From contig UGGS01000001.1 of NCBI GenBank assembly GCA_900450595.1, forward strand, positions 1,426,001 through 1,490,000: a stretch of 64,000 nt of DNA. Reading direction: 5' to 3'. Positions within the stretch are counted from its first letter, which is position 1. Every line of letters starts with the position of its first letter. Both the position numbers and the translations under genes were made by a program. Below, in pieces: positions 1-64,000 of the stretch. Source of the stretch: [Flavobacterium] thermophilum (GTDB lineage: Bacteria > Bacillota > Bacilli > Bacillales > Anoxybacillaceae). Under the pieces are notes generated by a model, which saw only the letters and a list, made by a program, of their open reading frames with translations, searched no databases and was not told where the DNA came from.

Positions 1-1242
1 TGGTGCGCTTTTGTATAAATCGCTTGCTTGTACATCAATACGTCCTTCGTATTTTCCACCGTCTTCCCATTCGACGCGGAAAGCTGTTTTGTCATATCCA
101 CCAGTGTCTTTTCTAAAAGCTATATCTTTTATAATTTTGTTAGCTTCTTCCCATGTTGTAACGGTTGTGTCGTCTTTAATTACTGGTGATTCAGACCATA
201 AAAATGTAATTGATTTTACTTTAATTTTTTGCGTTTGTTCTTTTTCAGTTTGTAACCGTTCTTTTGCTTGTTGCGTGTTATCGTGTTCCGATTCGGTTAC
301 ATATTCGGACTTTAGGATATTAAAAAGTTCGCTATTTTGTAAAGCATTAACGGCATTGTAAACGTCAATAGGTTGCACAAATGAATATTTGTTATTCTCT
401 TTGACGTCATAGTAGGCATTTTGCAAAGTAACGATATAAGGTTTCAAGTCTGTCATACGCAGAGCGTCATTAAACGGTCTATTTGTTGCGATTAAATCAA
501 TAAGTGATTTATGGGCATTGTAAGCGTCCGCTAATGTTTCGACTTGTTGTGGATCTTGTTGCTCTTCCGACTGTTCCGCTACTTCTTCCATTTGTTCTTT
601 TGCCTCACCTGCTAACATTTTCGCGAATTGTAAACGATCAGCAGTTTGTTTTGCATACCATATTTTTTTGTATTTACTCCAGCGAAAACCTTGCGCCTTT
701 AGCTCGTTTCTTACTTCTTCACTTGGTATGCTTGTAAAAGAAATTTCGATGCCGTTTAATTGTTCGTTTAGTGTGTATTTAGCTTGTGCTTCTGAATGTC
801 GCGGCTCTTGTTGGGCTTCTTTTGGTTGTTTCGGCTGTTCTTGTTGAGCTTCTTTTTGGCTCTCAAGTGCTTCTAAATACTCTAAATACATTTTTTCGGC
901 TGTTTCGTTAAATGCTCTATAATAGCAAGCGCGGTCATTTAAATAAGATTCACCATAATTTGCGCGGACTTCCGTTTCAATTTTGTTTTTTAGTTCGTTA
1001 GTCCATTCTTGACGAGTGAAAACGAATAAATTACCACCTGACAGAATTTCACCTGTTACTTCGCAACGTTGCACTTGTTCATATTTTGAAATGACTTCTT
1101 CGACGGCTTTTTCTGTAGGGAAATTGGTCCATCTAACATTGATCGAGCCGGAACGTTCGCAACGTACAGAAAACTTTGTAAAAGGAAATTTTTCTTTTAA
1201 CTCTTGACGGATTTTTTTAGCTGTTTCTTTTGTGTTCATCAT
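1..1242 (-). CDS. Large polyvalent protein, N-terminal 414 residues (gene continues past the left edge)
   Basis: The reading frame stays open from the start codon to the window edge, so only the N-terminal part is present. Residues ~1-55 look like the LPD29-type domain of phage and conjugative-element polyvalent proteins. A central E/Q-rich stretch includes a segment with a WSKYKKIWYA-like motif. The last ~70 visible residues resemble an LPD25-type domain. Such proteins are usually carried on mobile elements and may enter the new host with the DNA; that role is inferred. Two adjacent ATG codons follow GGAGGT with suitable spacing, and the upstream one was taken. A sigma-A promoter lies just upstream. 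Confidence 0.6.
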   Translation of the reverse strand, partial: MMNTKETAKKIRQELKEKFPFTKFSVRCERSGSINVRWTNFPTEKAVEEVISKYEQVQRCEVTGEILSGGNLFVFTRQEWTNELKNKIETEVRANYGESYLNDRACYYRAFNETAEKMYLEYLEALESQKEAQQEQPKQPKEAQQEPRHSEAQAKYTLNEQLNGIEISFTSIPSEEVRNELKAQGFRWSKYKKIWYAKQTADRLQFAKMLAGEAKEQMEEVAEQSEEQQDPQQVETLADAYNAHKSLIDLIATNRPFNDALRMTDLKPYIVTLQNAYYDVKENNKYSFVQPIDVYNAVNALQNSELFNILKSEYVTESEHDNTQQAKERLQTEKEQTQKIKVKSITFLWSESPVIKDDTTVTTWEEANKIIKDIAFRKDTGGYDKTAFRVEWEDGGKYEGRIDVQASDLYKSAP

Positions 1243-1281
1243 AATTAACTACCTCCATATAATTTATTATAATTTACTTAA

Positions 1282-1310
1282 ATTATATCATGGTCATTTA
1301 ATAAAATCAA
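1282..1310 (-). promoter_or_regulatory. Sigma-A promoter of the polyvalent protein gene
   Basis: On the minus strand TTGATT and TATAAT are separated by exactly 17 nt. The -10 box is followed by the recurrent leader element TTAAGTAAATTATAATAA and then GGAGGT. Confidence 0.7.
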
Positions 1311-1320
1311 CTTTTTATAT

Positions 1321-1348
1321 AAAACAAAAGCCCACTCTTTAAGAGTGG
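1321..1348 (-). terminator. Rho-independent terminator
   Basis: A 6-bp stem (CCACTC/GAGTGG) overlaps the stop codon of the small gene upstream. On the minus strand it is followed by a T-rich tail (GGCTTTTGTTTT). Confidence 0.65.
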
Positions 1349-1563
1349 ACAGTGTACGGGATAGCGTAGTTATTTGCAATCATTTTAATACCTCTTGCTT
1401 CTTCTTGCGTTTTTGGGTAAACGGTTAATGTTTGACGATCTCCTTTTATGCTTAAATATCCATATCCTTCCCTAATCTCTTTTAGACCTTCTCTCACATT
1501 GTTGCGCCAAATTTTAAACTCCTTGTCATTGTTACGTTTAATTTTTTTAAGTACGATCATCAT
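1339..1563 (-). CDS. Small basic hypothetical protein, 74 aa
   Basis: I do not recognise the family. The protein is rich in Lys and Arg with a basic N-terminus, alternating charged residues and no membrane segment or Cys motif. It has its own sigma-A promoter, a GGAGATGG ribosome binding site and a terminator overlapping the stop, so it is a self-contained cassette like its neighbours. A small nucleic-acid-binding or host-modulating protein is possible, but nothing in the sequence proves it. Confidence 0.6.
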   Translation of the reverse strand: MMIVLKKIKRNNDKEFKIWRNNVREGLKEIREGYGYLSIKGDRQTLTVYPKTQEEARGIKMIANNYAIPYTVHS

Positions 1564-1604
1564 TTAAACCATCTCCTTTATTATTATATTTTCCCTACAA
1601 GTAC

Positions 1605-1633
1605 ATTATAAACCTGCTAATTACTAAAGTCAA
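1605..1633 (-). promoter_or_regulatory. Sigma-A promoter
   Basis: TTGACT, a 17-nt spacer and TATAAT on the minus strand, upstream of the 74-aa gene. Confidence 0.65.
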
Positions 1634-1827
1634 CGACTAAATTATAAAAGTAACATCGTTTTCAACGCACATAAACGGCTTATTTTCGCATTTTGCAGCG
1701 TTTAAATGGTATAGCATTAGGGTACTATCTAAAACGCAAAATTGGGCGATTTTAAGCGTATGGGAGCGTGTGAAGTGGATAGGTGAAGGGAAACAAAATG
1801 ATTGGCTGAATGTGAAAAAATAATAAA

Positions 1828-1860
1828 AGCAACCTTCTACCATATTGGCAAAAGGTTGCT
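1828..1860 (-). terminator. Terminator hairpin; only clear element in the 1564-1897 gap besides a promoter
   Basis: A 9-bp perfect stem (AGCAACCTT/AAGGTTGCT) is followed on the minus strand by TTTTATTATTTTTT. It ends the next minus-strand gene upstream. Between this hairpin and the promoter at 1605-1633 I see no convincing gene. Confidence 0.65.
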
Positions 1861-1897
1861 CGTTATGGTGGGAATATGTACATTGTATCAGCTCCAG

Positions 1898-2107
1898 TCA
1901 TACGATTAGGAAGTATTCTTTCAAGCGATGTTTAGCAAGTAACCGATCTATAACTGGCTCTACTTCTTCCGCATAGGCAAGCTCCTTAATTTCATCATCG
2001 GTTAGGTTTGGGTAGACTTCATTTATTAAAAATTCGTATGCTTCTTTTAGTTCCTCGCGCTCCTTTTTAATTGCGTAATATGATGAAAAGTTATAGATGA
2101 TCGCCAT
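1898..2107 (-). CDS. Small acidic hypothetical protein, 69 aa
   Basis: Unrecognised. It is acidic and probably helical, with Glu-rich stretches and a DDEIKELAYAEEVE segment. An in-frame ATG seven codons upstream overlaps the Shine-Dalgarno sequence (GTGAGGT), so the internal ATG with 7-nt spacing was chosen. The gene has a dedicated promoter and a downstream terminator. It may be an early host-takeover or regulatory peptide; this rests on context only. Confidence 0.6.
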   Translation of the reverse strand: MAIIYNFSSYYAIKKEREELKEAYEFLINEVYPNLTDDEIKELAYAEEVEPVIDRLLAKHRLKEYFLIV

Positions 2108-2146
2108 TTTTATTACCTCACTTTCCATATTATATTTTTCAATATT

Positions 2147-2175
2147 ATTATATTGTTTTCCATTTCAAAAATCAA
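2147..2175 (-). promoter_or_regulatory. Sigma-A promoter
   Basis: TTGATT, 17 nt and TATAAT on the minus strand, just upstream of the 69-aa gene. Confidence 0.65.
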
Positions 2176-2205
2176 CCATTTTTTATATTTTGATACAAAA
2201 AATTA

Positions 2206-2226
2206 ACCGATCTTTTTATGATCGGT
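2206..2226 (-). terminator. Rho-independent terminator
   Basis: A 7-bp stem (ACCGATC/GATCGGT) is followed on the minus strand by a T-rich run. It overlaps the stop codon of the adjacent 64-aa gene. Confidence 0.65.
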
Positions 2227-2410
2227 CGAGAATTCCTTGCTTAATATTGTTAATCCAGTCCTCAACATCTAAATATAAATCATCGAATGATTTTTCAAAC
2301 GGATACCATTCGGCGAATAAATCAGCGTCAATGTTTTCGCTTTCGACTTCCTCCATTAATTGTAACCATGCTTTTTTAAAGTTTTCTAATGCTTGTAATG
2401 TATGGTTCAA
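2216..2410 (-). CDS. Small acidic hypothetical protein, 64 aa, TTG start
   Basis: Unrecognised. It is acidic with many aromatic residues (WLQLMEEVE, EWYPFEKSFDDLYLDVEDW) and is probably an alpha-helical soluble protein. The start is a TTG placed 7 nt after GGAGTG; no ATG fits as well. It lies downstream of the 100-aa gene and probably shares its transcript. A terminator overlaps its stop codon. Confidence 0.55.
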   Translation of the reverse strand: MNHTLQALENFKKAWLQLMEEVESENIDADLFAEWYPFEKSFDDLYLDVEDWINNIKQGILDRS

Positions 2411-2478
2411 TTTTATTCACTCCTTTTTTATATAAAATCGTGTTTTTATCGTACCTATGAGGGATTAAAACTCGGGAT

Positions 2479-2781
2479 TCACTGACGCAATCGGTCACTC
2501 CAAAACAGTAAACGTTCTTTCCACAAATCTTTATCGCAAACTCGCAAAGTATTGTTTTTGTCATAGTAGGCGACAATGTCGCCCATGTCGAGGGCAACAT
2601 CCCAAATATTGTCATTGTTATTCCAATTGATTTCCCATCCTCCTTCCCAGTCCGAGAAATCATCATTAAGAGATGAAGCGTTAAGAAAGCAATATAAAGT
2701 TCGTTCATCAACCGGAAAAACTCCTTTTTCCGTGATAACCGCATCATAAGCTCCCGTATGGACATAAATTGCTTGATACAT
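2479..2781 (-). CDS. Hypothetical acidic protein, 100 aa, Trp-rich
   Basis: Unrecognised. It is acidic, with a Trp-rich centre (DWEGGWEINWNNNDNIWDVA) and a C-terminal Trp/Leu segment. No membrane span or metal motif is visible. The start follows AAAGGAGATGATAAC. Acidic Trp-rich phage proteins sometimes mimic DNA or bind host factors; that would be speculation here. It is one of a series of closely spaced minus-strand genes each preceded by AAAAAGGAG(A/T)G. Confidence 0.55.
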   Translation of the reverse strand: MYQAIYVHTGAYDAVITEKGVFPVDERTLYCFLNASSLNDDFSDWEGGWEINWNNNDNIWDVALDMGDIVAYYDKNNTLRVCDKDLWKERLLFWSDRLRQ

Positions 2782-2819
2782 GTTATCATCTCCTTTTTTT
2801 AAATTGTAATAAAATCAAT

Positions 2820-2886
2820 GTCTAAAACACTTTTTAGACACTCATTTTATTACAATTCGCTTGCAGGGAATTCAATCCCTGCAAGC
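2820..2886 (-). terminator. Two tandem hairpins between small genes
   Basis: The first is GTCTAAAA/TTTTAGAC (2820-2839). The second is a perfect 11-bp stem, GCTTGCAGGGA/TCCCTGCAAGC (2859-2886). The second lacks a U-tract, so it may be an attenuator or mRNA-stabilising structure and not a simple terminator. Confidence 0.5.
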
Positions 2887-2893
2887 TATGGAA

Positions 2894-3103
2894 TTATTGC
2901 ATAACTATGCTTGTCACATACTTATAATAAACATTGTTATATTCATCTGTTTTTTCTTCAAACAGATGAGCAAACTTTTTCCCGTGTGCTTTCGCTTCTT
3001 CTCTTGCTTCGTCAGTGTCTTCGACAATTTGATAATAGAGCTCTGCTCCTTCTTCAATTCGATCAACGGCGAATTGTGAATTATAAGTGTAGATTGCGAA
3101 CAT
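2894..3103 (-). CDS. Small acidic hypothetical protein, 69 aa
   Basis: Unrecognised. It begins MFAIYTYNSQF and is rich in Glu, Asp and Ala with a C-terminal Tyr cluster. A longer frame exists upstream, but the RBS (AAAGGAGTG) fits only this internal ATG. It is followed by a pair of strong hairpins. Probably soluble; no function can be assigned. Confidence 0.55.
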   Translation of the reverse strand: MFAIYTYNSQFAVDRIEEGAELYYQIVEDTDEAREEAKAHGKKFAHLFEEKTDEYNNVYYKYVTSIVMQ

Positions 3104-3227
3104 TTTAAACACTCCTTTTTTTAATTTATTTTTTTTGGGATCACTCACCTTATCGTCGGCACAAGCTCCCTTATGCCGACTGTAAGAGAAGCGATCATTT
3201 TTAAAAGTGCACGTCTACCAGCAACGG

Positions 3228-3686
3228 TCAGCGATCAGTATAATCAATGATCACATACTCATCCGGTCGATATTCAACTGTGATGGGACGGATGCGGACG
3301 TGCAAGCTTGTCGGTGTGTATTCATCCGTATAGACGATGCCATCGTATTCTTCACCGTCCCAAGCGTCATGAGACAACCCGACAAGCTCCCCTGTCCGCT
3401 GGGAGCGGATAAGCCGGACATCGCGGAACGGTGAGCGGATTTCAAACCATTCTGCCAATTCGTTCGGGAAACCCAATTCTTCCCATAGTTCGACTACCGC
3501 GTCGAAATCATCTTCTTCTGCTGGAAAATTCGCCGGATTGTCGTTCAATCCACACCAGACGAAATCAGCTGTCCGGTTCTCAAAGTCGATAGTCACGTAT
3601 ACAACGTCGTCGCCGCGGACTTGATCAAGCCGGTCGGCTTCGGCTTCAAAGTATTTGCGAGCATCAACAGAAAATTGGACTTTCAT
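3228..3686 (-). CDS. Hypothetical protein, 152 aa, of clearly higher GC than its neighbours
   Basis: Unrecognised soluble acidic protein, rich in Asp, Glu, Val and Arg. It has no visible catalytic motif. The gene is visibly GC-richer (CGG, GCG, CCG codons) than the flanking AT-rich genes, which suggests recent acquisition from a host or element of different composition. It has an ideal sigma-A promoter and a GGAGGTAG ribosome binding site. Confidence 0.6.
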   Translation of the reverse strand: MKVQFSVDARKYFEAEADRLDQVRGDDVVYVTIDFENRTADFVWCGLNDNPANFPAEEDDFDAVVELWEELGFPNELAEWFEIRSPFRDVRLIRSQRTGELVGLSHDAWDGEEYDGIVYTDEYTPTSLHVRIRPITVEYRPDEYVIIDYTDR

Positions 3687-3776
3687 AACTTTCTACCTCC
3701 ATTCATCGTTCCCAAAAATGCTTCCATTTTTAAATTTCCCCTTTCGATTTTTAATTTTTTTAACCTTTCTGATTAT

Positions 3777-3805
3777 AGTATATCACCATTTTATTTAGCT
3801 GTCAA
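3777..3805 (-). promoter_or_regulatory. Sigma-A promoter of the GC-rich gene
   Basis: TTGACA, 17-nt spacer and TATACT on the minus strand. Confidence 0.7.
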
Positions 3806-3855
3806 CAATATTTTTTATTATATTTTAGTCGAATTGATCTCATGAAATACTGATT

Positions 3856-4272
3856 TTATTTAGAGTTATGAAAATCAATAAATTCATTTAACTTGTATAT
3901 TGACCATTTATAACAATCTGTTAATTTTTGATATTTGTCATGCATACTACACATGTTGTTAATATCTTCATTTTCTAATTTTAATAAATCTGTTTCAAGT
4001 TCTTTTGCATCCTTATACCAGTCCAAATAAATAATAGAGCATCTAATATAATAATCACCTTCATAATGTTTAAATAAATGTAATTCCGGTAAATTTCTTT
4101 TGATCAACTTAACGGTTAACAATGTATCAGTGATTCTATAAAATTCATTTGCTGAAATCGTAAATAATTCATTAAAGTTTGTGATTTCTTTAAATTTAGG
4201 CTTAAATGTTGGATTATCAAAAATAGTCATCCCGTTTTTCGTGTAGTTAAATGAAAATATTGCACTTAGCAT
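3856..4272 (-). CDS. Hypothetical protein, 138 aa
   Basis: Unrecognised. It is mixed-charge and aromatic-rich, with an N-terminal half that could be beta-rich and a helical C-terminal half. The C-terminal half contains NNMCSMHDKYQK and CYKWSIYKLNE. No TM segments. The start follows ATAGGAGGTCTTCACA. Unlike the gene just downstream it is AT-rich, like most of the window. Confidence 0.55.
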   Translation of the reverse strand: MLSAIFSFNYTKNGMTIFDNPTFKPKFKEITNFNELFTISANEFYRITDTLLTVKLIKRNLPELHLFKHYEGDYYIRCSIIYLDWYKDAKELETDLLKLENEDINNMCSMHDKYQKLTDCYKWSIYKLNEFIDFHNSK

Positions 4273-4322
4273 TGTGAAGACCTCCTATAAAATCATTTTA
4301 AAGTTGATAAATTTAGTTAGGT

Positions 4323-4356
4323 TGCAGGTGTTCGGCTGTTATTGTGAACACCTGCA
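4323..4356 (-). terminator. Strong hairpin downstream of a small gene
   Basis: A perfect 11-bp stem, TGCAGGTGTTC/GAACACCTGCA, with a 12-nt loop. No clear U-tract, so the terminator role is tentative. Confidence 0.45.
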
Positions 4357-4365
4357 GAAATGGTG

Positions 4366-4578
4366 TCACATCATCACCGCTTGATCTTGCAACGCATAGA
4401 ATTTCTCTTTGTCAAAGCCATATTCGCGTTTAAGTCTGTTATACAGCTTATTCATTTTATAAGTGTATTCTTGCTGCTTTCGCTCCTGCTTCTCAAAGTG
4501 TTCAATTGTGCCATCCCATTGATATTCTTGCAATTCATCCATCCATTTTCTAATAAGTAAAGCGTAGACTTTCATCAT
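4366..4578 (-). CDS. Small basic coiled protein, 70 aa
   Basis: Unrecognised. Highly charged and probably helical (HFEKQERKQQEYTYKMNKLYNRLKREY cannot fit a globular hydrophobic core of normal size). Two adjacent ATG codons follow AAAGGAGATGATC; either could be used. It lies in a probable operon transcribed from the promoter at 5231-5259. Confidence 0.5.
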   Translation of the reverse strand: MMKVYALLIRKWMDELQEYQWDGTIEHFEKQERKQQEYTYKMNKLYNRLKREYGFDKEKFYALQDQAVMM

Positions 4579-4612
4579 TAATGATCATCTCCTTTTTTTA
4601 ATGCTTTAAGTA

Positions 4613-4783
4613 TTAAAACAGAATCATGTCGCCGTATTGCTGTTTATATGCTTCGTATTCATCCGGCATAATTGAGTAGCATTTTTCCATTTTTACCTTA
4701 ATGCCTAGACCATTGATCATTTTGTCAATGTAAGCATTCATTTCCTTTTTGTCATCCCATTGTGATACGTTGATAATAATCAT
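4613..4783 (-). CDS. Small hypothetical protein, 56 aa
   Basis: Unrecognised short gene with the same AAAAAGGAGTGTTTAGA leader as its neighbours. It starts MIIINVSQWDDKKEMNAYID and ends in a Tyr/Gln-rich stretch before GDMILF. It is the second gene after the structured leader RNA and is probably co-transcribed with the genes on both sides. Confidence 0.5.
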   Translation of the reverse strand: MIIINVSQWDDKKEMNAYIDKMINGLGIKVKMEKCYSIMPDEYEAYKQQYGDMILF

Positions 4784-4845
4784 TCTAAACACTCCTTTTT
4801 ATAATTTTCTTTAAAAGTAATATTTTATCGGCTTGCCATCGTCAG

Positions 4846-4890
4846 GTAGCAAGTTGCCATCTTGCTACGACAAGGGAATAACTTCCCTTG
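4846..4890 (-). terminator. Two adjacent hairpins after the first gene of the operon
   Basis: CAAGGGAA/TTCCCTTG (4871-4890) lies just downstream of a stop codon. GTAGCAAG/CTTGCTAC (4846-4868) follows it. There is no strong U-tract, so partial termination or mRNA processing is as likely as full termination. Confidence 0.45.
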
Positions 4891-4897
4891 TTTCGGC

Positions 4898-5062
4898 TTA
4901 TTCTTCGAAAAATTCATCGAGTAAACGATCAAATTCATATATATTAAATTCATGCATATTAATTTGATTAACCATTTCACCAGTCATTTCCTCTTTGTCA
5001 CGAACGAATTCTTCTACACGGTCAGAAATCGAAAAGTTTAAACGTGTAAATTCTTTTTTCAT
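4898..5062 (-). CDS. Small acidic protein, 54 aa, first gene after a structured leader
   Basis: Unrecognised. Acidic (ends RLLDEFFEE) and probably helical. An upstream ATG is out of frame, so this start is 10 nt after AAGGAGG. It is the first gene behind the structured leader at 5090-5213, which makes it the most direct candidate for whatever that RNA controls. Confidence 0.5.
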   Translation of the reverse strand: MKKEFTRLNFSISDRVEEFVRDKEEMTGEMVNQINMHEFNIYEFDRLLDEFFEE

Positions 5063-5089
5063 TTTTTCATTTCCTCCTTATAATTTTTA

Positions 5090-5213
5090 ATAAAAACCAA
5101 ACAACAGCCAGCAAACTGTCGTCGCGTGACCGTCACATGTATTATGGTGCTGCTCCCTCTTTCGAGATCGTCGCCAGCTCCGCTCGGTTTATTGGCTCTT
5201 GTTTAGTTTTTAT
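5090..5213 (-). ncRNA. Structured 5' leader RNA (candidate cis-regulatory RNA)
   Basis: The two ends form a 20-nt helix with 18 of 20 positions paired. On the minus strand the arms are ATAAAAACTAAACAAGAGCC and GGCTGTTGTTTGGTTTTTAT. The enclosed ~84 nt is much GC-richer than its surroundings. It can form a CUC-GAAA-GAG tetraloop hairpin nested in GCUG/CAGC, plus a GUGA-CGG-UCAC hairpin, giving a multibranched fold. It begins ~10 nt after the predicted start site of the 5231-5259 promoter and ends ~10 nt before the AAGGAGG of the first gene. It matches no riboswitch class I can name; a stable small RNA is the alternative. Confidence 0.5.
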
Positions 5214-5230
5214 TGCCTTATCTGATTATT

Positions 5231-5259
5231 ATTATACAGGTGATTAGGTGATAAGTCAA
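5231..5259 (-). promoter_or_regulatory. Sigma-A promoter driving the structured leader
   Basis: TTGACT, 17-nt spacer and TATAAT on the minus strand, directed into the leader RNA and the 5062-to-4366 small-gene run. Confidence 0.7.
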
Positions 5260-5312
5260 TAGTTTTTTATATTTTAGTTAGATTTTTTGAATAGATCAAA
5301 GCAATAAAAAAT

Positions 5313-5331
5313 GACTAGCGGTCAGCTAGTC
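5313..5331 (-). terminator. Terminator overlapping a stop codon
   Basis: ACTAGC/GCTAGT stem followed on the minus strand by ATTTTTTATTG; the TGA stop of the 56-aa gene is inside the loop. Confidence 0.6.
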
Positions 5332-5492
5332 TTTAAATAATCCATCATTGCAATATATGCTATTGCGTCAGCATCTTGCAGGCTTTCACCTGCTTCTATG
5401 CATGCCTTGTATACAATGTTAGAAGCTTGTTGCATCGTTGATCCTGTTTCCATCGCTTCCATAAAGATTTTCAGCGCTTTTTCGTGTGTCAT
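5322..5492 (-). CDS. Small helical protein, 56 aa, translationally coupled
   Basis: Unrecognised. An Ala/Met-rich helical protein (MTHEKALKIFMEAMETGSTM, then QDADAIAYIAMMDYLK). Its ATG overlaps the stop of the upstream gene (ATGA), so translation is probably coupled and the two products may act together. A terminator overlaps its stop codon. Confidence 0.55.
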   Translation of the reverse strand: MTHEKALKIFMEAMETGSTMQQASNIVYKACIEAGESLQDADAIAYIAMMDYLKTS

Positions 5493-6031
5493 TGTGAAAC
5501 CTCCTTCATCATCTGGTAAACTTCTTCCTTCTCATCATCCGAAACATCATATATAGATGTTATGCCTTCCTCTTTAATATATTTGTATATTTTGTATATC
5601 TTTTGATCGGCTTCAAGAAAACTGATCAGAACTTCTTTTTCATGTCGTTTTGGTTTAACTCTTAATACGATGTCAAAGAAGTGTATTATATCTAATTCAT
5701 ACAATCCATTTGCATATGCAAGTTTGACTATTTCTAATTTTTCCGCAAACGAAAGTTTTTTATAAATTACTTCTGCTTGCTTGCGGCTGATAAAGTTTTT
5801 TTGTTCATAATAGCGACAAACCGACTGTATAAATTGATCATTATGATGTTTAACAGCTTCATAAATTGCTTTAGCTTTGACTCGAGCAACGAACAGCCGG
5901 AATTTTTCTTGTTCAATTTTCATGCGTTCAATCTCCGGCAACGCGACGCGCTTCCAACATTCTTTTCCGTATGGTCGACCATTCCAAAAAAGCGGTTTTT
6001 CGATTGGACGATTACAAGCGGCACATTTCAT
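5489..6031 (-). CDS. Zinc-ribbon-like hypothetical protein, 180 aa
   Basis: The N-terminus has CxxC (MKCAACNRPI) and a third Cys in GKECWKR, resembling a small zinc knuckle used for nucleic-acid or protein binding; only three Cys are obvious. The rest is helical and charged, without recognisable catalytic residues. It is the first gene of a two-gene operon with its own TTGATA-N17-TATAAT promoter and AAAAGGAGCG ribosome binding site. Function unknown. Confidence 0.6.
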   Translation of the reverse strand: MKCAACNRPIEKPLFWNGRPYGKECWKRVALPEIERMKIEQEKFRLFVARVKAKAIYEAVKHHNDQFIQSVCRYYEQKNFISRKQAEVIYKKLSFAEKLEIVKLAYANGLYELDIIHFFDIVLRVKPKRHEKEVLISFLEADQKIYKIYKYIKEEGITSIYDVSDDEKEEVYQMMKEVSQ

Positions 6032-6067
6032 AATTTGTCGCTCCTTTTATATATTTTACTTACTTAT

Positions 6068-6096
6068 ATTATACACTTATATCATATAAATATCAA
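6068..6096 (-). promoter_or_regulatory. Sigma-A promoter
   Basis: TTGATA, 17 nt and TATAAT on the minus strand upstream of the zinc-ribbon gene. Confidence 0.7.
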
Positions 6097-6124
6097 TACT
6101 TTTATAATTTAGTTAAATAAAAAA

Positions 6125-6145
6125 TGGCTAGCAATTAGCTAGCCA
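6125..6145 (-). terminator. Rho-independent terminator
   Basis: Perfect 8-bp stem TGGCTAGC/GCTAGCCA followed on the minus strand by TTTTTTATTTAAC. It overlaps the 3' end of the 147-aa gene. Confidence 0.7.
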
Positions 6146-6578
6146 TATCAAGTGGAATCATATTATGTTTAATAAGTAAATCTAAATGTTGATTTTCGAT
6201 ATATTGCCATTCATTAGCATAAATTAGGTTAATCAAATCAACAAGTATCAATTCTTCGTTTTTTGTTAATTGGTTTCTGAATTTACTCCATAGTTTACGA
6301 GCTTCTTTTGTAGACATTTGCTTTAATACGTTCATTGCCTGCTTTCTTTGCTCCTCTTTTTGTTCCATTTCATTTTTTACAAATCCTAATTGCTCCAGCT
6401 CTTTAGATACTTTTACAAAATCCTTTTTTCCGTGAATCCATTCAGGAATTTCTATGCCTGCTTGTAAGTGTCTTTTAATGAATAAATCCCATGCAGCATG
6501 CGGATCGTTGTTAGTTTTTAAAAGATATTCGGTTACTTCTTCACGCATCCACTTCATTTGTAATTTATTACGTCTCAT
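6135..6578 (-). CDS. Hypothetical helical protein, 147 aa
   Basis: Unrecognised. Charged and helical, with a central Glu/Gln/Lys-rich probable coiled coil (MEQKEEQRKQAMNVLKQM) and a C-terminal Leu-rich segment. No TM or metal site. The cassette has its own promoter (TTTACA-N17-TATAAT), the conserved TAAAATTATAATAAA leader element, AAAGGAGATGG and a terminator over the stop. Confidence 0.55.
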   Translation of the reverse strand: MRRNKLQMKWMREEVTEYLLKTNNDPHAAWDLFIKRHLQAGIEIPEWIHGKKDFVKVSKELEQLGFVKNEMEQKEEQRKQAMNVLKQMSTKEARKLWSKFRNQLTKNEELILVDLINLIYANEWQYIENQHLDLLIKHNMIPLDMAS

Positions 6579-6631
6579 TATGTACCATCTCCTTTAGATT
6601 TATTATAATTTTATTAATTCCTTTACTTATA

Positions 6632-6660
6632 ATTATAATGTTTATTGTGATGGATGTAAA
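6632..6660 (-). promoter_or_regulatory. Sigma-A promoter
   Basis: TTTACA, 17 nt and TATAAT on the minus strand. Confidence 0.6.
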
Positions 6661-6690
6661 GGATATTTATATAATTTAGATAAATAAAAA

Positions 6691-6797
6691 TGACTTTCGG
6701 CGCTCTTTGCCGAAAGTCACGAATGACGAAACGCGAAGCGTAGCGAGCGTTGAGTTATGAGGAGAAAGGAAAAGAGTAGCGGGAAGGTGCTACTCTT
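6691..6797. terminator. Pair of strong hairpins in the 6579-6910 gene-free stretch
   Basis: TGACTTTCGGC/GCCGAAAGTCA (6691-6719) and AAGAGTAGC/GCTACTCTT (6772-6797) flank a short G/A-rich segment. On the minus strand the first is followed by TTTTTATTTATC and is a good terminator for the long 404-aa gene. The rest of this stretch shows only a promoter and AT-rich sequence. Confidence 0.6.
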
Positions 6798-6910
6798 GGA
6801 TAGATAAAAATTTGGCTAATTACTTTCCTAATTAAGTAAAATATAAAAAAATGAACATTTAAAGGTTATTAATACTCATCTAGTATATATAAGGTTATAT
6901 TGTTCAATTT

Positions 6911-8125
6911 TTAAAATTTATGATCGAGTCGCTTCTTATCTTTATCAATCAATGTTTCTGTAAGTGTTTTAGTGTTTTCTATATACTTTTCATTTCTTCT
7001 AGCAAGCAATAGCTCGTTTTTGTTTTCGGGAAAATAATTAAAGTCGAAAAATATATCATCAATTTCCTTTGCTTTTTGGTGACGCTTTTCAGCATTTTCT
7101 ATTATGCGTTCTTTAACAGCGTTATTAAGTAATTCCTCATAGATTGCCTTTTGCATTACTTCCAGTTTATTATGTATTAATTCCTTATCTCTGTTTATGT
7201 ATTTGCGATTTAATACGATATAATAAGCGTCATAATAATAAAGGATATTAGCACGCTCGAAAAGAATGTCATTTACTTCTTTATAAAATTTATTAGCTAA
7301 TCCCTTTTTATATAATTCTCTTATATAATATTTTTTCTCTTTTTCTTGTTTAGTTGCTTCTTTATAGTAATTAGTTGTATCTATACCATACTTTTCAAGT
7401 ATTTCTTTTTCAGTTTCCATGATTAATTCTATTTCTTCATCGTTTGCCTTTTTGTATCGATGTACTGGCTTTGTTGGATTAGATGGCTCGTATATATATT
7501 GTTCTCCTTCAATTTCTTGATCATTGTAAATCGGTTTTTTGTATCTCTTTACTTTTACCTTGCCTAGTTCATTTATTTCTATTTGTGAATCTAAATAACA
7601 TATTGCGGTTACATATGACCAATGTGCCAGTGATTGTTGACGTAAACGTCTTAATGCGGTTTCTATATTGCTTGTAAGTGTATTATTCGATGATTCGTAG
7701 AAATCTTTTATTTCTTCCTCTGAAATATTTATGTATTCAGATAGTTTATTAGTTTTGTCACGATAAAATAAGTAATTAGTATTAATCATTTTTAATAAGT
7801 ATAAAAGTTTACTTTTTGAAAGTAATAACGTTCGTTGTTCCTGTTCCGCATATTCTGCAAAGAGATTAAGAAGTAATATTTCTATGTAATCAATATAATA
7901 AGCTGCATTGTTGCCTAATATACGCTTATCGTCTCTTTCTTTTGGCTCGTTGTATATTTCAGTAATGATAAATTTGTGACCGTCTTTTGTATATGAGAAA
8001 TAGCGTTCCCATTCTTTTAATTGTGCTTTCTTGGAGTTTCCTGCCATTACTTTTTCACCTAATACGCTGCAAAGTTCTTTGTAGTTTTTAAATGTTTGAC
8101 CTGCTTTGATGTTGGATAGATTCAT
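6911..8125 (-). CDS. Hypothetical protein, 404 aa, with a mobile-element N-terminal module
   Basis: The first ~65 residues (MNLSNIKAGQTFKNYKELC ... KKAQLKEWERYFSY) match an N-terminal module I recall from many Firmicute phage and plasmid proteins of unknown function. The rest is highly charged, rich in Lys, Glu and Tyr, and mostly helical. A replication or DNA-binding role is plausible because of the plasmid-like context and the likely origin nearby, but no Rep, HUH or nuclease motif is visible. It has its own TTGACA promoter, a conserved AAAATATAATAAAAGGAGG leader and a strong hairpin after the stop. Confidence 0.6.
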   Translation of the reverse strand: MNLSNIKAGQTFKNYKELCSVLGEKVMAGNSKKAQLKEWERYFSYTKDGHKFIITEIYNEPKERDDKRILGNNAAYYIDYIEILLLNLFAEYAEQEQRTLLLSKSKLLYLLKMINTNYLFYRDKTNKLSEYINISEEEIKDFYESSNNTLTSNIETALRRLRQQSLAHWSYVTAICYLDSQIEINELGKVKVKRYKKPIYNDQEIEGEQYIYEPSNPTKPVHRYKKANDEEIELIMETEKEILEKYGIDTTNYYKEATKQEKEKKYYIRELYKKGLANKFYKEVNDILFERANILYYYDAYYIVLNRKYINRDKELIHNKLEVMQKAIYEELLNNAVKERIIENAEKRHQKAKEIDDIFFDFNYFPENKNELLLARRNEKYIENTKTLTETLIDKDKKRLDHKF

Positions 8126-8211
8126 GAATCAACCTCCTTTTATTATATTTTAGTTTGGTGTTTGGTTTTATTGGTGTTTAATGATCACTACTTTCTATGT
8201 GCCTAAAGTTT

Positions 8212-8241
8212 ATTGTATAATAAAATGATGGTTGGTGTCAA
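8212..8241 (-). promoter_or_regulatory. Sigma-A promoter of the 404-aa gene
   Basis: TTGACA with TACAAT at 18 nt or TATACA at 16 nt on the minus strand; ~85 nt upstream of the start codon. Confidence 0.65.
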
Positions 8242-8271
8242 TGGTATTTTATAATTTGGTTAAATAAAAAA

Positions 8272-8293
8272 AAGCTAGTCGAGTGACTAGCTT
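8272..8293 (-). terminator. Rho-independent terminator
   Basis: 9-bp stem AAGCTAGTC/GACTAGCTT followed on the minus strand by TTTTTTATTTAACC; it overlaps the stop of the 36-aa gene. Confidence 0.7.
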
Positions 8294-8397
8294 ATCTTTT
8301 CATATAATTGGTACATGTTGAATTGTTCGAGATATGAAACGATTTCTATTTTTTCGCCTTGTGGATTGAATAGAGTTAAGCCGATGTAGTTTGTCAT
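8287..8397 (-). CDS. Small peptide, 36 aa
   Basis: Short reading frame starting MTNYIGLTLFNPQGEKIEIV. It is supported by AAGGAGATGTTCACA before the ATG, a dedicated TTGACT-N17-TATAAT promoter and a terminator over the stop. This is the same cassette layout as its larger neighbours. Function unknown. Confidence 0.5.
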   Translation of the reverse strand: MTNYIGLTLFNPQGEKIEIVSYLEQFNMYQLYEKIS

Positions 8398-8437
8398 TGT
8401 GAACATCTCCTTGAAATGATTTGTATTGTTTACTATT

Positions 8438-8466
8438 ATTATATTGTATTTAATTAGTGAAGTCAA
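8438..8466 (-). promoter_or_regulatory. Sigma-A promoter
   Basis: TTGACT, 17 nt and TATAAT on the minus strand upstream of the 36-aa gene. Confidence 0.65.
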
Positions 8467-8497
8467 ACATTTATTATAATTTTGTTAAATAAAAAAA

Positions 8498-8518
8498 GCA
8501 ACCTTTTAACAAGGTTGC
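8498..8518 (-). terminator. Rho-independent terminator
   Basis: Perfect 8-bp stem GCAACCTT/AAGGTTGC with TTTTTTTATTTAAC after it on the minus strand. Confidence 0.7.
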
Positions 8519-8745
8519 CCAAGTCTTTTCTTTATGTCCATTAGTCTATAGTACATTTGTTCCGCTTCTTGTTTTACTTGTTTGTAGGTTTTCCCGGCTA
8601 CTTCGTTTCTATATCCTTTTATCTCGAAGTTGAATTTTGCTACTATTTGAAAATTGTAGTTTCTTGTTTCGTCTTTGTAAATTTTGCCTACTTCTTTCCC
8701 ATTTACTAGCATGATGTATTCTTTACCATTTTTAATGAATTCCAT
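8506..8745 (-). CDS. Small basic hypothetical protein, 79 aa
   Basis: Unrecognised. It begins MEFIKNGKEYIMLVNGKEV and looks beta-rich at the N-terminus and helical at the C-terminus (KQVKQEAEQMYYRLMDIKKR). Basic, so nucleic-acid binding is possible. Complete cassette with promoter, conserved leader, AAAGGAGTT and terminator. Confidence 0.6.
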   Translation of the reverse strand: MEFIKNGKEYIMLVNGKEVGKIYKDETRNYNFQIVAKFNFEIKGYRNEVAGKTYKQVKQEAEQMYYRLMDIKKRLGQPC

Positions 8746-8790
8746 TTGTAATAACTCCTTTATTATAATTTTAATTATTTACTTACTTAT

Positions 8791-8819
8791 ATTTTAATGC
8801 TTGCATAGTTTAAAGTCAA
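8791..8819 (-). promoter_or_regulatory. Sigma-A promoter
   Basis: TTGACT, 17 nt and TAAAAT on the minus strand, followed by AAGTAAATAATTAAAATTATAATAAAGG. Confidence 0.6.
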
Positions 8820-8850
8820 TAGTATTATTATATTTTTATCAAATAAAAAA

Positions 8851-8870
8851 AGAGTAGTTTTTACTACTCT
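8851..8870 (-). terminator. Rho-independent terminator
   Basis: Perfect 8-bp stem AGAGTAGT/ACTACTCT, T-rich on the minus-strand downstream side; it ends the two-gene 9554-to-8869 operon. Confidence 0.65.
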
Positions 8871-9225
8871 ATATATAACAGTATCCCAGATCATCGGCTA
8901 ATTCTGATAATGTCGTATATTTTAATACTTCTTGTAAGGTTGTGCCATTTTCTATACATTCTTGCTCGATGAGTTTGATAATATCCTCATTTGTGCGTAT
9001 TTGAATGATAGCAACGTCTAAACGTTCAAGGTCTGTTTTGTATGGTGCATTGTCAATGTCTTTGATGTAACCGTAAAATATACCATTGCCTATTGAATCG
9101 GCTTGCCATGAATGATCGCATGGGAAAGGGCGTTGAGCGCAAAGGACTGTATAACCGCTTTGAAATGCTTCTTTCATTTCAGGAGTAAATGAAGGATGTA
9201 AAGGATTAATGTATAATGTTTTCAT
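8869..9225 (-). CDS. Hypothetical protein, 118 aa
   Basis: Unrecognised soluble protein with an N-terminal aromatic/Pro segment (MKTLYINPLHPSFTPEMKEA), two Cys in the first third and an acidic C-terminal half. It overlaps the upstream gene by 4 nt (ATGA), with GGAGG inside that gene. The two are translationally coupled and may form a complex. Confidence 0.55.
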   Translation of the reverse strand: MKTLYINPLHPSFTPEMKEAFQSGYTVLCAQRPFPCDHSWQADSIGNGIFYGYIKDIDNAPYKTDLERLDVAIIQIRTNEDIIKLIEQECIENGTTLQEVLKYTTLSELADDLGYCYI

Positions 9226-9554
9226 GCGATTTCCTCCTTTAAGATGTATTCAGCGATTTCACCTTTTAGTATTATTATATTATCTTTTATTAGATCGGAT
9301 AATGTGTCATATGTACGATGTCCTAACGGTTGCATGTTACGGTCAAAGTCGGTTATTTGATACGTTTTGTCATAGAAAGATGGTGAAATGATGTAAGTTA
9401 GAAAGTCAGTTTTGATTGTGCATGCTTGGTATTTGGATAGTGTAGTGATCATTTTTTCGGTTTGCTGTTTCTCCCATGCTTTGTATTGTTGGCGATATTC
9501 TTTGTCTTTTAGGTAGCGTTTGGAGTGTTCGAGCCCTTTGAGCGGTTGAAACAT
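9222..9554 (-). CDS. Hypothetical protein, 110 aa
   Basis: Unrecognised. A basic, Lys/Gln-rich N-terminal third (HSKRYLKDKEYRQQYKAWEK) is followed by a mixed alpha/beta C-terminal part. An ATG three codons earlier abuts the GGAG, so the ATG 9 nt after GGAG is preferred. It is the promoter-proximal gene of a two-gene operon next to the candidate origin. Confidence 0.55.
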   Translation of the reverse strand: MFQPLKGLEHSKRYLKDKEYRQQYKAWEKQQTEKMITTLSKYQACTIKTDFLTYIISPSFYDKTYQITDFDRNMQPLGHRTYDTLSDLIKDNIIILKGEIAEYILKEEIA

Positions 9555-9586
9555 GATGATCATCTCCTTTGGGTTACTTTACTATT

Positions 9587-9615
9587 ATTATAATTTAGTT
9601 TGATTTGGGAGTCAA
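9587..9615 (-). promoter_or_regulatory. Sigma-A promoter next to the candidate origin
   Basis: TTGACT, 17 nt and TATAAT on the minus strand. The -10 box lies within the conserved AACTAAATTATAATAATAG element. Confidence 0.7.
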
Positions 9616-9640
9616 TACTTTTTTTATAACTTGTTTATAA

Positions 9641-10310
9641 TGTGGATAAGTTTGTGGAAAGGATGTGGGTAGAGTGTGAGTGAAATTTAATATCAATTTG
9701 AGATAAATTTATTATATATTTATCTTATTTTGATATTGATGTCATCGCGCTGCCTCGGCTTGTTATGAAACCGACCAAATGACTAAATTTGTATTTTGGT
9801 CAGTTTTGTTGGGATTAAATGGGATTTTTATTGGCTGCAAGATGGATCATGTGAGAATGAAATATAAAAATGATGGTGAGAGCAATCTCCTATATAACAA
9901 ACATTATGCAGGCAATTCAAAAGGTATCCGGGGCTGTTTTACATCCTAAAAATGGAAATAAATGGAAATTTTTGGCATAGCACATTCTCTCATGCACCCT
10001 TAAAATTTTCCAGTCGATTACCAAAAAATTTTTCTAATTTCTACCAAAAATCACCCATTTTCAATCGCAAATGCAATCGCAAACCCCTTGATATTCCTGC
10101 ATTTTTCACACTTCCCACTTTCTCAATTTTACCCATTTTCTCCTCAAAATCCACCAAAAACCCTTGTCATACAAGGCTTTTCACGATACACACCCATCGA
10201 TTCACCTGTCTCAATCTACCCAATCATTCAAAAATCCTTGTCATATCAACATTTTCACATATTTCACCCAACCTCTCACGATAACCAATTTTCAACCTCA
10301 CGATAAACAA
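9641..10310. other. Candidate replication origin / repeat-rich non-coding region
   Basis: This is the longest gene-free stretch in the window. It contains a perfect minus-strand DnaA box (TTATCCACA, 9641-9649). It also holds an exact symmetric AT-rich dyad (9689-9737; arms AATATCAA and AGATAAAT mirrored around a 9-nt centre) and a GACCAAA/TTTTGGTC inverted pair (9773-9801). Iteron-like repeats follow: CAATCGCAAA twice at 12-bp period (10062-10083), CCTTGTCATA twice, and TCACGATA three times. From about 9940 to 10310 the plus strand is strikingly poor in G and rich in C. The helicase gene follows directly. A centromere or packaging region is an alternative. Confidence 0.45.
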
Positions 10311-10314
10311 AAAA

Positions 10315-10336
10315 AGAGTAGGTCGTCACCTACTCT
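10315..10336 (-). terminator. Terminator of the helicase gene
   Basis: Perfect 9-bp stem AGAGTAGGT/ACCTACTCT with a T-run (TTTTTTTGTTTA) on the minus strand. Confidence 0.75.
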
Positions 10337-12536
10337 CCATCAACATATCCTTCAAAAACGTATTTCTCTTCCCACTATGATCTATTCTAATTGCATATCT
10401 CAAAGCTCTATGTTCACACAACATAATACATCCCTTACTCGCACGGGTTATTCCAGTATACACAAATTGTCGGCTTAATAAAGTATAAGAAGAATAATCA
10501 AACACAAACAACACAATCGGAATAGTTGAACCTTGACTTCTATGACAAGTAATTGCATAAGCTAGTTCAATTTGATCAATCTCATCTCCTTCATAACAAA
10601 CCACCTCATCTATATCCTCAAATTGAATATACAACTGGTCTTTCCCAACATCTTCAGCTTTACGGACATCTACAATGTACCCTATCGTACCATTAAAAAT
10701 AGAAATATCTCCATTTTCACCAGCTTCATAATTATTACCATTTTGAATAATCTTATCTCCTGCTTTGTAGCAATAACCATTTCTTGAAATACAAGGTTTC
10801 TCATCTGGATTAAATATTTGCTGCAATTCTATATTCAATTTCTTTACACTTAGGTCGCCACGCTCTTTTACACCGCATATCACTTGAAAATCTTGTACTT
10901 TATTTTTATATTTTTCACTAATCAATAATACTTTATTTATTATATTTTCTTTATTCCTTTCGGACAACACAACAAAATCCTTTAATTCTCCAAATACATG
11001 CTTACCAAATTCATCATTACCAAGAATTTGTTTCCCATCTCTAATTATATTAGCACAAGATAAAATCCCTGACTTCTGTGCTTGGCGTTGAACAATAGTC
11101 AATTCCTGCATTGGAAACACACCAGATTGAATCAGGTCATCAAATACATTACCTGCTCCAATAGGTGATAATTGTCCTGAATCGCCAACAATAATTACTT
11201 TTGAACCTTCTTTTACGGCAGACAATAATTGATACATGATATAGTTAGAATTCATACCTGCCTCGTCTACAACAATGATGGGATATGGCAATTTATTATC
11301 TTGATTAAAAGTAAATCCTTTTCCGTTATATCCTAATGCTCTATGTATAGTCATTGCATTTAATCCATGAGAACTCATGATTTTAGACGCTTTGCCACTT
11401 AATGCACAACAAATATGATCGTATTGGTTAAGAATCTTTAATATCGCTTTTAACGTGAACGTTTTCCCTGTACCTGCTTTGCCATTCAAAATAAATACAT
11501 TATTTTCTACAGCTAACCGTATTGCTTGTTTTTGTTCATGGGTATATGTTACATTATTTGCTTTCTCTATAGCAGCAATTCGTTTATCAACATCTTTTAC
11601 TTTAATCATGGATTCAGTTTGTAATAAATCAAACAATATTTCTTTGATTCGCTTTTCATAAAAGTAATTTCTATATAAAGCAACTTTATTGTCGGTTATG
11701 TATAGTTCTTTTTGGTCTGTATTTTTTAATTCATCAAGCAGTTTATGTATATGTACCCTATCAATCTCTAACAATTTTTCACTTTCATTCAGCATATCCT
11801 CTAAAGTAATCCATGAATGACCATTTTGTTCTTCTTGTTCCAATATGTATTTAATTCCAGCGGTAATTCTATTCTTATGATGTTTATCATCTCCACGATT
11901 TAATGCAAAAGCGTCCACTTTTTTAAATCCAAATCCATGTATATTTGTCAAACAATAAATATTTTCTTTAATCTTTTTGGTAGCTAACAATGCACTTCCA
12001 AAGTGATCTAATATTTTTTGTGCTTGTTTCGGTGTTAATTTTAATTCATGCAAATCCACTAATATATCTTGAATTTCTAAGTTGCTTAATAAATCTCTTT
12101 TGATTTTTTCAAATCTCACCTTTTTAATTCCTTTAATGCCTTTATAATCGAATGTACCATCTTGAATCATATCAATAATTTTGTGGTTTGGATATTTTGC
12201 AATAATTGCTTCTGCATATCGTGGGTGCAATATAGTGCGTATGTATAATTGTTGGTCTTCCACAGTTGTTGGTCTCTTGAATTTGACCATTACAATGTCA
12301 TATCCATGTCCGTATTTTGGGTGGTTGCTTTCAGTAACAATAACATCATATTCTTTACCAACAAATAATTCAGGCATTGTGCCACGAATAGTAATATTAT
12401 TGTATCGGTTTAGTTGAATTTGATCTTTATTGGTTAACGGTTTGACAGCAAATACACCAAAAGATGAATCTTCGTTATAATAAATTTTTCTATCCACCAA
12501 TACCTTTAATTCTACTTCTTGTGACAATAACAACAC
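10326..12536 (-). CDS. RecD2/TraA-like superfamily 1B DNA helicase, 736 aa
   Basis: A 5'-3' DNA helicase/ATPase likely acting in replication, recombination or DNA transfer of the element. Visible are an N-terminal OB-like region and a helix-hairpin-helix-like segment near residue 200 (IHGFGFKKVDAF). Also visible are Walker A GKAGTGKT (~352-359), Walker B VVDEAG (~422-427), motif III GDSGQLSPIGAG (~451) and C-terminal ITCHRSQGS and YTGITRASKG motifs. Length and order fit RecD2. The frame begins at a GTG abutting GGGAGA; a TTG three codons in (12527) has better spacing and may be the true start. It lies beside the candidate origin, has a promoter upstream and ends in a strong terminator. Confidence 0.85.
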   Translation of the reverse strand: MLLLSQEVELKVLVDRKIYYNEDSSFGVFAVKPLTNKDQIQLNRYNNITIRGTMPELFVGKEYDVIVTESNHPKYGHGYDIVMVKFKRPTTVEDQQLYIRTILHPRYAEAIIAKYPNHKIIDMIQDGTFDYKGIKGIKKVRFEKIKRDLLSNLEIQDILVDLHELKLTPKQAQKILDHFGSALLATKKIKENIYCLTNIHGFGFKKVDAFALNRGDDKHHKNRITAGIKYILEQEEQNGHSWITLEDMLNESEKLLEIDRVHIHKLLDELKNTDQKELYITDNKVALYRNYFYEKRIKEILFDLLQTESMIKVKDVDKRIAAIEKANNVTYTHEQKQAIRLAVENNVFILNGKAGTGKTFTLKAILKILNQYDHICCALSGKASKIMSSHGLNAMTIHRALGYNGKGFTFNQDNKLPYPIIVVDEAGMNSNYIMYQLLSAVKEGSKVIIVGDSGQLSPIGAGNVFDDLIQSGVFPMQELTIVQRQAQKSGILSCANIIRDGKQILGNDEFGKHVFGELKDFVVLSERNKENIINKVLLISEKYKNKVQDFQVICGVKERGDLSVKKLNIELQQIFNPDEKPCISRNGYCYKAGDKIIQNGNNYEAGENGDISIFNGTIGYIVDVRKAEDVGKDQLYIQFEDIDEVVCYEGDEIDQIELAYAITCHRSQGSTIPIVLFVFDYSSYTLLSRQFVYTGITRASKGCIMLCEHRALRYAIRIDHSGKRNTFLKDMLMESR

Positions 12537-12705
12537 TCTCCCTTATTATAATTTACTTAAAAAATCTATTCTACAAAATAAAAAAATCAATATAACCAAC
12601 CTGCTTAATATAAAACCATTACCCAACAGACTTCACTCGATTTTTTCAATATTTATATTGAGAAAAATAACAAAAAACCACCTCCTAACTGAATCGTATA
12701 GTATT

Positions 12706-12733
12706 ATTATAATTTATTTAAATTAAATGTCAA
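12706..12733 (-). promoter_or_regulatory. Sigma-A promoter with a long leader before the helicase
   Basis: TTGACA, 16 nt and TATAAT on the minus strand. The ~170-nt leader contains an orphan AGGAGGTGG followed by a 6-codon frame and a perfect CTCAATATAAATATTGAG palindrome. A weaker TTGATT-N16-TAGATT promoter lies closer to the gene. Confidence 0.55.
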
Positions 12734-12741
12734 GAATAAAA

Positions 12742-12764
12742 AGACCACTCGTTTTGAGTGGTCT
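12742..12764 (-). terminator. Terminator of the translocase operon
   Basis: Perfect 9-bp stem AGACCACTC/GAGTGGTCT followed by TTTTTATTCTTG on the minus strand. Confidence 0.7.
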
Positions 12765-12771
12765 ATATTGA

Positions 12772-12966
12772 TTAAGCTAATACTTTTAACATTCGCATAG
12801 CTTCATCGTAGCTGATTTCATTCCAATAGTTGTTAAGGTAAAATGCTTCTGTGTCAAAATCATATCCTAAAACATCTCCGTTTGGTAAAATTACAAAATA
12901 TCTTGTGTCACAATCCCATTCTTGTTCCCAATTTAATAAGATATACGCTTTTAATGTGTTTTCCAT
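12772..12966 (-). CDS. Small acidic hypothetical protein, 64 aa
   Basis: Unrecognised. Acidic and aromatic (WEQEWDCDTRYFVILPNGDV, then a YDFDTEAFYLNNYWNEISYD-like stretch). It overlaps the 3' end of the FtsK-like gene by 16 nt and is the last gene of that operon, so it may be a partner or regulator of the translocase. A terminator follows. Confidence 0.6.
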   Translation of the reverse strand: MENTLKAYILLNWEQEWDCDTRYFVILPNGDVLGYDFDTEAFYLNNYWNEISYDEAMRMLKVLA

Positions 12967-15080
12967 TTGCTTAACTCCTCCTCATTTGCAATAATTTTAT
13001 AACCCCTGCTCTCTTTTTCTAACCAGCCTTCTTCCACTAATTGTTTCATCAATTCAGCTACTTCTGCCGTCCGTATTCCCATTTGTTGTTGTAGTTCTTT
13101 TACCCTTGTTTCTTTAGTGTCGGCAATTATGCGTTTTAGCCGACAGATTGGTGGTTCTTCAATAACGGTTTCGTGTGGTACGAATTCGCCTTTTAGGTAT
13201 CTCTTTAAGTTTTCAAAAAACTCCACCTCTTCATTTTCATCCAATGTAATGACAGGGGCTTGGAATCGAATAAATTCTTCTGTTTGACCAATGTATTTCA
13301 CTACACCGTCACCAAAACCAAGTAATTGATATGGGATACCTGTTCCAAATACAGTTTTATATTCATTAGAATTGTCAAGACGGAACGAAATTCTTGAAGG
13401 AAGATTAGTTTTTATTACGCCACTCATTACTTCTTTATCAGGTCTTTGTGTACAGATAATAAGGTGAATGCCTGACGCTCTTGCTTTTTGACCAAGACGT
13501 TCAATTAGTTCTTCAACTTCTGGATGTTGCATTTTTAAATCGTTGTATTCATCTATAGCGCACACGATGTAAGGTAGTTTATTTTTATGTTGTTTATTGT
13601 AACCTGCAATATTTTTTACTTTTGCTTTAGACATTAATTCATATCTTGTTTCCATTTCATTTACTAGGAAATTTAATGTATTAACTGCTTCAGTCATATC
13701 AGTTACAACTTTTTCAACATGAGTAACACCTTCATATTGAGTAAATTCTACTTTTTTTGGATCAATGAGATACATTTTTAATTCTTTTGGTGAACGTAAT
13801 AAAATGAGTGTAATAAGTAATGCATTAACAAATATAGATTTTCCACTGTTAGTTGCTCCGGCTATCAGTAAATGTGGGGCTTTTGTTAAACATTTGAATA
13901 CAGGTTGATTATACATATCTATTCCACATGTGAACGGTAACGGATTTTCTTCTGCAAATTTAATAAAATCATGGTTTTCAAGGATTGTTTTAAGATAAAT
14001 AATATCACGTTGCTTGCAAGGGATAAGGAATGTAATTGTATTCGGTTCATTCCCTTGAATGATAGATAAATCAGTTGCCATTGCTGCTTTGATGTCTTCA
14101 TATCGTCTTTTGATGTCGGAATACACTAATCCTTTTGGAATCTTAAAGGTGACTCGCTGTACAGTTGCGCCTAGTTCTGTGTCAATGATTTCAATTTTAT
14201 GATCTTTGATTACTTTTGCTTTTTGTAATGCTTTTGGAATTTCATAAATCAACTCTTCATCTAATTGTCTCTCCATTTTTTGACCAATCGGCAATAATTG
14301 AATAGCTGATTGATGTGTAGATATAATTTCAATGGTTTCTGTTTCTTGTTTTTGTTCAATTGTTTTACTGATTTCATCACATAATAATGCTTTGATTTCA
14401 TGCTCAGATAAGATTTGTCTGTAAGTGTTGTCAAATATTCGATTGGTAGTAAGTTGATGCAAATTCGGCTCTTTTTCTATAACAAATTCATTATAATAAC
14501 TTAGTTTATTGAAGATAGTTTGGATTGTTGATATATCTTCATCAACAAACAGTCGGATGTTGAAAAAGTAACAACATGATAATATTTTTTCTTCGGCTTC
14601 TAAAATGCGCTCTCTTTGCTCGATTTCTGTGAACCTTTCTAAGAAAGATATGACTTTTTTCTGCCCCTTTCGTATCCATTTGTTGTAACTAGGTGAATCT
14701 AATCCGTTTAGATAATCTTCATATTGATCTAAAATGTTGAACATTTGATTTTGGTTTGCTTTTTTAAATAGAAATTGTATGAATATAGGTTTACCTTGTA
14801 GTTTAGAAAACAATTGTATGGTTTGGTCGTGTAGTAACGGTAAGAATGTAGGGAATGCTAATCGTATAGAATAGCTAGTTGAAGGTAAATTTTCAAAAGT
14901 ACAATTGTTAGCGGCTTCTTGAATACGGATATACGGGGGCGTGATTAAACATAAATCACGCCCATTGTATTCTACACCCCATACACCAGTTAATTTGGAA
15001 TTGAATATTTTCATTAACAGTTCTTCATCAATTTTATCTATTTGCCAAGTTTTATAGTTCGTTTTAATATCGGTTAACAT
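12951..15080 (-). CDS. FtsK/SpoIIIE-family DNA translocase, 709 aa
   Basis: ATP-driven double-stranded DNA pump. Walker A is GATNSGKS (~408-415), Walker B is IVCAIDEYNDL (~505), and the FtsK-typical IICTQRPDKEVMSGVIK and LPSRISFRLDN segments follow. The last ~45 residues look like a winged helix similar to the gamma domain that reads DNA polarity. The ~380-residue N-terminal part has no transmembrane helices, so unlike chromosomal FtsK it must be recruited by other proteins. It is flanked by small membrane proteins and sits upstream of partition genes. This fits a plasmid-transfer pump (compare Streptomyces TraB), a dimer-resolution factor or a DNA-export ATPase. Confidence 0.85.
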   Translation of the reverse strand: MLTDIKTNYKTWQIDKIDEELLMKIFNSKLTGVWGVEYNGRDLCLITPPYIRIQEAANNCTFENLPSTSYSIRLAFPTFLPLLHDQTIQLFSKLQGKPIFIQFLFKKANQNQMFNILDQYEDYLNGLDSPSYNKWIRKGQKKVISFLERFTEIEQRERILEAEEKILSCCYFFNIRLFVDEDISTIQTIFNKLSYYNEFVIEKEPNLHQLTTNRIFDNTYRQILSEHEIKALLCDEISKTIEQKQETETIEIISTHQSAIQLLPIGQKMERQLDEELIYEIPKALQKAKVIKDHKIEIIDTELGATVQRVTFKIPKGLVYSDIKRRYEDIKAAMATDLSIIQGNEPNTITFLIPCKQRDIIYLKTILENHDFIKFAEENPLPFTCGIDMYNQPVFKCLTKAPHLLIAGATNSGKSIFVNALLITLILLRSPKELKMYLIDPKKVEFTQYEGVTHVEKVVTDMTEAVNTLNFLVNEMETRYELMSKAKVKNIAGYNKQHKNKLPYIVCAIDEYNDLKMQHPEVEELIERLGQKARASGIHLIICTQRPDKEVMSGVIKTNLPSRISFRLDNSNEYKTVFGTGIPYQLLGFGDGVVKYIGQTEEFIRFQAPVITLDENEEVEFFENLKRYLKGEFVPHETVIEEPPICRLKRIIADTKETRVKELQQQMGIRTAEVAELMKQLVEEGWLEKESRGYKIIANEEELSKWKTH

Positions 15081-15186
15081 CTGCTTTCATTCCTTTGATG
15101 ACGTTATTGCTAAAAATCATCAATACAGTTAGATTTGTAACGATCATTGTTGTATTAAGAATCAAGATTACCTCTAATCCAGTCAT
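15064..15186 (-). CDS. Single-span membrane peptide, 40 aa
   Basis: A short frame with one hydrophobic helix over most of its length (MTGLEVILILNTTMIVTNLT) and a basic C-terminal tail. AAGGAGTG lies 7 nt before the ATG, and the 3' end overlaps the translocase start by 17 nt. The overlap suggests a coupled membrane anchor or adaptor for the soluble FtsK-like ATPase; that is inference. Confidence 0.5.
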   Translation of the reverse strand: MTGLEVILILNTTMIVTNLTVLMIFSNNVIKGMKADVNRY

Positions 15187-15265
15187 TATTTTTCACTCCT
15201 TATTGTTTATTTTTAAGTCTTTCTAAATTTTTCTTAATCAATTATTCAATGTACTCTTTTTCTTC

Positions 15266-16417
15266 TTACTTTTTCTGTTTGTATTTATCAATGTGTGGTT
15301 TAATTTCTTTGTTAAAGAATTCAATTGGAACAAATTTCTTTAAGGTGAAAGTGTTGATTAACTCTTTGCCAATTGACCATGAATCTTTACCCGTATCCCC
15401 TGCTGCCAATACAAAAGTAGGTGGATTTGCTAATCTCCATAAGCCTCCTGCAATAATCATTAGTTTAACAATGAATACAAATGCGCCTTCTGGTGTAAAG
15501 TTTCTTGTTCCGAAGATGAGAACTCCCAATAAGCAAATGAAGATGGAGTAGGTAATCTGCATTAATGATAATTGTTTCATATGTTTCCACCATTTATGGA
15601 ATAAATGGCGGTAATCATCAAAAATCCAAGTGGTTAATGCTAATGGTGTTAATGTACCTAAAGTAAGAATGTCAAAATATCTGCGTCCGTTTTTCAGGAA
15701 TATCGGGAAAAGTAAGCTAATTAATACAAGATCAAAACCAATGACAGCAATTAAGTCTAATGTTGACCAATTAAAAGTGATCGCTTGTTCTTTAGCAATG
15801 TAACTTCTTCCAATTGATGAGATGGATTGTGATAATTTGTTTAGTAATTCAAATGCTTTTTCATAAAGAATTGGCGCAAATCCTGCTCCTGCCACAGCAA
15901 CAGGGAATCGTTTTAGAATAGTGGAGAATTTCGTATAGTGAATGCTTTTGTGGTTATACATTTTTTTAAGGCTTTCGATGATGGTCAAGATGATCACTAC
16001 AGCTACTGAAAGGATAGAAAATACAAGTGTTGTATTAGAGAACCATGCGTTTTTAAATAACCAAATTGGCGTAATTAATATGAATTTAGATAGCAATTCG
16101 TAAATCCATGACAGTAAATTAACAGACATTTGAGGAATGTGTTCAGGTAAATGATTAAACCATTCGATTCCCTTATTGATTTGTTGCCATATTGTTTCCC
16201 ACTGTTCTAATGACTCTTGAATTTTTTGTAGTGTTCCTTCATTTTGTAAATTTTCTTTAGAAAATGGATTGTTTTTTATGTTTCCTCTTTCATATAGCCA
16301 TTCGCCAATTGTTTGTGCTTTTGCTTGATGAATAGTAAAGAATAATGAAGATGTAGACACTACTGTAAAAGGTATAGCGAGTTTTTTGATGAGTTTTAGA
16401 ATGGACTTATAAACCAA
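15266..16417 (-). CDS. Polytopic membrane protein, VirB6/TrbL-like, ~383 aa
   Basis: A hydrophobic segment (KKLAIPFTVVSTSSLFFT ... AKA) resembling a cleavable signal peptide is followed by a ~90-residue extracytoplasmic region and about six predicted transmembrane helices. A glycine-rich region and GGLWRLANP lie near the C-terminus. The architecture resembles channel components of type IV secretion systems (VirB6/TrbL), but similarity is by pattern only. The open frame extends further upstream, but that part overlaps the preceding gene out of frame. I propose a TTG start overlapping its stop by ~22 nt; a non-canonical ATT just before the signal peptide is also possible. Confidence 0.6.
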   Translation of the reverse strand: MVYKSILKLIKKLAIPFTVVSTSSLFFTIHQAKAQTIGEWLYERGNIKNNPFSKENLQNEGTLQKIQESLEQWETIWQQINKGIEWFNHLPEHIPQMSVNLLSWIYELLSKFILITPIWLFKNAWFSNTTLVFSILSVAVVIILTIIESLKKMYNHKSIHYTKFSTILKRFPVAVAGAGFAPILYEKAFELLNKLSQSISSIGRSYIAKEQAITFNWSTLDLIAVIGFDLVLISLLFPIFLKNGRRYFDILTLGTLTPLALTTWIFDDYRHLFHKWWKHMKQLSLMQITYSIFICLLGVLIFGTRNFTPEGAFVFIVKLMIIAGGLWRLANPPTFVLAAGDTGKDSWSIGKELINTFTLKKFVPIEFFNKEIKPHIDKYKQKK

Positions 16418-16833
16418 CCTGAAGTGCCTAATAATTTGTTTGCTACAAACCAAATCAGAAGAATTAATGGAGCTGCGATAATGACTTGAAGAAATCCTCG
16501 TAGAATTGCATTGTTCCATTCCTTCACAAGTTTTTCTATCTTTGAGTTTGGTATCATTCTTAACATCCCTGACATTACCAACATGATTAATGCTTGTGAT
16601 ACTCCGATCCCTACCGATATTGTTAGAACCCATTTTACTAAACTGATGATTTCTTTTGGAAACGTTGCTTCTGCTGGATTGTCTACGATTGTTGTTGGAA
16701 TTGTATTTACAACCTCTGTCGTTGTTGCTGAAGCTATTGTTGGCAGTATGAGTGCCAAAAACGATGTTGCAGTTACTATGAACTGTTTTGCCGTCTTTTT
16801 TATCTTCTTCTTTTCGGATGGTCTTAAACTCAT
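16396..16833 (-). CDS. Exported two-helix membrane protein, 145 aa
   Basis: It begins MSLRPSEKKKIKKTAKQF, then a hydrophobic helix ending IASATTT, which is a good signal peptide with an ASA-type cleavage site. Two long hydrophobic helices follow, and it ends GTSGWFISPF. This layout resembles VirB2/TrbC pilin-like subunits, although it is somewhat long for one. AAGGAGGTG lies unusually close to the ATG (2 nt). It overlaps the next membrane gene, so the two are likely partners in one envelope complex. Confidence 0.55.
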   Translation of the reverse strand: MSLRPSEKKKIKKTAKQFIVTATSFLALILPTIASATTTEVVNTIPTTIVDNPAEATFPKEIISLVKWVLTISVGIGVSQALIMLVMSGMLRMIPNSKIEKLVKEWNNAILRGFLQVIIAAPLILLIWFVANKLLGTSGWFISPF

Positions 16834-16900
16834 CACCTCCTTGATTAGATTTGGATGTATAAAATTTTCTTTATTATATTCTGTTTGAAAAGGAATATAT

Positions 16901-17110
16901 TTAACCCCTTGCTGCAAGTTTTTCGCGGAGATCGTCAAGATTGGAGTCATTATAAGCACGCTCCTTTCTTGTTTTGTTATTTCTTTTAATTTGATCAATG
17001 TGAACAGAATGGATGTAGTTTAATCCTGCATTAAGACCTAGCACTAATCCAGACAATAAACCAAGTTTAAGAATGAACTTAGTAGTAACAACAAAAACAC
17101 CTGTTTCCAT
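16901..17110 (-). CDS. Small single-span membrane protein, 69 aa
   Basis: An N-terminal hydrophobic stretch (VVTTKFILKLGLLSGLVLGL) is followed by a basic and then mixed-charge cytoplasmic tail ending DDLREKLAARG. GGAGG lies 8 nt before the ATG. It is part of the run of membrane genes read with the FtsK-like translocase. No family recognised. Confidence 0.6.
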   Translation of the reverse strand: METGVFVVTTKFILKLGLLSGLVLGLNAGLNYIHSVHIDQIKRNNKTRKERAYNDSNLDDLREKLAARG

Positions 17111-17111
17111 T

Positions 17112-17270
17112 TTATTTTCCTCCTACTCGGTAATATTTAAATTTACCTTGTTTTTTGATTAGTGTTAATTGAACTGTATTTTTTAATGTCTGTTTCGCAA
17201 TTTTATAGCTAATATAAACTGTTGATGTCACTACACACATTGTTTGAATGCCAATTAATGTCGTTAACAT
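17112..17270 (-). CDS. Small membrane protein, 52 aa
   Basis: One N-terminal hydrophobic helix (MLTTLIGIQTMCVVTSTVYI) and a basic C-terminus. The frame is open further upstream, but AAAAGGAGTG fits this ATG. It is separated by one base from the next gene of the membrane run, indicating one transcript. Confidence 0.55.
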   Translation of the reverse strand: MLTTLIGIQTMCVVTSTVYISYKIAKQTLKNTVQLTLIKKQGKFKYYRVGGK

Positions 17271-17380
17271 GATGTTCACACTCCTTTTGTTGTTGTTAGT
17301 ATACATTATGCTTTAAATTACATATTTTGCCTGTCCGTTCAAAATTTTTTTATTTTTATTGAACCGATTCAAATAAATAA

Positions 17381-17400
17381 AAGTGCCTATTCTGGCACTT
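17381..17400 (-). terminator. Terminator after the HTH regulator
   Basis: 7-bp stem AAGTGCC/GGCACTT followed by TTTATTTATTTG on the minus strand. Confidence 0.6.
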
Positions 17401-17818
17401 TGTAAAACATTTCTTCGATTGGTGGAAAATCAAGTGCAGCCCATATTTTAAGAAAAACTTCTAATGTTGGTTGAGTGCGATTGTTGACAATAAGATTGAT
17501 GGTGGATTTATCTAATCCCGTTAGTTCAGCAAGGTCTAATTGTTTTATGTTTTTCTCTTTCAGAATTTTTTTGATGTTGTTTTTTAATTTGTACTCCCCA
17601 GTAATATCAAATCCATGAACAATTTTTTCATTGTATGTCTCAATTTTTCTAATGATTTCTATACAGCAGCCAGCTATAAAATCTTCAACAGTTGTATATG
17701 GTTTATCTTTATTAAATAAGCGATTTTTCTTGTTTTCGTATTCCACGATGTTTTCAATAAATTGTAATGTTGATTCCCTTAATCTTACTGGTACTTCAAT
17801 CAGTTTTTCTTTTGTCAT
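17387..17818 (-). CDS. XRE-family transcriptional regulator, 143 aa
   Basis: The C-terminal half is a Cro/C1-type helix-turn-helix (KNIKQLDLAELTGLDKSTIN, then LIVNNRTQPTLEVFLKIWAAL). The N-terminal ~30 residues (VPVRLRESTLQFIENIVEYE) resemble a ribbon-helix-helix-like oligomerisation segment. It is divergent from two short plus-strand genes with ~70 bp between starts. A regulator controlling its own gene, that divergent pair and perhaps the membrane/transfer genes is the simplest reading. It could also be an antitoxin-like or immunity regulator. Confidence 0.8.
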   Translation of the reverse strand: MTKEKLIEVPVRLRESTLQFIENIVEYENKKNRLFNKDKPYTTVEDFIAGCCIEIIRKIETYNEKIVHGFDITGEYKLKNNIKKILKEKNIKQLDLAELTGLDKSTINLIVNNRTQPTLEVFLKIWAALDFPPIEEMFYKVPE

Positions 17819-17886
17819 GTATAACCCACCTCATTATTGGAGAATATATAAACAGCAACATAACACAAAAGGAGATGCTAGTCGTC

Positions 17887-17955
17887 ATGTATTTGTTTAA
17901 AAAAGGTGTTGAAGAATATATTGAACAAATTATCGATCAAGGGAGAAAACGCTAA
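17887..17955 (+). CDS. Very short peptide, 22 aa, divergent from the HTH gene
   Basis: MYLFKKGVEEYIEQIIDQGR-like peptide with AAAAGGAGATG upstream and a stop overlapping the next ATG (TAATG). Its main role may be to couple translation of the downstream 60-aa protein. Support is limited to the RBS and the overlap. Confidence 0.4.
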   Translation: MYLFKKGVEEYIEQIIDQGRKR

Positions 17956-18137
17956 TGTATTGGCAAGATTATGAAAAACCTTCATGGGAAATTCGATTAG
18001 AAAATACTCCAGAGTATGTCATACAGAAAACTGGTATGACACGCAAGGAACTGGAAAGACTTCTTCATTATTTGCAAGAGGAGGGTATAATAATTGACTT
18101 CCCCTACAAAGATGTGTATGAATTGAAACTTTATTGA
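17955..18137 (+). CDS. Small hypothetical protein, 60 aa, possibly winged-helix-like
   Basis: It starts MYWQDYEKPSWEIRLENTPE and contains KTGMTRKELERLLHYLQEEG, which resembles the recognition part of a small helix-turn-helix. It follows AAGGGAGAAAACG and overlaps the preceding mini-gene by one base. Its 3' part overlaps the C-terminal end of the M23 peptidase frame on the other strand, so at least one of the two annotated ends may need revision. Confidence 0.5.
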   Translation: MYWQDYEKPSWEIRLENTPEYVIQKTGMTRKELERLLHYLQEEGIIIDFPYKDVYELKLY

Positions 18138-18608
18138 TGACAAGGTGTCGGAAATCATTTGAATAAATTGTGTCCCATTCAATGTTACAGTATCAGAAGC
18201 ATGTTGCATTTTTGCTAAAAATGAAGGATTGTTCATGTTTTGGATAAAGTCTATATAGGGGGAGGGATCAATAAAGCGTCCTCCCTCTTTTACAGCAAAA
18301 TGTAAGTGTGCGCCTGTACTATGTCCAGTGTTGCCGGAATAGCCAATTAAATCCCCTGCTTGAACAATATCGCCTTGTTTGACAGTTATCTGAGAAAGAT
18401 GTCCATAAATAGCTGTCTTTCCGTCTTGCCATTTGATAAATACACCTTTACCAATGTTAGATGAACCAAAATCAACTACTCGTTCTACAATACCATCTTT
18501 TATTGAGCGTAATGGTGTGTTTTCGGGCATTGCAAAATCAATTCCCGTATGTGGTCTTGTTCTGAATGGCTCTTGTTCAAGAAATCGAGATGTGATTCTG
18601 TAAGTCAT
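17997..18608 (-). CDS. M23-family (LytM) peptidase, ~130-residue domain with odd C-terminal tail
   Basis: A zinc endopeptidase that cleaves peptidoglycan cross-bridges. Metal ligands are visible in HTGIDFAMP (HxxxD) and GAHLHFAV (HxH), with the intervening GHL motif. The start follows GAGGGTG. No signal peptide is present, so export or activity on infection is unclear. The last ~60 residues are unusually hydrophobic, have no family counterpart and lie opposite a plus-strand gene. A frameshift or recent 3' replacement may have changed the end. Near the membrane genes it could open the wall for a transfer channel. Confidence 0.7.
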   Translation of the reverse strand: MTYRITSRFLEQEPFRTRPHTGIDFAMPENTPLRSIKDGIVERVVDFGSSNIGKGVFIKWQDGKTAIYGHLSQITVKQGDIVQAGDLIGYSGNTGHSTGAHLHFAVKEGGRFIDPSPYIDFIQNMNNPSFLAKMQHASDTVTLNGTQFIQMISDTLSSIKFQFIHIFVGEVNYYTLLLQIMKKSFQFLACHTSFLYDILWSIF

Positions 18609-18763
18609 GATGTCACCCTCTTGATGAATTTTTAATTACAAAGTTGAATGAAAAATTTAGGTGATTTTTTTAAGTTGGATTTATAGGACAAATTTTATAG
18701 GTTGTTTTTTAGTATAGAAATTTTGAAGCAATTTTCTCTTTTCCTTTCACACTCTCAAAACCA

Positions 18764-18861
18764 CGTTTCCGATGGCAAAAATCGTTTCCCACTATGGGAA
18801 ACGTTCATGGGAAACGATTGGGAAACCATCGGGAAACGATGAGGAAACGTTGTGGGAAACG
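18764..18861. repeat. Phased GGGAAACG repeat array, candidate tubC centromere
   Basis: Six direct copies of (G/A)GGAAAC(G/C) start at 18796, 18809, 18820, 18831, 18842 and 18854, a spacing of 11-13 bp, close to one helical turn. They are preceded by two inverted copies (CGTTTCC at 18764 and 18783). The array lies ~95 bp beyond the 3' end of tubZ in a 347-bp gene-free stretch, which otherwise shows nothing. Iterons bound by TubR form centromeres in characterised TubZR systems; placement beyond tubZ, not upstream of tubR, would be unusual. Confidence 0.6.
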
Positions 18862-18955
18862 ATAATTAGGTATATTGGTATATTAGTTTTTATGAGTTAA
18901 TAATCGAATGAAATGCTTCATTTTTTGTCCAAAATTATTCACCATATTGCATGAA

Positions 18956-20077
18956 TTAACGTTTAAATTTATTAATAAGACTACTTATATCCTTTACCTT
19001 TTCTTTTTTCGGTTGCTCATTTTTGATTTTGCTTAAAATATCCACAGCATTTGATTTATAAATAGTACGGGTTTTGATATGTTCCATTGCTTTTGTAGCC
19101 TCTTTCGTTTTTTCTTCTATTGTTTTTAAACGTGAATGACACCAGTCTAATCCAGTTAATACGGTTGTGATTATATTTGATTCGCTTGTGTAATACCCTT
19201 CAAATAAGTGTAAGGGCATTTTATTATTGAACGGTGAAAAGATTTTTTGGTGATTTAAAATGCTCATAAACTCCTCTTCTCCATCAAAGATGATCCCAGC
19301 ACTAATGATTTGATTGTATTCAATATCTGCGAAGCAGCTTTGATGCCATGATTCTTTGATTAGATTAGCAATGTCTGATTCGGAAATTTCGGTTTGATGC
19401 TTGAGATCATTTAAATTGCATTGTGCTATTGTACCTAAACCTTTAGTTTGGAATAGTGCTTTTAAATCTTTCTTATCAAATACACCATATTTTGAACTTT
19501 GTTCTGTGTATTGTTCTAATTGTTGAATGATTTGAATGACTTTTTGATTAACGGTTTTATAAAATACATTTTTCCCAAACTGGAGCGAGTTTGCGCGAAA
19601 TTTCTCATTGTCGATCGGCAATGTGCAAATATCTAATTGAGATAAATCTTCAAAGCATTCTAAGCAATTCTTTTGAGATATATAAGCTTCAGTGGAGTCA
19701 GGAATAATTGGCATAGAGACAAATACTTTATCGGGCATTTCTTGACAAAGTATTTCCAATAAGACTGGTGCAATGCCACTTCCACTTCCCCCTGCTGTTG
19801 AAAATGGAACAAAAATGATTTCTATAGATGAATGTGAGAAGTTTTCTTTAACAAATGTGGTAGCTAAATCCCAGTTGTTAGCCATTAAACGTATTGCTTC
19901 ACTTCTTGCTTTACCAATGCCTTCGCTTCCAATGAGTTTTAATTTTAGATTAACGTATTCAAGCGATTCAAGGTCACGTTCAGAGTAGTTTATGGAAGCG
20001 GAATAAAATCCTTGTTTCGCTGCTTCATCTGCAATATTTCCTCCAGCCTGCCCCAAACCTAAGAATGAAATAAACAT
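18956..20077 (-). CDS. tubZ: TubZ-like tubulin/FtsZ GTPase of a type III partition system
   Basis: Cytomotive GTPase that moves plasmid or phage DNA by polymer treadmilling. The N-terminus has GLGQAGGNI (nucleotide-binding loop T1), and the tubulin signature is TAGGSGSG (~105). This is a variant of GGGTG(T/S)G and the family's defining motif. The ~375-residue length and Lys/Arg-rich C-terminal tail fit TubZ/RepX proteins of Bacillus plasmids and phage c-st. The frame could start three codons earlier at TTG, but the ATG overlapping the tubR stop (TAATG) after GAGGGGA is preferred. Operon with tubR. Confidence 0.85.
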   Translation of the reverse strand: MFISFLGLGQAGGNIADEAAKQGFYSASINYSERDLESLEYVNLKLKLIGSEGIGKARSEAIRLMANNWDLATTFVKENFSHSSIEIIFVPFSTAGGSGSGIAPVLLEILCQEMPDKVFVSMPIIPDSTEAYISQKNCLECFEDLSQLDICTLPIDNEKFRANSLQFGKNVFYKTVNQKVIQIIQQLEQYTEQSSKYGVFDKKDLKALFQTKGLGTIAQCNLNDLKHQTEISESDIANLIKESWHQSCFADIEYNQIISAGIIFDGEEEFMSILNHQKIFSPFNNKMPLHLFEGYYTSESNIITTVLTGLDWCHSRLKTIEEKTKEATKAMEHIKTRTIYKSNAVDILSKIKNEQPKKEKVKDISSLINKFKR

Positions 20078-20361
20078 TACAAACAACTCCCCTCATAAAG
20101 TTTTTGAATAGCTTGCAACCCATATTGATTAATGTGAATGAGATGTTTTCTATTACCTGTAGCCACTTCAATAAAGTTCATTGCTTCCAGTCGGCAAATG
20201 ATTTTTCTTAATGTTGGTTCGCTGAAATTTAGTTCTGATACGATTTCTTGTTTTGTTCGTCCACTGAAGCGTGTTGTTGCTTCTTTATTGATGAGATAGT
20301 TAAGCAATTCGATTTCCTCAAGCGTTAAACGTTCCACTAATGATGTGAAATGTTGTTCCAT
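20077..20361 (-). CDS. tubR: TubR-like winged-helix DNA-binding adaptor
   Basis: A 94-residue winged helix-turn-helix (TKQEIVSELNFSEPTLRKII, then a wing around ATGNRKH) directly upstream of and overlapping tubZ by one base. In type III partition TubR binds centromere iterons, links DNA to TubZ filaments and represses the operon. Identification rests on size, fold and position. AAGGAGGGGCG precedes the ATG. Confidence 0.75.
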   Translation of the reverse strand: MEQHFTSLVERLTLEEIELLNYLINKEATTRFSGRTKQEIVSELNFSEPTLRKIICRLEAMNFIEVATGNRKHLIHINQYGLQAIQKLYEGSCL

Positions 20362-20393
20362 TTCGCCCCTCCTTGTTTAAAAATGTTCAAATT

Positions 20394-20439
20394 AGATATT
20401 TGCCGAACGAATATGTGCAAGTTCGCTCAACAAATATCT
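20394..20439. promoter_or_regulatory. Imperfect dyad upstream of tubR (operator candidate)
   Basis: Nested inverted repeats: outer arms AGATATTTG/CAAATATCT and inner arms CGAAC/GTTCG. It lies 33-78 bp before the tubR start, where a TubR autoregulatory operator is expected. Confidence 0.45.
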
Positions 20440-20514
20440 TGATACAGTTATATGTCAGTGCGCTTGTACAGTTTGCATGTCACAAAAAATTTTTAAAAAT
20501 TTTACGATAAGGGG

Positions 20515-20543
20515 TTGATTTAAGTAAAATATAATAATATAAT
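20515..20543 (+). promoter_or_regulatory. Sigma-A promoter for the rightward genes
   Basis: TTGATT, 17 nt and TATAAT. It is followed by the conserved leader GTTAAATAAATTATAATAAA and two purine-rich RBS-like runs before the first plus-strand gene. Confidence 0.7.
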
Positions 20544-20597
20544 AACATTAGTTAAATAAATTATAATAAAGGGAGACGAAGAAAGGAGGTGTAAATA

Positions 20598-20780
20598 ATG
20601 TCTTATAATAAATCTGAGGAGGTGATCGGTTTTCTAGAACTAAAAATCCTAGAAGACCGAGCAAGTGATGAAGAGTTGGAGTTTTACGAGAATTACATAT
20701 GGTTTGGTAAGCTGGATAAGAAGTCTGGTACATATAAAAAATTGCTGAATGAATTAAAACGAGAATGGGAGGGTAAATAA
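20598..20780 (+). CDS. Small acidic hypothetical protein, 60 aa
   Basis: Unrecognised helical charged protein (DRASDEELEFYENYIWFGKL). First gene of the rightward transcription unit, with AAAGGAGGTGTAAATA before the ATG. It overlaps the next start by one base (TAATG), so translation is coupled. First-gene position suggests an early or regulatory role. Confidence 0.6.
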   Translation: MSYNKSEEVIGFLELKILEDRASDEELEFYENYIWFGKLDKKSGTYKKLLNELKREWEGK

Positions 20781-21040
20781 TGGGATATTCGAGAGATGAA
20801 CAAGAAACAGTGTTGGTGTATAGTGATGGCGAATGGAGTGTTTATTCAACTGTGCCAAAGCATATTCGTAAGTTTTTAGAGATTGCTGAAATGGAAATAT
20901 TAGAGTATGAGGATGATAGGCCAATAGCAATCAAAGGTAAGTTATCAGAACGTAATATTTCCATCAAAAAAGAACGTAATTTAAGTGAAGAACAAAGAAG
21001 AAAAATTGCAGAAAGGTTATTACAAGGTAGAAAAAGTTAG
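20780..21040 (+). CDS. Small hypothetical protein, 86 aa
   Basis: Unrecognised. An acidic N-terminal half with aromatic residues is followed by a basic helical tail (NLSEEQRRKIAERLLQGRK). Coupled to the upstream 60-aa gene. The 220 bp downstream hold AT-rich sequence with no clear gene. Confidence 0.6.
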   Translation: MGYSRDEQETVLVYSDGEWSVYSTVPKHIRKFLEIAEMEILEYEDDRPIAIKGKLSERNISIKKERNLSEEQRRKIAERLLQGRKS

Positions 21041-21260
21041 GTGGATTTTTTAATTGTGTAGAATGAAAAAATACATAAATGTTTAGGTTTGAGTTTTTAA
21101 TTATACATAATAAAAATAATTATAATAATATTTGTTTGATTAATTGTATTAGGTTAAGGTAAGAGCTAAAGTTTTATATTGTACATAATGAAAAAATAGA
21201 TGGGAAACTGATGTTGGATGGATATGTATTGTTGATATATAAGAAGGACGGTGTTGGTAA

Positions 21261-21962
21261 ATGGGTGTAGTTAAACGGGATGTACATAAGAATGAATATT
21301 TATATCGAGTTATTAGCTTTTCTGATGTAGATTGCATTAAAGGTCTTATTAAACATAGATCAATGATCGATATTTATTATGAACCTGCTTTAAAGCATAT
21401 TGATGAAATTAATCAAATTGCCATTCAAATTGCCGAAATTGAAATGAATAAAAAGAATCAAGAACGTTTCGAGAAATTGAAGAAAGAGGGTAAAATTCCT
21501 AAAAATAAAAAATATAAATATAAAAAATTTTATAAGAATAAAAGAGATGACATCATTGAAGCAAGCAATATTACAGAATTAAATCAAGAATTGATTTGTG
21601 TATATGCTGATTTAGATAATTTAATCAAAAAAACATCTTTAACAGACAAACAAAGGGATATTATTGAAAAATTCATGTCTGGATTAGATGAATATGACAT
21701 TGGGTTGCTTTATAAACAACGAGCAGACAAAATTTTAAACATTTTAGATACTGCTTGTGAAAAAATTTGTAATGAGTACAAAAAGAGATGGAAATATGTA
21801 ATGGCTGAACAAGATTATATTAAGGTTGAGTGGGATTATAAGAAATGTAGTAAATGTGGAGAATTGTTACCTTTAACTGAAGATTTTTATAGAAAACGCG
21901 AAGATAGTGCTGATGGATTTAGAAATGAATGTAGAAAATGTGAAGTTTCGGCGAAAAAATAG
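21261..21962 (+). CDS. Sigma-region-4-like / zinc-finger protein, 233 aa
   Basis: A Lys-rich linker separates an N-terminal helical part from a middle segment (SLTDKQRDIIEKFMSGLDEY, then helical to ~190) that resembles the helix-turn-helix of sigma-like phage regulators. The C-terminus has two CxxC pairs (CSKCGELLPLTEDFY ... CRKCE), a treble-clef-like zinc finger common in phage proteins. Lying at the start of the structural gene block, it could be the activator of late transcription. I cannot show this from sequence alone. Confidence 0.5.
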   Translation: MGVVKRDVHKNEYLYRVISFSDVDCIKGLIKHRSMIDIYYEPALKHIDEINQIAIQIAEIEMNKKNQERFEKLKKEGKIPKNKKYKYKKFYKNKRDDIIEASNITELNQELICVYADLDNLIKKTSLTDKQRDIIEKFMSGLDEYDIGLLYKQRADKILNILDTACEKICNEYKKRWKYVMAEQDYIKVEWDYKKCSKCGELLPLTEDFYRKREDSADGFRNECRKCEVSAKK

Positions 21963-22013
21963 GGAGAAATTAAAGACTTTTTGTAGTATGAAATATAGTG
22001 AGGAGGTATAATT

Positions 22014-22916
22014 TTGTATTTTTATATTAAAACGCCAGATGGTAAAGTTACAATTACTTTTGATAAAAATACAACTTTTGAAGAGAAACTTGAAATTTTA
22101 AATAAAAAAATTTTTGATCAATATAAAGATTTTTTAATGGAATATAAACATACAGCTAAAGCAAAGAAAATGTTGCTTGATTGTACAAATTTTTTAATTA
22201 TGGGAAGAAATAATAAAACTACTTTAACACCAAGAAAACTTAAAAGGATTAATGAGAAAGAATTGCCTTTAACATATATGAAAAATAAATTTATTGAAGA
22301 GTATTTATATGGTTCTCCAAGCGAAGATTATGATGATTACTATGTTTTTGATAGTGAAACAGAATATGTTGAGCAAGATATACCCAAAGAATTACTTAAA
22401 GATTATTGTAATTTGAGAATCAAGGAAATAAATCGAATTGAAGATTCACGAAAACAAAAAGACAATGATGATAAAAGTAGTTGGGAGAACTCAAAAACAT
22501 ATAAAATTAATCAATTATACTCCTCTGCCGATAAGTATGGGGAAGTTACAGACGACAGAGTAAGTATATATTACATAAGTAAAGATAAATTAGTCGAATA
22601 CATAAACAATGAAAACCTTAAATTTAAAGGTGATATAAAAACAAAGAAAATATTAGTACATAAAGGTAGACAAGGAATAATTGATAAAAATAAACCTTAC
22701 ATAGCTGAATGGAAACGAGTTAATACAAATAATGAGTTCGAATTTAATAAAAATAAATATAAAATATCTAACAAATTAAAACAATATCAATTGGACTTAG
22801 ACAGTAATAAATACATAATGGATTCGGTTTTGTGCTATTACATACCACATGAAGATAAGTATTATTTCTTTGATGAAAACATTGATGAAATTACTAAGTA
22901 TGTTAAACAGGTTTAA
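22014..22916 (+). CDS. Hypothetical protein, 300 aa, TTG start
   Basis: Unrecognised. Acidic and Lys/Asp/Tyr-rich, no TM and no catalytic motif. It contains two lower-complexity charged stretches (EDYDDYYVFDSETEYVEQD and RKQKDNDDKSSWENSK). GAGGAGGTATAATT precedes the TTG. It lies between the putative regulator and the HU gene. Confidence 0.6.
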   Translation: MYFYIKTPDGKVTITFDKNTTFEEKLEILNKKIFDQYKDFLMEYKHTAKAKKMLLDCTNFLIMGRNNKTTLTPRKLKRINEKELPLTYMKNKFIEEYLYGSPSEDYDDYYVFDSETEYVEQDIPKELLKDYCNLRIKEINRIEDSRKQKDNDDKSSWENSKTYKINQLYSSADKYGEVTDDRVSIYYISKDKLVEYINNENLKFKGDIKTKKILVHKGRQGIIDKNKPYIAEWKRVNTNNEFEFNKNKYKISNKLKQYQLDLDSNKYIMDSVLCYYIPHEDKYYFFDENIDEITKYVKQV

Positions 22917-22966
22917 TCGCCTGTTTAAAATAAAAATTCTAAAGGAGTAAAAGGAGGAAATTTATT

Positions 22967-23239
22967 ATGAATAAAAAGGAATTGATTAAAGATGTTGTGG
23001 AAGCTACTGGATTCCCTAAGAAAGATGTGACTGCTGTAGTTGATGCTACATTTGATAAAATCACGAAGGCTCTTAAAAATGGTGATAAGGTTAAATTGTC
23101 TGGATTCGGTAATTTTGAAGTTCGTGAACGTGCTGCTCGTAAAGGAAGAAATCCACAAACGGGTGAAGAAATTGAAATTCCAGCAAGTAAAACCCCTGCT
23201 TTCAAACCTGCTAAAGCACTTAAAGAAAGTTTAAAATAA
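22967..23239 (+). CDS. HU-family DNA-binding protein
   Basis: Complete 90-residue HU. The helical dimer core begins [20 protein letters not shown], followed by the [20 protein letters not shown] signature and DNA-clasping arms with the conserved Pro. It bends and compacts DNA and probably aids packaging, replication or genome organisation. SPbeta carries an HU gene (yonN) at the equivalent position. AAAGGAGGAAATTTATT is the RBS; a terminator hairpin follows. Confidence 0.95.
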
Positions 23240-23254
23240 ATTATAAAAATTAAT

Positions 23255-23280
23255 CCGAGTAGGCACTCTCCCCTACTCGG
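23255..23280 (+). terminator. Hairpin after the HU gene
   Basis: Perfect 9-bp stem CCGAGTAGG/CCTACTCGG; no long U-tract, so termination may be partial. Confidence 0.5.
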
Positions 23281-23307
23281 AAATCTATATAAAGGTGGGT
23301 TTGGGGT

Positions 23308-24552
23308 GTGGGGAAATATTATGTAGCAGATACGAATGTTCTTTTAGATTCTATTGAGCAGTTACAAGGATATAAAGTAGTCCTTCTTTCACATACACTT
23401 AGGGAATTAGAAAAACATAAATCAAACCATAACTTTCAATTAGCATATAAAGCCCGTAAAGCTAGTCGATTTATTAAAGAAAATATTGATCAGTTCCATT
23501 TTGATTCCAAAGATTATGATGGTAGCTTAATGGGTTCACAATACTCTAAGGACTATGAAGACAACAATATTATTAGGGCTTGTTTTGAAAATGATTATGG
23601 TTTAATTACTAAAGATGTATTGCTTCAATTCAAAGCTAAATCTTTTGGTATTGAAGTAATTGATTTAAACACTGATTTAGATACTGGCTATAAAGGCTAT
23701 AAAGAGATTTATCTTGATACGACCAAAGATGAAGACAACGTGATTTTAGCTAGTTTATATGAAAATCCTGAAAATAATACATATAATCTTTTGACAAATG
23801 AATACTTAATTGTTTGGGATTTATCTAAACCCACATACAAAAATGGTGTAAAAGTTGGTTATGAACCGATTGATAAGTTTAAATTTAACGGTCATAAACT
23901 AACTAAATTAAATTATAAAAGATTAAATAATACATTCACAGGAAAAGTTAAACCAATTAATGTAAAACAAGAAATCGCTTTTGACATGCTTCAAGATAAT
24001 AATATCAAAGTTAAATCGTTATTTGGTAATTTCGGAACAGGTAAAGATTTTTTAATGATTACTCATGCAGTTGATATGCTACTAGACAAATCTAATAAGA
24101 TTGAAAAAATCGTATGGGTGCGAAATAACATTCAAGTTGCTGATACAAATGATATTGGCTTTTTACCTGATTCACTTGAGGATAAACTAAAACCATTTCT
24201 CGCTCCCCTACTCGATCATATTGGTGGAGATGAAGGTTTGAATTTCTTAGGAAATAAGATTGAAATCCAACATTTGGGATTTATTAGAGGGCGAGATATT
24301 AAAAACGCCATAGTGTATGTAACTGAGTGCCAATCTAATACAGAAGATCATATTAAGTTACTGTTGGGACGTGTTGGTGAAGGTTCAATGATTTTCTTTA
24401 ATGGTGATACACGTCAAGTTGATGCGGATAAATTTAAGTATAACAATGGGGTATTAACTTTAAAAAGACTTGCTGGCAATCCATTGTACGGTCAAGTTGA
24501 ATTAGATAAAGTTGAACGTTCTGAAGTTGCTAGATTGGCTGATTTGTTGTAA
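23308..24552 (+). CDS. PIN-PhoH fusion protein (PhoH2-like ATPase), 414 aa
   Basis: The N-terminal PIN nuclease domain begins GKYYVADTNVLLDS with a DTN metal-binding motif and further acidic residues near 84-103. A PhoH-type P-loop ATPase follows, with Walker A GNFGTGKD (~240-247). The PIN-PhoH order is that of PhoH2, a toxin-like unwindase/RNase in bacteria. Two departures are visible. The Walker A ends in Asp in place of Thr/Ser, and the usual DEAQ Walker B is TECQ (~339), so ATP hydrolysis may be weak. A GTG start follows AAAGGTGG. Confidence 0.8.
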   Translation: MGKYYVADTNVLLDSIEQLQGYKVVLLSHTLRELEKHKSNHNFQLAYKARKASRFIKENIDQFHFDSKDYDGSLMGSQYSKDYEDNNIIRACFENDYGLITKDVLLQFKAKSFGIEVIDLNTDLDTGYKGYKEIYLDTTKDEDNVILASLYENPENNTYNLLTNEYLIVWDLSKPTYKNGVKVGYEPIDKFKFNGHKLTKLNYKRLNNTFTGKVKPINVKQEIAFDMLQDNNIKVKSLFGNFGTGKDFLMITHAVDMLLDKSNKIEKIVWVRNNIQVADTNDIGFLPDSLEDKLKPFLAPLLDHIGGDEGLNFLGNKIEIQHLGFIRGRDIKNAIVYVTECQSNTEDHIKLLLGRVGEGSMIFFNGDTRQVDADKFKYNNGVLTLKRLAGNPLYGQVELDKVERSEVARLADLL

Positions 24553-24633
24553 TTATATTTGGGTGACGCGTTGGGGGATACGCTCCAACTGCCACATTAA
24601 AATTTTACTTAGAGTAAAAGGAGGATTTATAAA

Positions 24634-24825
24634 ATGGCTAAAAAAGTACATTCTGTTTCACTAAAGGGTATTTTAGATATGAATAACGTTGAAATTCATG
24701 AAATCACTAAAGATGGTGAATTTGTTTATGATTTAAAGAAAATTTTACATGAATTTCATGATAAACAAGTTAGTTTGGTGATTAAAGAGGAAAATGAGTT
24801 GCCTACTAAAGATATGGAAGAATAG
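24634..24825 (+). CDS. YonK-like small protein, 63 aa
   Basis: The length and pattern (MAKKVHSVSLKGILDMNNVE, then DLKKILHEFHDKQVSLVIKE) match what I recall of the SPbeta YonK family, a small protein of known fold but unknown function. Its position between HU and a phosphoesterase, as in SPbeta, supports this. AAAGGAGGATTTATAA precedes the ATG. Confidence 0.6.
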   Translation: MAKKVHSVSLKGILDMNNVEIHEITKDGEFVYDLKKILHEFHDKQVSLVIKEENELPTKDMEE

Positions 24826-24837
24826 TGAGGTGGTTCG

Positions 24838-26049
24838 ATGGAATACAAACGCAAACCATCGGAATCACTGGATGAATATAAAATTAGATTATGTAGAAAT
24901 AAAGATTTATATGATCTGCGCTGGCAAGATATAAGTGAATTGTGGTATGAAGAGACTGGAGAACAAAAATCTCCAGATTGGTTTAGAAAATTTTATCGCT
25001 ACTTTAATGAAGGATATGAATGCGCCCTCAAAGAAAATCCTACCAATGAAGAATATATTAAAGAACTTGAAGAGAAAAAGATTGAATTTGAAAAAGCTAA
25101 ATATCAATATCAAGATCAACGTAGAGAATATAACAAACTGATTCGTGAGCAGGCAAGAATTGACCATGTACGGAATACTCTAGTTCAAGAAGTAAGAAAA
25201 CTGAATAATACAAAGCCTCTTCAGTGGTATGAAAGAGTTGTTTACTCTAACAGTGATAATCGTGAAGCGTTATTGCTTATCTCTGATACACACTATGGAA
25301 AATTTGCGAACAATCATTGGAATCAATTTAATAATGATGAATTTAAGCGTAGAATGAAAGTATTGATTAGTAAAACGATTCAATATTCAAAAGAGCATCG
25401 TGTAAAAACTTTGAATGTATTTATTCTTGGCGATTTGATCGAAGGACTTTTACATAATATCACACGGATTACAAGTACAGAAGATGCTGTTTCTCAAACT
25501 ATACATATTTCTGAAATATTATCTGAAGTCTTGTGTGAGTTAGCGAATGAGTTTGAACAATTGAAAGTATATAACTGTCGTGGTAATCATGAAAGAGCGA
25601 TTCAGAATAAGAAAGAGGAAATTGCAAAAGAAAGCTTTAATGATTTGATTATTTGGTATCTAAAAGCAAGATTGGGTAACGTGAAAAATATTCAATTTAT
25701 GAACAATGAAATTGATGATGAAATTATTGTTGCGGATATTTTAGGTTACAAAATATTTGGGGTACATGGTCATAGAGATAAAGTTTCTGATGTTGTACAG
25801 AATTTAACGTTAATGACCAAAATATTCCCTGATTATGTATGTATGGGACATTATCATCACCATGAGGAAAATGAGGTTCATGGTGTTGAAGTAATTATGA
25901 ATAGTAGTTTTGCTGGAACAGATGAATATACGAAAAATATTCGTAAAACATCTAAGGCTGCTCAAAAATTGATTATCTTTGATAAAGATGAAGGAAGATT
26001 GTGTACATATAACATAATTTTAAATAAAAAGGAGAAATTTTATGGCTGA
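24838..26049 (+). CDS. Calcineurin-like metallophosphoesterase, 403 aa (YonJ-like)
   Basis: An N-terminal ~110-residue helical region (with a GEQKSPDWFRKFYRYFNEGY DNA-binding-like segment) precedes the enzyme domain. All five metallophosphoesterase motifs are visible: SDTHYG, GDLIE, GNHER, VHGH and GHYHHH. The protein should bind two metals and hydrolyse a phosphodiester; the substrate is unknown. The placement after the YonK-like gene mirrors SPbeta. It overlaps the next gene by 8 nt. Confidence 0.85.
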   Translation: MEYKRKPSESLDEYKIRLCRNKDLYDLRWQDISELWYEETGEQKSPDWFRKFYRYFNEGYECALKENPTNEEYIKELEEKKIEFEKAKYQYQDQRREYNKLIREQARIDHVRNTLVQEVRKLNNTKPLQWYERVVYSNSDNREALLLISDTHYGKFANNHWNQFNNDEFKRRMKVLISKTIQYSKEHRVKTLNVFILGDLIEGLLHNITRITSTEDAVSQTIHISEILSEVLCELANEFEQLKVYNCRGNHERAIQNKKEEIAKESFNDLIIWYLKARLGNVKNIQFMNNEIDDEIIVADILGYKIFGVHGHRDKVSDVVQNLTLMTKIFPDYVCMGHYHHHEENEVHGVEVIMNSSFAGTDEYTKNIRKTSKAAQKLIIFDKDEGRLCTYNIILNKKEKFYG

Positions 26050-26302
26050 TATTTTCAAATTCCAAAAAGATGATGAATGTTGTTCTTATTGTCAATTGGT
26101 TAATGAATATTTTACATACATTATGGAAGCTGACTCGGCAAATGAAGTTCATGATTTGTTGCATGAATTGGTATCAAAAGTGAAAGATATGGCTTATTTG
26201 GATGGATACAAAAAATGTCTGATTGATGATGTAGAAGCTAAGCTGAATACATTGAATTGTATTGATGGCGAATGTGATTGTGGAGAATGTGATTATAATT
26301 AA
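26042..26302 (+). CDS. Small Cys-rich acidic protein, 86 aa
   Basis: Two Cys clusters, CCSYC near the N-terminus and CIDGECDCGECDYN at the C-terminus, suggest a metal-binding fold. Acidic, no TM. It overlaps the phosphoesterase stop and so is co-translated. No family recognised. Confidence 0.6.
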   Translation: MADIFKFQKDDECCSYCQLVNEYFTYIMEADSANEVHDLLHELVSKVKDMAYLDGYKKCLIDDVEAKLNTLNCIDGECDCGECDYN

Positions 26303-26379
26303 CAAAAATATAATGGTATGACGGTGAATTAATCGTCCGATGCCACTTCCCTACTTTTAAAATTTGTGGAGGTGGTTTG

Positions 26380-27006
26380 ATGGAGAAAGTTAAAAAGTCT
26401 AAACTTTGGGATATTGAATTTGAAACAATTAGCTCTACTCCCCCACTTATTGATTATGTACAATACGAATTATTGGAAGATAGGCGTATTTATCTTACTT
26501 CTGACATTGGTTCAGACACAATTGAATATGTGAATACGTTAATTGAAAAATTTAATTATGAGGATGAAAAGAATAGTATTAATCCAGAAGAAGCCAAACC
26601 TATCCGCCTGTACATTAACTCATACGGTGGGTCTATATATGATGGGTTGTCTATTGTAAACACTATTCTTACTTCAAAGACAAAGGTTATTGGTATTTGT
26701 ACGGGATACGCAATGAGCATGGGATTAGGTATTTATGTTGCATGTCATGAACGTTGGGCTATGCCGTATACGAATTTTATGTATCATGAACTCAGTTCAA
26801 GTGCTTCTGGAAGAGCTGAAGAAATTAAACGTGCCACTCAAGAATATGAACGTTTACAAAAGATGTATGACCATATTTTGACAAGTCGTACTTCATTATC
26901 ACAAAAGAAATTGAATACCGTGAAGAAATCGGCAAACGATTGGTTTTTTGATGTTTATGAAGCGAAGAAATATGGTGTGGTACATAAGATTATTGGTGTT
27001 GATTAG
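26380..27006 (+). CDS. ClpP-like serine protease, 208 aa (probable prohead protease)
   Basis: ClpP/crotonase-fold peptidase. The oxyanion/substrate strand is YINSYGGSIYDGL, the nucleophile region is GYAMSMGLG (Ser between two Met), the His is in FMYHELSS, and the acidic residue is in DWFFDVYEAKKYG. Close to terminase, portal and capsid genes, such enzymes process capsid or scaffold proteins during head maturation. GGAGGTGG lies 4-6 nt before the ATG. Confidence 0.85.
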   Translation: MEKVKKSKLWDIEFETISSTPPLIDYVQYELLEDRRIYLTSDIGSDTIEYVNTLIEKFNYEDEKNSINPEEAKPIRLYINSYGGSIYDGLSIVNTILTSKTKVIGICTGYAMSMGLGIYVACHERWAMPYTNFMYHELSSSASGRAEEIKRATQEYERLQKMYDHILTSRTSLSQKKLNTVKKSANDWFFDVYEAKKYGVVHKIIGVD

Positions 27007-27157
27007 TAAAATATAAACAAAATCACAATTTTATATAGTCATCTCCCCTCTCCTTTTCATACATAAAGCCTTTTTCAAGCATCTGTCACTTGACATCCCT
27101 CTTGTGACGGGTGCTTTATAAAGGGTTTTATAAATAAATTATAATGGGGTGTTTAAT

Positions 27158-27340
27158 TTGAATAAGAGTGATTTGTTTTATTGTTACAGTGGTAAATTGA
27201 AAAGATTTCTACTTAAAGAAAAGAAAATTCAATATTTACATAAAGGATTCAATGAAAGAACACAAAAATACTTTTGGGTCTTTATAAGAAATGAAGAATT
27301 AAATAACGCTTTAACAGAGTGGTCACAAAATAAATTATAA
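27158..27340 (+). CDS. Small DUF5659-like protein, 60 aa, TTG start
   Basis: The pattern MNKSDLFYCYSGKLKRFL, FWVFIRNEELNNALTEW matches what I recall of DUF5659-type phage proteins that often lie beside replication or structural genes. GGGGTG lies 6 nt before the TTG, directly after the recurrent TAAATAAATTATAATGG element. Function unknown. Confidence 0.5.
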   Translation: MNKSDLFYCYSGKLKRFLLKEKKIQYLHKGFNERTQKYFWVFIRNEELNNALTEWSQNKL

Positions 27341-27394
27341 TTTTAAAATAGATTAATTTGAATAAATAAATTATATAGAAAGGAATGATTAATT

Positions 27395-28687
27395 ATGTTA
27401 ATTACTAAAAATGTTAAAGTTAAATGGTGTAAACAAAATAGAGAACATTATGAAAAATTGGGTTATAAATTTACAAAATATCTGGATTCATTTGTAGTGA
27501 AAATTGAAGATTTAACTTCACAAAGCCATGTTGAAGTAGAAATGATTTGCGATAACTGTAATAAAACAAAAATGACGCTTCCTTATAGAGAATATTTAAA
27601 AAGATATAAAGATAAAACTTATTTTTGTAACAATTGTAAAAAAGAAATTAAATTCAACGATTTAAAACAAAGATTTGAAAATAAAGGATATATTTTAGTT
27701 TCAGATATATCTGAATATGAAAATGTATTTTCTTATGTTAATTATATTTGTAAAAAGCATAAAGAAAAGGGTGTTATGAAAATTTTAGTTAATTCATTTA
27801 ATAATGGTTCAGGTTGTAAATATTGTGGAATTGAAAAGATGATAAATAAAAATAAAAAATCTTATGAAGAAGTAAAAGAGTTGTTTAAAAGTAAAAATCT
27901 AATTCTTTTAACAGATAATTATGAATCTGCTAATCAATTATTAAAATTTATTTGTGAAAATCATAAAGATAAGGGCGTACAAAAAATTAGATATAGAGCT
28001 GTTGCAGACGGACAAGGTTGTAAATATTGTGGCTATGAAAGAATATCAAATAAAATGAAACATAATTACGATTTTGTAAAATCAGAGTTTGAAAAAAGAA
28101 ATTATATTTTATTAGATAAGGAATATAGATGGACAAAAAATAAACTAAAATATATCTGTAAAAAACACCCAAATAAAATTCAAGAAATTGAATTTAGAGC
28201 GTTATATAATCAAAATCAAGGGTGTAAGTTCTGTGCTTTAGAAAAGGTTTCTGGCGAAAATAGCGTACATTGGAAAGGCGGTATTTCTTCATTATCCGCA
28301 TATTTAAGAACCTTTTTAAATGATTGGAAAATGGAATCTTTTAAAAAATGCGATTATAAATGTGTTATAACTGGCAAGAAATCTAATGGTGATTTTGAAG
28401 TTCATCATCTACTATCAGTTGATTTAATTATACAAAAAATACTTTCTGAAATAAACATGGAACTAAAACCAAAAATTTCAGATTACTCTAAAGATGAATT
28501 GAAAATATTGAAAAATTTATTTACAAAAGAAAACAATAAGTTGCATGGAGTAGTTTTAGACCCGAAAATTCACCGTTTATACCACAAAATTTATGGATAC
28601 GGTAACAATACACCTGAACAATTTGAAGAATTTAAAGAAAGATATAAAAATGGTGAATTTGACGATTTGATTGGAGAAGCGGTTTGA
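27395..28687 (+). CDS. Free-standing HNH homing-type endonuclease, 430 aa
   Basis: Four to five CxxC treble-clef-like repeats (ICDNCNK, FCNNCKK, GCKYCGIEK, GCKYCGYER, GCKFCALEK) form an extended DNA-binding array. A C-terminal HNH nuclease follows (CVITGKK ... EVHHLLS ... HRLYHKIYGYG). The N-terminal ~60 residues resemble the start of the endonuclease at 44326. It interrupts the head operon ~900 bp upstream of the intron-bearing terminase gene and could promote homing of that intron in trans. Insertion of such genes between structural genes is common in phages. Confidence 0.8.
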   Translation: MLITKNVKVKWCKQNREHYEKLGYKFTKYLDSFVVKIEDLTSQSHVEVEMICDNCNKTKMTLPYREYLKRYKDKTYFCNNCKKEIKFNDLKQRFENKGYILVSDISEYENVFSYVNYICKKHKEKGVMKILVNSFNNGSGCKYCGIEKMINKNKKSYEEVKELFKSKNLILLTDNYESANQLLKFICENHKDKGVQKIRYRAVADGQGCKYCGYERISNKMKHNYDFVKSEFEKRNYILLDKEYRWTKNKLKYICKKHPNKIQEIEFRALYNQNQGCKFCALEKVSGENSVHWKGGISSLSAYLRTFLNDWKMESFKKCDYKCVITGKKSNGDFEVHHLLSVDLIIQKILSEINMELKPKISDYSKDELKILKNLFTKENNKLHGVVLDPKIHRLYHKIYGYGNNTPEQFEEFKERYKNGEFDDLIGEAV

Positions 28688-28738
28688 TGTTTGATACCGT
28701 TTCTCTTTTTATTTTAAACGAAACGGAGGTGAAATTTT

Positions 28739-29578
28739 ATGTCACGTAAGAAACAAGAAAAGAAAAGATGTTTAAAATGTGAAAGAGAATTAGCTCCACT
28801 TAATTTTTATAGCGGTAATGAAATTATATTTCCTGATGGAAAAATACATTTATGTAAGAATTGCTGCTCACAAATTATAGATCAACATGGTTTTGAAGGA
28901 TTCAAAATGATACTTCGCATTATTGACAAACCATTTTTACAAGATGTTTATAATGATGATCCAAAGGCATACATAAGACAAGTAAATAGTTTACCTCAAT
29001 ATCGTAATATGACTTATGATGATAGCGATTTTGTAGGTAATACAGTTAATAACACTATTGAAATTAACAAAGAAAAAGAAAAATTTTTAAATATTGATGA
29101 TGAGGTTCGGAAAAGATGGATAGGATTCACCTCTGAAGAAGATATTATGTTTTTAGAAAATTTTTATCAAGAATTAATTGCGACCTATGAATCTAAAACT
29201 CCTATTCAAAGAAATTTATATAAAAATATAGCTGAAACACAATTATTAGCTAATAAGGCAAGAGAGCAAGGAAAAATTAAAGAATATCAAGATTTATTAA
29301 AAACCATGAGTACGCTAATGACAGATGCTAAAGTTAAACCGTTACAAGAAACTGGTGCAGAAGATGGTGGTTTATCTACTTGGGGACAATGGGTTAAAAA
29401 GATTGAAGAAACTGAACCCATTCCTGAAGCCGAAGGAGAATTTAAAGATCCTGATGGTATTATGAAATATTTTCAGAAATTCTTTGTTAATCATTTTGCT
29501 AGAGTGTTTGGTTTGGAAGATAGAAACACCATCGAAAAAGATTTAGAAGATATGATGAAGGAAGATGGTGTTAGATAA
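28739..29578 (+). CDS. Probable terminase small subunit, 279 aa (YonG-like)
   Basis: An N-terminal zinc finger (CLKCERELAPLNFY ... LCKNCC) precedes a mostly helical, charged protein. It ends one base into the large terminase start (TAATG overlap). The position directly before the large subunit and the DNA-binding N-terminus suggest packaging-site recognition. It is larger than typical TerS. Annotation is by context. Confidence 0.55.
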   Translation: MSRKKQEKKRCLKCERELAPLNFYSGNEIIFPDGKIHLCKNCCSQIIDQHGFEGFKMILRIIDKPFLQDVYNDDPKAYIRQVNSLPQYRNMTYDDSDFVGNTVNNTIEINKEKEKFLNIDDEVRKRWIGFTSEEDIMFLENFYQELIATYESKTPIQRNLYKNIAETQLLANKAREQGKIKEYQDLLKTMSTLMTDAKVKPLQETGAEDGGLSTWGQWVKKIEETEPIPEAEGEFKDPDGIMKYFQKFFVNHFARVFGLEDRNTIEKDLEDMMKEDGVR

Positions 29579-31657
29579 TGGCAGGATATAAACATTTTCA
29601 AATAGATCGAAATAAATATAAAAATGGAATTATAGATATTTATAAAAAAGAAATTAATCCAAATAAAGTTGATGAAAATTTGAGTAAAAATGAACGTTTA
29701 AGAAATGGATTTAAAAAATGGAGTTCCTTTTTTCGAAGTAATCCTCATCGTTTTGCCGAATCATATTTAGGGCTTAAACTTAAAACTTACCAAAAAATTC
29801 TATTATATTTAATGTTTCATGTTTCGGCGTTCATGTATTTTGCTGCAAGGGGTCAGGGCAAGAGTTACATAATTTCCATTTTCTGTATAATACGTTGTAT
29901 ACTATATCCCAACACAAAAATTGTGATTGCCTCTGGTAATTGTATTGCCGTCTAATGTGGAAACACATTAGATCATCAGCGCGGAAGAAAACAGGAAGGC
30001 TGAGATGCTAACCTGAGTGGAAGGCTAAGAGTAACATCTTAGTCACACGCAACGCATAGACGGTGAAACTCCGATTAAGGAGAATATAATCCGTCCACGA
30101 GTCCGCGCCACCTAAGTCCTTTAAAGGATATGGTGAAAACGTATGCTGAACTAACGGGAAATGAACCGTTAGAAGTACAGGATAAAAAGCCTGTACGGTA
30201 ACATTTTGACAAAGGGGCAAGCCAAATTAATTATAACAGAAAAAATTCAAAAAGAATTAATGCAATATCCTAATATAGCAAGAGAAATAAAAGAAATTAA
30301 AACAGGTAGCAACCAAGTAGTTGTAGTATTTCAAAATGGAAGCACAATTGAAGCCGTAGTTTCGAACGATAATGCACGAGGATACCGATGTCAAATTTTA
30401 GTGCTTGACGAATTTCGTATGATTAAAGAAGACGTTTATGAAAAAGTTTTAAAACACTTCTTAAACGTACAACGTCAACCTCCTTACCTTAATAATCCTA
30501 AATATGCTCATTTAAAAGAAGAAAACAAACAGATATTTATTTCTAGTGCTTGGTTTAAAAATCATTGGAGCTATGAAAAATTTATTGATTATAGAAACGC
30601 CATGCTTAAAGGTAAAGATTATTTTGTTTGTGCTTTACCTTATACAGTATCTTTATATCATGGATTATTAAGTAGAAAATTTGTTGAAGATGAACGTTCT
30701 CATGATAATTTTGACCCTATCGCATGGCAAATGGAAATGGAATGTTTGTTCTTTGGGGAATCTGAAAAAGCATTTTTTAAATTTGAAGATTTACAAAAAA
30801 ACAGAAGTTTAATTAAACCATTTTACCCTTTAACAAATGTAGAATATTTAGAAAATAAAGGTAAACGTAAAAAATCAACTAAAATGGAAGGCGAAATTCG
30901 TCTAATTGGTGTTGACGTTGCTATTATGGGCGGTAATGATAACGACAACACCATTTTTACTTGTATGAGATTATTACCTAATGGTGATTCATATATTAAA
31001 CAAGTTCCTTATATTGAAAGTTTAAACGGTCAACACAGTGAGAAACAAGCCATAAGATTAAAACAATTATTTGAAGACTTTGAAGCAGATTATGTTGTAA
31101 TGGATACATCAGGTAACGGTATATCTTTATATGATGATTGCGGTCGTATCCTTTATGATGAGGAAAGAGATATTGAATATCCTGCTTGGTGTGCATTTAA
31201 TAACGATGAAATGAAAAATCGTGTTTTAGATAAAAATGCCTTGCCTGTCATCTATTCTTTAAAAGTCGTAAAACAAGAAGTAAACCATGATATTGCAATG
31301 TCTCTAAGAGCTGATTTAGAAAAAGGTCGGATTAAGTTACTCATTAATGAATTAGATGCAAAAGATTATTTAACTGAAAAACATGGATTTTTAAAGAAAA
31401 CTCCAGAAGAACAAGCTATTCTATTAAATCCTTATATTCAAACAACAATTTTAATTAATGAGATGATTAACCTTGAATATGAAATTAGAAATGGATTTGT
31501 AAAATTAAGTGAAGTTGGCAAAAATAGGAAAGACCGTTACAGTAGTTTGGCTTATTGCAATTACTATGCTCGTGAATTAGAAACGAAATTAAAAAAGAAA
31601 AAGAATGCAGTTGATCCAACTAAACTATTCCTATTCAAATCCCCTACCATAATGTAA
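29578..31657 (+). CDS. Terminase large subunit, 602 aa, split by a group I intron (join 29578..29937, 30209..31657)
   Basis: Genome-packaging motor. Exon 1 (120 aa) carries the ATPase P-loop AARGQGKS (~89-96) and ends IVIASG. Exon 2 resumes TKGQAKLIITEKI and carries Walker B ILVLDEFRM (~185), then an RNase H-like nuclease domain with IGVDVA and VVMDTSGNG acidic motifs. Joining at the predicted splice sites restores frame across the conserved ATPase sequence. Unspliced, translation would stop after 125 residues. Corresponds by order to SPbeta YonF. Confidence 0.88.
29938..30208 (+). ncRNA. Group I intron in the terminase gene, 271 nt, no ORF
   Basis: The 5' exon ends in U (GGU) and the intron ends in G. 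P1 is GGUAAU/AUUGCC with the U.G wobble exactly at the splice site. P7 is GACGG/CCGUC enclosing P8 (CUCC-GAUUA-GGAG), and AAUAUAAUCCGUCC matches the group I S-element pattern. Removal restores the conserved terminase reading frame. It shares most of its core with the first tape-measure intron (48031-48298). Confidence 0.9.
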
Positions 31658-31673
31658 AGAAAGGATGTGCGAC

Positions 31674-33134
31674 ATGAGCGATATAGTGATTAATCAACCG
31701 ACTAAATTAGATTTTGCAAAAATATCTAAATTAATTATAAACGATTTGAATGATTCTACACCATCATCTTCCATTAATAAAAAATATACAAAAGAAGATA
31801 TTATTCGATTCATGCAAAATCCACGCAAAAATCAAAAACAATTGCGTGAAGTGAGTCGATATTTATATGAAGTAAGCCCTAATTATAAACGATTAATTTT
31901 ATATTTTGCTTGTTTGCCTACATTCGACTATATTGTTGAACCTTATGGATTAAATACAGAAAAAATAAATAAGAAAACATTTAAAACACAATATCAAAAA
32001 ACACTTGAATTATTAGAAATAATGAATTTACCACATGAATTTTTAAAAGTGCTAAAAATCGCTTTTAAAGAAGATGTGTTTTATGGATATGAGCATATAT
32101 CAGATGATTCTTATTTCATTCAACCTTTAGATCCTGATTATTGTCAAATTTCAAGTATCGAAGACGGTGTATATAATTTTGCTTTTGATTTTTCGTATTT
32201 TAATAAATATCCTAAAAAGTTAAAACAGTATCCAGAAGAATTTCAACAAAAATATAAAAAATATGAGAAAGATAAAAAGAATTATCGTTGGCAAGAATTA
32301 GATTCGAATAATACGATTTGCATTAAAGTCAATGAAGAATTAGACTATCCTCTCCCTCCTTTCAATGCGGTTTTTGAATCGGTATTTGATATTGAGGATT
32401 ATAAAAAATTAAAGAAAGTAAAAACAAAATTAGACAACTATATGGTATTAACTCAACAAATTCCTATTGATGATAAGAATAGTGAACCAAATAATTTTTT
32501 GATTGATTTAGATACAGCTATTGCTTTTCATAATCGTGCAGTTCAAGCATTACCTGAAGCAGTTGGGTTAATTACCTCTCCAATGAAAATTGATGCAATT
32601 AAATTAGATCGCAAACAAACAGATACTGACCAAGTAGCTCAAGCTGAACGTGATTATTATAATGCTGCCGGAGTTAGTCAATTCTTATTTAACAGTGAAA
32701 AAGTAACAAGTGTTGGATTGAGTAAATCCATTAATACAGATGAACAAATTGTTTTTGCTTTATTACGTCAATTTGAACGTTGGGTAAATCGTAAATTAAA
32801 GAATTTTAATACTAAATATAAATTTAGAATTCGTTTTCTCAATACAACTGTATTTAATGTAGATAATGTGTTTGAGAAATATTTAAAAGCAGCACAATAC
32901 GGTATGCCAGTGAAATTGGCATTAGGAGCTTCGCTTGGATTGTCAGGAAGTGAAATGGCAAATATGGTGTTCCTTGAAAATGAGATTATGGAGTTACATG
33001 ACACATTAATCCCTCTCTCCTCTTCTCACACACAATCTAGTAAAGGTGAAAAAGGAAGACCACAAAAGTCTGAAGATGAACTTACTGAAAGTGGAGTTAA
33101 AACAAGAGATACAGATGGCAATGTAAGAGAATAG
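31674..33134 (+). CDS. Portal protein, 486 aa (YonE-like)
   Basis: Ring protein at the capsid vertex for DNA entry. Recognised by position (after large terminase), size and an SPP1-like pattern of helical acidic segments with ALPEAVGLITSPMKIDAIKL and NAAGVSQFLFN. The Ser/Lys/Glu-rich C-terminal tail is probably disordered. An ATG three codons earlier abuts the RBS AAAGGA, so the ATG 8 nt downstream is preferred. Confidence 0.7.
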   Translation: MSDIVINQPTKLDFAKISKLIINDLNDSTPSSSINKKYTKEDIIRFMQNPRKNQKQLREVSRYLYEVSPNYKRLILYFACLPTFDYIVEPYGLNTEKINKKTFKTQYQKTLELLEIMNLPHEFLKVLKIAFKEDVFYGYEHISDDSYFIQPLDPDYCQISSIEDGVYNFAFDFSYFNKYPKKLKQYPEEFQQKYKKYEKDKKNYRWQELDSNNTICIKVNEELDYPLPPFNAVFESVFDIEDYKKLKKVKTKLDNYMVLTQQIPIDDKNSEPNNFLIDLDTAIAFHNRAVQALPEAVGLITSPMKIDAIKLDRKQTDTDQVAQAERDYYNAAGVSQFLFNSEKVTSVGLSKSINTDEQIVFALLRQFERWVNRKLKNFNTKYKFRIRFLNTTVFNVDNVFEKYLKAAQYGMPVKLALGASLGLSGSEMANMVFLENEIMELHDTLIPLSSSHTQSSKGEKGRPQKSEDELTESGVKTRDTDGNVRE

Positions 33135-33162
33135 TTTTATTTATTGAAAGGAGGTGAAATGA

Positions 33163-34608
33163 TTGGAGAAAAAAGTTGAAAAATTTATTCCTTTAATCTT
33201 TCAAAAAGTTCAAGATTATGAAGCTAATGATACACGTTTTACTAAAGTGAAAATTTGGCTAATGCATATCCATGAAAATCTGAATGGAAGCTACTTTTCA
33301 AAAGAAGTAGTAACTGAAGCTATTCCTACTCTTGCCAATACACCAATTTTAGCTTTTATTGAAGAAAATTCTGATGGTGAAATTGATTTTTCAGATCATC
33401 GAATGGTTTTAGTTAAAAAAGATGGTGAAATTTCTATTAAATATTTGGGTCAAGCCATTGGTGTGATTCCATCTGATAATAATGCTCACTTTGAGACACG
33501 ATTATGTGACGATGGAATTGAGCGAGAATTTCTTGTTTGTGAGGGTTTAATTTGGAATAAATGGGATGATCCTATTGATATTTTTAATCGTGATGTGGTT
33601 AAGTGGCAATCGATGGAACTACATGATGACTATGAAGGTTATTGGGGCGATGATGGATTATTCCATTTTACTAAATTTAAATTCTTTGGTGCTTGTGCAT
33701 TAGGTAAAGATGTACTACCTGCTATGCATAATGCTACTATTGAAGCTCAATTTTCTTATAATGACATTTTTAAAGAGATTCAAGAAAAAATGGAGCAGTT
33801 TAAAGCTTTTTCTCAAGAAGGAGGTCAAGTCATGGAAGATAATAAAAATGTAAAAACGGATAACAAAACTAATTTTGCTTTAACTGCTGGACAACTAAGA
33901 GATGAAATCCGAGCTGAATTACACAAAGTATCTTCTATTGATGAGTGGGGATATGAATATCATAGATATTGGTATGTTGATCATACTGATAATTTAGTTA
34001 TTGCAGAAGATGGTGAAGATAGTTTTAGATTAGTTGGATTTAATTATACAGTAGAAAATGATAAAGTTACTATTGATTTTGAATCCAAAAAACGAGTGAG
34101 AATTGTATATGAGTTAATTGAAAATGATACACAACAATTAGAATTTAATATTGTATCTAAAGATAGAGTTGAATACAATTTGAAAGTAAAAGAAAAAGAA
34201 CTTGAACAAACTTTCTCTACTCAAAAAGATGAAGAAGTTAATAAAGTCAAACAAGAATTTACTTCACTAGAAGAAAAATATAATAAATTAGAACAAGAAG
34301 TAAATGAACTTCGTCAATTCAAATCTAATAAATTGGCAGAAGAACGCGCTAAAGCTGAGCAAGAATTATATGAGCGTTTTTCCGCTGAATTAACTGAAGA
34401 AGAAATTGAAGAAGTGAAAGCAGTTGCAAGTGAATATACACTTGAACAATTAGAGGAAAAACTATTTACTTTAGTTGGTAAGAAAAAAGCTAATTTCTCT
34501 AAACAAACTAAAAAAGAAAAACAGCCTGTGAAAATTGCTTTAGAAATTGAAACAAAAGAAAAAACATCTAGATATGGAGATTTATTCGAAAGATTTGGTA
34601 CTAAGTAA
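33163..34608 (+). CDS. Capsid maturation protease/scaffold-like protein, 481 aa, with internal start
   Basis: The N-terminal ~220 residues form a compact domain (KVKIWLMHIHENLNGSYFSK ... FFGACALG). The C-terminal ~260 residues are acidic, with a long coiled coil (~360-410) and a basic end, as in phage scaffolding proteins. A perfect Shine-Dalgarno and ATG occur in frame at 33832, so a separate C-terminal scaffold is probably made, as in lambda C/Nu3. No protease triad could be assigned with certainty. Position matches SPbeta YonD. Confidence 0.6.
   Translation: MEKKVEKFIPLIFQKVQDYEANDTRFTKVKIWLMHIHENLNGSYFSKEVVTEAIPTLANTPILAFIEENSDGEIDFSDHRMVLVKKDGEISIKYLGQAIGVIPSDNNAHFETRLCDDGIEREFLVCEGLIWNKWDDPIDIFNRDVVKWQSMELHDDYEGYWGDDGLFHFTKFKFFGACALGKDVLPAMHNATIEAQFSYNDIFKEIQEKMEQFKAFSQEGGQVMEDNKNVKTDNKTNFALTAGQLRDEIRAELHKVSSIDEWGYEYHRYWYVDHTDNLVIAEDGEDSFRLVGFNYTVENDKVTIDFESKKRVRIVYELIENDTQQLEFNIVSKDRVEYNLKVKEKELEQTFSTQKDEEVNKVKQEFTSLEEKYNKLEQEVNELRQFKSNKLAEERAKAEQELYERFSAELTEEEIEEVKAVASEYTLEQLEEKLFTLVGKKKANFSKQTKKEKQPVKIALEIETKEKTSRYGDLFERFGTK
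33832..34608 (+). CDS. Probable nested scaffolding protein, 258 aa, same frame
   Basis: AAGAAGGAGGT is 7 nt upstream of an in-frame ATG inside the longer gene, as strong an RBS as those of independent genes nearby. The product would be the acidic coiled-coil part alone (starts MEDNKNVKTDNKTNFALTAG). Nested scaffold genes of this type are well known in tailed phages; expression here is inferred. Confidence 0.55.
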   Translation: MEDNKNVKTDNKTNFALTAGQLRDEIRAELHKVSSIDEWGYEYHRYWYVDHTDNLVIAEDGEDSFRLVGFNYTVENDKVTIDFESKKRVRIVYELIENDTQQLEFNIVSKDRVEYNLKVKEKELEQTFSTQKDEEVNKVKQEFTSLEEKYNKLEQEVNELRQFKSNKLAEERAKAEQELYERFSAELTEEEIEEVKAVASEYTLEQLEEKLFTLVGKKKANFSKQTKKEKQPVKIALEIETKEKTSRYGDLFERFGTK

Positions 34609-34611
34609 TTA

Positions 34612-34637
34612 AGCATCATTCTGTAAAGAGTGGTGCT
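34612..34637 (+). terminator. Rho-independent terminator (partial)
   Basis: 11-bp stem with G.U pairs (AGCATCATTCT/AGAGTGGTGCT) followed by TTTATTATTT, between scaffold and decoration genes. It could set stoichiometry within the operon. Confidence 0.55.
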
Positions 34638-34678
34638 TTTATTATTTATAAAAAATAAAAAAATAGGAGGAATAAAGA

Positions 34679-35230
34679 ATGGCTTACTCTGTTGTTCGAT
34701 TGGATAATGTAAAAGCTGCTTACACTGGTCACATTTTTTCAGTTAAAGCTCCAGAAGAATTGCAAAATGGATTTGTTGGTCATTTAGGTGGTTTTGTAAA
34801 TGGCGAGCGTGAAGTTCGCACTCTTGAGAAACCCACTACAGCTTCAATTAGCCAAAAAGGATTGGTATTGATTGCTCACTCCCCTATTAACTATGATGAA
34901 TCTACAATGGCTTCTGCTTCTGAACAAAATTATAAAATTGAAGCTGGTGAAGTTGTTCGTGCTTATGAATTGCATGAATATGATATCTTCTCTGTAACAA
35001 AAGAAGGAATTGATTTAATTGGTGCTGATGCAGGTGTAGGCAACTATGTTGTTGCAAAAGATGGTTCTTTCAAATTAAAAGAAGTTGCAACTCCTGCTGG
35101 TACAGAAGCATTTGTAGGTAAAATTATTGCTCAAGAAGCTGTTGGTACAACAACAGTTGTTGGTGCTAATGGTGCAGTTGGTCGTGTACTTGAGTATGTA
35201 GTTATTGAAGTTATCAAAAACGTAAAATAA
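34679..35230 (+). CDS. Probable head decoration/stabilisation protein, 183 aa (YonC-like)
   Basis: Beta-rich and Gly/Val/Ala-rich with no Cys. It lies immediately before the major capsid gene, where capsid decoration proteins are often encoded. ATAGGAGGAATAAAGA precedes the ATG, consistent with high expression. Assigned by context and composition only. Confidence 0.5.
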   Translation: MAYSVVRLDNVKAAYTGHIFSVKAPEELQNGFVGHLGGFVNGEREVRTLEKPTTASISQKGLVLIAHSPINYDESTMASASEQNYKIEAGEVVRAYELHEYDIFSVTKEGIDLIGADAGVGNYVVAKDGSFKLKEVATPAGTEAFVGKIIAQEAVGTTTVVGANGAVGRVLEYVVIEVIKNVK

Positions 35231-35271
35231 TTAGTTTTATAAATAAAATATAATAATAGGAGGATTCAGAA

Positions 35272-36270
35272 ATGAAACAAGAATTGGTTAAGCTTTGTGT
35301 AGATACAGTTTACAATCGTGTTCAAAACTATTCTAAATATGAAGCTGATGAAGTTATTCGTAAAGCATTTTTTGAAATTTTGGGTACTGACAAACCAACT
35401 TACAAAGATGTTCGCAAACATAAAGTTGAAGTTTTTGAAATTATTGAAGAAGTATTAGATCAAACTATTGTTTCTGGCATGACTGAAAACAACTTCTTCC
35501 TTCAATTTGCGGAAGTCCGCAATCTTGCTTTGGGTGATTCTCAAGAATTCTATGTTCCTGATAACAGTGTACTAGTGGCTGCTGAACATGCAGGAAACCA
35601 TTGGAACATCAGAAGACAAAAATTAGATGTTGGAACAAGCTTTACAGTAAAAACTAAAGCTTATGCTGTGGCTGTATATGCTGACTTCTTGCAATTCTTA
35701 GCAGGTCGTATTGATTTCGCTGGTTTAGTTGCAAAAGTAGCTAAGGCTATGCAAGAAAAATTGAATGAAGAAGTTTATGCTTCTTTCATGGGTTCAATGA
35801 ACTACTTACCTGCTCAATTTAAATCTACTGGTACATATGATGAAGACACATTAATGGATATTATTGCTCATGTTGAGGCAGCTACTGGTTCTCCTGTTCT
35901 TGTAGCAGGTACTCGTAAAGCATTGAGCAAAGTGCTTGCAGGTGTAAATACTACGTTTATTTCTGAAAACATGAAAGATCAAGTAAATCGTCAAGGTATG
36001 GTTCAATACATTAACGGTATTCCATTGTTACAAATTCCTAACTATCATAAACCTAATACATTTGACTTTGCTATTTCTGATTCTCGTCTTATGATTTTAC
36101 CGACTGCTGATGTAAAACCAATTAAAATTGTATACGAAGGAGATTCTTTAGTTAAAGAAGTATCTGATGGTACTGATAATATGGATATGTCTCTTGAATA
36201 CAAATTCATTACACGCTTTGGTGTAAACGTTGTATTTAATACGCTTTATGGTATGTACGAAATCGCTTAA
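35272..36270 (+). CDS. Major capsid protein, 332 aa (YonB-like)
   Basis: The size, the position after protease, scaffold and decoration genes, and the HK97-like pattern fit a major head protein. That pattern is an N-terminal helical arm, an acidic E-loop-like stretch, a central domain with VLVAGTRKALSKVL, and SRLMILPT near the C-terminus. The dedicated leader TAAATAAAATATAATAATAGGAGG suggests strong expression. Direct sequence identity to a known capsid could not be checked. Confidence 0.7.
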   Translation: MKQELVKLCVDTVYNRVQNYSKYEADEVIRKAFFEILGTDKPTYKDVRKHKVEVFEIIEEVLDQTIVSGMTENNFFLQFAEVRNLALGDSQEFYVPDNSVLVAAEHAGNHWNIRRQKLDVGTSFTVKTKAYAVAVYADFLQFLAGRIDFAGLVAKVAKAMQEKLNEEVYASFMGSMNYLPAQFKSTGTYDEDTLMDIIAHVEAATGSPVLVAGTRKALSKVLAGVNTTFISENMKDQVNRQGMVQYINGIPLLQIPNYHKPNTFDFAISDSRLMILPTADVKPIKIVYEGDSLVKEVSDGTDNMDMSLEYKFITRFGVNVVFNTLYGMYEIA

Positions 36271-36290
36271 TAAATAAATTATAAAAATAT

Positions 36291-36315
36291 ATCAGGGGAT
36301 TTTATATCCCCTGAT
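36291..36315 (+). terminator. Strong hairpin after the capsid gene
   Basis: Perfect 10-bp stem ATCAGGGGAT/ATCCCCTGAT without a U-tract. Likely an mRNA-stabilising or attenuating structure between abundant and less abundant head genes. Confidence 0.45.
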
Positions 36316-36343
36316 TCTATTGAGTAAAAGGAGGAAAATTTAT

Positions 36344-36898
36344 ATGGCTGCTCGTAAACGTACAAATTCACCAAAAAACCAAGTAGAAGTAATTCAAGAA
36401 AATACTGTTACACAAGAAAATACACAAGAAACAAAGGTTATGCGTAAAAAACAAATTGATTTAGATATGCTAGTACCTTGTCGCAATGTAACAGATGGTC
36501 GTTTGATTTATAAGTCTCGTAAAACAGGGCTACAAACTGTTTGGATGAATCACGGCGATATTGAGTATATGGATGTAGGCGAATTGCTCACCATGAAAGC
36601 TTCGCAACCTAAATTTTTAAATGAACCGTGGTTAGTTATTGAAGATGAAGATATTGTAGAATATTTAGGGCTAAAACATTTATACAAGCAATTAGTAGAT
36701 ACAGAGGATTTAGATTCCTTCTTTGCAAAAAGTCATGAAGAAATGGCGCAAATTTTAGATTGTATTCCTAATGGAACAAAAGATGCTATTGCTACTCGTG
36801 CAAGAAAAATGGTTGAAGAAGGTACATTGTATGATAATCGTAAAATTCGCGTATTAGAAGAAAAACTAAAAATTGATTTATCTTTGTTTGAAAAATAA
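36344..36898 (+). CDS. Head/neck protein, 184 aa
   Basis: A basic disordered N-terminus (MAARKRTNSPKNQVEVIQEN) precedes a mostly helical acidic domain. The open frame extends upstream through the RBS, so the ATG 9 nt after AAAAGGAGG is the start. Its position between capsid and adaptor-like genes suggests a head-completion or internal head protein. Family not recognised. Confidence 0.5.
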   Translation: MAARKRTNSPKNQVEVIQENTVTQENTQETKVMRKKQIDLDMLVPCRNVTDGRLIYKSRKTGLQTVWMNHGDIEYMDVGELLTMKASQPKFLNEPWLVIEDEDIVEYLGLKHLYKQLVDTEDLDSFFAKSHEEMAQILDCIPNGTKDAIATRARKMVEEGTLYDNRKIRVLEEKLKIDLSLFEK

Positions 36899-36911
36899 GG
36901 AGGTGTCTTAA

Positions 36912-37340
36912 ATGGCAACTCCGTTTAAAGAAGTATACGACAGAGTTTACAATAAGATTTCTGATTATTCTTTTGTCAAACTAACAGAAGATGAAGTTGA
37001 GGAGATATTAGAAAAATATCTTCTTTCTGCAATTGTAAAATTTAAGGGATGTAAGAAAGATTTAAGGGATCGTGATGAAACATTAAATCAATTCAATCAA
37101 GATTTAACTGATGAAGAAAAAGAAATTTTAGCTACCCTTCTTTGTGTTGAATATTTAACATCACAACTTATTACTTCCGATTTATTAAAGCCACGTTTAG
37201 GCACAAAAGATTGGAATTTATATTCACAAGCCAATCACATAAAAGAGATTCGTGAGATAAGAGATCAAATGAAATCAGAAGCTAATCAAATGATGATTAG
37301 CTATTCTTATTCTGAAAACAGTTTGGATGATTTGCTATGA
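36912..37340 (+). CDS. Probable head-tail connector (adaptor), 142 aa
   Basis: Helical and charged, with a size and position typical of the adaptor that docks on the portal. AAGGAGGTGTCTTAA precedes the ATG. It overlaps the next gene by 4 nt (ATGA), indicating coupled translation in a neck-protein series. No signature motif. Confidence 0.5.
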   Translation: MATPFKEVYDRVYNKISDYSFVKLTEDEVEEILEKYLLSAIVKFKGCKKDLRDRDETLNQFNQDLTDEEKEILATLLCVEYLTSQLITSDLLKPRLGTKDWNLYSQANHIKEIREIRDQMKSEANQMMISYSYSENSLDDLL

Positions 37341-37654
37341 TTAATCAGAATAATCCAATGTTTTTTAGTTATTTAGAAACTTTAAAGAATCGATTGTTTA
37401 AAATCATTCCCCTATTTGAAGAAAATAATGAGGGAATTTATAAATATATAGATTCTTTACTGTTTGAATTAGGTGGAATGATTTATGTGGTTAAAGAGTT
37501 AAAAAACAATAGTATGTTTTTATCTCTTATCGCAACATTAGAATCTCTTTTAGATGAATCTCTTGCTGGTGAATACAACATCCCTTTAGTTAGACGCGAA
37601 GTATTTCGATGTTTAAATATTGTTGAAAAGTTGCAACAGAAGGCTGGTGAATAG
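37337..37654 (+). CDS. Hypothetical neck-region protein, 105 aa
   Basis: Helical and Leu/Ile-rich, with no obvious motif (SLIATLESLLDESLAGEYNI). Translationally coupled to the upstream adaptor-like gene and 3 nt from the next gene. Probably a small structural or assembly factor; not recognised. Confidence 0.5.
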   Translation: MINQNNPMFFSYLETLKNRLFKIIPLFEENNEGIYKYIDSLLFELGGMIYVVKELKNNSMFLSLIATLESLLDESLAGEYNIPLVRREVFRCLNIVEKLQQKAGE

Positions 37655-37657
37655 CAA

Positions 37658-38299
37658 ATGAGTTTCGAATTGTATAAAAAGCGTCTTTTATCGTATGGAA
37701 ATGATGACAAAGATGTAGTTTTAAATAATACTCAACACATGATTAACAAATCATTTGCTGATTCATTCGGCTATTCTGTTGTAAAAATTGATGATGTTGA
37801 TACAGAAGTAGTCATTGTCAATAAAGATGACTCAACACAAAAGGAATTGCTATTAAGACCAAACCAAACAGTTAAAAAAGGTGCAACTGTTCTTATTGGC
37901 ACACAATATTATCTTGTTACTGATTTTAATGGTAATGGGATTAATCAGAAAGCTAAAATTAAGTTGTGCAATAATTTCTTTGTTTTAAAAGGAGAAGTTA
38001 CACGAATTATTGTTAGTTATGATATATTTGGAGACCCTATTTATGAGGAAATTAATGGGTCTAGTATAGAAATTCCTTGTATTGTTGAAACATCAATTAC
38101 TACTGACGACACAGATGAAGCTATCAATCTTCCAGAAGGAAGAATTCGTGTAACCATTCCTTATACAGAGCATGAAGATGTTGCGATTGATAAAGAATTT
38201 ATAATGTATAATGAAAAATATAAAATTATTGGAATTGATCATACACAATCCATAAACAATGAAGGATTACTTATTATTCATGGGCAAAGGGTGGTGTAG
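37658..38299 (+). CDS. Probable head-closure (stopper) protein, 213 aa
   Basis: A beta-rich protein ending in YKIIGIDHTQSINNEGLLII, a pattern typical of small barrel head-closure proteins. N-terminal ~40 residues are helical. It lies in the expected place between adaptor and tail terminator genes. Assigned by context. Confidence 0.5.
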   Translation: MSFELYKKRLLSYGNDDKDVVLNNTQHMINKSFADSFGYSVVKIDDVDTEVVIVNKDDSTQKELLLRPNQTVKKGATVLIGTQYYLVTDFNGNGINQKAKIKLCNNFFVLKGEVTRIIVSYDIFGDPIYEEINGSSIEIPCIVETSITTDDTDEAINLPEGRIRVTIPYTEHEDVAIDKEFIMYNEKYKIIGIDHTQSINNEGLLIIHGQRVV

Positions 38300-38302
38300 A
38301 GA

Positions 38303-38776
38303 ATGAATCTGAGAAAAAATTTAATTGATATTTTAAATCGAATATCAAATGATGAAACATTATTACGACTTCTCTACTACCCTGTTGACCCACTAAATAC
38401 TTCTAAACTAGATGTAAAAAGTTTAAGTGATTTTTCAGCAATAAAAAAAGAAAGAATTTTTCTTTCTCCTAAAACAAATGATTTGAATGATAAAGCAATT
38501 TGTAGAGTTTGTATGTACATGGGCAATCGAGATAATACACAAAATAAAAAAGTAGCTTTACAAGATGTTGTATTTGATGTTTATGCACATATTGACCAAT
38601 ATGATAAAAATGATGCACGAGCTTTGTGGATTTGTGATAGAATTAATGAAATATTACATGATGAATGGATTACAGGTGTTGGCAAAATGGAAAGTTATCG
38701 CAGCCTTATTATTCCTAACGCACCTTCGGGATACATTGGATATCGAATGATATTTACTTTTGGAAGTGTAAAATAA
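38303..38776 (+). CDS. Probable tail terminator protein, 157 aa
   Basis: Mixed alpha/beta with VVFDVYAHIDQYDKNDARAL and a C-terminal SGYIGYRMIFTFGSVK strand, similar to tail-terminator or minor-capsid families that cap the tail tube. One-base overlap with the next gene (TAATG). Context-based. Confidence 0.5.
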   Translation: MNLRKNLIDILNRISNDETLLRLLYYPVDPLNTSKLDVKSLSDFSAIKKERIFLSPKTNDLNDKAICRVCMYMGNRDNTQNKKVALQDVVFDVYAHIDQYDKNDARALWICDRINEILHDEWITGVGKMESYRSLIIPNAPSGYIGYRMIFTFGSVK

Positions 38777-39492
38777 TGAAGGATATTAAAGATTTCTACA
38801 TACTAGGACTTCCAATTGATACCGAAATTGGTCAATGCGAATTCATTAAAGTAAAGGAGTATCCTGATTATTTTGCTGATTTACAAATTATGTCACTTAA
38901 TAAATTACATATTATCTATAAATATCATGAGATAAATAAAAATCATGAATTGGATGATTTAATTAAAGAATTGGAAAAGTTAACTTTATTTGAAATTGTT
39001 ACAAATATACCTGAACTACAAATAGCTTATTATCGAGTATTTCTTAAAGTATTTGGTAATGAAGAAGCTTTATATAAGATTAATAATCAAAATTTTGATT
39101 ATTATAGAAAATTAATTATGGATATGAATTGTGTTAAAGAAGAGGTTATCAATCCTAATCCAGAGATTCAAAAATTTATTGAAAAAAGTAAACGTGTAAA
39201 ACAGCAAGAAAATGAACCGTTGACATTTGCTGATATTGTTTCAAGTGTGGTTGGCTATAATGGATTAAGCTATCGTGACATTAATGAAATGACAGTATAT
39301 CAATTATACATGACATTCCATCGTATTGCTCAAATTAAGGGATATGACACCAGTACTTTATTTGCTACTGTTTCTACTGAGAAAATTAAAATTGAGAGCT
39401 GGTGTAAACATATTAATTTATTTGAAGAAGAAAAACATGCTATAGAATACAATACATTTAAACAAACTACAGGGAGTATTGTTAATGAGTAG
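38776..39492 (+). CDS. Hypothetical protein, 238 aa, in the tail operon
   Basis: Unrecognised. Helical, Lys/Glu/Ile-rich, no TM. The C-terminal ~100 residues (ADIVSSVVGYNGLSYRDINE, MTVYQLYMTFHRIAQIKGYD) resemble a compact helical assembly domain seen in some tail chaperones. It lies between the tail terminator-like gene and the tube gene. Confidence 0.5.
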   Translation: MKDIKDFYILGLPIDTEIGQCEFIKVKEYPDYFADLQIMSLNKLHIIYKYHEINKNHELDDLIKELEKLTLFEIVTNIPELQIAYYRVFLKVFGNEEALYKINNQNFDYYRKLIMDMNCVKEEVINPNPEIQKFIEKSKRVKQQENEPLTFADIVSSVVGYNGLSYRDINEMTVYQLYMTFHRIAQIKGYDTSTLFATVSTEKIKIESWCKHINLFEEEKHAIEYNTFKQTTGSIVNE

Positions 39493-39546
39493 ATTACATT
39501 CTACTCATTAATATAAATTATATTATTTCAAGGAGGAGAATTAATA

Positions 39547-40281
39547 ATGAAATTATTAGTTATGGATACTGCTGATGTAGTAATGAAAAGAAAATCTGAT
39601 GGTCATGTTTTTATCACTGCTGAAGCACAATTAACATCGATTAGTCAAACGCTTGGAATTAATGAAAAAATTTATGGTGGTATTGGTAATAAACCACTTG
39701 CCATTATGAAAGGGCAAAAAGAAGTTACGTCTACACTTCGCAACGCTTTTTATGATTTAGAATTCCTTTCTATGACTCAAGGTGTTGCTATTGATGAAAA
39801 TGGTACTGCAACAGTTTACAAAACTGAAAAAGAATTGACTGTTGTAGATAATGCAGGAACTCTTGAAGTAACGATTACAGGAACACCTGTTGATAATACA
39901 GTATATGTAAGAAATGCGGCTGGTGAAGTTGAACAGGCAACAGCTACATCTAGAAAAGTGACTATTCCAACTGGACATGCTGGTGCAGGTGAAATTGTTT
40001 CTGTAACTTATCAAGAAAAAGTTACAGGCAATATTGTTGAATTGGATGCAGAAAAATTTGCTGAAGCATATACACTTGAGTATCATACGATTGCTTATGA
40101 TCCTGCTACAAATAAAGTTGTAAAAGATATTTATATTCAATTAGATCATGTTGTTCCAACTGGTGAATTCGAACTTTCTTTAGAAAATGGTACTGCTATT
40201 GCTCCTGAAATCAACTTTGAATGTTTAGCAGCTCCGGGCACAAATAAAATTGGACGTGTTATTGAAGTTGATCGTGTCTAA
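39547..40281 (+). CDS. Major tail (tube) protein, 244 aa
   Basis: A beta-rich protein with Thr/Val/Gly-rich central region (~90-160) that looks like an inserted Ig-like or decoration domain. SPbeta-type and other siphophage tube proteins often carry such extensions. Position before tail assembly chaperone and tape measure genes and the dedicated AAGGAGGAG leader support the call. Confidence 0.65.
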   Translation: MKLLVMDTADVVMKRKSDGHVFITAEAQLTSISQTLGINEKIYGGIGNKPLAIMKGQKEVTSTLRNAFYDLEFLSMTQGVAIDENGTATVYKTEKELTVVDNAGTLEVTITGTPVDNTVYVRNAAGEVEQATATSRKVTIPTGHAGAGEIVSVTYQEKVTGNIVELDAEKFAEAYTLEYHTIAYDPATNKVVKDIYIQLDHVVPTGEFELSLENGTAIAPEINFECLAAPGTNKIGRVIEVDRV

Positions 40282-40327
40282 TTAATAAAAATATAAAAAT
40301 ACATATATAAAATGTCAATTTTATTTA

Positions 40328-40350
40328 GAGGGTAGATTCTCCCTACCCTC
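40328..40350 (+). terminator. Hairpin after the tail tube gene
   Basis: Perfect 8-bp stem GAGGGTAG/CTACCCTC followed by a short C/T tract ending CTATTTTA. Likely partial terminator after a highly expressed gene. Confidence 0.55.
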
Positions 40351-40386
40351 CCCCTATTTTATGAGGAATAAAAGGAGGTCAAATAA

Positions 40387-40914
40387 ATGGCTCGTAAAAA
40401 ATCTAATCTGTTGAAAATGACAGATGTTAAAAAGAAATATAAAGAACTTGATACAGTTGAAATTTACACATTTGATGATGGAAAAGAATTAAAATTCTCC
40501 CCTTTCTTCAAGGTTTCGGTAATTGAAGAATTGCTTCGTGAATTAGCTGAAAAAATGAATTATGCACATGAAAAAGGCATTGAAATTAACGATGCATTTG
40601 TTCTTCATTATATCAATTTCCTCTGCATTAAATATTTCACTCATCTGAAAGATAGTATTTCTGATGAATTTGAAAAACAATTACAAGAAATGGAATGGCT
40701 TATTGATACTGGTTACTATGCAAAAATTATTAATGAAGTGTTCTTACCTCAAGAGCTACATAAAGTAATGGATGCGGTGACTGATATTAATAGCCGTGCG
40801 ATCTTCTTTGAGAAATTAGAAAAAGATTTACAACGTAAATTAGAGAAATTGGATATTTTCCGTATGCAAATTTTAAGTAAGTTTGAAGATAACGCTGGAG
40901 AAAGCGTGGAATAG
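40387..40914 (+). CDS. Probable tail assembly chaperone, 175 aa
   Basis: Acidic, helical protein directly after the tube gene, where tail assembly chaperones (gpG-like) are normally found. AAAAGGAGGTCAAATAA precedes the ATG. No obvious -1 slippery heptamer with a long second frame is seen, so the usual G/GT frameshift is not evident. Confidence 0.5.
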   Translation: MARKKSNLLKMTDVKKKYKELDTVEIYTFDDGKELKFSPFFKVSVIEELLRELAEKMNYAHEKGIEINDAFVLHYINFLCIKYFTHLKDSISDEFEKQLQEMEWLIDTGYYAKIINEVFLPQELHKVMDAVTDINSRAIFFEKLEKDLQRKLEKLDIFRMQILSKFEDNAGESVE

Positions 40915-40917
40915 ATT

Positions 40918-41340
40918 ATGCCAGTAATCAGAAATATAAATGAATTAAAAAAGTATATAAATGAACAAGCTAAAAAAGCTTTGCAGAACGGTAAATATGT
41001 GAAAAATACGGTTATTGAAACTGGTAAGAAACATGTTGATAAAGATGTTTATTCCGTGTATACCCCAAAAATCTACGAACGTACTGGATTATTAAGAGAA
41101 TCATGGGATGTAGAAAATACTGATGATGGAATTGCTGTGTTCAACACAAGAACAGATGGTGAAAAGTATATTCCTGAGACTATAGAGTATGGGATTAATT
41201 ATGATTATTCTGGATATGGCTATGCATATGAAAAGCCAAGACCATTCATAGCAAACGCGCGTGAAGAATTGCGTAATTCTAATGCTCTAAAAGAAGCGAT
41301 GAAAAAGGATTTGAAAGATGTTGGGTTTGATGTTAAGTAA
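40918..41340 (+). CDS. HK97 gp10-like tail-completion protein, 140 aa
   Basis: An N-terminal helix, then VYTPKIYERTGLLRESWDVE and a C-terminal YEKPRPFIANAREEL: the typical pattern of HK97 gp10-like head-tail joining proteins. Its place after the chaperone gene is unusual for this family, which normally sits among neck genes. It starts 4 nt after the preceding stop. Confidence 0.65.
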   Translation: MPVIRNINELKKYINEQAKKALQNGKYVKNTVIETGKKHVDKDVYSVYTPKIYERTGLLRESWDVENTDDGIAVFNTRTDGEKYIPETIEYGINYDYSGYGYAYEKPRPFIANAREELRNSNALKEAMKKDLKDVGFDVK

Positions 41341-41373
41341 GTTTTAAAGGCAATTGTAAAGGTGGTGATATTG

Positions 41374-42348
41374 TTGGAGAAAATTAAAGAAGTTACCACT
41401 GAAGAGTGGGAACAAGTAAATGAATTCAATAGACAAATTACTCAAGAATTTCTTGAGCAACAACACCTTTCCCCTCAAACTCTTAAACAATATGAATCTG
41501 CTTTAAAAATTTTCTTTAGATGGGTAAAAGATTATTGCCAAAATAAACCTATTACTGAATTAAAACCTCGTGATGCTTTACGTTATCAAAACTATTTAAT
41601 TAGTCGCAACCTATCTTCTAATGCAGTTAAATTTAAACGCTCTGCTGTTTCTTCTTTATGTGGTTATATTGAATTGTATTATGCTGATGAATATCCGTTG
41701 TTTAGAAATATTTATAATAAGAAAATTCCTAATCCAGCTAAATCATTAAGATATAATAAAGAACCATTAACTGAAGAAGAATTTAATATGTTAATTGAAG
41801 AATTAAAGAAACGTGAAGAGTGGCAAATGGTTGCTTATCTAATTTTTACATATACAACAGGCTGCCGTAGAGAAGAAAGTCGTCAATTACTAAAAGAAGT
41901 TGTGAATTATAGTAAAGTAAAAGATCCGAAAACTGGTGAAGAGAAAAATTATTATTTAACACATGAGATTCGATGCAAAGGAAGAGGCAAAGATGGGAAG
42001 ATTCGGCGTTTCCCATATGATGATTATACAATGGAAGCTTTGAAAAAATGGCTTGAAGTTCGTGGCGAAGATGATTGTCCTTATATGTTTGTGACTAAAA
42101 CAAAAGATGGTAAAGTAAGACAAATTTCTGCTTCTACTTTTAATTACTGGTGTCAAGAAATCTTTAGTGAGATTGTTGGTAAACGTGTCCACCCTCACCT
42201 ACTCCGTTCAAGTCGTGCAACAAATTTGGCATTAGCCGAAAATAAGTCAATTGATGCTATCCAGAAATTGCTTGGACATGAATCTCCTGATACAACACAA
42301 ATTTATATTGTTAAGAATAGTGATGATGAGATTGATGAAATTTTTTAG
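41374..42348 (+). CDS. Tyrosine recombinase (XerC/D, YomM-like), 324 aa
   Basis: Site-specific DNA recombinase. An N-terminal SAM-like domain (LEQQHLSPQTLKQYESALKI) precedes a catalytic domain with all active-site residues: Arg in TTGCRREES, Lys in RCKGRGKDGK, HxxR in HPHLLRSSR, His in LLGHESPDTT and the nucleophile Tyr in TQIYIV. It lies inside the tail operon, where SPbeta has yomM. It may resolve genome dimers of a circular phage-plasmid or integrate the element. It probably uses a TTG start after AAAGGTGGTGATA; a GTG 12 nt earlier overlaps that RBS. Confidence 0.85.
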   Translation: MEKIKEVTTEEWEQVNEFNRQITQEFLEQQHLSPQTLKQYESALKIFFRWVKDYCQNKPITELKPRDALRYQNYLISRNLSSNAVKFKRSAVSSLCGYIELYYADEYPLFRNIYNKKIPNPAKSLRYNKEPLTEEEFNMLIEELKKREEWQMVAYLIFTYTTGCRREESRQLLKEVVNYSKVKDPKTGEEKNYYLTHEIRCKGRGKDGKIRRFPYDDYTMEALKKWLEVRGEDDCPYMFVTKTKDGKVRQISASTFNYWCQEIFSEIVGKRVHPHLLRSSRATNLALAENKSIDAIQKLLGHESPDTTQIYIVKNSDDEIDEIF

Positions 42349-42382
42349 AGGAAACTCCCCTTTTATTCAAATCCATTTGAAC

Positions 42383-42413
42383 TGGACATATGTACAATAG
42401 GTACATGTGTCCA
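42383..42413. other. Palindromic 13-5-13 element beside the recombinase gene
   Basis: TGGACATATGTAC, spacer AATAG, GTACATGTGTCCA: 13-bp arms with one G.T-type mismatch, starting 34 bp after the recombinase stop. Layout resembles core sites of tyrosine recombinases (lox 13-8-13, dif 11-6-11). It could also be a transcription terminator, but no U-tract follows. Confidence 0.4.
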
Positions 42414-42517
42414 ATTGAGGTGGGTTTGGATTAAATCCCTCATTCTTTTGTAAAATTTGGATAGAAATCTTCTATTCTTCAATATATAATAGAATTAACT
42501 CTAGTTTGATAGATGTA

Positions 42518-42526
42518 TGGTATAAT
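42518..42526 (+). promoter_or_regulatory. Extended -10 promoter of the accessory island
   Basis: TGGTATAAT, followed by a TATAGTA/TACTATA hairpin and GGGGGAGGAG. The same TGGTATAAT occurs before the gene at 46032, which suggests a common promoter type for these inserts. Confidence 0.5.
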
Positions 42527-42557
42527 ATAGTAAACTACTATAAGGGGGAGGAGTAGA

Positions 42558-42734
42558 ATGAGTGTAGCTTTAAGAGAAAGACCTGTTGTAAAGGGAAATG
42601 ATGCAAGAAGATTTATTCGAAAAGCAAAAATTAACAATAGAAATTTAATGGATAGAGTCAAAAATAGAATTAAAAGTTTAGAAAGAGAAGGTATTGATGA
42701 AAGCAATGTCAAATATCTTCATAAAACCTATTGA
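42558..42734 (+). CDS. Small basic protein, 58 aa, paired with the GNAT gene
   Basis: Starts MSVALRERPVVKGNDARRFI and is rich in Arg, Lys and Asn. Residues 7-23 closely resemble a segment of the 34-aa protein at 43282 (KPIVKGKDAEKFIKKA). It has GGGGGAGGAG before the ATG and overlaps the acetyltransferase gene by 38 nt. The pair resembles toxin-antitoxin organisation, with this protein as the possible antitoxin. Confidence 0.55.
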   Translation: MSVALRERPVVKGNDARRFIRKAKINNRNLMDRVKNRIKSLEREGIDESNVKYLHKTY

Positions 42735-43224
42735 ATTAAAAGATATGGAAGCAATACAAAAATTTGATTGTAATAATACATCAATGAATAATTTTTTAAA
42801 GAAGGAAGCATATTATTATCATATAGCAAGAGAAGCTAGTACAAGTTTAGTATACCTTAATTCTCAATTAGTTGCTTATTTTACTTTAACGAGATCTGAA
42901 TTAAACATTGAATCAGACGAATTTGAAGAAATTACTCATAAAACTTCTTTAGACTTGGCTAGATTAGCAGTTCAAAAAGAATATCAAAAAAATGGAATCG
43001 GCACTTACATTATTGATGAAATTAAAAAGATTGGCTATATGATTAATGAAAGATTTATTACCACTGATGCATTATATGAATATTGGAAATGGTATAAAAA
43101 AAGAGGGTTTGAATATTTAATTGAAGATGAAATTAAATCAGACAATAACAGAGGATTAGTTTATATGATTATGGATTTATATGATGAACGTTTATTAGAT
43201 GAGTATTTTGATGAAGTAGTTTGA
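42697..43224 (+). CDS. GNAT-family acetyltransferase, 175 aa (possibly toxin-like)
   Basis: Acetyl-CoA-dependent N-acetyltransferase. The CoA-binding loop is QKNGIGTYII (Q/RxxGxG/A) and the C-terminal WKWYKKRGFEYL matches the family end. The N-terminal KFDCNNTSMNNFLKKEA segment resembles TacT-type GNATs, some of which block translation by acetylating aminoacyl-tRNA. It overlaps the small basic gene upstream. An alternative ATG lies three codons downstream. Confidence 0.7.
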   Translation: MKAMSNIFIKPIELKDMEAIQKFDCNNTSMNNFLKKEAYYYHIAREASTSLVYLNSQLVAYFTLTRSELNIESDEFEEITHKTSLDLARLAVQKEYQKNGIGTYIIDEIKKIGYMINERFITTDALYEYWKWYKKRGFEYLIEDEIKSDNNRGLVYMIMDLYDERLLDEYFDEVV

Positions 43225-43248
43225 AGTAAAATTTCGTTCTAATTGTTG

Positions 43249-43278
43249 GATCACCTCATAAATTTTAATGAGGTGATC
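43249..43278 (+). promoter_or_regulatory. RBS-sequestering hairpin
   Basis: A perfect 11-bp stem, GATCACCTCAT/ATGAGGTGATC, with an 8-nt loop. Its 3' arm contains the GAGGTGA ribosome binding site of the 34-aa gene, whose ATG follows 3 nt later. Confidence 0.65.
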
Positions 43279-43281
43279 TAT

Positions 43282-43386
43282 ATGGCTATCCATAAAAGAA
43301 AAAAGCCTATTGTAAAAGGTAAAGATGCAGAAAAGTTCATAAAAAAAGCATTAGAAAATCAAAAGAAAATGAAAAAGAGAAAATAA
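43282..43386 (+). CDS. Very small basic protein, 34 aa
   Basis: MAIHKRKKPIVKGKDAEKFI and then a Lys-rich helix. It shares the (K/R)P(I/V)VKG(K/N)DA..FI(K/R)KA core with the 58-aa protein at 42558, so the two probably derive from one family. Its RBS is locked in a perfect hairpin, and a terminator follows the stop. Confidence 0.55.
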   Translation: MAIHKRKKPIVKGKDAEKFIKKALENQKKMKKRK

Positions 43387-43392
43387 ATTAGG

Positions 43393-43412
43393 ACTTCACC
43401 AAGAGGTGGAGT
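43393..43412 (+). terminator. Rho-independent terminator
   Basis: 8-bp stem ACTTCACC/GGTGGAGT (one G.U) with TTTTTATTTT directly after. Confidence 0.7.
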
Positions 43413-43541
43413 TTTTATTTTGGAGATGCCACTCCCCTTATCGCTGGCTATTATAAATGAGGATTTTAAAATAATTATAAAAATAAAATAGGAGGATAAA
43501 TTTATTTATCTCTCCTACCCTGTTTGATTTATGTATGTAAA

Positions 43542-43560
43542 GCCTCAAATGGATTGAGGC
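43542..43560 (-). terminator. Terminator of the ribbon-helix-helix gene
   Basis: 7-bp stem GCCTCAA/TTGAGGC just beyond the stop codon on the minus strand. Confidence 0.5.
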
Positions 43561-43563
43561 ATA

Positions 43564-43737
43564 TTATTCATATAATCCTTTTTTCTTGAAGTCTTCGATC
43601 AGTAATTCGATGGCTCTATCTAGAAGTTTAGAGATTGGAATGTCTGTTGTTTCGGATAGCTTTCTCAATTCTTCATGAAGTTTAGGATCAATTGTAGATG
43701 TGATTTGTGAACGATGTCTTAAAATTTTCTTAGCCAT
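43564..43737 (-). CDS. Ribbon-helix-helix transcriptional regulator, 57 aa
   Basis: Complete CopG/Arc-type repressor. The beta strand is RHRSQITSTIDPKLHEEL, followed by two helices with DIPISKLLDRAIELLIEDF. It is the only minus-strand gene in the right two thirds of the window and is divergent from the 75-aa gene. Identical 17-bp operators lie before both genes, so it probably represses itself and that neighbour. GGGAGGATCAT precedes the ATG. Confidence 0.8.
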   Translation of the reverse strand: MAKKILRHRSQITSTIDPKLHEELRKLSETTDIPISKLLDRAIELLIEDFKKKGLYE

Positions 43738-43757
43738 ATGATCCTCCCTTTTATTTA

Positions 43758-43901
43758 TATAATACCTTACACTTCTTTAAGGTTAATTAAACTTCTATAA
43801 CATATGATACCACAATGCCGTCACTTTGCAACCACTTTTATAAAAAAATCAGAAAAATTTAATTAAACTACTTTACAATACATTAAGTGTAAGGTATTAT
43901 A
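43758..43901. promoter_or_regulatory. Divergent promoter region with two identical 17-bp operators in opposite orientation
   Basis: TATAATACCTTACACTT (43758-43774) and its exact reverse complement AAGTGTAAGGTATTATA (43885-43901) lie upstream of the two divergent genes. Each includes a TATTAT/TATAAT -10-like sequence reading towards its gene. A TTAATTAAAC motif also occurs next to each copy. A regulator bound there would block both promoters, and a 110-bp loop is possible. Confidence 0.65.
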
Positions 43902-43961
43902 AGTACAGAAGGTGCAACAAGTGAACGGCATCAAAAATAACAAATTAAGGGAGGATTCAAG

Positions 43962-44189
43962 ATGAAAAATGAAATTTACGGGGAAATCACATTGGGTGTT
44001 AAAATGCCAGTGAGTGCCAACAACGAAAGACTAGCAATGTTGGAAGCTCATTACAAGGTAAGCAATGAAATAACTGACATTGTAGACATAGTGGCAATTG
44101 ATCACATAACAGGAAAGATACATAAGATTGATATTGTTGATTGGAATATTAATTGGCAAAGATTCTTTCGTGGAGATGAGGTAGTTTGA
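43962..44189 (+). CDS. Small hypothetical protein, 75 aa, under RHH control
   Basis: Unrecognised. Starts MKNEIYGEITLGVKMPVSAN and is rich in Ile, Asp and Val, probably beta-rich at the N-terminus. AAGGGAGGATTCAAG precedes the ATG. Divergent from the ribbon-helix-helix regulator and followed by a structured RNA. Its repressed state suggests an accessory or toxic function. Confidence 0.55.
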   Translation: MKNEIYGEITLGVKMPVSANNERLAMLEAHYKVSNEITDIVDIVAIDHITGKIHKIDIVDWNINWQRFFRGDEVV

Positions 44190-44202
44190 GGTGGTTTGGT
44201 AT

Positions 44203-44280
44203 CTAGGCAGGTGAACTACGGACTGATCACCCGTAGTCGCGCAGCTCAACTCCCCTGCCTCACCTGCCTAGTTTCTTTTT
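44203..44280 (+). ncRNA. Structured RNA element / complex terminator
   Basis: Outer 12-bp perfect stem CTAGGCAGGTGA/TCACCTGCCTAG, with an adjacent inner stem ACTACGG/CCGTAGT and a C/U-rich single-stranded segment. It ends directly in TTTCTTTTT. The overall fold is a ~69-nt multi-stem structure followed by a U-tract. It is larger and GC-richer than other terminators here, so a small RNA ending in its own terminator is possible. Confidence 0.5.
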
Positions 44281-44325
44281 AATACATAATGGGAGTTGAA
44301 ATAATGTGGATGGGAGTTGGATGAT

Positions 44326-45636
44326 GTGATTGTTCTTGATCAGAAAGTCAAGGTAAAATGGCATGGTAGTAATAAAAAACATTATGAATCTTTAGGGTAT
44401 AAATTTACAAAAATTGGAGATGAATTTGAAGTAGATATTAAACATTTATCTTTAGGTTCTAATGCTCTTGTTAAGTGTTATTGCGATTATTGTAATGAGC
44501 TTTTTAACAGAAAATATTGTCAGGTAAATGAATGTAAATTTCATTTTTGCAGTCAAAAATGTCAAGCATTATGGCAGTCTCAGTTTAGAGTCGGTGAAAA
44601 ATCTTCAAATTATAAAAAAGATATACCTATTGAAGATAGAACAATTACATGTCAATGGTGCAGAAGAAAATTTACTGTTATGCCAAGTGAAATAAATAAA
44701 ACTAAATTTTGTTCAAAAAAATGTAGGCAAGAATGGTATGCTAAAGTATGGTCGCAAAATCCTGAATGGAGAGAAAAAAGCAAACGCCGAGCTGTAAAAA
44801 TTCTTTCTGAAGGCAAAATAGAAAAAGTTAATACAGAATGTCAAATAATTGTAAATAATTTGTTAGATGAATTAAATATAAAGTATATTAATGAATATAA
44901 TTGTGAATATGTTACAATTGACAACTATTTACCAGATTATAATTTAATGATTGAAGTTATGGGTACTTATTGGCATGTAGACCCAAGATTCTATGAGAAG
45001 ATTTATTATCAAATGCAATTTGACAGAATTATTCATGATAAAAGAAAAAATAGTATCATAAAAAGTTTGTATAATATAGATATATTATATTTATGGGAAC
45101 ATGATATATTGAGCAATAAGGAACTATGTAAAGAGTTAATAAAAATGTATATTAATAAAAAAGGGGAATTAGATGAATACAATTCATTTAATTATGAAAT
45201 ATTGGATGGTTGCTTAATTTTAACTAATAAATATAAGCCTTTTATAGTTTATGATATTGAAGAATTGCATAATTTATTTGAGTTAAAATCGGGAGAAAAG
45301 AAAAGTTTAAAACAAGAAGACAAGTGGATCAAATTTAATTGTGATTGTTGTGGTAAAGAAACTGAACAATTAAAATCTAGATATAATAAAGCAAAACATC
45401 ATTTTTGTAGTCAAAAATGTAAAAAGATTTTTCAACAAAAAGGAAATAATAAAACTTTAGGTGTTGAAGTTAAATGTGACTATTGCGGAAAACCAAAAAT
45501 AGTGACTAATTATCAATATAATGATTATCTTGCTGGTAAAAAGAAAAATTTCTTTTGTAACTATGAATGTTTTAATAAATGGAAAAAGGTAAATTTTAAA
45601 GGTGAAAATAACCCGAATTATAAAGGTAGAAAATAA
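44326..45636 (+). CDS. Free-standing homing-type endonuclease, Vsr/EDxHD-like, 436 aa
   Basis: N-terminal and C-terminal treble-clef-like zinc fingers (YCDYCNELF, FCSQKCQALW, CQWCRRKF, FCSKKCRQEW, CDCCGKETEQ) flank a central nuclease. The central segment (NEYNCEYVTIDNYLPDYNLM, then IEVMGTYWHVD) resembles Vsr/PD-(D/E)XK-type homing enzymes. It ends in GENNPNYKGRK, a NUMOD3-like DNA-binding motif. The N-terminus resembles the HNH enzyme at 27395. It lies ~1.6 kb before the tape measure gene with its three introns. GTG start 9 nt after GGGAG. Confidence 0.7.
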   Translation: MIVLDQKVKVKWHGSNKKHYESLGYKFTKIGDEFEVDIKHLSLGSNALVKCYCDYCNELFNRKYCQVNECKFHFCSQKCQALWQSQFRVGEKSSNYKKDIPIEDRTITCQWCRRKFTVMPSEINKTKFCSKKCRQEWYAKVWSQNPEWREKSKRRAVKILSEGKIEKVNTECQIIVNNLLDELNIKYINEYNCEYVTIDNYLPDYNLMIEVMGTYWHVDPRFYEKIYYQMQFDRIIHDKRKNSIIKSLYNIDILYLWEHDILSNKELCKELIKMYINKKGELDEYNSFNYEILDGCLILTNKYKPFIVYDIEELHNLFELKSGEKKSLKQEDKWIKFNCDCCGKETEQLKSRYNKAKHHFCSQKCKKIFQQKGNNKTLGVEVKCDYCGKPKIVTNYQYNDYLAGKKKNFFCNYECFNKWKKVNFKGENNPNYKGRK

Positions 45637-45668
45637 TTATTGTTATAAAAAATCAAAAGGTGATTCCC

Positions 45669-45827
45669 ATGTTTAATAACTACTCCCCCACTCCACAAGA
45701 AACTAAACTAAAAGAATCAATTATTAAAGCACTCAAAGAAGTTGAACTAATACGTGAAGGTAAGCTTCCTAAGAAAACAGCACGTGAAATGTTAAAAGAG
45801 GTTAAGGAGGAATTGTATCCAGAATGA
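45669..45827 (+). CDS. Small hypothetical protein, 52 aa
   Basis: Helical, Lys/Glu-rich (MFNNYSPTPQETKLKESIIK), and probably soluble. AAGGTGATTCCC precedes the ATG. It overlaps the next short gene by 4 nt (ATGA), indicating coupling. Function unknown; small proteins of this sort are common just before tape measure genes in SPbeta-like phages. Confidence 0.5.
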   Translation: MFNNYSPTPQETKLKESIIKALKEVELIREGKLPKKTAREMLKEVKEELYPE

Positions 45828-45913
45828 ATTCACAAAAGAATGGTTTGTTAAAAGAATTAGTTAGTGATGTAACAACTAGATTGATTTTAAGATTAAATAA
45901 AAAATGTGATTGA
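45824..45913 (+). CDS. Very small protein, 29 aa
   Basis: MNSQKNGLLKELVSDVTTRL and a basic end. The ATG overlaps the upstream stop, and AAGGAGG lies 14 nt earlier. A terminator overlaps its stop codon. Evidence is the coupling and terminator only. Confidence 0.4.
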   Translation: MNSQKNGLLKELVSDVTTRLILRLNKKCD

Positions 45914-45935
45914 GGGTAGAATAATCTCTACCCTC
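45912..45935 (+). terminator. Hairpin terminator
   Basis: Perfect 9-bp stem GAGGGTAGA/TCTACCCTC overlapping a stop codon; only a weak U-tract follows. Confidence 0.55.
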
Positions 45936-45979
45936 CTCTATTGAAGTGAGAAAATCTTTAAGAATCAAGAAATATGTGG

Positions 45980-46035
45980 TATAATTTTCATAAAAATTGC
46001 ATATACTACACCTCTAAGGAGGTGATAGTATATGC
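45980..46035 (+). promoter_or_regulatory. Extended -10 promoter plus start-site-sequestering hairpin
   Basis: TGGTATAAT is followed ~14 nt later by a hairpin that starts GCATATACT and ends AGTATATGC, with CCTC/GAGG pairing at the top. The stem takes in both the AAGGAGGTGAT ribosome binding site and the AUG of the gene at 46032. The transcript would begin at the hairpin. Confidence 0.65.
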
Positions 46036-46214
46036 GTGAGAAGGAGGAAAAGGAAATGTTAGCTACTTCTAAAAAATACAAAAGACCAAAAATTGCACAT
46101 AATAAATTTGCCAATATGAGTAAAAAAGACTGGAAGGAAGCTAATGAACAAAGTAAAAAAACACGTGGAGTTTCAAGACTTACTTATGAAGATATTTTTG
46201 GTTGTCGGGGGTAA
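46032..46214 (+). CDS. Small basic protein, 60 aa, upstream of a MazF/PemK-like gene
   Basis: Lys/Arg-rich (KKYKRPKIAHNKFANMSKKD). Two good starts exist: the first inside the sequestering hairpin, and a second nine codons later with its own AAGGAGGAAAAGGAA. The two forms may be made under different conditions. It is adjacent to the MazF/PemK-like gene and could be its antitoxin, although it does not look like known MazE proteins. Confidence 0.55.
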   Translation: MREKEEKEMLATSKKYKRPKIAHNKFANMSKKDWKEANEQSKKTRGVSRLTYEDIFGCRG

Positions 46215-46219
46215 TTTGT

Positions 46220-46816
46220 TTGGTGTCGTTTATCTCTAAAGAAAACTGGTTAAATATTTATAGAGGACATGAATATGAAGCTGCCCTACCCTATCCATCT
46301 GATACAAAAAGACCTCTTTCGTTTTTTATTCCAGATGATAATGATCCAGAAAGAGGTCGAATCGTAGAATCCAATGGGAATTTTAAACCGATTTATATTA
46401 ATGGTAAACCAATAGCTAAAGAACAGAAAATTATTATGACAGTTAAACCAAGAAAAGTTGTTGTATTAACTAATGATGAAATTAATCAAAATGAATATTT
46501 TGAATATATTTTAGTCGCCCCTATTAATACAATTAAACCAAATGAAAAACATAAAGAATGGTATCATAAATTAATAAATGATGAACATCCGATTTTTACA
46601 TATATACCCAAAGGTAAATTAGAAAGATATGTAGATTTAAGTCAGACAATGAGTATACACAAAAGTTTACTTTTACGTAAGAGTGACCATATCCCTGAAG
46701 ATCGCATGAAAGTAATTGATGATAACTTAGTACAATGTTTAGCACTAGGGATAATAAATGATGATGACATTGAAGAAACTATATATTTGGAAAATATAGA
46801 AAAACAAAATAAATAA
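46220..46816 (+). CDS. MazF/PemK-like protein, ~198 aa
   Basis: The core KPRKVVVLTNDEINQNEYFE, then YILVAPINTI, matches the RPVVVLS/TN...VAPI pattern of the MazF/PemK fold (mRNA interferase toxins of type II toxin-antitoxin modules). The protein is longer than MazF (~115 aa), with an N-terminal GHEYEAALPYP and a C-terminal helical extension. This suggests a specialised phage variant that may not be a classical toxin. TTG start 7 nt after GGGGGT; a GTG follows directly. Confidence 0.6.
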   Translation: MVSFISKENWLNIYRGHEYEAALPYPSDTKRPLSFFIPDDNDPERGRIVESNGNFKPIYINGKPIAKEQKIIMTVKPRKVVVLTNDEINQNEYFEYILVAPINTIKPNEKHKEWYHKLINDEHPIFTYIPKGKLERYVDLSQTMSIHKSLLLRKSDHIPEDRMKVIDDNLVQCLALGIINDDDIEETIYLENIEKQNK

Positions 46817-46927
46817 TTTTGTATCCAGTCGTCACAAAGACGGCTTTTATTTTTGTCATCCCTCCCCTACCCTTCTTTTGATGAATATGTTATAATAATG
46901 TAAATATTACCAAAAGAGGTGAAGGGT

Positions 46928-47152
46928 GTGAATAAGAAAGAACAAATTAAACTTCAAATAAAAGCCTATTTGTTTTTTATCGTTGTGGGATTACTTATAT
47001 TTTTCATATTTATTAAACCGATTATTGGTGGTTTGGTAAATGATTATAAACATGATCGAGAAATAATTACGAATCGTGAATGGAAAGAGTTTCAAGAGTG
47101 GGAACAAAAACAGGAACAAAAAGAATGGGAAAATCAAGAAGTTAATCATTAA
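46928..47152 (+). CDS. Small membrane protein with charged coiled tail, 74 aa
   Basis: One strong TM helix (AYLFFIVVGLLIFFIFIKPI) near the N-terminus, then a Trp/Glu/Gln-rich tail (REWKEFQEWEQKQEQKEWEN). GTG start after AGAGGTGAAGG. Its own TATAAT and terminator make it an independent cassette just before the tape measure gene. Possible roles are superinfection exclusion or membrane anchoring. Confidence 0.6.
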   Translation: MNKKEQIKLQIKAYLFFIVVGLLIFFIFIKPIIGGLVNDYKHDREIITNREWKEFQEWEQKQEQKEWENQEVNH

Positions 47153-47154
47153 TT

Positions 47155-47181
47155 AACCACTAACAAATGTCGTTAGTGGTT
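47155..47181 (+). terminator. Rho-independent terminator before the tape measure gene
   Basis: Perfect 10-bp stem AACCACTAAC/GTTAGTGGTT followed by TTATTTTTTT. Confidence 0.8.
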
Positions 47182-47209
47182 TTATTTTTTTGTAAAGGAT
47201 GGTGGTGAT

Positions 47210-50200
47210 ATGCCTAATAATGATTCTCTAAAAATACTGATAACCGCACAATTAGATGAAAATGCTTCTAAAGATACTATTCAAAAACAACTTAATACAA
47301 TTCAAAGTAAATTAAATCTAACAATAGGAATAGATGCTCAACAAATTAGCCAAATTGCTAATCAAGTTAAACAGTTACAAGCACAATTTGAAAGACAATC
47401 AAAAGGAATAAAAATTATTGATGATGAGAATGTAATATCAAGTATAAATCAAATTAAAAAAGGAATGCCTGAAATATATACTTCTATAGATAAAGCACTT
47501 GAAAAATATAAACAGTTTGGTCAAGTTAAAATTGAAAAATCATTTGATCCTGTAACAAGAGAATTAAATGGCTTTACATTGCAATTGCAAAAGGCTCAAG
47601 GACTTATTGAACGCATTAAATTTGATTTAGTGCAATTAAAAATGCCAGATGGTACTCAAAATGTATTCCAAGTTACAAATAGAAAGATTACTGATGATAC
47701 AGAAAAAATTAGAGAAAAGCAATTACAACTAGAACAAAAAGTTGATACTCAAATACAAAAACAAAATGAAAAATTACAACAGCAATTAGAACTTTTTAAA
47801 CGTCAAGCAGAAATTAATGCAAAAAACCTACAAAGACGATATGGTGATGCAGTCGACACTAATGCATTGAATAATTATTTAGCAAGTGTAAGAAGTTTAA
47901 GTGCTTCTACTCCAGATGTAAAACGAAAAATGGATGAACTTAATATGACATTCAAAGAGATTTCTGCGAATGTCAAATCATCCTCTTCACATGTTTTAGA
48001 TTTCGGGGAAGCTTTAAAAACAGCAATGGTAAATTTTGCCGTCTAGTATAGAAATATACTAGATTATTATCGCGGTATCAAGCGGGGAGGCTGAGATGCT
48101 AACCCGAACCGAAGGCTAGGTTTAAAAGCCTAGTCAGGGGCAGAGCATACGGACTGAACCTGCGAAAGCAGAATATAATGTCCGCACGAGACCGCGACAC
48201 CCTAACACATTATGGTGAGGGTGAAAATGTATGCCGAGCTTGTGCGAATATGAAGCACAAGAACTATCGGATAAAAAGCCGATAGGGTAACATAACTGAA
48301 AATTCCCCGTCTGGCTAATTAGTGGTACGGCGATTGTGCAATCAATTAATTTCTTTCAAAAAGGTATTGAGTATGTGAATGAATTGAACAAGGCTCTCAC
48401 AGAAATAGCAATTGTTACGGGACAAACACAACAAGAAGTTGCAAAATTGGGTGAAGAATATAATAAACTTGCTTATCAAATGGGAGTCACTACTAACGAA
48501 GTAGCTCGTGCAAGTGTCGAATTCTTGCGTCAAGGTCTATCTCAAGAAGAAACAATGAAACGTGTTCAAGTTGCTACAGAATATGCAAAAATTTCATCAT
48601 TAGATTTTAATAAAGCAGCAGAAATTTTAACAGCTACAACAAATTCAATGAATGTAGATATTGAACGTGCAGCAGACGTGTTTTCAGCATTGGGAGATGC
48701 GACAGCAACTGGTGCAGATGAGATTGGGATAGCTTTTCAGCGCGTTGGCGGATCGGCATCAGCTCTGAATTTGGAATTCGAAAAGGTGGCTAGCTGGATT
48801 GCAGTACTATCGTCAAGAACTCGTGAGGGTGCTGCTACTGTCGGTAAATGAGTTGCCGCCTAGCATAGTAATATGCTAGTGAAAATCTCCTCTAATTGAC
48901 TTGGAAGCCCTAACAGATAATGCTGAGGGTGACAAGGCGCAAGCAGGCTGTGTGCCGTGCAGCGTGAACGACTGAACGAGGAGACTACCCTTTTGGGTAG
49001 AAGCGACAGTCTGAACTCTATGGAAACATAGAGAGTAAGGTTGAAGTGCCTTACCGCCATGTTAATACATGGTCAGTAGCCCTTTATTCGGGTGAAAGTA
49101 ACAGAATGAACAGTATCAAAAGCATTCTTGCGAGAATCCAAAACCTAAAAGAAACAGGTTTTGATGAGACAGATGGTACACAGATAAACGAGGTTGCAAA
49201 AGCATTAGCTACAGTTGGCATACAATTAGTAGATGCAAATGGTCAATTTAGAAATTTTGGTCAAGTAATGGATGAGATTGGAAATAAATGGAAGAACCTA
49301 GATAGCAGGACTAAGGCTTATCTCGCAACTACCATCGCCGGGACGTATCAGCAATCTCGATAAATAGATGTCGAGACTAAATCCCTTCTGATTAATTGGG
49401 GAAGTCCTAACGTAAAGCCGAGGATCACCCACAACAAGCAAGGTCTAATGACCTGTGCAGTTGCAACGACTGAGCGAAGGGACATCCTTATACAGAGGAT
49501 GAAGCGACAGTCTGAACTCTACAGAAATGTAGAGAGAGAAGGTCGAGTGTAAAGACACTCTTGGAAGTACCTTCTCCGCCATACCTATTATCAATAGGTA
49601 TGGTCAGTAGCCATTGACTGTTTTTCAATGGTGAAAGTAACAGTATGTTCTAAACCTTATGGAAGGTTATGCTGATACGATTCCACTATACGAACAAGCT
49701 TTACAATCGGCTGGCACAACACAACAAAAATTTAATACATATTTAGAATCAAATGAAGCAGCGTTAAATAGACTTAAAGCTTCGTGGGAAGGTTTATGGC
49801 AATCAAGTTTTGATTCTGAAGCAATTAGAGCAGGAATTAATATTTTAGATGGATTTGTAAAAGTTTTAAAAGCAGTAATTGACAATATCGGACTATTCCC
49901 TACCGTTATTGGTATTGCTACAGCTTCGTATTTGGCTCTTAATAATACAACCAGACAATCAATAATGCAACAAGGTTTGCTGTCTGCAAGCTTAGTAAAA
50001 GCTGGAGACTCAATGAAAATTGCTTCAGGTGCAGCTAGAGCATATCAAATATCATTATATAATCTTACTTTAGCTGCCAGAGGTGCTGGCGCAGCTTTAA
50101 CAGTTGCAGGAACAGCTATAAGAAGTATTGGCACTTTCTTAGGAACTATTGCTCTCCCTACCGCCGCATTCATGGCTCTTGGCTGGGCAATCGGTAAAGT

Positions 50201-53200
50201 TACAGAGAAAATTATCGAATATAAAGAACACCAAAAACAAATCAAACAAGAAGCCCAACAACTCGCCAACACTTACGCAACAAATAAAGAAAAAATCCAA
50301 AGCCTTGCTGACCAATATGAACGTTTATCTAATGAAGTTCAAAAAGGTTTACGTCCTAAAGACGATGAAGAATATTTAAAAGTACAACAAGAACTTTATA
50401 ATTTGATCCCGACAGTCGCGTCATACGTTGATCAGAAGGGTCAAGCGCATTTACGCAGTGCAGAGGCTGTTCGCAAAGAGATTGACAGCATTAAGGAGTT
50501 ATCTAAACTTGAAAGTAATAAATTCATTGACAATTTTTCTAACAATATTGACAAAATAAAAAATAAAATTGATAACCTACAAAATCAAATTAACAACATT
50601 AAAAACCCTGTTTTCGATGGCGGATTTACTATTCCTAATTACCAACCAACTTCAGAAGAACAAATTGAAATTGCCATTAAGCAACGTGAAATTAACGCTG
50701 CTATTGAACAAGCAATCGGTTTATATAAACAATATGCTGATGCTTATGCGGATACTCTTGGTGTTAAAAAACAACTAAATGAAGAAGATAAAAAATATAT
50801 AGAAACTATCATTGAAGAAAATCGCGCAAAATTATTAACGGCAAAAGGTCAAGAAGAAGTAACTAAAAAGATTAAAGATTATATTGGCGAAGTTGGCAAC
50901 GCACGTAAAGCAGTTGGTGATTTATTTACAGGCGAAGAAATTAGAAACTTTACAGATAAACAAAAAGGTGTCATTGAATCTATTTCCAAATCTTTAAAAA
51001 ACAGTTATACTGATTGGGAGCAATATAAAAAAGTATTGGAGCAAGTAGGATTTAGTTCTGATCAAGTTGATAAAATTATTAACCGTCTAACAGGAACTAC
51101 AAATCAACAAACAAACGCCAATATAAAAGCTGCCAATTCATTTGAAATATTAGCAGGTAAAATTGATGAAAGTGGCAAAGCAACAGAACGTAAATTATCT
51201 GTATCTGAAAAACTGTTAGGTATTTCTAATTCTGAAATTGATGCGGCTTTTCAAGCTATCTCTACTTATCAACTTCTAAGCAATCAAGAAAATCTCAACA
51301 CCCAACAATCCCTTATGCTTGCAGACGCTAAAGAATATCTTGCTAACCTCTATCCTCACCTAGTCGAAGGTACAGAATTAAACATCGCAGCAATGAGAAG
51401 AGAAGCAGAACAAAATCAAATCCTACTCAAAGCTATTGATGCACTCAAAGATGGTCATTTAACAGCAGAGCAACAAATGACATTAGCAACAGCTCTCAAT
51501 GCAAAATCTCGTTTACAAATTCTCATGCAACAAGCAGCAGTATATGAACAAGCAGCGCAAAATTTTGCAAAAATGTCTGACGGTACAGACGAAAATGCAA
51601 TTCAGGCTGAAAAATTCTATCGCAGAGCACAACAAAGTCAAGCAAGTTTAAAACAAGAAATTGAAGCCATCATGCCTGACATGGATAAATGGATTCAACA
51701 ATTAGCTGATGCAACAAATTATCAAGGACAAATATATCAAGCAGATGAAGAAGCAAAGAAAAAGAATAAAAAATCTACTGAAGAGTCTATTTATGTCACA
51801 GATAAATATAAACAAGCACTATCTAAACTTAATGCTGAAATTCAGAAATTGCAAACACTTCAATCAAAATACCCTAAACAATCAGAAAGTTATCGAAATG
51901 CTTTAAAACAAGAAATTACCCTTTTACAACAAAAGAAACAATTAATGCAAGAGCAAGCGAAATCGCTTGAACAACAAATTAAGTCAGGTAAAATACAGCA
52001 AACAGGGATAATAAGTACAAAATCAACTAGTGTCAGTGGAAATAGTAAAGAAGCTATTATTTGGAACTTTTTTAAATCAAAAGGATTTTCTGATAGTGTT
52101 GTAGCTGGAATCCTCGGAAATCTAAAACATGAATCCGGATTAAGTACCACAATTGTTAATCCTACAAGTGGTGCAACAGGATTGGCACAATGGCTCGGTA
52201 GTCGTTTAACAGGTCTTAAAAATTATGCTGCTTCATTGGGAAAAAGCTGGACTGATTTAAATGTACAACTTGATTACATGTGGAAAGAATTAAATTCCAC
52301 AGACAAGAAAACGTTAAATTGGTTATTAAGCAATCAAGATGCAATTCCTTCCACAGTAGCAACCATGTTTGAAAAATTATATGATCGCGCTGGCGGTGCT
52401 GGTTTAAGTAGTCGTATTTCCTACGCTAATCAATATTATCAAAAATTTGCAAACGGCAATGTATCTGGTGATGTATCTAAACAAATTGCAGAACAACAAC
52501 AATCTATTGACCAAGCCAAAGAAGATTTAAATAGTTTGAAAGCAGAAATTAGCGATTTAGATGCTCAAATTGCTGAACGATATATGGAAATCCATCGTTC
52601 CAAAATTGCTGAATTTGACTTAGCGCGTGAAAGAATACGTAATCATCAAGAATTGTATGAATTAGAAAAACAATCTCTTGATGAAAATTCTAAAGCATAT
52701 CGTCAACGCATTCAAAATCAAATTATTTTAGAACAAAAAACAAATAAGGCATTACAAACAGAGATTAAGTGGGCAGAAAATCAGATTAAAAATGATAAGA
52801 AGATTAGTGCATCTCATAAGGAAGAACTTCGTCAGTTTATTGCTGAACGTCAAAAAATGTTGAAAGAATCTAATCAGAAAATTGTTGAATGGCAAGAAGA
52901 AATCATAATAAGCTCTCTTCATGAGATGTATGAGCAAATAGATAAAGCATTTAATGCAATGGAAGATCGTGTAAGTCGTCTTCAACATCAGTTAAAAATG
53001 TTGGGTGATGTAGAATTTCATCCTTTTAAAATTGATATTATGACCGATGAAATTGATGCATTAATCCAAGAACGTGAACAAACACGAAAAGATTTAAATA
53101 GATTAAAACAAGAACAAAAGAAACTAAAGAAAGATAGTAAACCTTATAAAGAAAATTTAGCAAAAATTGCAGAATTAGAAAAAAGATTAATGACCGTTGA

Positions 53201-54647
53201 TGAAAATATAGTCCAAGCTGACGCAGACTTAAAAGATTATTATACTAGAGTTGCAGAACAAGTAATCGAAGCACAAAAAAAATATTATGAAGAAAAGAAA
53301 CAAGCTGCTTTAAGTTCCCTTGATGCAGAGAGACAAGCAATTGAATCAACTTACGAAGCTCAAATGAAAGCAATTGAAGAAGCTCATGACGCTAAAATGA
53401 AAGCAATTGATGAAGAACTTAGAGCATTAGAAAAATTAAAAGATGAAGAAGATTATAATAAGCAATTAGATAAGTTAAACAAAGAAAGACAAGAGATTTT
53501 AAATAAAATTAATAAATTGGCACTAGATGATAGTCAAGAAGCGAATGCAAAACGTATAGAATTGCAAAAACAATTAGCTGAAAAAGAAGATGAAATTAAT
53601 GAGTTTAAACATAACCGAGAATATGAATTAAGACGACAAAATCTTGAAGATTTAAGAGAAAAGCTAAATGAAGAATACGAAAACGAAAGAGAAACACGAG
53701 AAAAGTCTTATGAAGACCTTACAGAAAATTTGGATAAGAGAAGAGAAGAAATCGAAAAGTATTACGATGACATAATTAATGATACTCGAAGATGGGATAA
53801 TGTTACTCAGCAAATATTGAGTGGGCAATTTAATAATTTACGCACAGAGTTAAACAATATTCAAGTTGATATAGATAAAACAATGAATTCAGCAAGTAGT
53901 TATGTTTATGAATTAGTTAAAGCGTTAGAAGATGCTCAAAAAGCAATGGCTTCTTTAGGAAATGGTACTACAACCAATTACAATGAAACACATAAACAAA
54001 TTAATGAAACATTAGATGATCCTGTTTATTGGGACGGTGCAGAACTAAAAGACGGACAAATTGGTAGAATTAAAATTCTTAAACCAATCAATTTGTGGAA
54101 ACGTGATGCACAAGGAAAATTACAATTTGTCCGTGTTTTAAAACCGGGAGAAGTATTTCGAGTATATGGATATGATGAAAAATACGGTGGTCAATACAAT
54201 GTAGGTTCAGGATATTGGATTACCAATATGAAGGGATATGTTCAATACGAAACACCATCTAAAGAAAAATTACGTGAAGCACAAATGTTTGATACAGGTG
54301 GATACACGGGTGAAGATGAAGGATTAGCTTATTTACATAAAAAAGAAATAGTATTAAATGAAACAGACACTAAAAATTTCTTAGATACAGTCAAAGAATT
54401 GCGTTCATTTGACTCAATGCAAATTTTAGACTCACTCAAAGCAGCAACAATGAGTTTTATGCGTATTCCAAAAATACAATTACCTAATCTTTCCCCTGCT
54501 CTTGCAGGCGGTGGAACAATTCAAATTGATAATTTAATTCACATTGATAAAGTGGAAAAAGATGCAAATATCAATATTGAAAAATTAGCAGACCAAGCAA
54601 TTGATCGTTTAATAACTAAATTAAAACCGTATGGATTTTTTAAATAA
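47210..54647 (+). CDS. Tail tape measure protein, 2,206 aa, with three group I introns (join 47210..48030, 48299..48845, 49109..49361, 49648..54647)
   Basis: Sets tail length and helps DNA delivery (SPbeta YomI-like). The joined exons total 6,621 nt, exactly 2,207 codons. The conserved tape-measure core lies across all four exons (residues ~270-600; FPVWLISGTAIVQSINFFQK, VGNSIKSILARIQNL and GTYQQSRFLNLMEGY are restored at the junctions). A phage tail lysozyme domain (KHESGLSTTIVNPTSGATG) lies near residues 1345-1475. Long charged coiled coils follow, and the C-terminus carries a conserved LHKKEIVLNETDT-like motif. Unspliced, translation would end at residue 278. GATGGTGGTGAT precedes the ATG. 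Confidence 0.9.
48031..48298 (+). ncRNA. Group I intron 1 of the tape measure gene, 268 nt, no ORF
   Basis: P1 pairs exon GGU with intron GCC across AAAUUUU, with U.G at the splice site. P7 is CGGAC/GUCCG enclosing P8 (CUGC-GAAA-GCAG). The intron ends in G. The core differs from that of the terminase intron by compensatory changes in P7 and P8, evidence that these helices are real. The exons rejoin within a Val codon to give MVKFPVWLISG. Confidence 0.9.
48846..49108 (+). ncRNA. Group I intron 2 of the tape measure gene, 263 nt, no ORF
   Basis: P1 is GGUAA/UUGCC with U.G at the splice site. UAAUUGACUUGGAAGCCC is P/Q-like. P7 is GACU/AGUC enclosing P8 (CUACCC/GGGUAG). Ends in G. It shares the GACAGTCTGAACTC and GAAAGTAACAG blocks with intron 3 but not with intron 1. 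Splicing joins ATVG to NSIKSILAR in frame. Confidence 0.9.
49362..49647 (+). ncRNA. Group I intron 3 of the tape measure gene, 286 nt, no ORF
   Basis: A perfect 7-bp P1, UCUCGAU/GUCGAGA, with U.G at the splice site. P7 is GACU/AGUC enclosing P8 (CAUCC/GGAUG). Ends in G. P8 differs from intron 2 by covariation. Exons rejoin within a Phe codon to restore QQSRFLNLMEGY. Confidence 0.9.
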
Positions 54648-54666
54648 GGAGGGTTAATCCCTCCTT
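54646..54666 (+). terminator. Hairpin after the tape measure gene
   Basis: Perfect 8-bp stem AAGGAGGG/CCCTCCTT followed by TCTTATTTAT; it overlaps the stop codon. Confidence 0.6.
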
Positions 54667-54692
54667 TCTTATTTATAGTGAGGTGATTCCTC

Positions 54693-55454
54693 TTGGATAT
54701 GTATTTTTACTATAACGGAAAAACCAGCGAAGAACTTGGAGTTTATTTAGTTTCTTTAGAAAAAGGTTTACAAACAAGACCATTTTTAGCTGAGCGTGAA
54801 ATCATTTCTGAACAAATTATGGGCAATGATATCCCTTATGTGTATGGAGTTAAATATAACCCCTTATCACTAAAACTAACTTTATCTTGTTTAGATGGCA
54901 CATGGACATTTGAAAAAAGGCGTGAATTGGCGAGATGGTTAGATATTCAACAATTTGCTGAATTTTATACAGCAGATAATCCAAGTCAAATTTATTACTT
55001 GATGTATAAAGGTGGAATTGATTTATCTTACAATGGAGAATTAAAGGGTTATATTCAATTGGAAATGCAAAACATTTCTCCTTATACATATAGCCCTGTT
55101 TACATAAAAACGTATGATTTATCAGACATTACCTCTCCTACTTTCATTGAATTTGCTAATGAGGGTGATAATGATTTAAAACCTGAAATTTGGATTTATA
55201 AAATTGGCGATGGTGATTTCTCTATTGTCAATTATTCAAACGGTGGTAAAGAATTTAAATTCACAGGTTTAGCAGATAAAGAAACGGTTTATGTTGATTG
55301 CTTTAATCGATATATTGAAACTGATATGCCTCTTACCTATCGTTACGATAATTTTAATGGAGAATATTTATCTCTCCCTAGAGGTGTAAATCGTTTATTA
55401 GTGAATAGCTCTTGTCAATTGCAGATTAGATATCAATTCGAATTTAAGGGATAA
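54693..55454 (+). CDS. Distal tail protein (Dit), 253 aa (YomH-like)
   Basis: Hub protein joining tube to tip. The N-terminal pattern (FYYNGKTSEELGVYLVSLEK ... KYNPLSLKLTLSC) and WLDIQQFAEFYTADNP match siphophage Dit proteins; the C-terminal half is a beta-rich galectin-like domain. It lies between tape measure and Tal as in most Firmicute siphophages. TTG start 7 nt after GAGGTG; an ATG follows two codons later. Confidence 0.8.
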   Translation: MDMYFYYNGKTSEELGVYLVSLEKGLQTRPFLAEREIISEQIMGNDIPYVYGVKYNPLSLKLTLSCLDGTWTFEKRRELARWLDIQQFAEFYTADNPSQIYYLMYKGGIDLSYNGELKGYIQLEMQNISPYTYSPVYIKTYDLSDITSPTFIEFANEGDNDLKPEIWIYKIGDGDFSIVNYSNGGKEFKFTGLADKETVYVDCFNRYIETDMPLTYRYDNFNGEYLSLPRGVNRLLVNSSCQLQIRYQFEFKG

Positions 55455-55466
55455 GGAGGTGAAAAA

Positions 55467-58400
55467 ATGCTTGGAATAATTGATCGAAGTAAGCAACCAG
55501 AAAAGTCAAGATTATTTCTTTGTAAACCTAATCGACAAACAATTGCAGAATTGCATGAGGCTTATGATAAAAATATAAAAACATCTTACAACGGTATTCA
55601 TGAATTAACTTTTAAAATCCCTTATGTTGTTGAAAGACATAAAAAATTTGTTAGGAATCCGCACATTGATTTAATTCGAGGACATTATCTGATTCGTTAT
55701 GAAAAAGGAAACATTAAAGAATATTTTGTAATTGCTAAACCAAAAAATTCAACATCAGATGGCAAAGAGGTAAAAGAAGTTCAATGTTACCTTCTCCCCT
55801 ATCAATTGAAAGATATACGAGTTAGATTATACAATGACACAAAACCTCTTTATGATCCTGTTGGCACAAATGGGATATTGAATGATACACTACTTCGCAA
55901 AACAAATTGGTCGGTTGGACATATTGATTCAGATATTTTAGTTAAACATCGAACAATCGATGTTTCAGAAATGAGTATGATTGAGTTTATTGATAAACTA
56001 TGTGAAGCATTTGATTGTATTGTTGTTTATGACACAGTAAATAAACGTGTTAACTTTTACACAGAAGAAAATTATGGAAGTGATAAAGGACTAGTTATTG
56101 AATATGGCAAGTATTTAAAAAATATCGAAGATGATCCTGATTTTGATAATGTAGTTACAAGATTATATGTGTACGGTAAAGATGATATTAGCATCAACAA
56201 ATATAATCCTACGGGAACGGATTACATTGATTCATTTGATTACTACCTCTACCCTTTTGAACGTGATGAAAATCGAAATGTAATTAAACATTCAAATTAT
56301 ATGAGTGATGAGCTTTGTCATGCAATATTGGATTATCAAGAATTTGTAAATACGAAACAAGGTGAGTTTACTCATTTATTGAATCAAAAAGAGTCTTTAG
56401 AACAGACATTGACCACTAAAGAAAATGAAATGTTTACACTTCAGACTGATTTACAAATAATACAAGATCAAATTGATGTAGCAATGGCTAATAATGAAGA
56501 CACAACTCAATTAAATATAGATAAGCAAAATAAACAAAATGAAATTAACGCTAAACAAGCAGAAATTGATTCAATCAAATCTCAAATCGCCAATATTGAC
56601 GGTCAAATTGAGGCATTAAAAAATGACATAAAATTAGAAAATCATTTCTCCCCTACCCTACTTCAAGAATTAAATGAATATATTCATGAAAAAGTTTGGA
56701 CGAATGAATACATTTATGATGAACAAGAATTGTATGAGGAAGCCAAAAAACAAATTATAAAAATGAATCAACCTATTGTTCATTATAAAATTGATATTGT
56801 TGATTTTACAAAAGTAGTTCAATGTCAAAGAGATTGGGATAAGTTAAAGTATGGTGATATTGTAACAATTCGATATCCTAATTTTAATATTAATATTAAA
56901 GCGCGGATTATTAGTATTGATCATAACGAAGACAATAACCAAATTAACATAGAAATTGCTAATGCAAATGATATTAAAAATGGATTTCTTACATTAAAAG
57001 ATTTGTATCAAAAATCAGTATCTACTTCTACTCAAGTAGATATGAGCAAATATAAATGGAATCAAAGTGTTGAAAATGTAAATTCAATTAATGAAATTAT
57101 AAATAATACATGGGATGCGACAAAAAGACGTATTGTTGCTGGAACAGATGAATCAGTTGATATTACAAGACGTGGAATTATTGTAACTAATCCTAAATTC
57201 CCTAATGAAATGGTCATTATTCAAGCTGGTGTAGTTGGGGTTTCAAATGATGGTGGAGAAACATTTAAGAATGCGATTGTCGGTTCGGGCATAATTGGCG
57301 AACGTATCTTCGGTAAAATTATTGCAGGTGTTAATTTAACTATTGAAAATGATTCAGGGAAATATAGATTCGATTCACAAGGTTTTACCATTGATGGTGG
57401 CTCTATTAATATCGTTGGGGGTTTACCAAAAAATCAATTAGACCCATCATTTGCAGATGGATTAGTTAGCTTTGACCAAGATTATTCTAACGGTGTTCGA
57501 ATAGATACTGCACAAGGGATTGTAGTAACAAGAAGTGATAATAGAGTTAAATCCATTTTTAATGCCACAGATGGAATTAAAATTCAAGTTAAAGAAGGAT
57601 CAAACTGGACGGATAAATTTTATTTTGATGCTACAACAGGAAATTTAAATATTGATGGAGTTGTAAATGCAAGAGACTTAAAAGTAAATGGAAGTAGTGT
57701 TTTGACTGCTGATAAATTAAAAATTAATGGTGGGGCAATAGACAAGATTAAAGTTGAACAATTAGATGCTAGTACGGCAAAGATTACAACTGCAATGATT
57801 GAAACTTTAGAAGTTGGAAGAAATGTAATCCTTGGTGAAAATGCGTATATAAGCTGGAATCAAGTTACAAGTAAACCTTTTATTCCCCAAACCGCAAGTG
57901 ATGTAGGAGCTTTACCTATTGATTCTCCAAGATTAACATATATTGATGCGTATGGTGTTTATACAGGTACGGTACAAGCAAATAATATTGTTGGTAGTGT
58001 TTTTACAGTTGGTAACGGTACAGGGCAATCTACAAAATTAGAACTATGGACGGGAGATAATAATGCTCACTACATAAAATCAACACAGGCAGCAGGATTT
58101 AGAATTGAATCAACAGGGTCATTAAGTCTTCAAGCCGGAAGTCGCTATGGTATCTATACGAATGGCGCTCCTCTTGTTGCAAATGCGGGGCTTCGTGTCG
58201 ATGGAGGAACGACGCAGTTTAATACAGGAGCAACAGTAAATGGCACTTTAAAGGCTACAACAATATATGAAGGTGATACACCATTGTCAAGTAAGTATGC
58301 TCCTTATTATCATTCGCACAGCGAGTATGCAAGCGTCTCTCATGACCATTCTTATATCAACGGTTACAGTTTCAGCTCAGCATATAAATTACAGTTTCCT

Positions 58401-58769
58401 ACTTACGGCTGGGGCGGTATTCTTAAAGACTTGGCGAGTGGAATGGAAATAAAGGACAGTAGTGATTCAAGATACAAAGCTCTGTATGCTTCTTCATTTG
58501 TTCCAGCCTCAAGACGCGAATGGAAAAAGAATATTGAGTTAACACAGATCAATGCACTTCAGTTAGTGACAGAAACACCTGTATTTGAGTACAACTTCAA
58601 GGAAGAACCTGATGGTGCGATGAAATCGATTGGTTTGATTTACGAAGATAGCCCGATCGAGGTGCTAGACTTATCAGGTCGAGGCATTGACCTTTACGCT
58701 ATGGCAAGTGTTCTTTGGAAAGCTGTTCAAGAATTAAACCAAAAAATGGAGGAGTTGAGAAATAGATGA
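55467..58769 (+). CDS. Tail-associated tip protein (Tal) with S74 chaperone domain, 1,100 aa (YomG-like)
   Basis: The N-terminal ~390 residues are the Tal/gp27-like hub; a coiled coil (~310-385) and a beta-helical, Gly/Asn-rich region follow. The C-terminal ~95 residues form a peptidase S74 intramolecular chaperone (SSFVPASRREWKKNIELTQI, catalytic Ser and Lys). That domain cuts itself off after trimer folding. From about residue 880 the gene turns visibly GC-richer, suggesting exchange of the receptor-binding end. AAGGAGGTGAAAAA precedes the ATG. Confidence 0.85.
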   Translation: MLGIIDRSKQPEKSRLFLCKPNRQTIAELHEAYDKNIKTSYNGIHELTFKIPYVVERHKKFVRNPHIDLIRGHYLIRYEKGNIKEYFVIAKPKNSTSDGKEVKEVQCYLLPYQLKDIRVRLYNDTKPLYDPVGTNGILNDTLLRKTNWSVGHIDSDILVKHRTIDVSEMSMIEFIDKLCEAFDCIVVYDTVNKRVNFYTEENYGSDKGLVIEYGKYLKNIEDDPDFDNVVTRLYVYGKDDISINKYNPTGTDYIDSFDYYLYPFERDENRNVIKHSNYMSDELCHAILDYQEFVNTKQGEFTHLLNQKESLEQTLTTKENEMFTLQTDLQIIQDQIDVAMANNEDTTQLNIDKQNKQNEINAKQAEIDSIKSQIANIDGQIEALKNDIKLENHFSPTLLQELNEYIHEKVWTNEYIYDEQELYEEAKKQIIKMNQPIVHYKIDIVDFTKVVQCQRDWDKLKYGDIVTIRYPNFNINIKARIISIDHNEDNNQINIEIANANDIKNGFLTLKDLYQKSVSTSTQVDMSKYKWNQSVENVNSINEIINNTWDATKRRIVAGTDESVDITRRGIIVTNPKFPNEMVIIQAGVVGVSNDGGETFKNAIVGSGIIGERIFGKIIAGVNLTIENDSGKYRFDSQGFTIDGGSINIVGGLPKNQLDPSFADGLVSFDQDYSNGVRIDTAQGIVVTRSDNRVKSIFNATDGIKIQVKEGSNWTDKFYFDATTGNLNIDGVVNARDLKVNGSSVLTADKLKINGGAIDKIKVEQLDASTAKITTAMIETLEVGRNVILGENAYISWNQVTSKPFIPQTASDVGALPIDSPRLTYIDAYGVYTGTVQANNIVGSVFTVGNGTGQSTKLELWTGDNNAHYIKSTQAAGFRIESTGSLSLQAGSRYGIYTNGAPLVANAGLRVDGGTTQFNTGATVNGTLKATTIYEGDTPLSSKYAPYYHSHSEYASVSHDHSYINGYSFSSAYKLQFPTYGWGGILKDLASGMEIKDSSDSRYKALYASSFVPASRREWKKNIELTQINALQLVTETPVFEYNFKEEPDGAMKSIGLIYEDSPIEVLDLSGRGIDLYAMASVLWKAVQELNQKMEELRNR

Positions 58770-58921
58770 TGAAGTTTGAATTTAATGAAGCACAACTTAA
58801 TAATTTATTCGTGTTTTTAGATCGTGTAGAAATTAAAGGATTAAATGAAATTCAAGCTATGAATGAGATTTTGAATATTCTACATAATCCATTAAAAGAA
58901 GAAAATAAGGATAATGAATAA
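58766..58921 (+). CDS. Small hypothetical protein, 51 aa (YomF-like position)
   Basis: MMKFEFNEAQLNNLFVFLDR and a helical acidic remainder. Its start overlaps the Tal stop, and GGAGG lies within the Tal 3' end. Probably coupled to Tal; possibly a small tail accessory. Family not recognised. Confidence 0.5.
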   Translation: MMKFEFNEAQLNNLFVFLDRVEIKGLNEIQAMNEILNILHNPLKEENKDNE

Positions 58922-58949
58922 AATATGCATTTTATAGTGACTTAAAATC

Positions 58950-59024
58950 AATATATAGTATGAGTTGGATTGAATAAATACTATATATTGCGTTTTAGAG
59001 AGTGAGATTATAAAAATCTCACTC
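58950..59024 (+). terminator. Palindrome followed by a terminator
   Basis: AATATATAGTA/TACTATATATT (58950-58989) precedes a perfect 10-bp stem GAGTGAGATT/AATCTCACTC (59000-59024) with TTTTTATTT. The second is a good Rho-independent terminator. Confidence 0.75.
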
Positions 59025-59050
59025 TTTTTATTTGTAAAGGAGGTTGTTCA

Positions 59051-60796
59051 ATGTCTTTTGGTGATATTTATCGTGATCCTTTGATATATCAATGGTATGA
59101 TACACGATTTCAATATACTGAAACTATTAGAGTTGTTGGTGGTAAAGCATTATTGACATATGTTCCTGATGAGTTTCAAAGAGTAACTATTATAGGTAAA
59201 TATGAAACTGTTAATACACCTCAAAATTCAAATGAATATAAAGTAAATTATCAAACAGGTTTTATTGAGTTTCATACTTCCGTTGCAGATAATACTGCAT
59301 TAACAGCTACCTATTATGCAAGAGGTATTATTAAACACCCTGCTGCAAGAACAATGATTTTAGATAATGGAAATTTAATTACTGCTGATAATGTTGAAGA
59401 TGCTTTACAAGAAATTGTGACAAAAATTAATTCAAATAACTCTAGAATCACTCAAATTGAACAAAACGCAATCAACCGTCACAACTCACATGTCAACTCA
59501 TCAACCGCACACGCAGCCGAAAATATCACGTTTTCTTCATCGCAAGTGACAGGTGTAAGCAATGTTAAGTCAGCGATTGAAAAAGTCGATACACGCATCA
59601 ACAATATTGTTGGTCAAGCAGGGCAATCAAATACTGAAATAGTTGACGCTCGACTTGGTGTTGATGGCACAGCGCATCCAACACTCAAAAGCCGACTAGA
59701 CAAAATGGAAAACGAACAAGTGAAATCAAATCAACAAACTACTACCCTTACGCATGGTTTAAACATCATCAACGCTAGTCAAAACTCACCATTAGACGTG
59801 CGGATTGAGGGGCGGACGTTGGTGAACTTGCTTGGTCAGGCTGGGGACTGTGAAGACGTAAGTAAATGGTCGGAATACCAAACGACACGTACAACAGATT
59901 CCAGCAATTTCGTTTATAGTACGTCGGGAATGAAAGTAACAATAAAGAGTGGTTTTTATATCGGTTCAACTTTTCACACAATTCTAGGAGGTTTGAAAGC
60001 AAACAAATATTACATTCTGATTGGAGAGGTCAAGAATGGGAACGCTTCAAAGGGAGTTAAGATTGGTTTTGGTGGAAGTGGATCTGATCTCGGGACTTCT
60101 GCTGTTATTGATGATACGTCCAAGTTCAACACTGTATGGGTAAAAGCAAATCCAAAAATAGATAAAGTAGTCGTAAATGTAGATTTGATTGTTGATGGCA
60201 ATGAAGGGCAATACGGTTACTTTGACGGTATCCGCCTCTACGAAATCACAGCCGAAGAATACGCCAACATCGGCACGGTATGGAACGATGAAGAAGTAGC
60301 AAGACGTTATCCGTACGTTGATTCTGTTCAACACGTTCAAAATCCGTATGTGATTGCGGAAGGCGAGAACTTGTTACCGCCGTTTACGGAGTGGACGTTA
60401 CATGCGAATGCAATAGTGAAAAGTCCGTATGAGTTGGAGTTGAATGCGACAGAGGGGTATCAAGATTCATATGTTTTGATTCCTGTAATTAAAAATCAAA
60501 CATATACAATATCGCAGGAAGGCACTGGGAGAATTTATATTGCAACATACGACCGAATAAATGGCACTCTCGTCAGCACGAAAGTTGATACAACGAACAA
60601 AACAGCAACATTTACGATTACGGAATCAAATGTTAGTTATATAAAGGTCGTATTTAGTTGCACAACTAGTGGTACATTCTCCTTTATCAATCCAATGCTT
60701 ACACTCGGAAGCCAGCCGAAACCATTCGTACCACGCAATCCAAGTATGCTCCTAATTTCTGGTGGAACTAAAACTATTGCGGGTGTTCGCTTATGA
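59051..60796 (+). CDS. Tail fibre / receptor-binding protein, 581 aa
   Basis: The N-terminal ~100 residues form a beta-rich attachment domain, followed by a coiled coil and RHNSHVNSSTAHAAEN (His-rich trimeric fibre). The ~190-240 region has VDARLGVDGTAHPTLKSRLD, a linker found in many Bacillus phage baseplate proteins. The C-terminal half resembles carbohydrate-binding modules (GYFDGIRLYEITAEEY). GC content rises clearly after ~residue 140, pointing to module exchange. Host recognition is inferred. Confidence 0.7.
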   Translation: MSFGDIYRDPLIYQWYDTRFQYTETIRVVGGKALLTYVPDEFQRVTIIGKYETVNTPQNSNEYKVNYQTGFIEFHTSVADNTALTATYYARGIIKHPAARTMILDNGNLITADNVEDALQEIVTKINSNNSRITQIEQNAINRHNSHVNSSTAHAAENITFSSSQVTGVSNVKSAIEKVDTRINNIVGQAGQSNTEIVDARLGVDGTAHPTLKSRLDKMENEQVKSNQQTTTLTHGLNIINASQNSPLDVRIEGRTLVNLLGQAGDCEDVSKWSEYQTTRTTDSSNFVYSTSGMKVTIKSGFYIGSTFHTILGGLKANKYYILIGEVKNGNASKGVKIGFGGSGSDLGTSAVIDDTSKFNTVWVKANPKIDKVVVNVDLIVDGNEGQYGYFDGIRLYEITAEEYANIGTVWNDEEVARRYPYVDSVQHVQNPYVIAEGENLLPPFTEWTLHANAIVKSPYELELNATEGYQDSYVLIPVIKNQTYTISQEGTGRIYIATYDRINGTLVSTKVDTTNKTATFTITESNVSYIKVVFSCTTSGTFSFINPMLTLGSQPKPFVPRNPSMLLISGGTKTIAGVRL

Positions 60797-61938
60797 TTGC
60801 AAGTGAACACCTTTTTAATTTAGAAGAATTTAAGAAAGATTATTTTAATCTAAAAAGAACAGATATTTTAAATAAATATAATTTAAATGATACGAAATAT
60901 TATAAATTAGTAAAAGAGTTGAATTTACCAAGTAAAAATCCAATGTTAGAAACAATGTTAAGTCAAGATGAATTAGATCAAGTAATTAAAATGTTTAAAG
61001 AAGGTAAAAGCTTAAATGAAATAGGAAGAAAATTTGGTGTAGCAGGAGCAACAATAAAGAAATATTTAAAGAAGCAAGGCTATGAATACAAAGCTAAAGA
61101 AACAAATTCATTTGATGAATTTTTATCTAAATATTCCTCCATGTTTGTGTATGATTATTTTTCAAATAGATTAACAAATCAAGAAATAATGGAAAAGTAT
61201 AAAATTACTGAGTGGATATTTAGAAGAATGATTGATTATTATAAATTATCAAAAAAGAAATTAAAAATAGAGGAAATTTTAACAGATGAACAACAATCAA
61301 ATTTAATTAATGATATAAAAAGTGGAATGTATATAAGTCAATTAGCAAAGAAATATAATGTATCTAAAGATATGATAAAAAGATTTGCTGAAAGCCATCA
61401 GTTACAACTTAATCATTTTGATAGAAAATACGACATTAACATTGAAGAAATAGTTGATGATTATGTAAATAAAAATATGTTTTTAAGTGAAATAGCTGAA
61501 AAATATGGATGCTGTGCAATGGTTATAAAAGATAGACTTATTAAACATGGTATTGAAATAAGAGATAATAGTGAAAATATCGAATTGTTAATTCAGAAAG
61601 GAAAATTTCATTCTGGATATAAAGGAAAACAAATACCCTACAAGCAATATATGCTACGTTCAGAATGGGAGCTAGATGTAGCAAAATTCTTAGATAAATA
61701 TAATTATAAATGGTCTTATGAAACGCAAACATTTAAGTTGGGTGAATTTAGATATACGCCCGACTTTTTTATTTATGATGAAAATGGAAATTTACAATTT
61801 ATTTTAGAAGTCAAAGGCTGGCTTAAAGAAAAGGATATTAGAAAGTTTCAGTTAATGGAAACTCTTTATCCAGAAATTGAACTGATTTTAGTTGATAGAG
61901 AACTTTATTATTACATTAAGAAAGAGGTGTCTTATTAA
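60793..61938 (+). CDS. Free-standing PD-(D/E)XK homing-type endonuclease, 381 aa
   Basis: Multiple helix-turn-helix repeats (SLNEIGRKFGVAGATIKKYL, LTNQEIMEKYKITEW, YISQLAKKYNVSKDMIKRF, LSEIAEKYGCCAMVIKDRL) form a DNA-binding array. The C-terminal nuclease has ETQTFKLGEFRYTPDFFI and LEVKGW, the PD-(D/E)XK core. It overlaps the fibre gene stop by 4 nt and the next start by 1 nt, so the insertion is seamless in the operon. It is AT-rich, unlike the tail ends on either side, consistent with later arrival. Confidence 0.75.
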   Translation: MIASEHLFNLEEFKKDYFNLKRTDILNKYNLNDTKYYKLVKELNLPSKNPMLETMLSQDELDQVIKMFKEGKSLNEIGRKFGVAGATIKKYLKKQGYEYKAKETNSFDEFLSKYSSMFVYDYFSNRLTNQEIMEKYKITEWIFRRMIDYYKLSKKKLKIEEILTDEQQSNLINDIKSGMYISQLAKKYNVSKDMIKRFAESHQLQLNHFDRKYDINIEEIVDDYVNKNMFLSEIAEKYGCCAMVIKDRLIKHGIEIRDNSENIELLIQKGKFHSGYKGKQIPYKQYMLRSEWELDVAKFLDKYNYKWSYETQTFKLGEFRYTPDFFIYDENGNLQFILEVKGWLKEKDIRKFQLMETLYPEIELILVDRELYYYIKKEVSY

Positions 61939-63035
61939 TGCCTTTAGTTTGGAGTCAACATTCTACTGGAACTGGCTATAAAGTTGTAAAGGCATATTTA
62001 CAATATGACACAGTAGACGGTAGCGCAATTGTAAGAAAGGGAGATGGAACTAAATTAACAAAAGTTTCATCTCCATCTTCTTTTACGGGGATTGATCAAC
62101 AATGTTTGCAGCAAGATTATTTATATGTTTCAATACCTGATACTGTTACTGATTTTCAATCTTATTTTTCAACTAATGTTTATACAGTTGATTATGATGT
62201 GAACGACAGATTTAAATTAGGTGCGATTGGTGATAAAAAAGATATTTTATGGAAAGATGGACAGGATTGGAAGGTTTTGAAGTGGGTTGAGAAATCTGAA
62301 ACATTAACAATTACTAATAATACTGCTACACTAGCGAATAATGCTCAAGCGGATACAGCTATTATTGTTGATGAGTCAACAGGGGAAATTTACAAACGTG
62401 TTGTTGCCTTGAGTGGAAGTGGCAAGGAATTTACACAAGGTGGAAGTGGGAATAAAACCATTACGTTCAATGAGGGTTATGTTCCTACTTCTCCGAAAGC
62501 TCACTATGTCCTTGCAACACCGCAAACGATTGTTGTAACGGATAAAGTCGAAGGCGATTTGGTTGTCAACGGGCAGACACAGATTGAGGTTGGTTCGGGA
62601 GTTGTGATTAGAGAAAAAGTAATACCTTATCTTGACGCTAACAATATTTATCGAATCAATAATCATTGGGGAGGTAATAGTGATTTAAAATATAAAACAA
62701 CAAAGATATTAAAAATTTATAAATCAAGTATTGATAACACAAGCGTATGGACAATAATAAATGATAACGATAATGGATATGCAAACGGAAACGCTTGGGC
62801 TTGTACTCAAAAAACAAATTTCGACCAAGCAGCCGAATATACTGTCACATACTTGCTACTAGACCGTCATCTATTCACAGCCAACATTCTTGCGGTTACA
62901 GCAACCTATGATTCTTCATTGAAGTCGGTTGTGGATTCGGTGGTAGCGAAGCAAAGTGATATTGCTGCAACTGTTTCTGTCAACGTAAGAGCGATTGCTG
63001 AACTTTATAAACGTGTGAAGGCGTTAGGCGGATAA
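61938..63035 (+). CDS. Tail fibre/baseplate protein, 365 aa
   Basis: Beta-rich, Thr/Asn/Gly-rich, with a C-terminal helical segment (VSVNVRAIAELYKRVKALGG) typical of trimeric fibre ends. N-terminal residues resemble an attachment domain. GC is higher in the middle and 3' parts. It was probably adjacent to the 59051 fibre gene before the endonuclease inserted. Confidence 0.6.
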   Translation: MPLVWSQHSTGTGYKVVKAYLQYDTVDGSAIVRKGDGTKLTKVSSPSSFTGIDQQCLQQDYLYVSIPDTVTDFQSYFSTNVYTVDYDVNDRFKLGAIGDKKDILWKDGQDWKVLKWVEKSETLTITNNTATLANNAQADTAIIVDESTGEIYKRVVALSGSGKEFTQGGSGNKTITFNEGYVPTSPKAHYVLATPQTIVVTDKVEGDLVVNGQTQIEVGSGVVIREKVIPYLDANNIYRINNHWGGNSDLKYKTTKILKIYKSSIDNTSVWTIINDNDNGYANGNAWACTQKTNFDQAAEYTVTYLLLDRHLFTANILAVTATYDSSLKSVVDSVVAKQSDIAATVSVNVRAIAELYKRVKALGG

Positions 63036-63073
63036 TGTCTGTATGATGCTTATTTTATGGGGAGGTGAAATAT

Positions 63074-63286
63074 ATGGATTTAGAAACGCTACGGGAGTGG
63101 TTGATTCAGAATGGAGTGAGCGCAGAGGAACTCGACGAAGTAAAAACTCCGCCAGCACTCGAAGATATTGCTAATACTTTAGTGATTGCGATTCAAAACA
63201 ACGATCAACTAGGCGAATTGATCGTTATGTTGCTGTCAGAAATCGAGTCATTAAAACAAATAGTGGAGGCGTTGGAAAATGCTTAA
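63074..63286 (+). CDS. Small acidic protein, 70 aa
   Basis: Helical, Glu/Leu-rich (MDLETLREWLIQNGVSAEEL), with higher GC. GGAGGTGAAATAT precedes this ATG; three codons of open frame lie upstream. It overlaps the next gene by 8 nt. Small proteins of this type commonly precede XkdX/holin genes; function unknown. Confidence 0.55.
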   Translation: MDLETLREWLIQNGVSAEELDEVKTPPALEDIANTLVIAIQNNDQLGELIVMLLSEIESLKQIVEALENA

Positions 63287-63383
63287 TTTATATCGTTATC
63301 TTGTTGAAAAAGGAATGAAGCGTCTTTCTGATGTACCGGAGCCATATCAAAGTATGTTAAGAGCAGAAGGGTACACGGACTAA
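63279..63383 (+). CDS. Small XkdX/CD1375-like protein, 34 aa
   Basis: MLNLYRYLVEKGMKRLSDVP then EPYQSMLRAEGYTD matches the short LVEKGxxxxxxVPExY pattern of CD1375/XkdX-like phage peptides. These lie between fibre and holin genes. GGAGGCG precedes the ATG, which overlaps the upstream stop. Confidence 0.6.
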   Translation: MLNLYRYLVEKGMKRLSDVPEPYQSMLRAEGYTD

Positions 63384-63443
63384 TAAAATGACGCTTTTAT
63401 CCAAAATATGAGTTTCAAAAACCCTTGAAAATCAATGACTTCT

Positions 63444-63473
63444 GAGGGTGGTGATTACAAAATCACCACCCTC
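63444..63473 (+). terminator. Strong terminator before the lysis genes
   Basis: Perfect 13-bp stem GAGGGTGGTGATT/AATCACCACCCTC with a 4-nt loop, then TAATTTTAAT. Confidence 0.75.
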
Positions 63474-63498
63474 TAATTTTAATGAAAGGTGGATCAAA

Positions 63499-63747
63499 AT
63501 GAATGAAGATATTCTTCGTGATTTATATGAAAGAATGGGAAGATTAGAAGCAAAAATTGATGATGTTCGTTCTATTCGTGAAACGGCAGATAGTGCGTTT
63601 CGATTAGCAGAAAAAGCAATGGTTAAAGCAGAAGATAACGAAAGTGATATTAGTAAATTATCAGCTACACTTAAATGGACAACAGGAACAATTTTAACTG
63701 TTTTAGTTCCTCTCGTCCTTTTTGTTTTAGGAAAAATTTTTAATTAA
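63499..63747 (+). CDS. XhlA/BhlA-like lysis protein, 82 aa
   Basis: An N-terminal amphipathic coil (RDLYERMGRLEAKIDDVRSI) and a C-terminal TM helix (ILTVLVPLVLFVLGKIF), the layout of hemolysin XhlA/BhlA proteins that assist the holin. Open frame extends upstream through the terminator; the ATG after AAAGGTGGATCAAA is the start. First gene of the lysis cassette. Confidence 0.75.
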   Translation: MNEDILRDLYERMGRLEAKIDDVRSIRETADSAFRLAEKAMVKAEDNESDISKLSATLKWTTGTILTVLVPLVLFVLGKIFN

Positions 63748-63760
63748 GGAGATGATTAAC

Positions 63761-63961
63761 ATGAAACGTTGGCAAAACTATGGTCTTTGGGTAGCTATTG
63801 CTAGTTTATTGTTTATGATTGTTCAGGATTTAGGTTTTCATATTACACCTGAAAAATGGAATGCTTATGTAGATTTGATTTTAGGGATTTTAGTTATGTT
63901 AGGTATTATTAGCAATCCAAAAGAAGGAAAATGGTTTAGTGATAATAATGGTGGTGAGTAA
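63761..63961 (+). CDS. Holin, 66 aa (BhlB / phi LC3-type)
   Basis: Two TM helices (GLWVAIASLLFMIVQDLGF and YVDLILGILVMLGIIS) separated by a short turn with ITPEKWNAY, and a charged C-terminus. This is typical of Firmicute two-span holins that permeabilise the membrane for endolysin release. An earlier ATG abuts AAGGAG, so the one 9 nt downstream is preferred. Confidence 0.8.
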   Translation: MKRWQNYGLWVAIASLLFMIVQDLGFHITPEKWNAYVDLILGILVMLGIISNPKEGKWFSDNNGGE

Positions 63962-63963
63962 TT

Positions 63964-64000
63964 ATGAATATCATTGATCGCAGAAAAAATATATTGAGAC
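63964..64000 (+). CDS. Start of a further gene (probable endolysin), truncated by the window end
   Basis: Only 12 codons (MNIIDRRKNILR) are visible. GGTGGTGAG precedes the ATG, and the start is 2 nt after the holin stop. An endolysin is expected here from the XhlA-holin order, but no enzyme motif is visible. Confidence 0.4.
   Translation, partial: MNIIDRRKNILR

Follow-up and report, generated by a model that had tools for sequence, protein, structure and literature searches.

Three Small Group I Introns of Two Structural Classes Very Probably Interrupt a Prophage Tape Measure Protein Gene

Introduction

The tape measure protein (TMP) gene of a prophage in [Flavobacterium] thermophilum is very probably interrupted by three group I introns, each lacking an open reading frame (ORF), the removal of which would yield a single mRNA. 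The first of these introns belongs to a different structural class from the other two, and a relative of it interrupts the large terminase gene of that prophage. The DNA analyzed, referred to below as the window, is the whole stretch of 64,000 nucleotides at positions 1,426,001 to 1,490,000 of contig UGGS01000001.1, within which the TMP gene, as aligned to intron-free TMPs, occupies positions 47210-54647. Such an architecture is already known from the Vibrio phage ICP1, and the prophage is therefore a further example and not new in kind; related TMPs, on the other hand, carry introns in the same region, and a comparison of their insertion sites raises the question of how far the site itself sets the location of an intron.

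Organization of the TMP Gene

The limits of the gene were set with intron-free homologues, namely the TMP of Psychrobacillus phage Perkons (MT325768) and those of the IMG/VR loci L003, L005, L006, and L009, which resolve it into four exons and three introns:

47210-48030, plus strand: TMP exon 1, 821 nt; defined by its ORF, the Perkons TMP alignment, and a PHROG tape measure match
48031-48298, plus strand: intron 1, 268 nt; group I, class 1, with a P7.1-type helix between P7 and P3'; no ORF
48299-48845, plus strand: TMP exon 2, 547 nt; 70% identity to the Perkons TMP; PF10145
48846-49108, plus strand: intron 2, 263 nt; group I, class 2; no ORF
49109-49361, plus strand: TMP exon 3, 253 nt; 58% identity to the Perkons TMP over the aligned part
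49362-49647, plus strand: intron 3, 286 nt; group I, class 2; no ORF
49648-54647, plus strand: TMP exon 4, 5000 nt; carries the tail lysozyme domain PF18013

The introns span 1,617 nt, and an earlier note on this DNA, which had placed three introns of 268, 263, and 286 nt within 1.6 kb of the gene, is confirmed by the alignment to intron-free TMPs, as are, to the nucleotide, its intervening exons of 547 and 253 nt. When joined, the four exons come to 6,621 nt or exactly the 2,207 codons that the note had counted, a figure that includes the single terminal stop and leaves 2,206 residues. The joined residues read KTAM^VKFPVW at intron 1, ATVG^NSIKSIL at intron 2, and TYQQSR^FLNLMEG at intron 3 (the caret marks the junction), and each junction restores a motif conserved in an alignment of TMPs (alignment A2), with all junctions falling inside conserved stretches, in keeping with the proposal that the introns lie in the conserved core of the protein. 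That intron-free homologues should carry the joined sequence is borne out by the Perkons TMP, which reads through at all three points with STAAIKFPIW, STIGQSIKS, and YQQSRFLNLMEG, respectively.

The introns differ in composition from the exons (43-46% versus 33% GC), and with short 5' flanks introns 1, 2, and 3 fold with z-scores of -7.4, -6.0, and -7.7. They are free of ORFs, as had been claimed: neither in them nor in the terminase intron described below is there space for an endonuclease ORF, the longest stop-free stretch in six frames being 60-70 codons.

Two Classes of Group I Core

The large terminase gene upstream, in the same prophage, is organized as follows:

29578-29937, plus strand: large terminase exon 1; PHROG 15503 profile positions 9-123
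29938-30208, plus strand: fourth intron, in the terminase gene, 271 nt; group I, class 1; no ORF
30209-31657, plus strand: large terminase exon 2; PHROG 15503 positions 124-243 and PHROG terminase-type matches

The two terminase exons join in frame (IVIASG^TKGQAK), and the PHROG 15503 profile runs on across both. The terminase intron is 72.6% identical to intron 1 and is the only relative of intron 1 DNA in the genome; by core patterns, the whole genome contains two class 1 and two class 2 cores. In each of the four introns the 5' splice site lies after a U, the last base is G, and the intron guide pairs with the 5' exon in a P1 hairpin that has a U.G pair at the splice site. The P3-P8 and P4-P6 core, P7, and the P3/P7 pseudoknot are present in both classes, with P7 backed more by pairing than by covariation. 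Together with the covariation of related cores in both classes, the U.G pair and terminal G support the assignment of the TMP introns to group I that the earlier note had made.

For class 1, relatives were collected from phage records and from viral contigs scanned with a core pattern, which gave 115 stretches; a looser expression applied to the loci gathered returned 139 matches, of which 113 were distinct and 107 had a string resembling P7'. After addition of the window's two introns and removal of near-duplicates the set stood at 91, of which 62 were aligned (alignment A3), the 29 left out being mostly longer or partial, and the structure model was drawn from intron 1. In these 62 sequences, 91.0% of the cells are paired, versus 68.8% when shuffled and 33-38% when slid; the covariation score is 0.602 against 0.182 for the shuffled alignment, and 606 cells are changed on both sides against 174. 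Covariation is found in P3, P4, P6, P7.1, and P8, whereas P7, although paired in 95% of its cells, is mostly fixed, with both-sided change in one of six pairs, in part because the search pattern fixed one of its strands. Group I introns of subgroup IA are marked by an additional helix, P7.1, which lies between P7 and P3'. This helix is present in class 1, comprising intron 1 and the terminase intron, where it is paired in 99.7% of cells, with both-sided changes in all five of its pairs. Among the loci of similar core, Bacillus phage AR9 (L020) has two class 1-like introns in its gyrase A gene, which is annotated as three pieces, and phage phiR1-37 (L018) has a similar core by its gyrase gene.

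For class 2, a core scan of viral contigs gave at least 120 stretches; among the matches listed there were 96 non-redundant cores, and the 51 in which the 5' half is contiguous were aligned (alignment A4, which includes intron 3). In these 51 sequences from among the matches listed, 87.4% of cells are paired (68.4% shuffled, 36-45% slid), the covariation score is 0.447 versus 0.151 shuffled, and the count of pair types was equaled by 3 of 500 shuffles. The weak spots are the inner P8 helix, which is misaligned and 29% paired, and P9, which is 74% paired, while the six P7 pairs are invariant because the search pattern fixed them. A helix between P7 and P3' is absent from class 2 in alignment A4, where three or four bases lead from P7 to P3', and the class therefore lacks the subgroup IA feature.

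The general Rfam model for group I introns (RF00028) scores intron 2 at 40.3 bits and intron 3 at 34.6 bits, below its cut-off of 50; it gave no match to intron 1 at E values up to 1, and none was reported for the terminase intron. This shortfall is a limit of the model and not of any defining intron feature, because at the cut-off the model also misses the target core in all 20 class 1 loci tried (L016, L018, L019, L020, and 16 more), where its single match, in L125, lies elsewhere, and in all of the 20 class 2 loci, the loci having been picked mainly for shortness. The Rfam group I model has itself been called incomplete (PMC11878797, excerpt). The idea that intron 1 is another kind of RNA, which the blank Rfam result had suggested, was dropped in view of the 62 related cores with P3, P4, P6, P7, P7.1, and P8.

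Related TMPs and Their Insertion Sites

A search of 14 genomes of the genus gave one other TMP match, a distant one at 24% identity, 41 genomes of the family gave this TMP at E 1e-15 in the source genome only, and a scan of genome contigs turned up a single distant TMP, that of Cohnella terricola. The closest isolate found is phage Perkons. A TMP profile built from the relatives also recognizes YomI of SPbeta, annotated as one uninterrupted gene; the designation "SPbeta-like" is only loosely apt, because a search of phage records with exon 2 did not return SPbeta among its matches.

Intron gaps are present in three (L041, L044, and L045) of the 70 TMP loci fetched with alignment A2, and a fourth, L043, stops where L041 does, near its contig end. 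Two of seven IMG/VR TMP loci, L007 and L008, have two introns each. Of 24 loci fetched with the L307 TMP, 14 are interrupted in this region by one or more introns, a share that is biased because the query itself came from an intron-bearing locus. Altogether, 27 distinct loci outside the source genome have at least one gap, and many of these loci entered the set through intron patterns. By the rules that fit the introns of the window, 13 introns in eight related TMP loci could be joined in frame, and the TMP sites of the window are found among them: at site 1 (intron 1, AMV^KFP) L155 likewise has an intron, site 2 (intron 2, G^NS) is filled in L155 and L333 and, by profile position, in further loci, and at site 3 (intron 3, SR^F) there are introns in L330, L333, and L347. 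Joins were also made at YLG^DATA in L008, ATG^ADE in L007, RVG^GTAG in L044, AG^TYQQ in both L007 and L008, LLG^YTT in L333, and EVD^NNF in Geobacillus virus E3. The L333 TMP has three introns, all joined in frame, and at L333:5421-5470 an exon of 50 nt stands between two group I introns of the gene; the L155 TMP likewise has three, of which two were joined and the middle one was placed by a profile gap, no open frame being found with the anchors tried. A third intron type, recognized by eye from long shared stretches, occurs at several TMP positions in L330, L333, L347, L350, L351, L354, and L155.

These occupied sites also bear on whether the inserts are introns at all. A decayed, split pseudogene containing structured inserts by chance would have to account for exact in-frame joins at conserved motifs, for group I cores that covary in both classes, and for unrelated contigs occupied at the same sites, and we consider it scarcely credible.

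Ancestry of the Introns

Intron 2 resembles the introns at its own site, with 77% identity to that of L213 and 76% to that of L333, and a tree places it together with two TMP introns from that position (ultrafast bootstrap 96). A blastn search at E 1e-3 did not match intron 3 to the introns that occupy site 3 in L330, L333, and L347, with which a forced alignment gives 46-57% identity; intron 3 groups with the introns of L044 and L283 (ultrafast bootstrap 100), that of L044 being inserted after AG, 19 nt upstream, and 82% identical over 169 nt (208 nt of the L044 intron, its 3' end missing). Intron 1 is about 60% identical to the L155 intron at its own site, at a tree distance of 1.15, and its nearest relatives outside the genome are in L188, followed by L180, L183, L186, and L135, the last four of which precede an exon that by eye resembles the large terminase. 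From these own-site and other-site identities it follows that identical positions hold different introns and that one lineage sits at several positions.

Introns 2 and 3 share a 49-nt stretch at 80% identity and are 67% identical overall, as might be expected had they arisen by duplication inside the TMP gene; each, however, has closer relatives in other phages, at 76-77% identity for intron 2 and 82% locally for intron 3, and the two fall into the separate, well-supported groups given above (96 and 100), making such a duplication very improbable. A quick tree of shorter sequences, in which 70 cores were kept (13 labeled TMP) and 52 skipped, and which requires at least five label changes, counted without a shuffled control, likewise does not join introns 2 and 3; in it the closest neighbors of intron 2 are introns that interrupt other genes. 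Of the loci near intron 3, L283 is a TMP by eye, and L291, the closest in the quick tree, is by eye not one. A TMP-specific intron lineage, which the first tree had suggested, is not claimed, the wider quick tree and the host genes of the near relatives having put introns of other genes close.

In this phage group, the core of the TMP may be a hotspot that introns enter time and again, at some nine positions as judged by profile, with unrelated introns entering at an identical nucleotide position, a reading that we hold to be about evenly balanced. If it is true, the site and not the ancestry of the intron sets the location, which would fit entry guided by a site-specific, perhaps free-standing, endonuclease or by conserved exon sequence. 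Two free-standing ORFs of the window are possible helpers in trans, judging by their matches:

27395-28687, plus strand: endonuclease-like ORF upstream of the terminase; PHROG endonuclease/homing endonuclease matches
44317-45636, plus strand: endonuclease-like ORF upstream of the TMP; PHROG homing/HNH endonuclease matches

The two ORFs have an N-terminal stretch in common (42% over 79 aa), and that of the ORF at 44317-45636 also resembles the endonuclease in the AG^TYQQ intron of L007 (36% over 64 aa). Collaborative homing by a neighboring endonuclease has been discussed for the ICP1 terminase (PMC10448857, excerpt). A PemK-like protein is encoded at 46202-46816, just upstream of the TMP, and the PemK-like genes of Geobacillus virus E3 are likewise placed. 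Elsewhere in the window, one CRISPR-DR2 match lies at 2442-2471 on the minus strand.

Proposed Splicing and Its Alternatives

We infer splicing, its autocatalysis, and the route of intron movement, all three, from the sequence. Each intron of the late TMP transcript would fold into a ribozyme core and bind guanosine, cutting would occur after the U of the P1 U.G pair, and the exons would be ligated after the last G of the intron, giving a single in-frame mRNA for a TMP of 2,206 residues. In-frame stops start at 48044, 48849, and 49361 and, in the terminase intron, at 29953, the one at 49361 straddling the 5' splice site of intron 3, and such stops near the 5' splice sites may keep ribosomes off the ribozyme core. 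The introns most likely came separately from a common phage intron pool, moved by endonucleases (perhaps free-standing and acting in trans) or by reverse splicing. Loss of splicing, as the earlier note had it, may fairly be expected to abolish tails.

Two variants of this scheme need to be weighed, both of which accept the introns as real. According to the first, the introns form a regulated gate, in which retention truncates the TMP and the terminase, and splicing times tail and packaging functions; both split genes serve assembly, each intron brings an in-frame stop, and introns have been discussed as GTP-sensitive switches (PMC11878797, excerpt). The gate would nevertheless be dispensable, because the TMPs of Perkons, SPBc2, and vB_BcoS-136 are annotated as single uninterrupted genes and 66 of the 70 TMP loci fetched by gene are uninterrupted in the region, and we regard it as improbable. 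According to the second, which is somewhat less doubtful though still unlikely, introns 1 and 2 are in part cross-spliced, giving mixed RNA, with exon skipping as in Twort orf142. Their guides pair about equally with either 5' exon (-4.4 to -5.6 kcal/mol), and there is precedent in Twort orf142 and phage SIOphi (PMC11878797, excerpt); the guide of intron 3, however, strongly favors its own exon (-8.8 versus -3.3 kcal/mol or weaker), and skipping breaks the frame every time, whether exon 2 (547 nt), exon 3 (253 nt), or both (800 nt) are lost, so that the skipped RNAs would be waste. Removal of all three introns to give one mRNA remains the preferred reading.

Comparison with Known Systems

The closest known counterpart is ICP1, the TMP of which consists of four exons and three introns, with splicing established by RNA-seq and RT-PCR (PMC10448857, excerpt). 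The two systems are alike in having a TMP with three introns and a terminase split by one, read here from the DNA sequence, and in the placing of an endonuclease gene, in the window an endonuclease-like ORF, beside the terminase and outside its intron; they differ in that the middle TMP intron of ICP1 usually holds an endonuclease gene, while the introns of the window hold none (PMC10448857, excerpt). The ICP1 TMP gave no match to the TMP profile, and neither core pattern was found in its TMP stretch, and the insertion sites and intron classes of the two therefore cannot be equated. The earlier note had called three small introns in one phage tail gene unusual; the architecture stands, and the word has to be moderated, given the ICP1 precedent (PMC10448857, excerpt) and the 14 of 24 loci with at least one intron, obtained with a biased query.

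Three group I introns, with exon skipping, also occur in orf142, the tail tube gene of phage Twort, as cited in PMC11878797 (excerpt), a structural gene like the TMP but a different one. In the Bastillevirinae, two or three group I introns may likewise interrupt one gene, the terminase included, their introns being described in genes for polymerase, terminase, thymidylate synthase, and ribonucleotide reductase, no TMP being named there, with a mean length of 802 bases (PMC11878797, excerpt). Geobacillus virus E3 (KP144388, L354) has a TMP interrupted in the same region with an in-frame join, but by one intron of 304 nt at another site, and the gene is annotated as separate N- and C-terminal genes and not as a spliced one.

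Among the open-license papers listed, screened by titles and abstract openings, we found none that reports TMP introns for this phage group, nor, in that literature, a description of different introns repeatedly entering a TMP at one and the same site. Alongside that of ICP1, this would be a second type of TMP with its single tail gene divided by three introns, and genes so divided readily escape notice or are annotated in pieces because these classes score below the cut-off of the Rfam group I model. The related TMPs, in which different introns occupy the same site, provide, together with empty sites in close relatives, material on how introns choose their sites and re-enter them.
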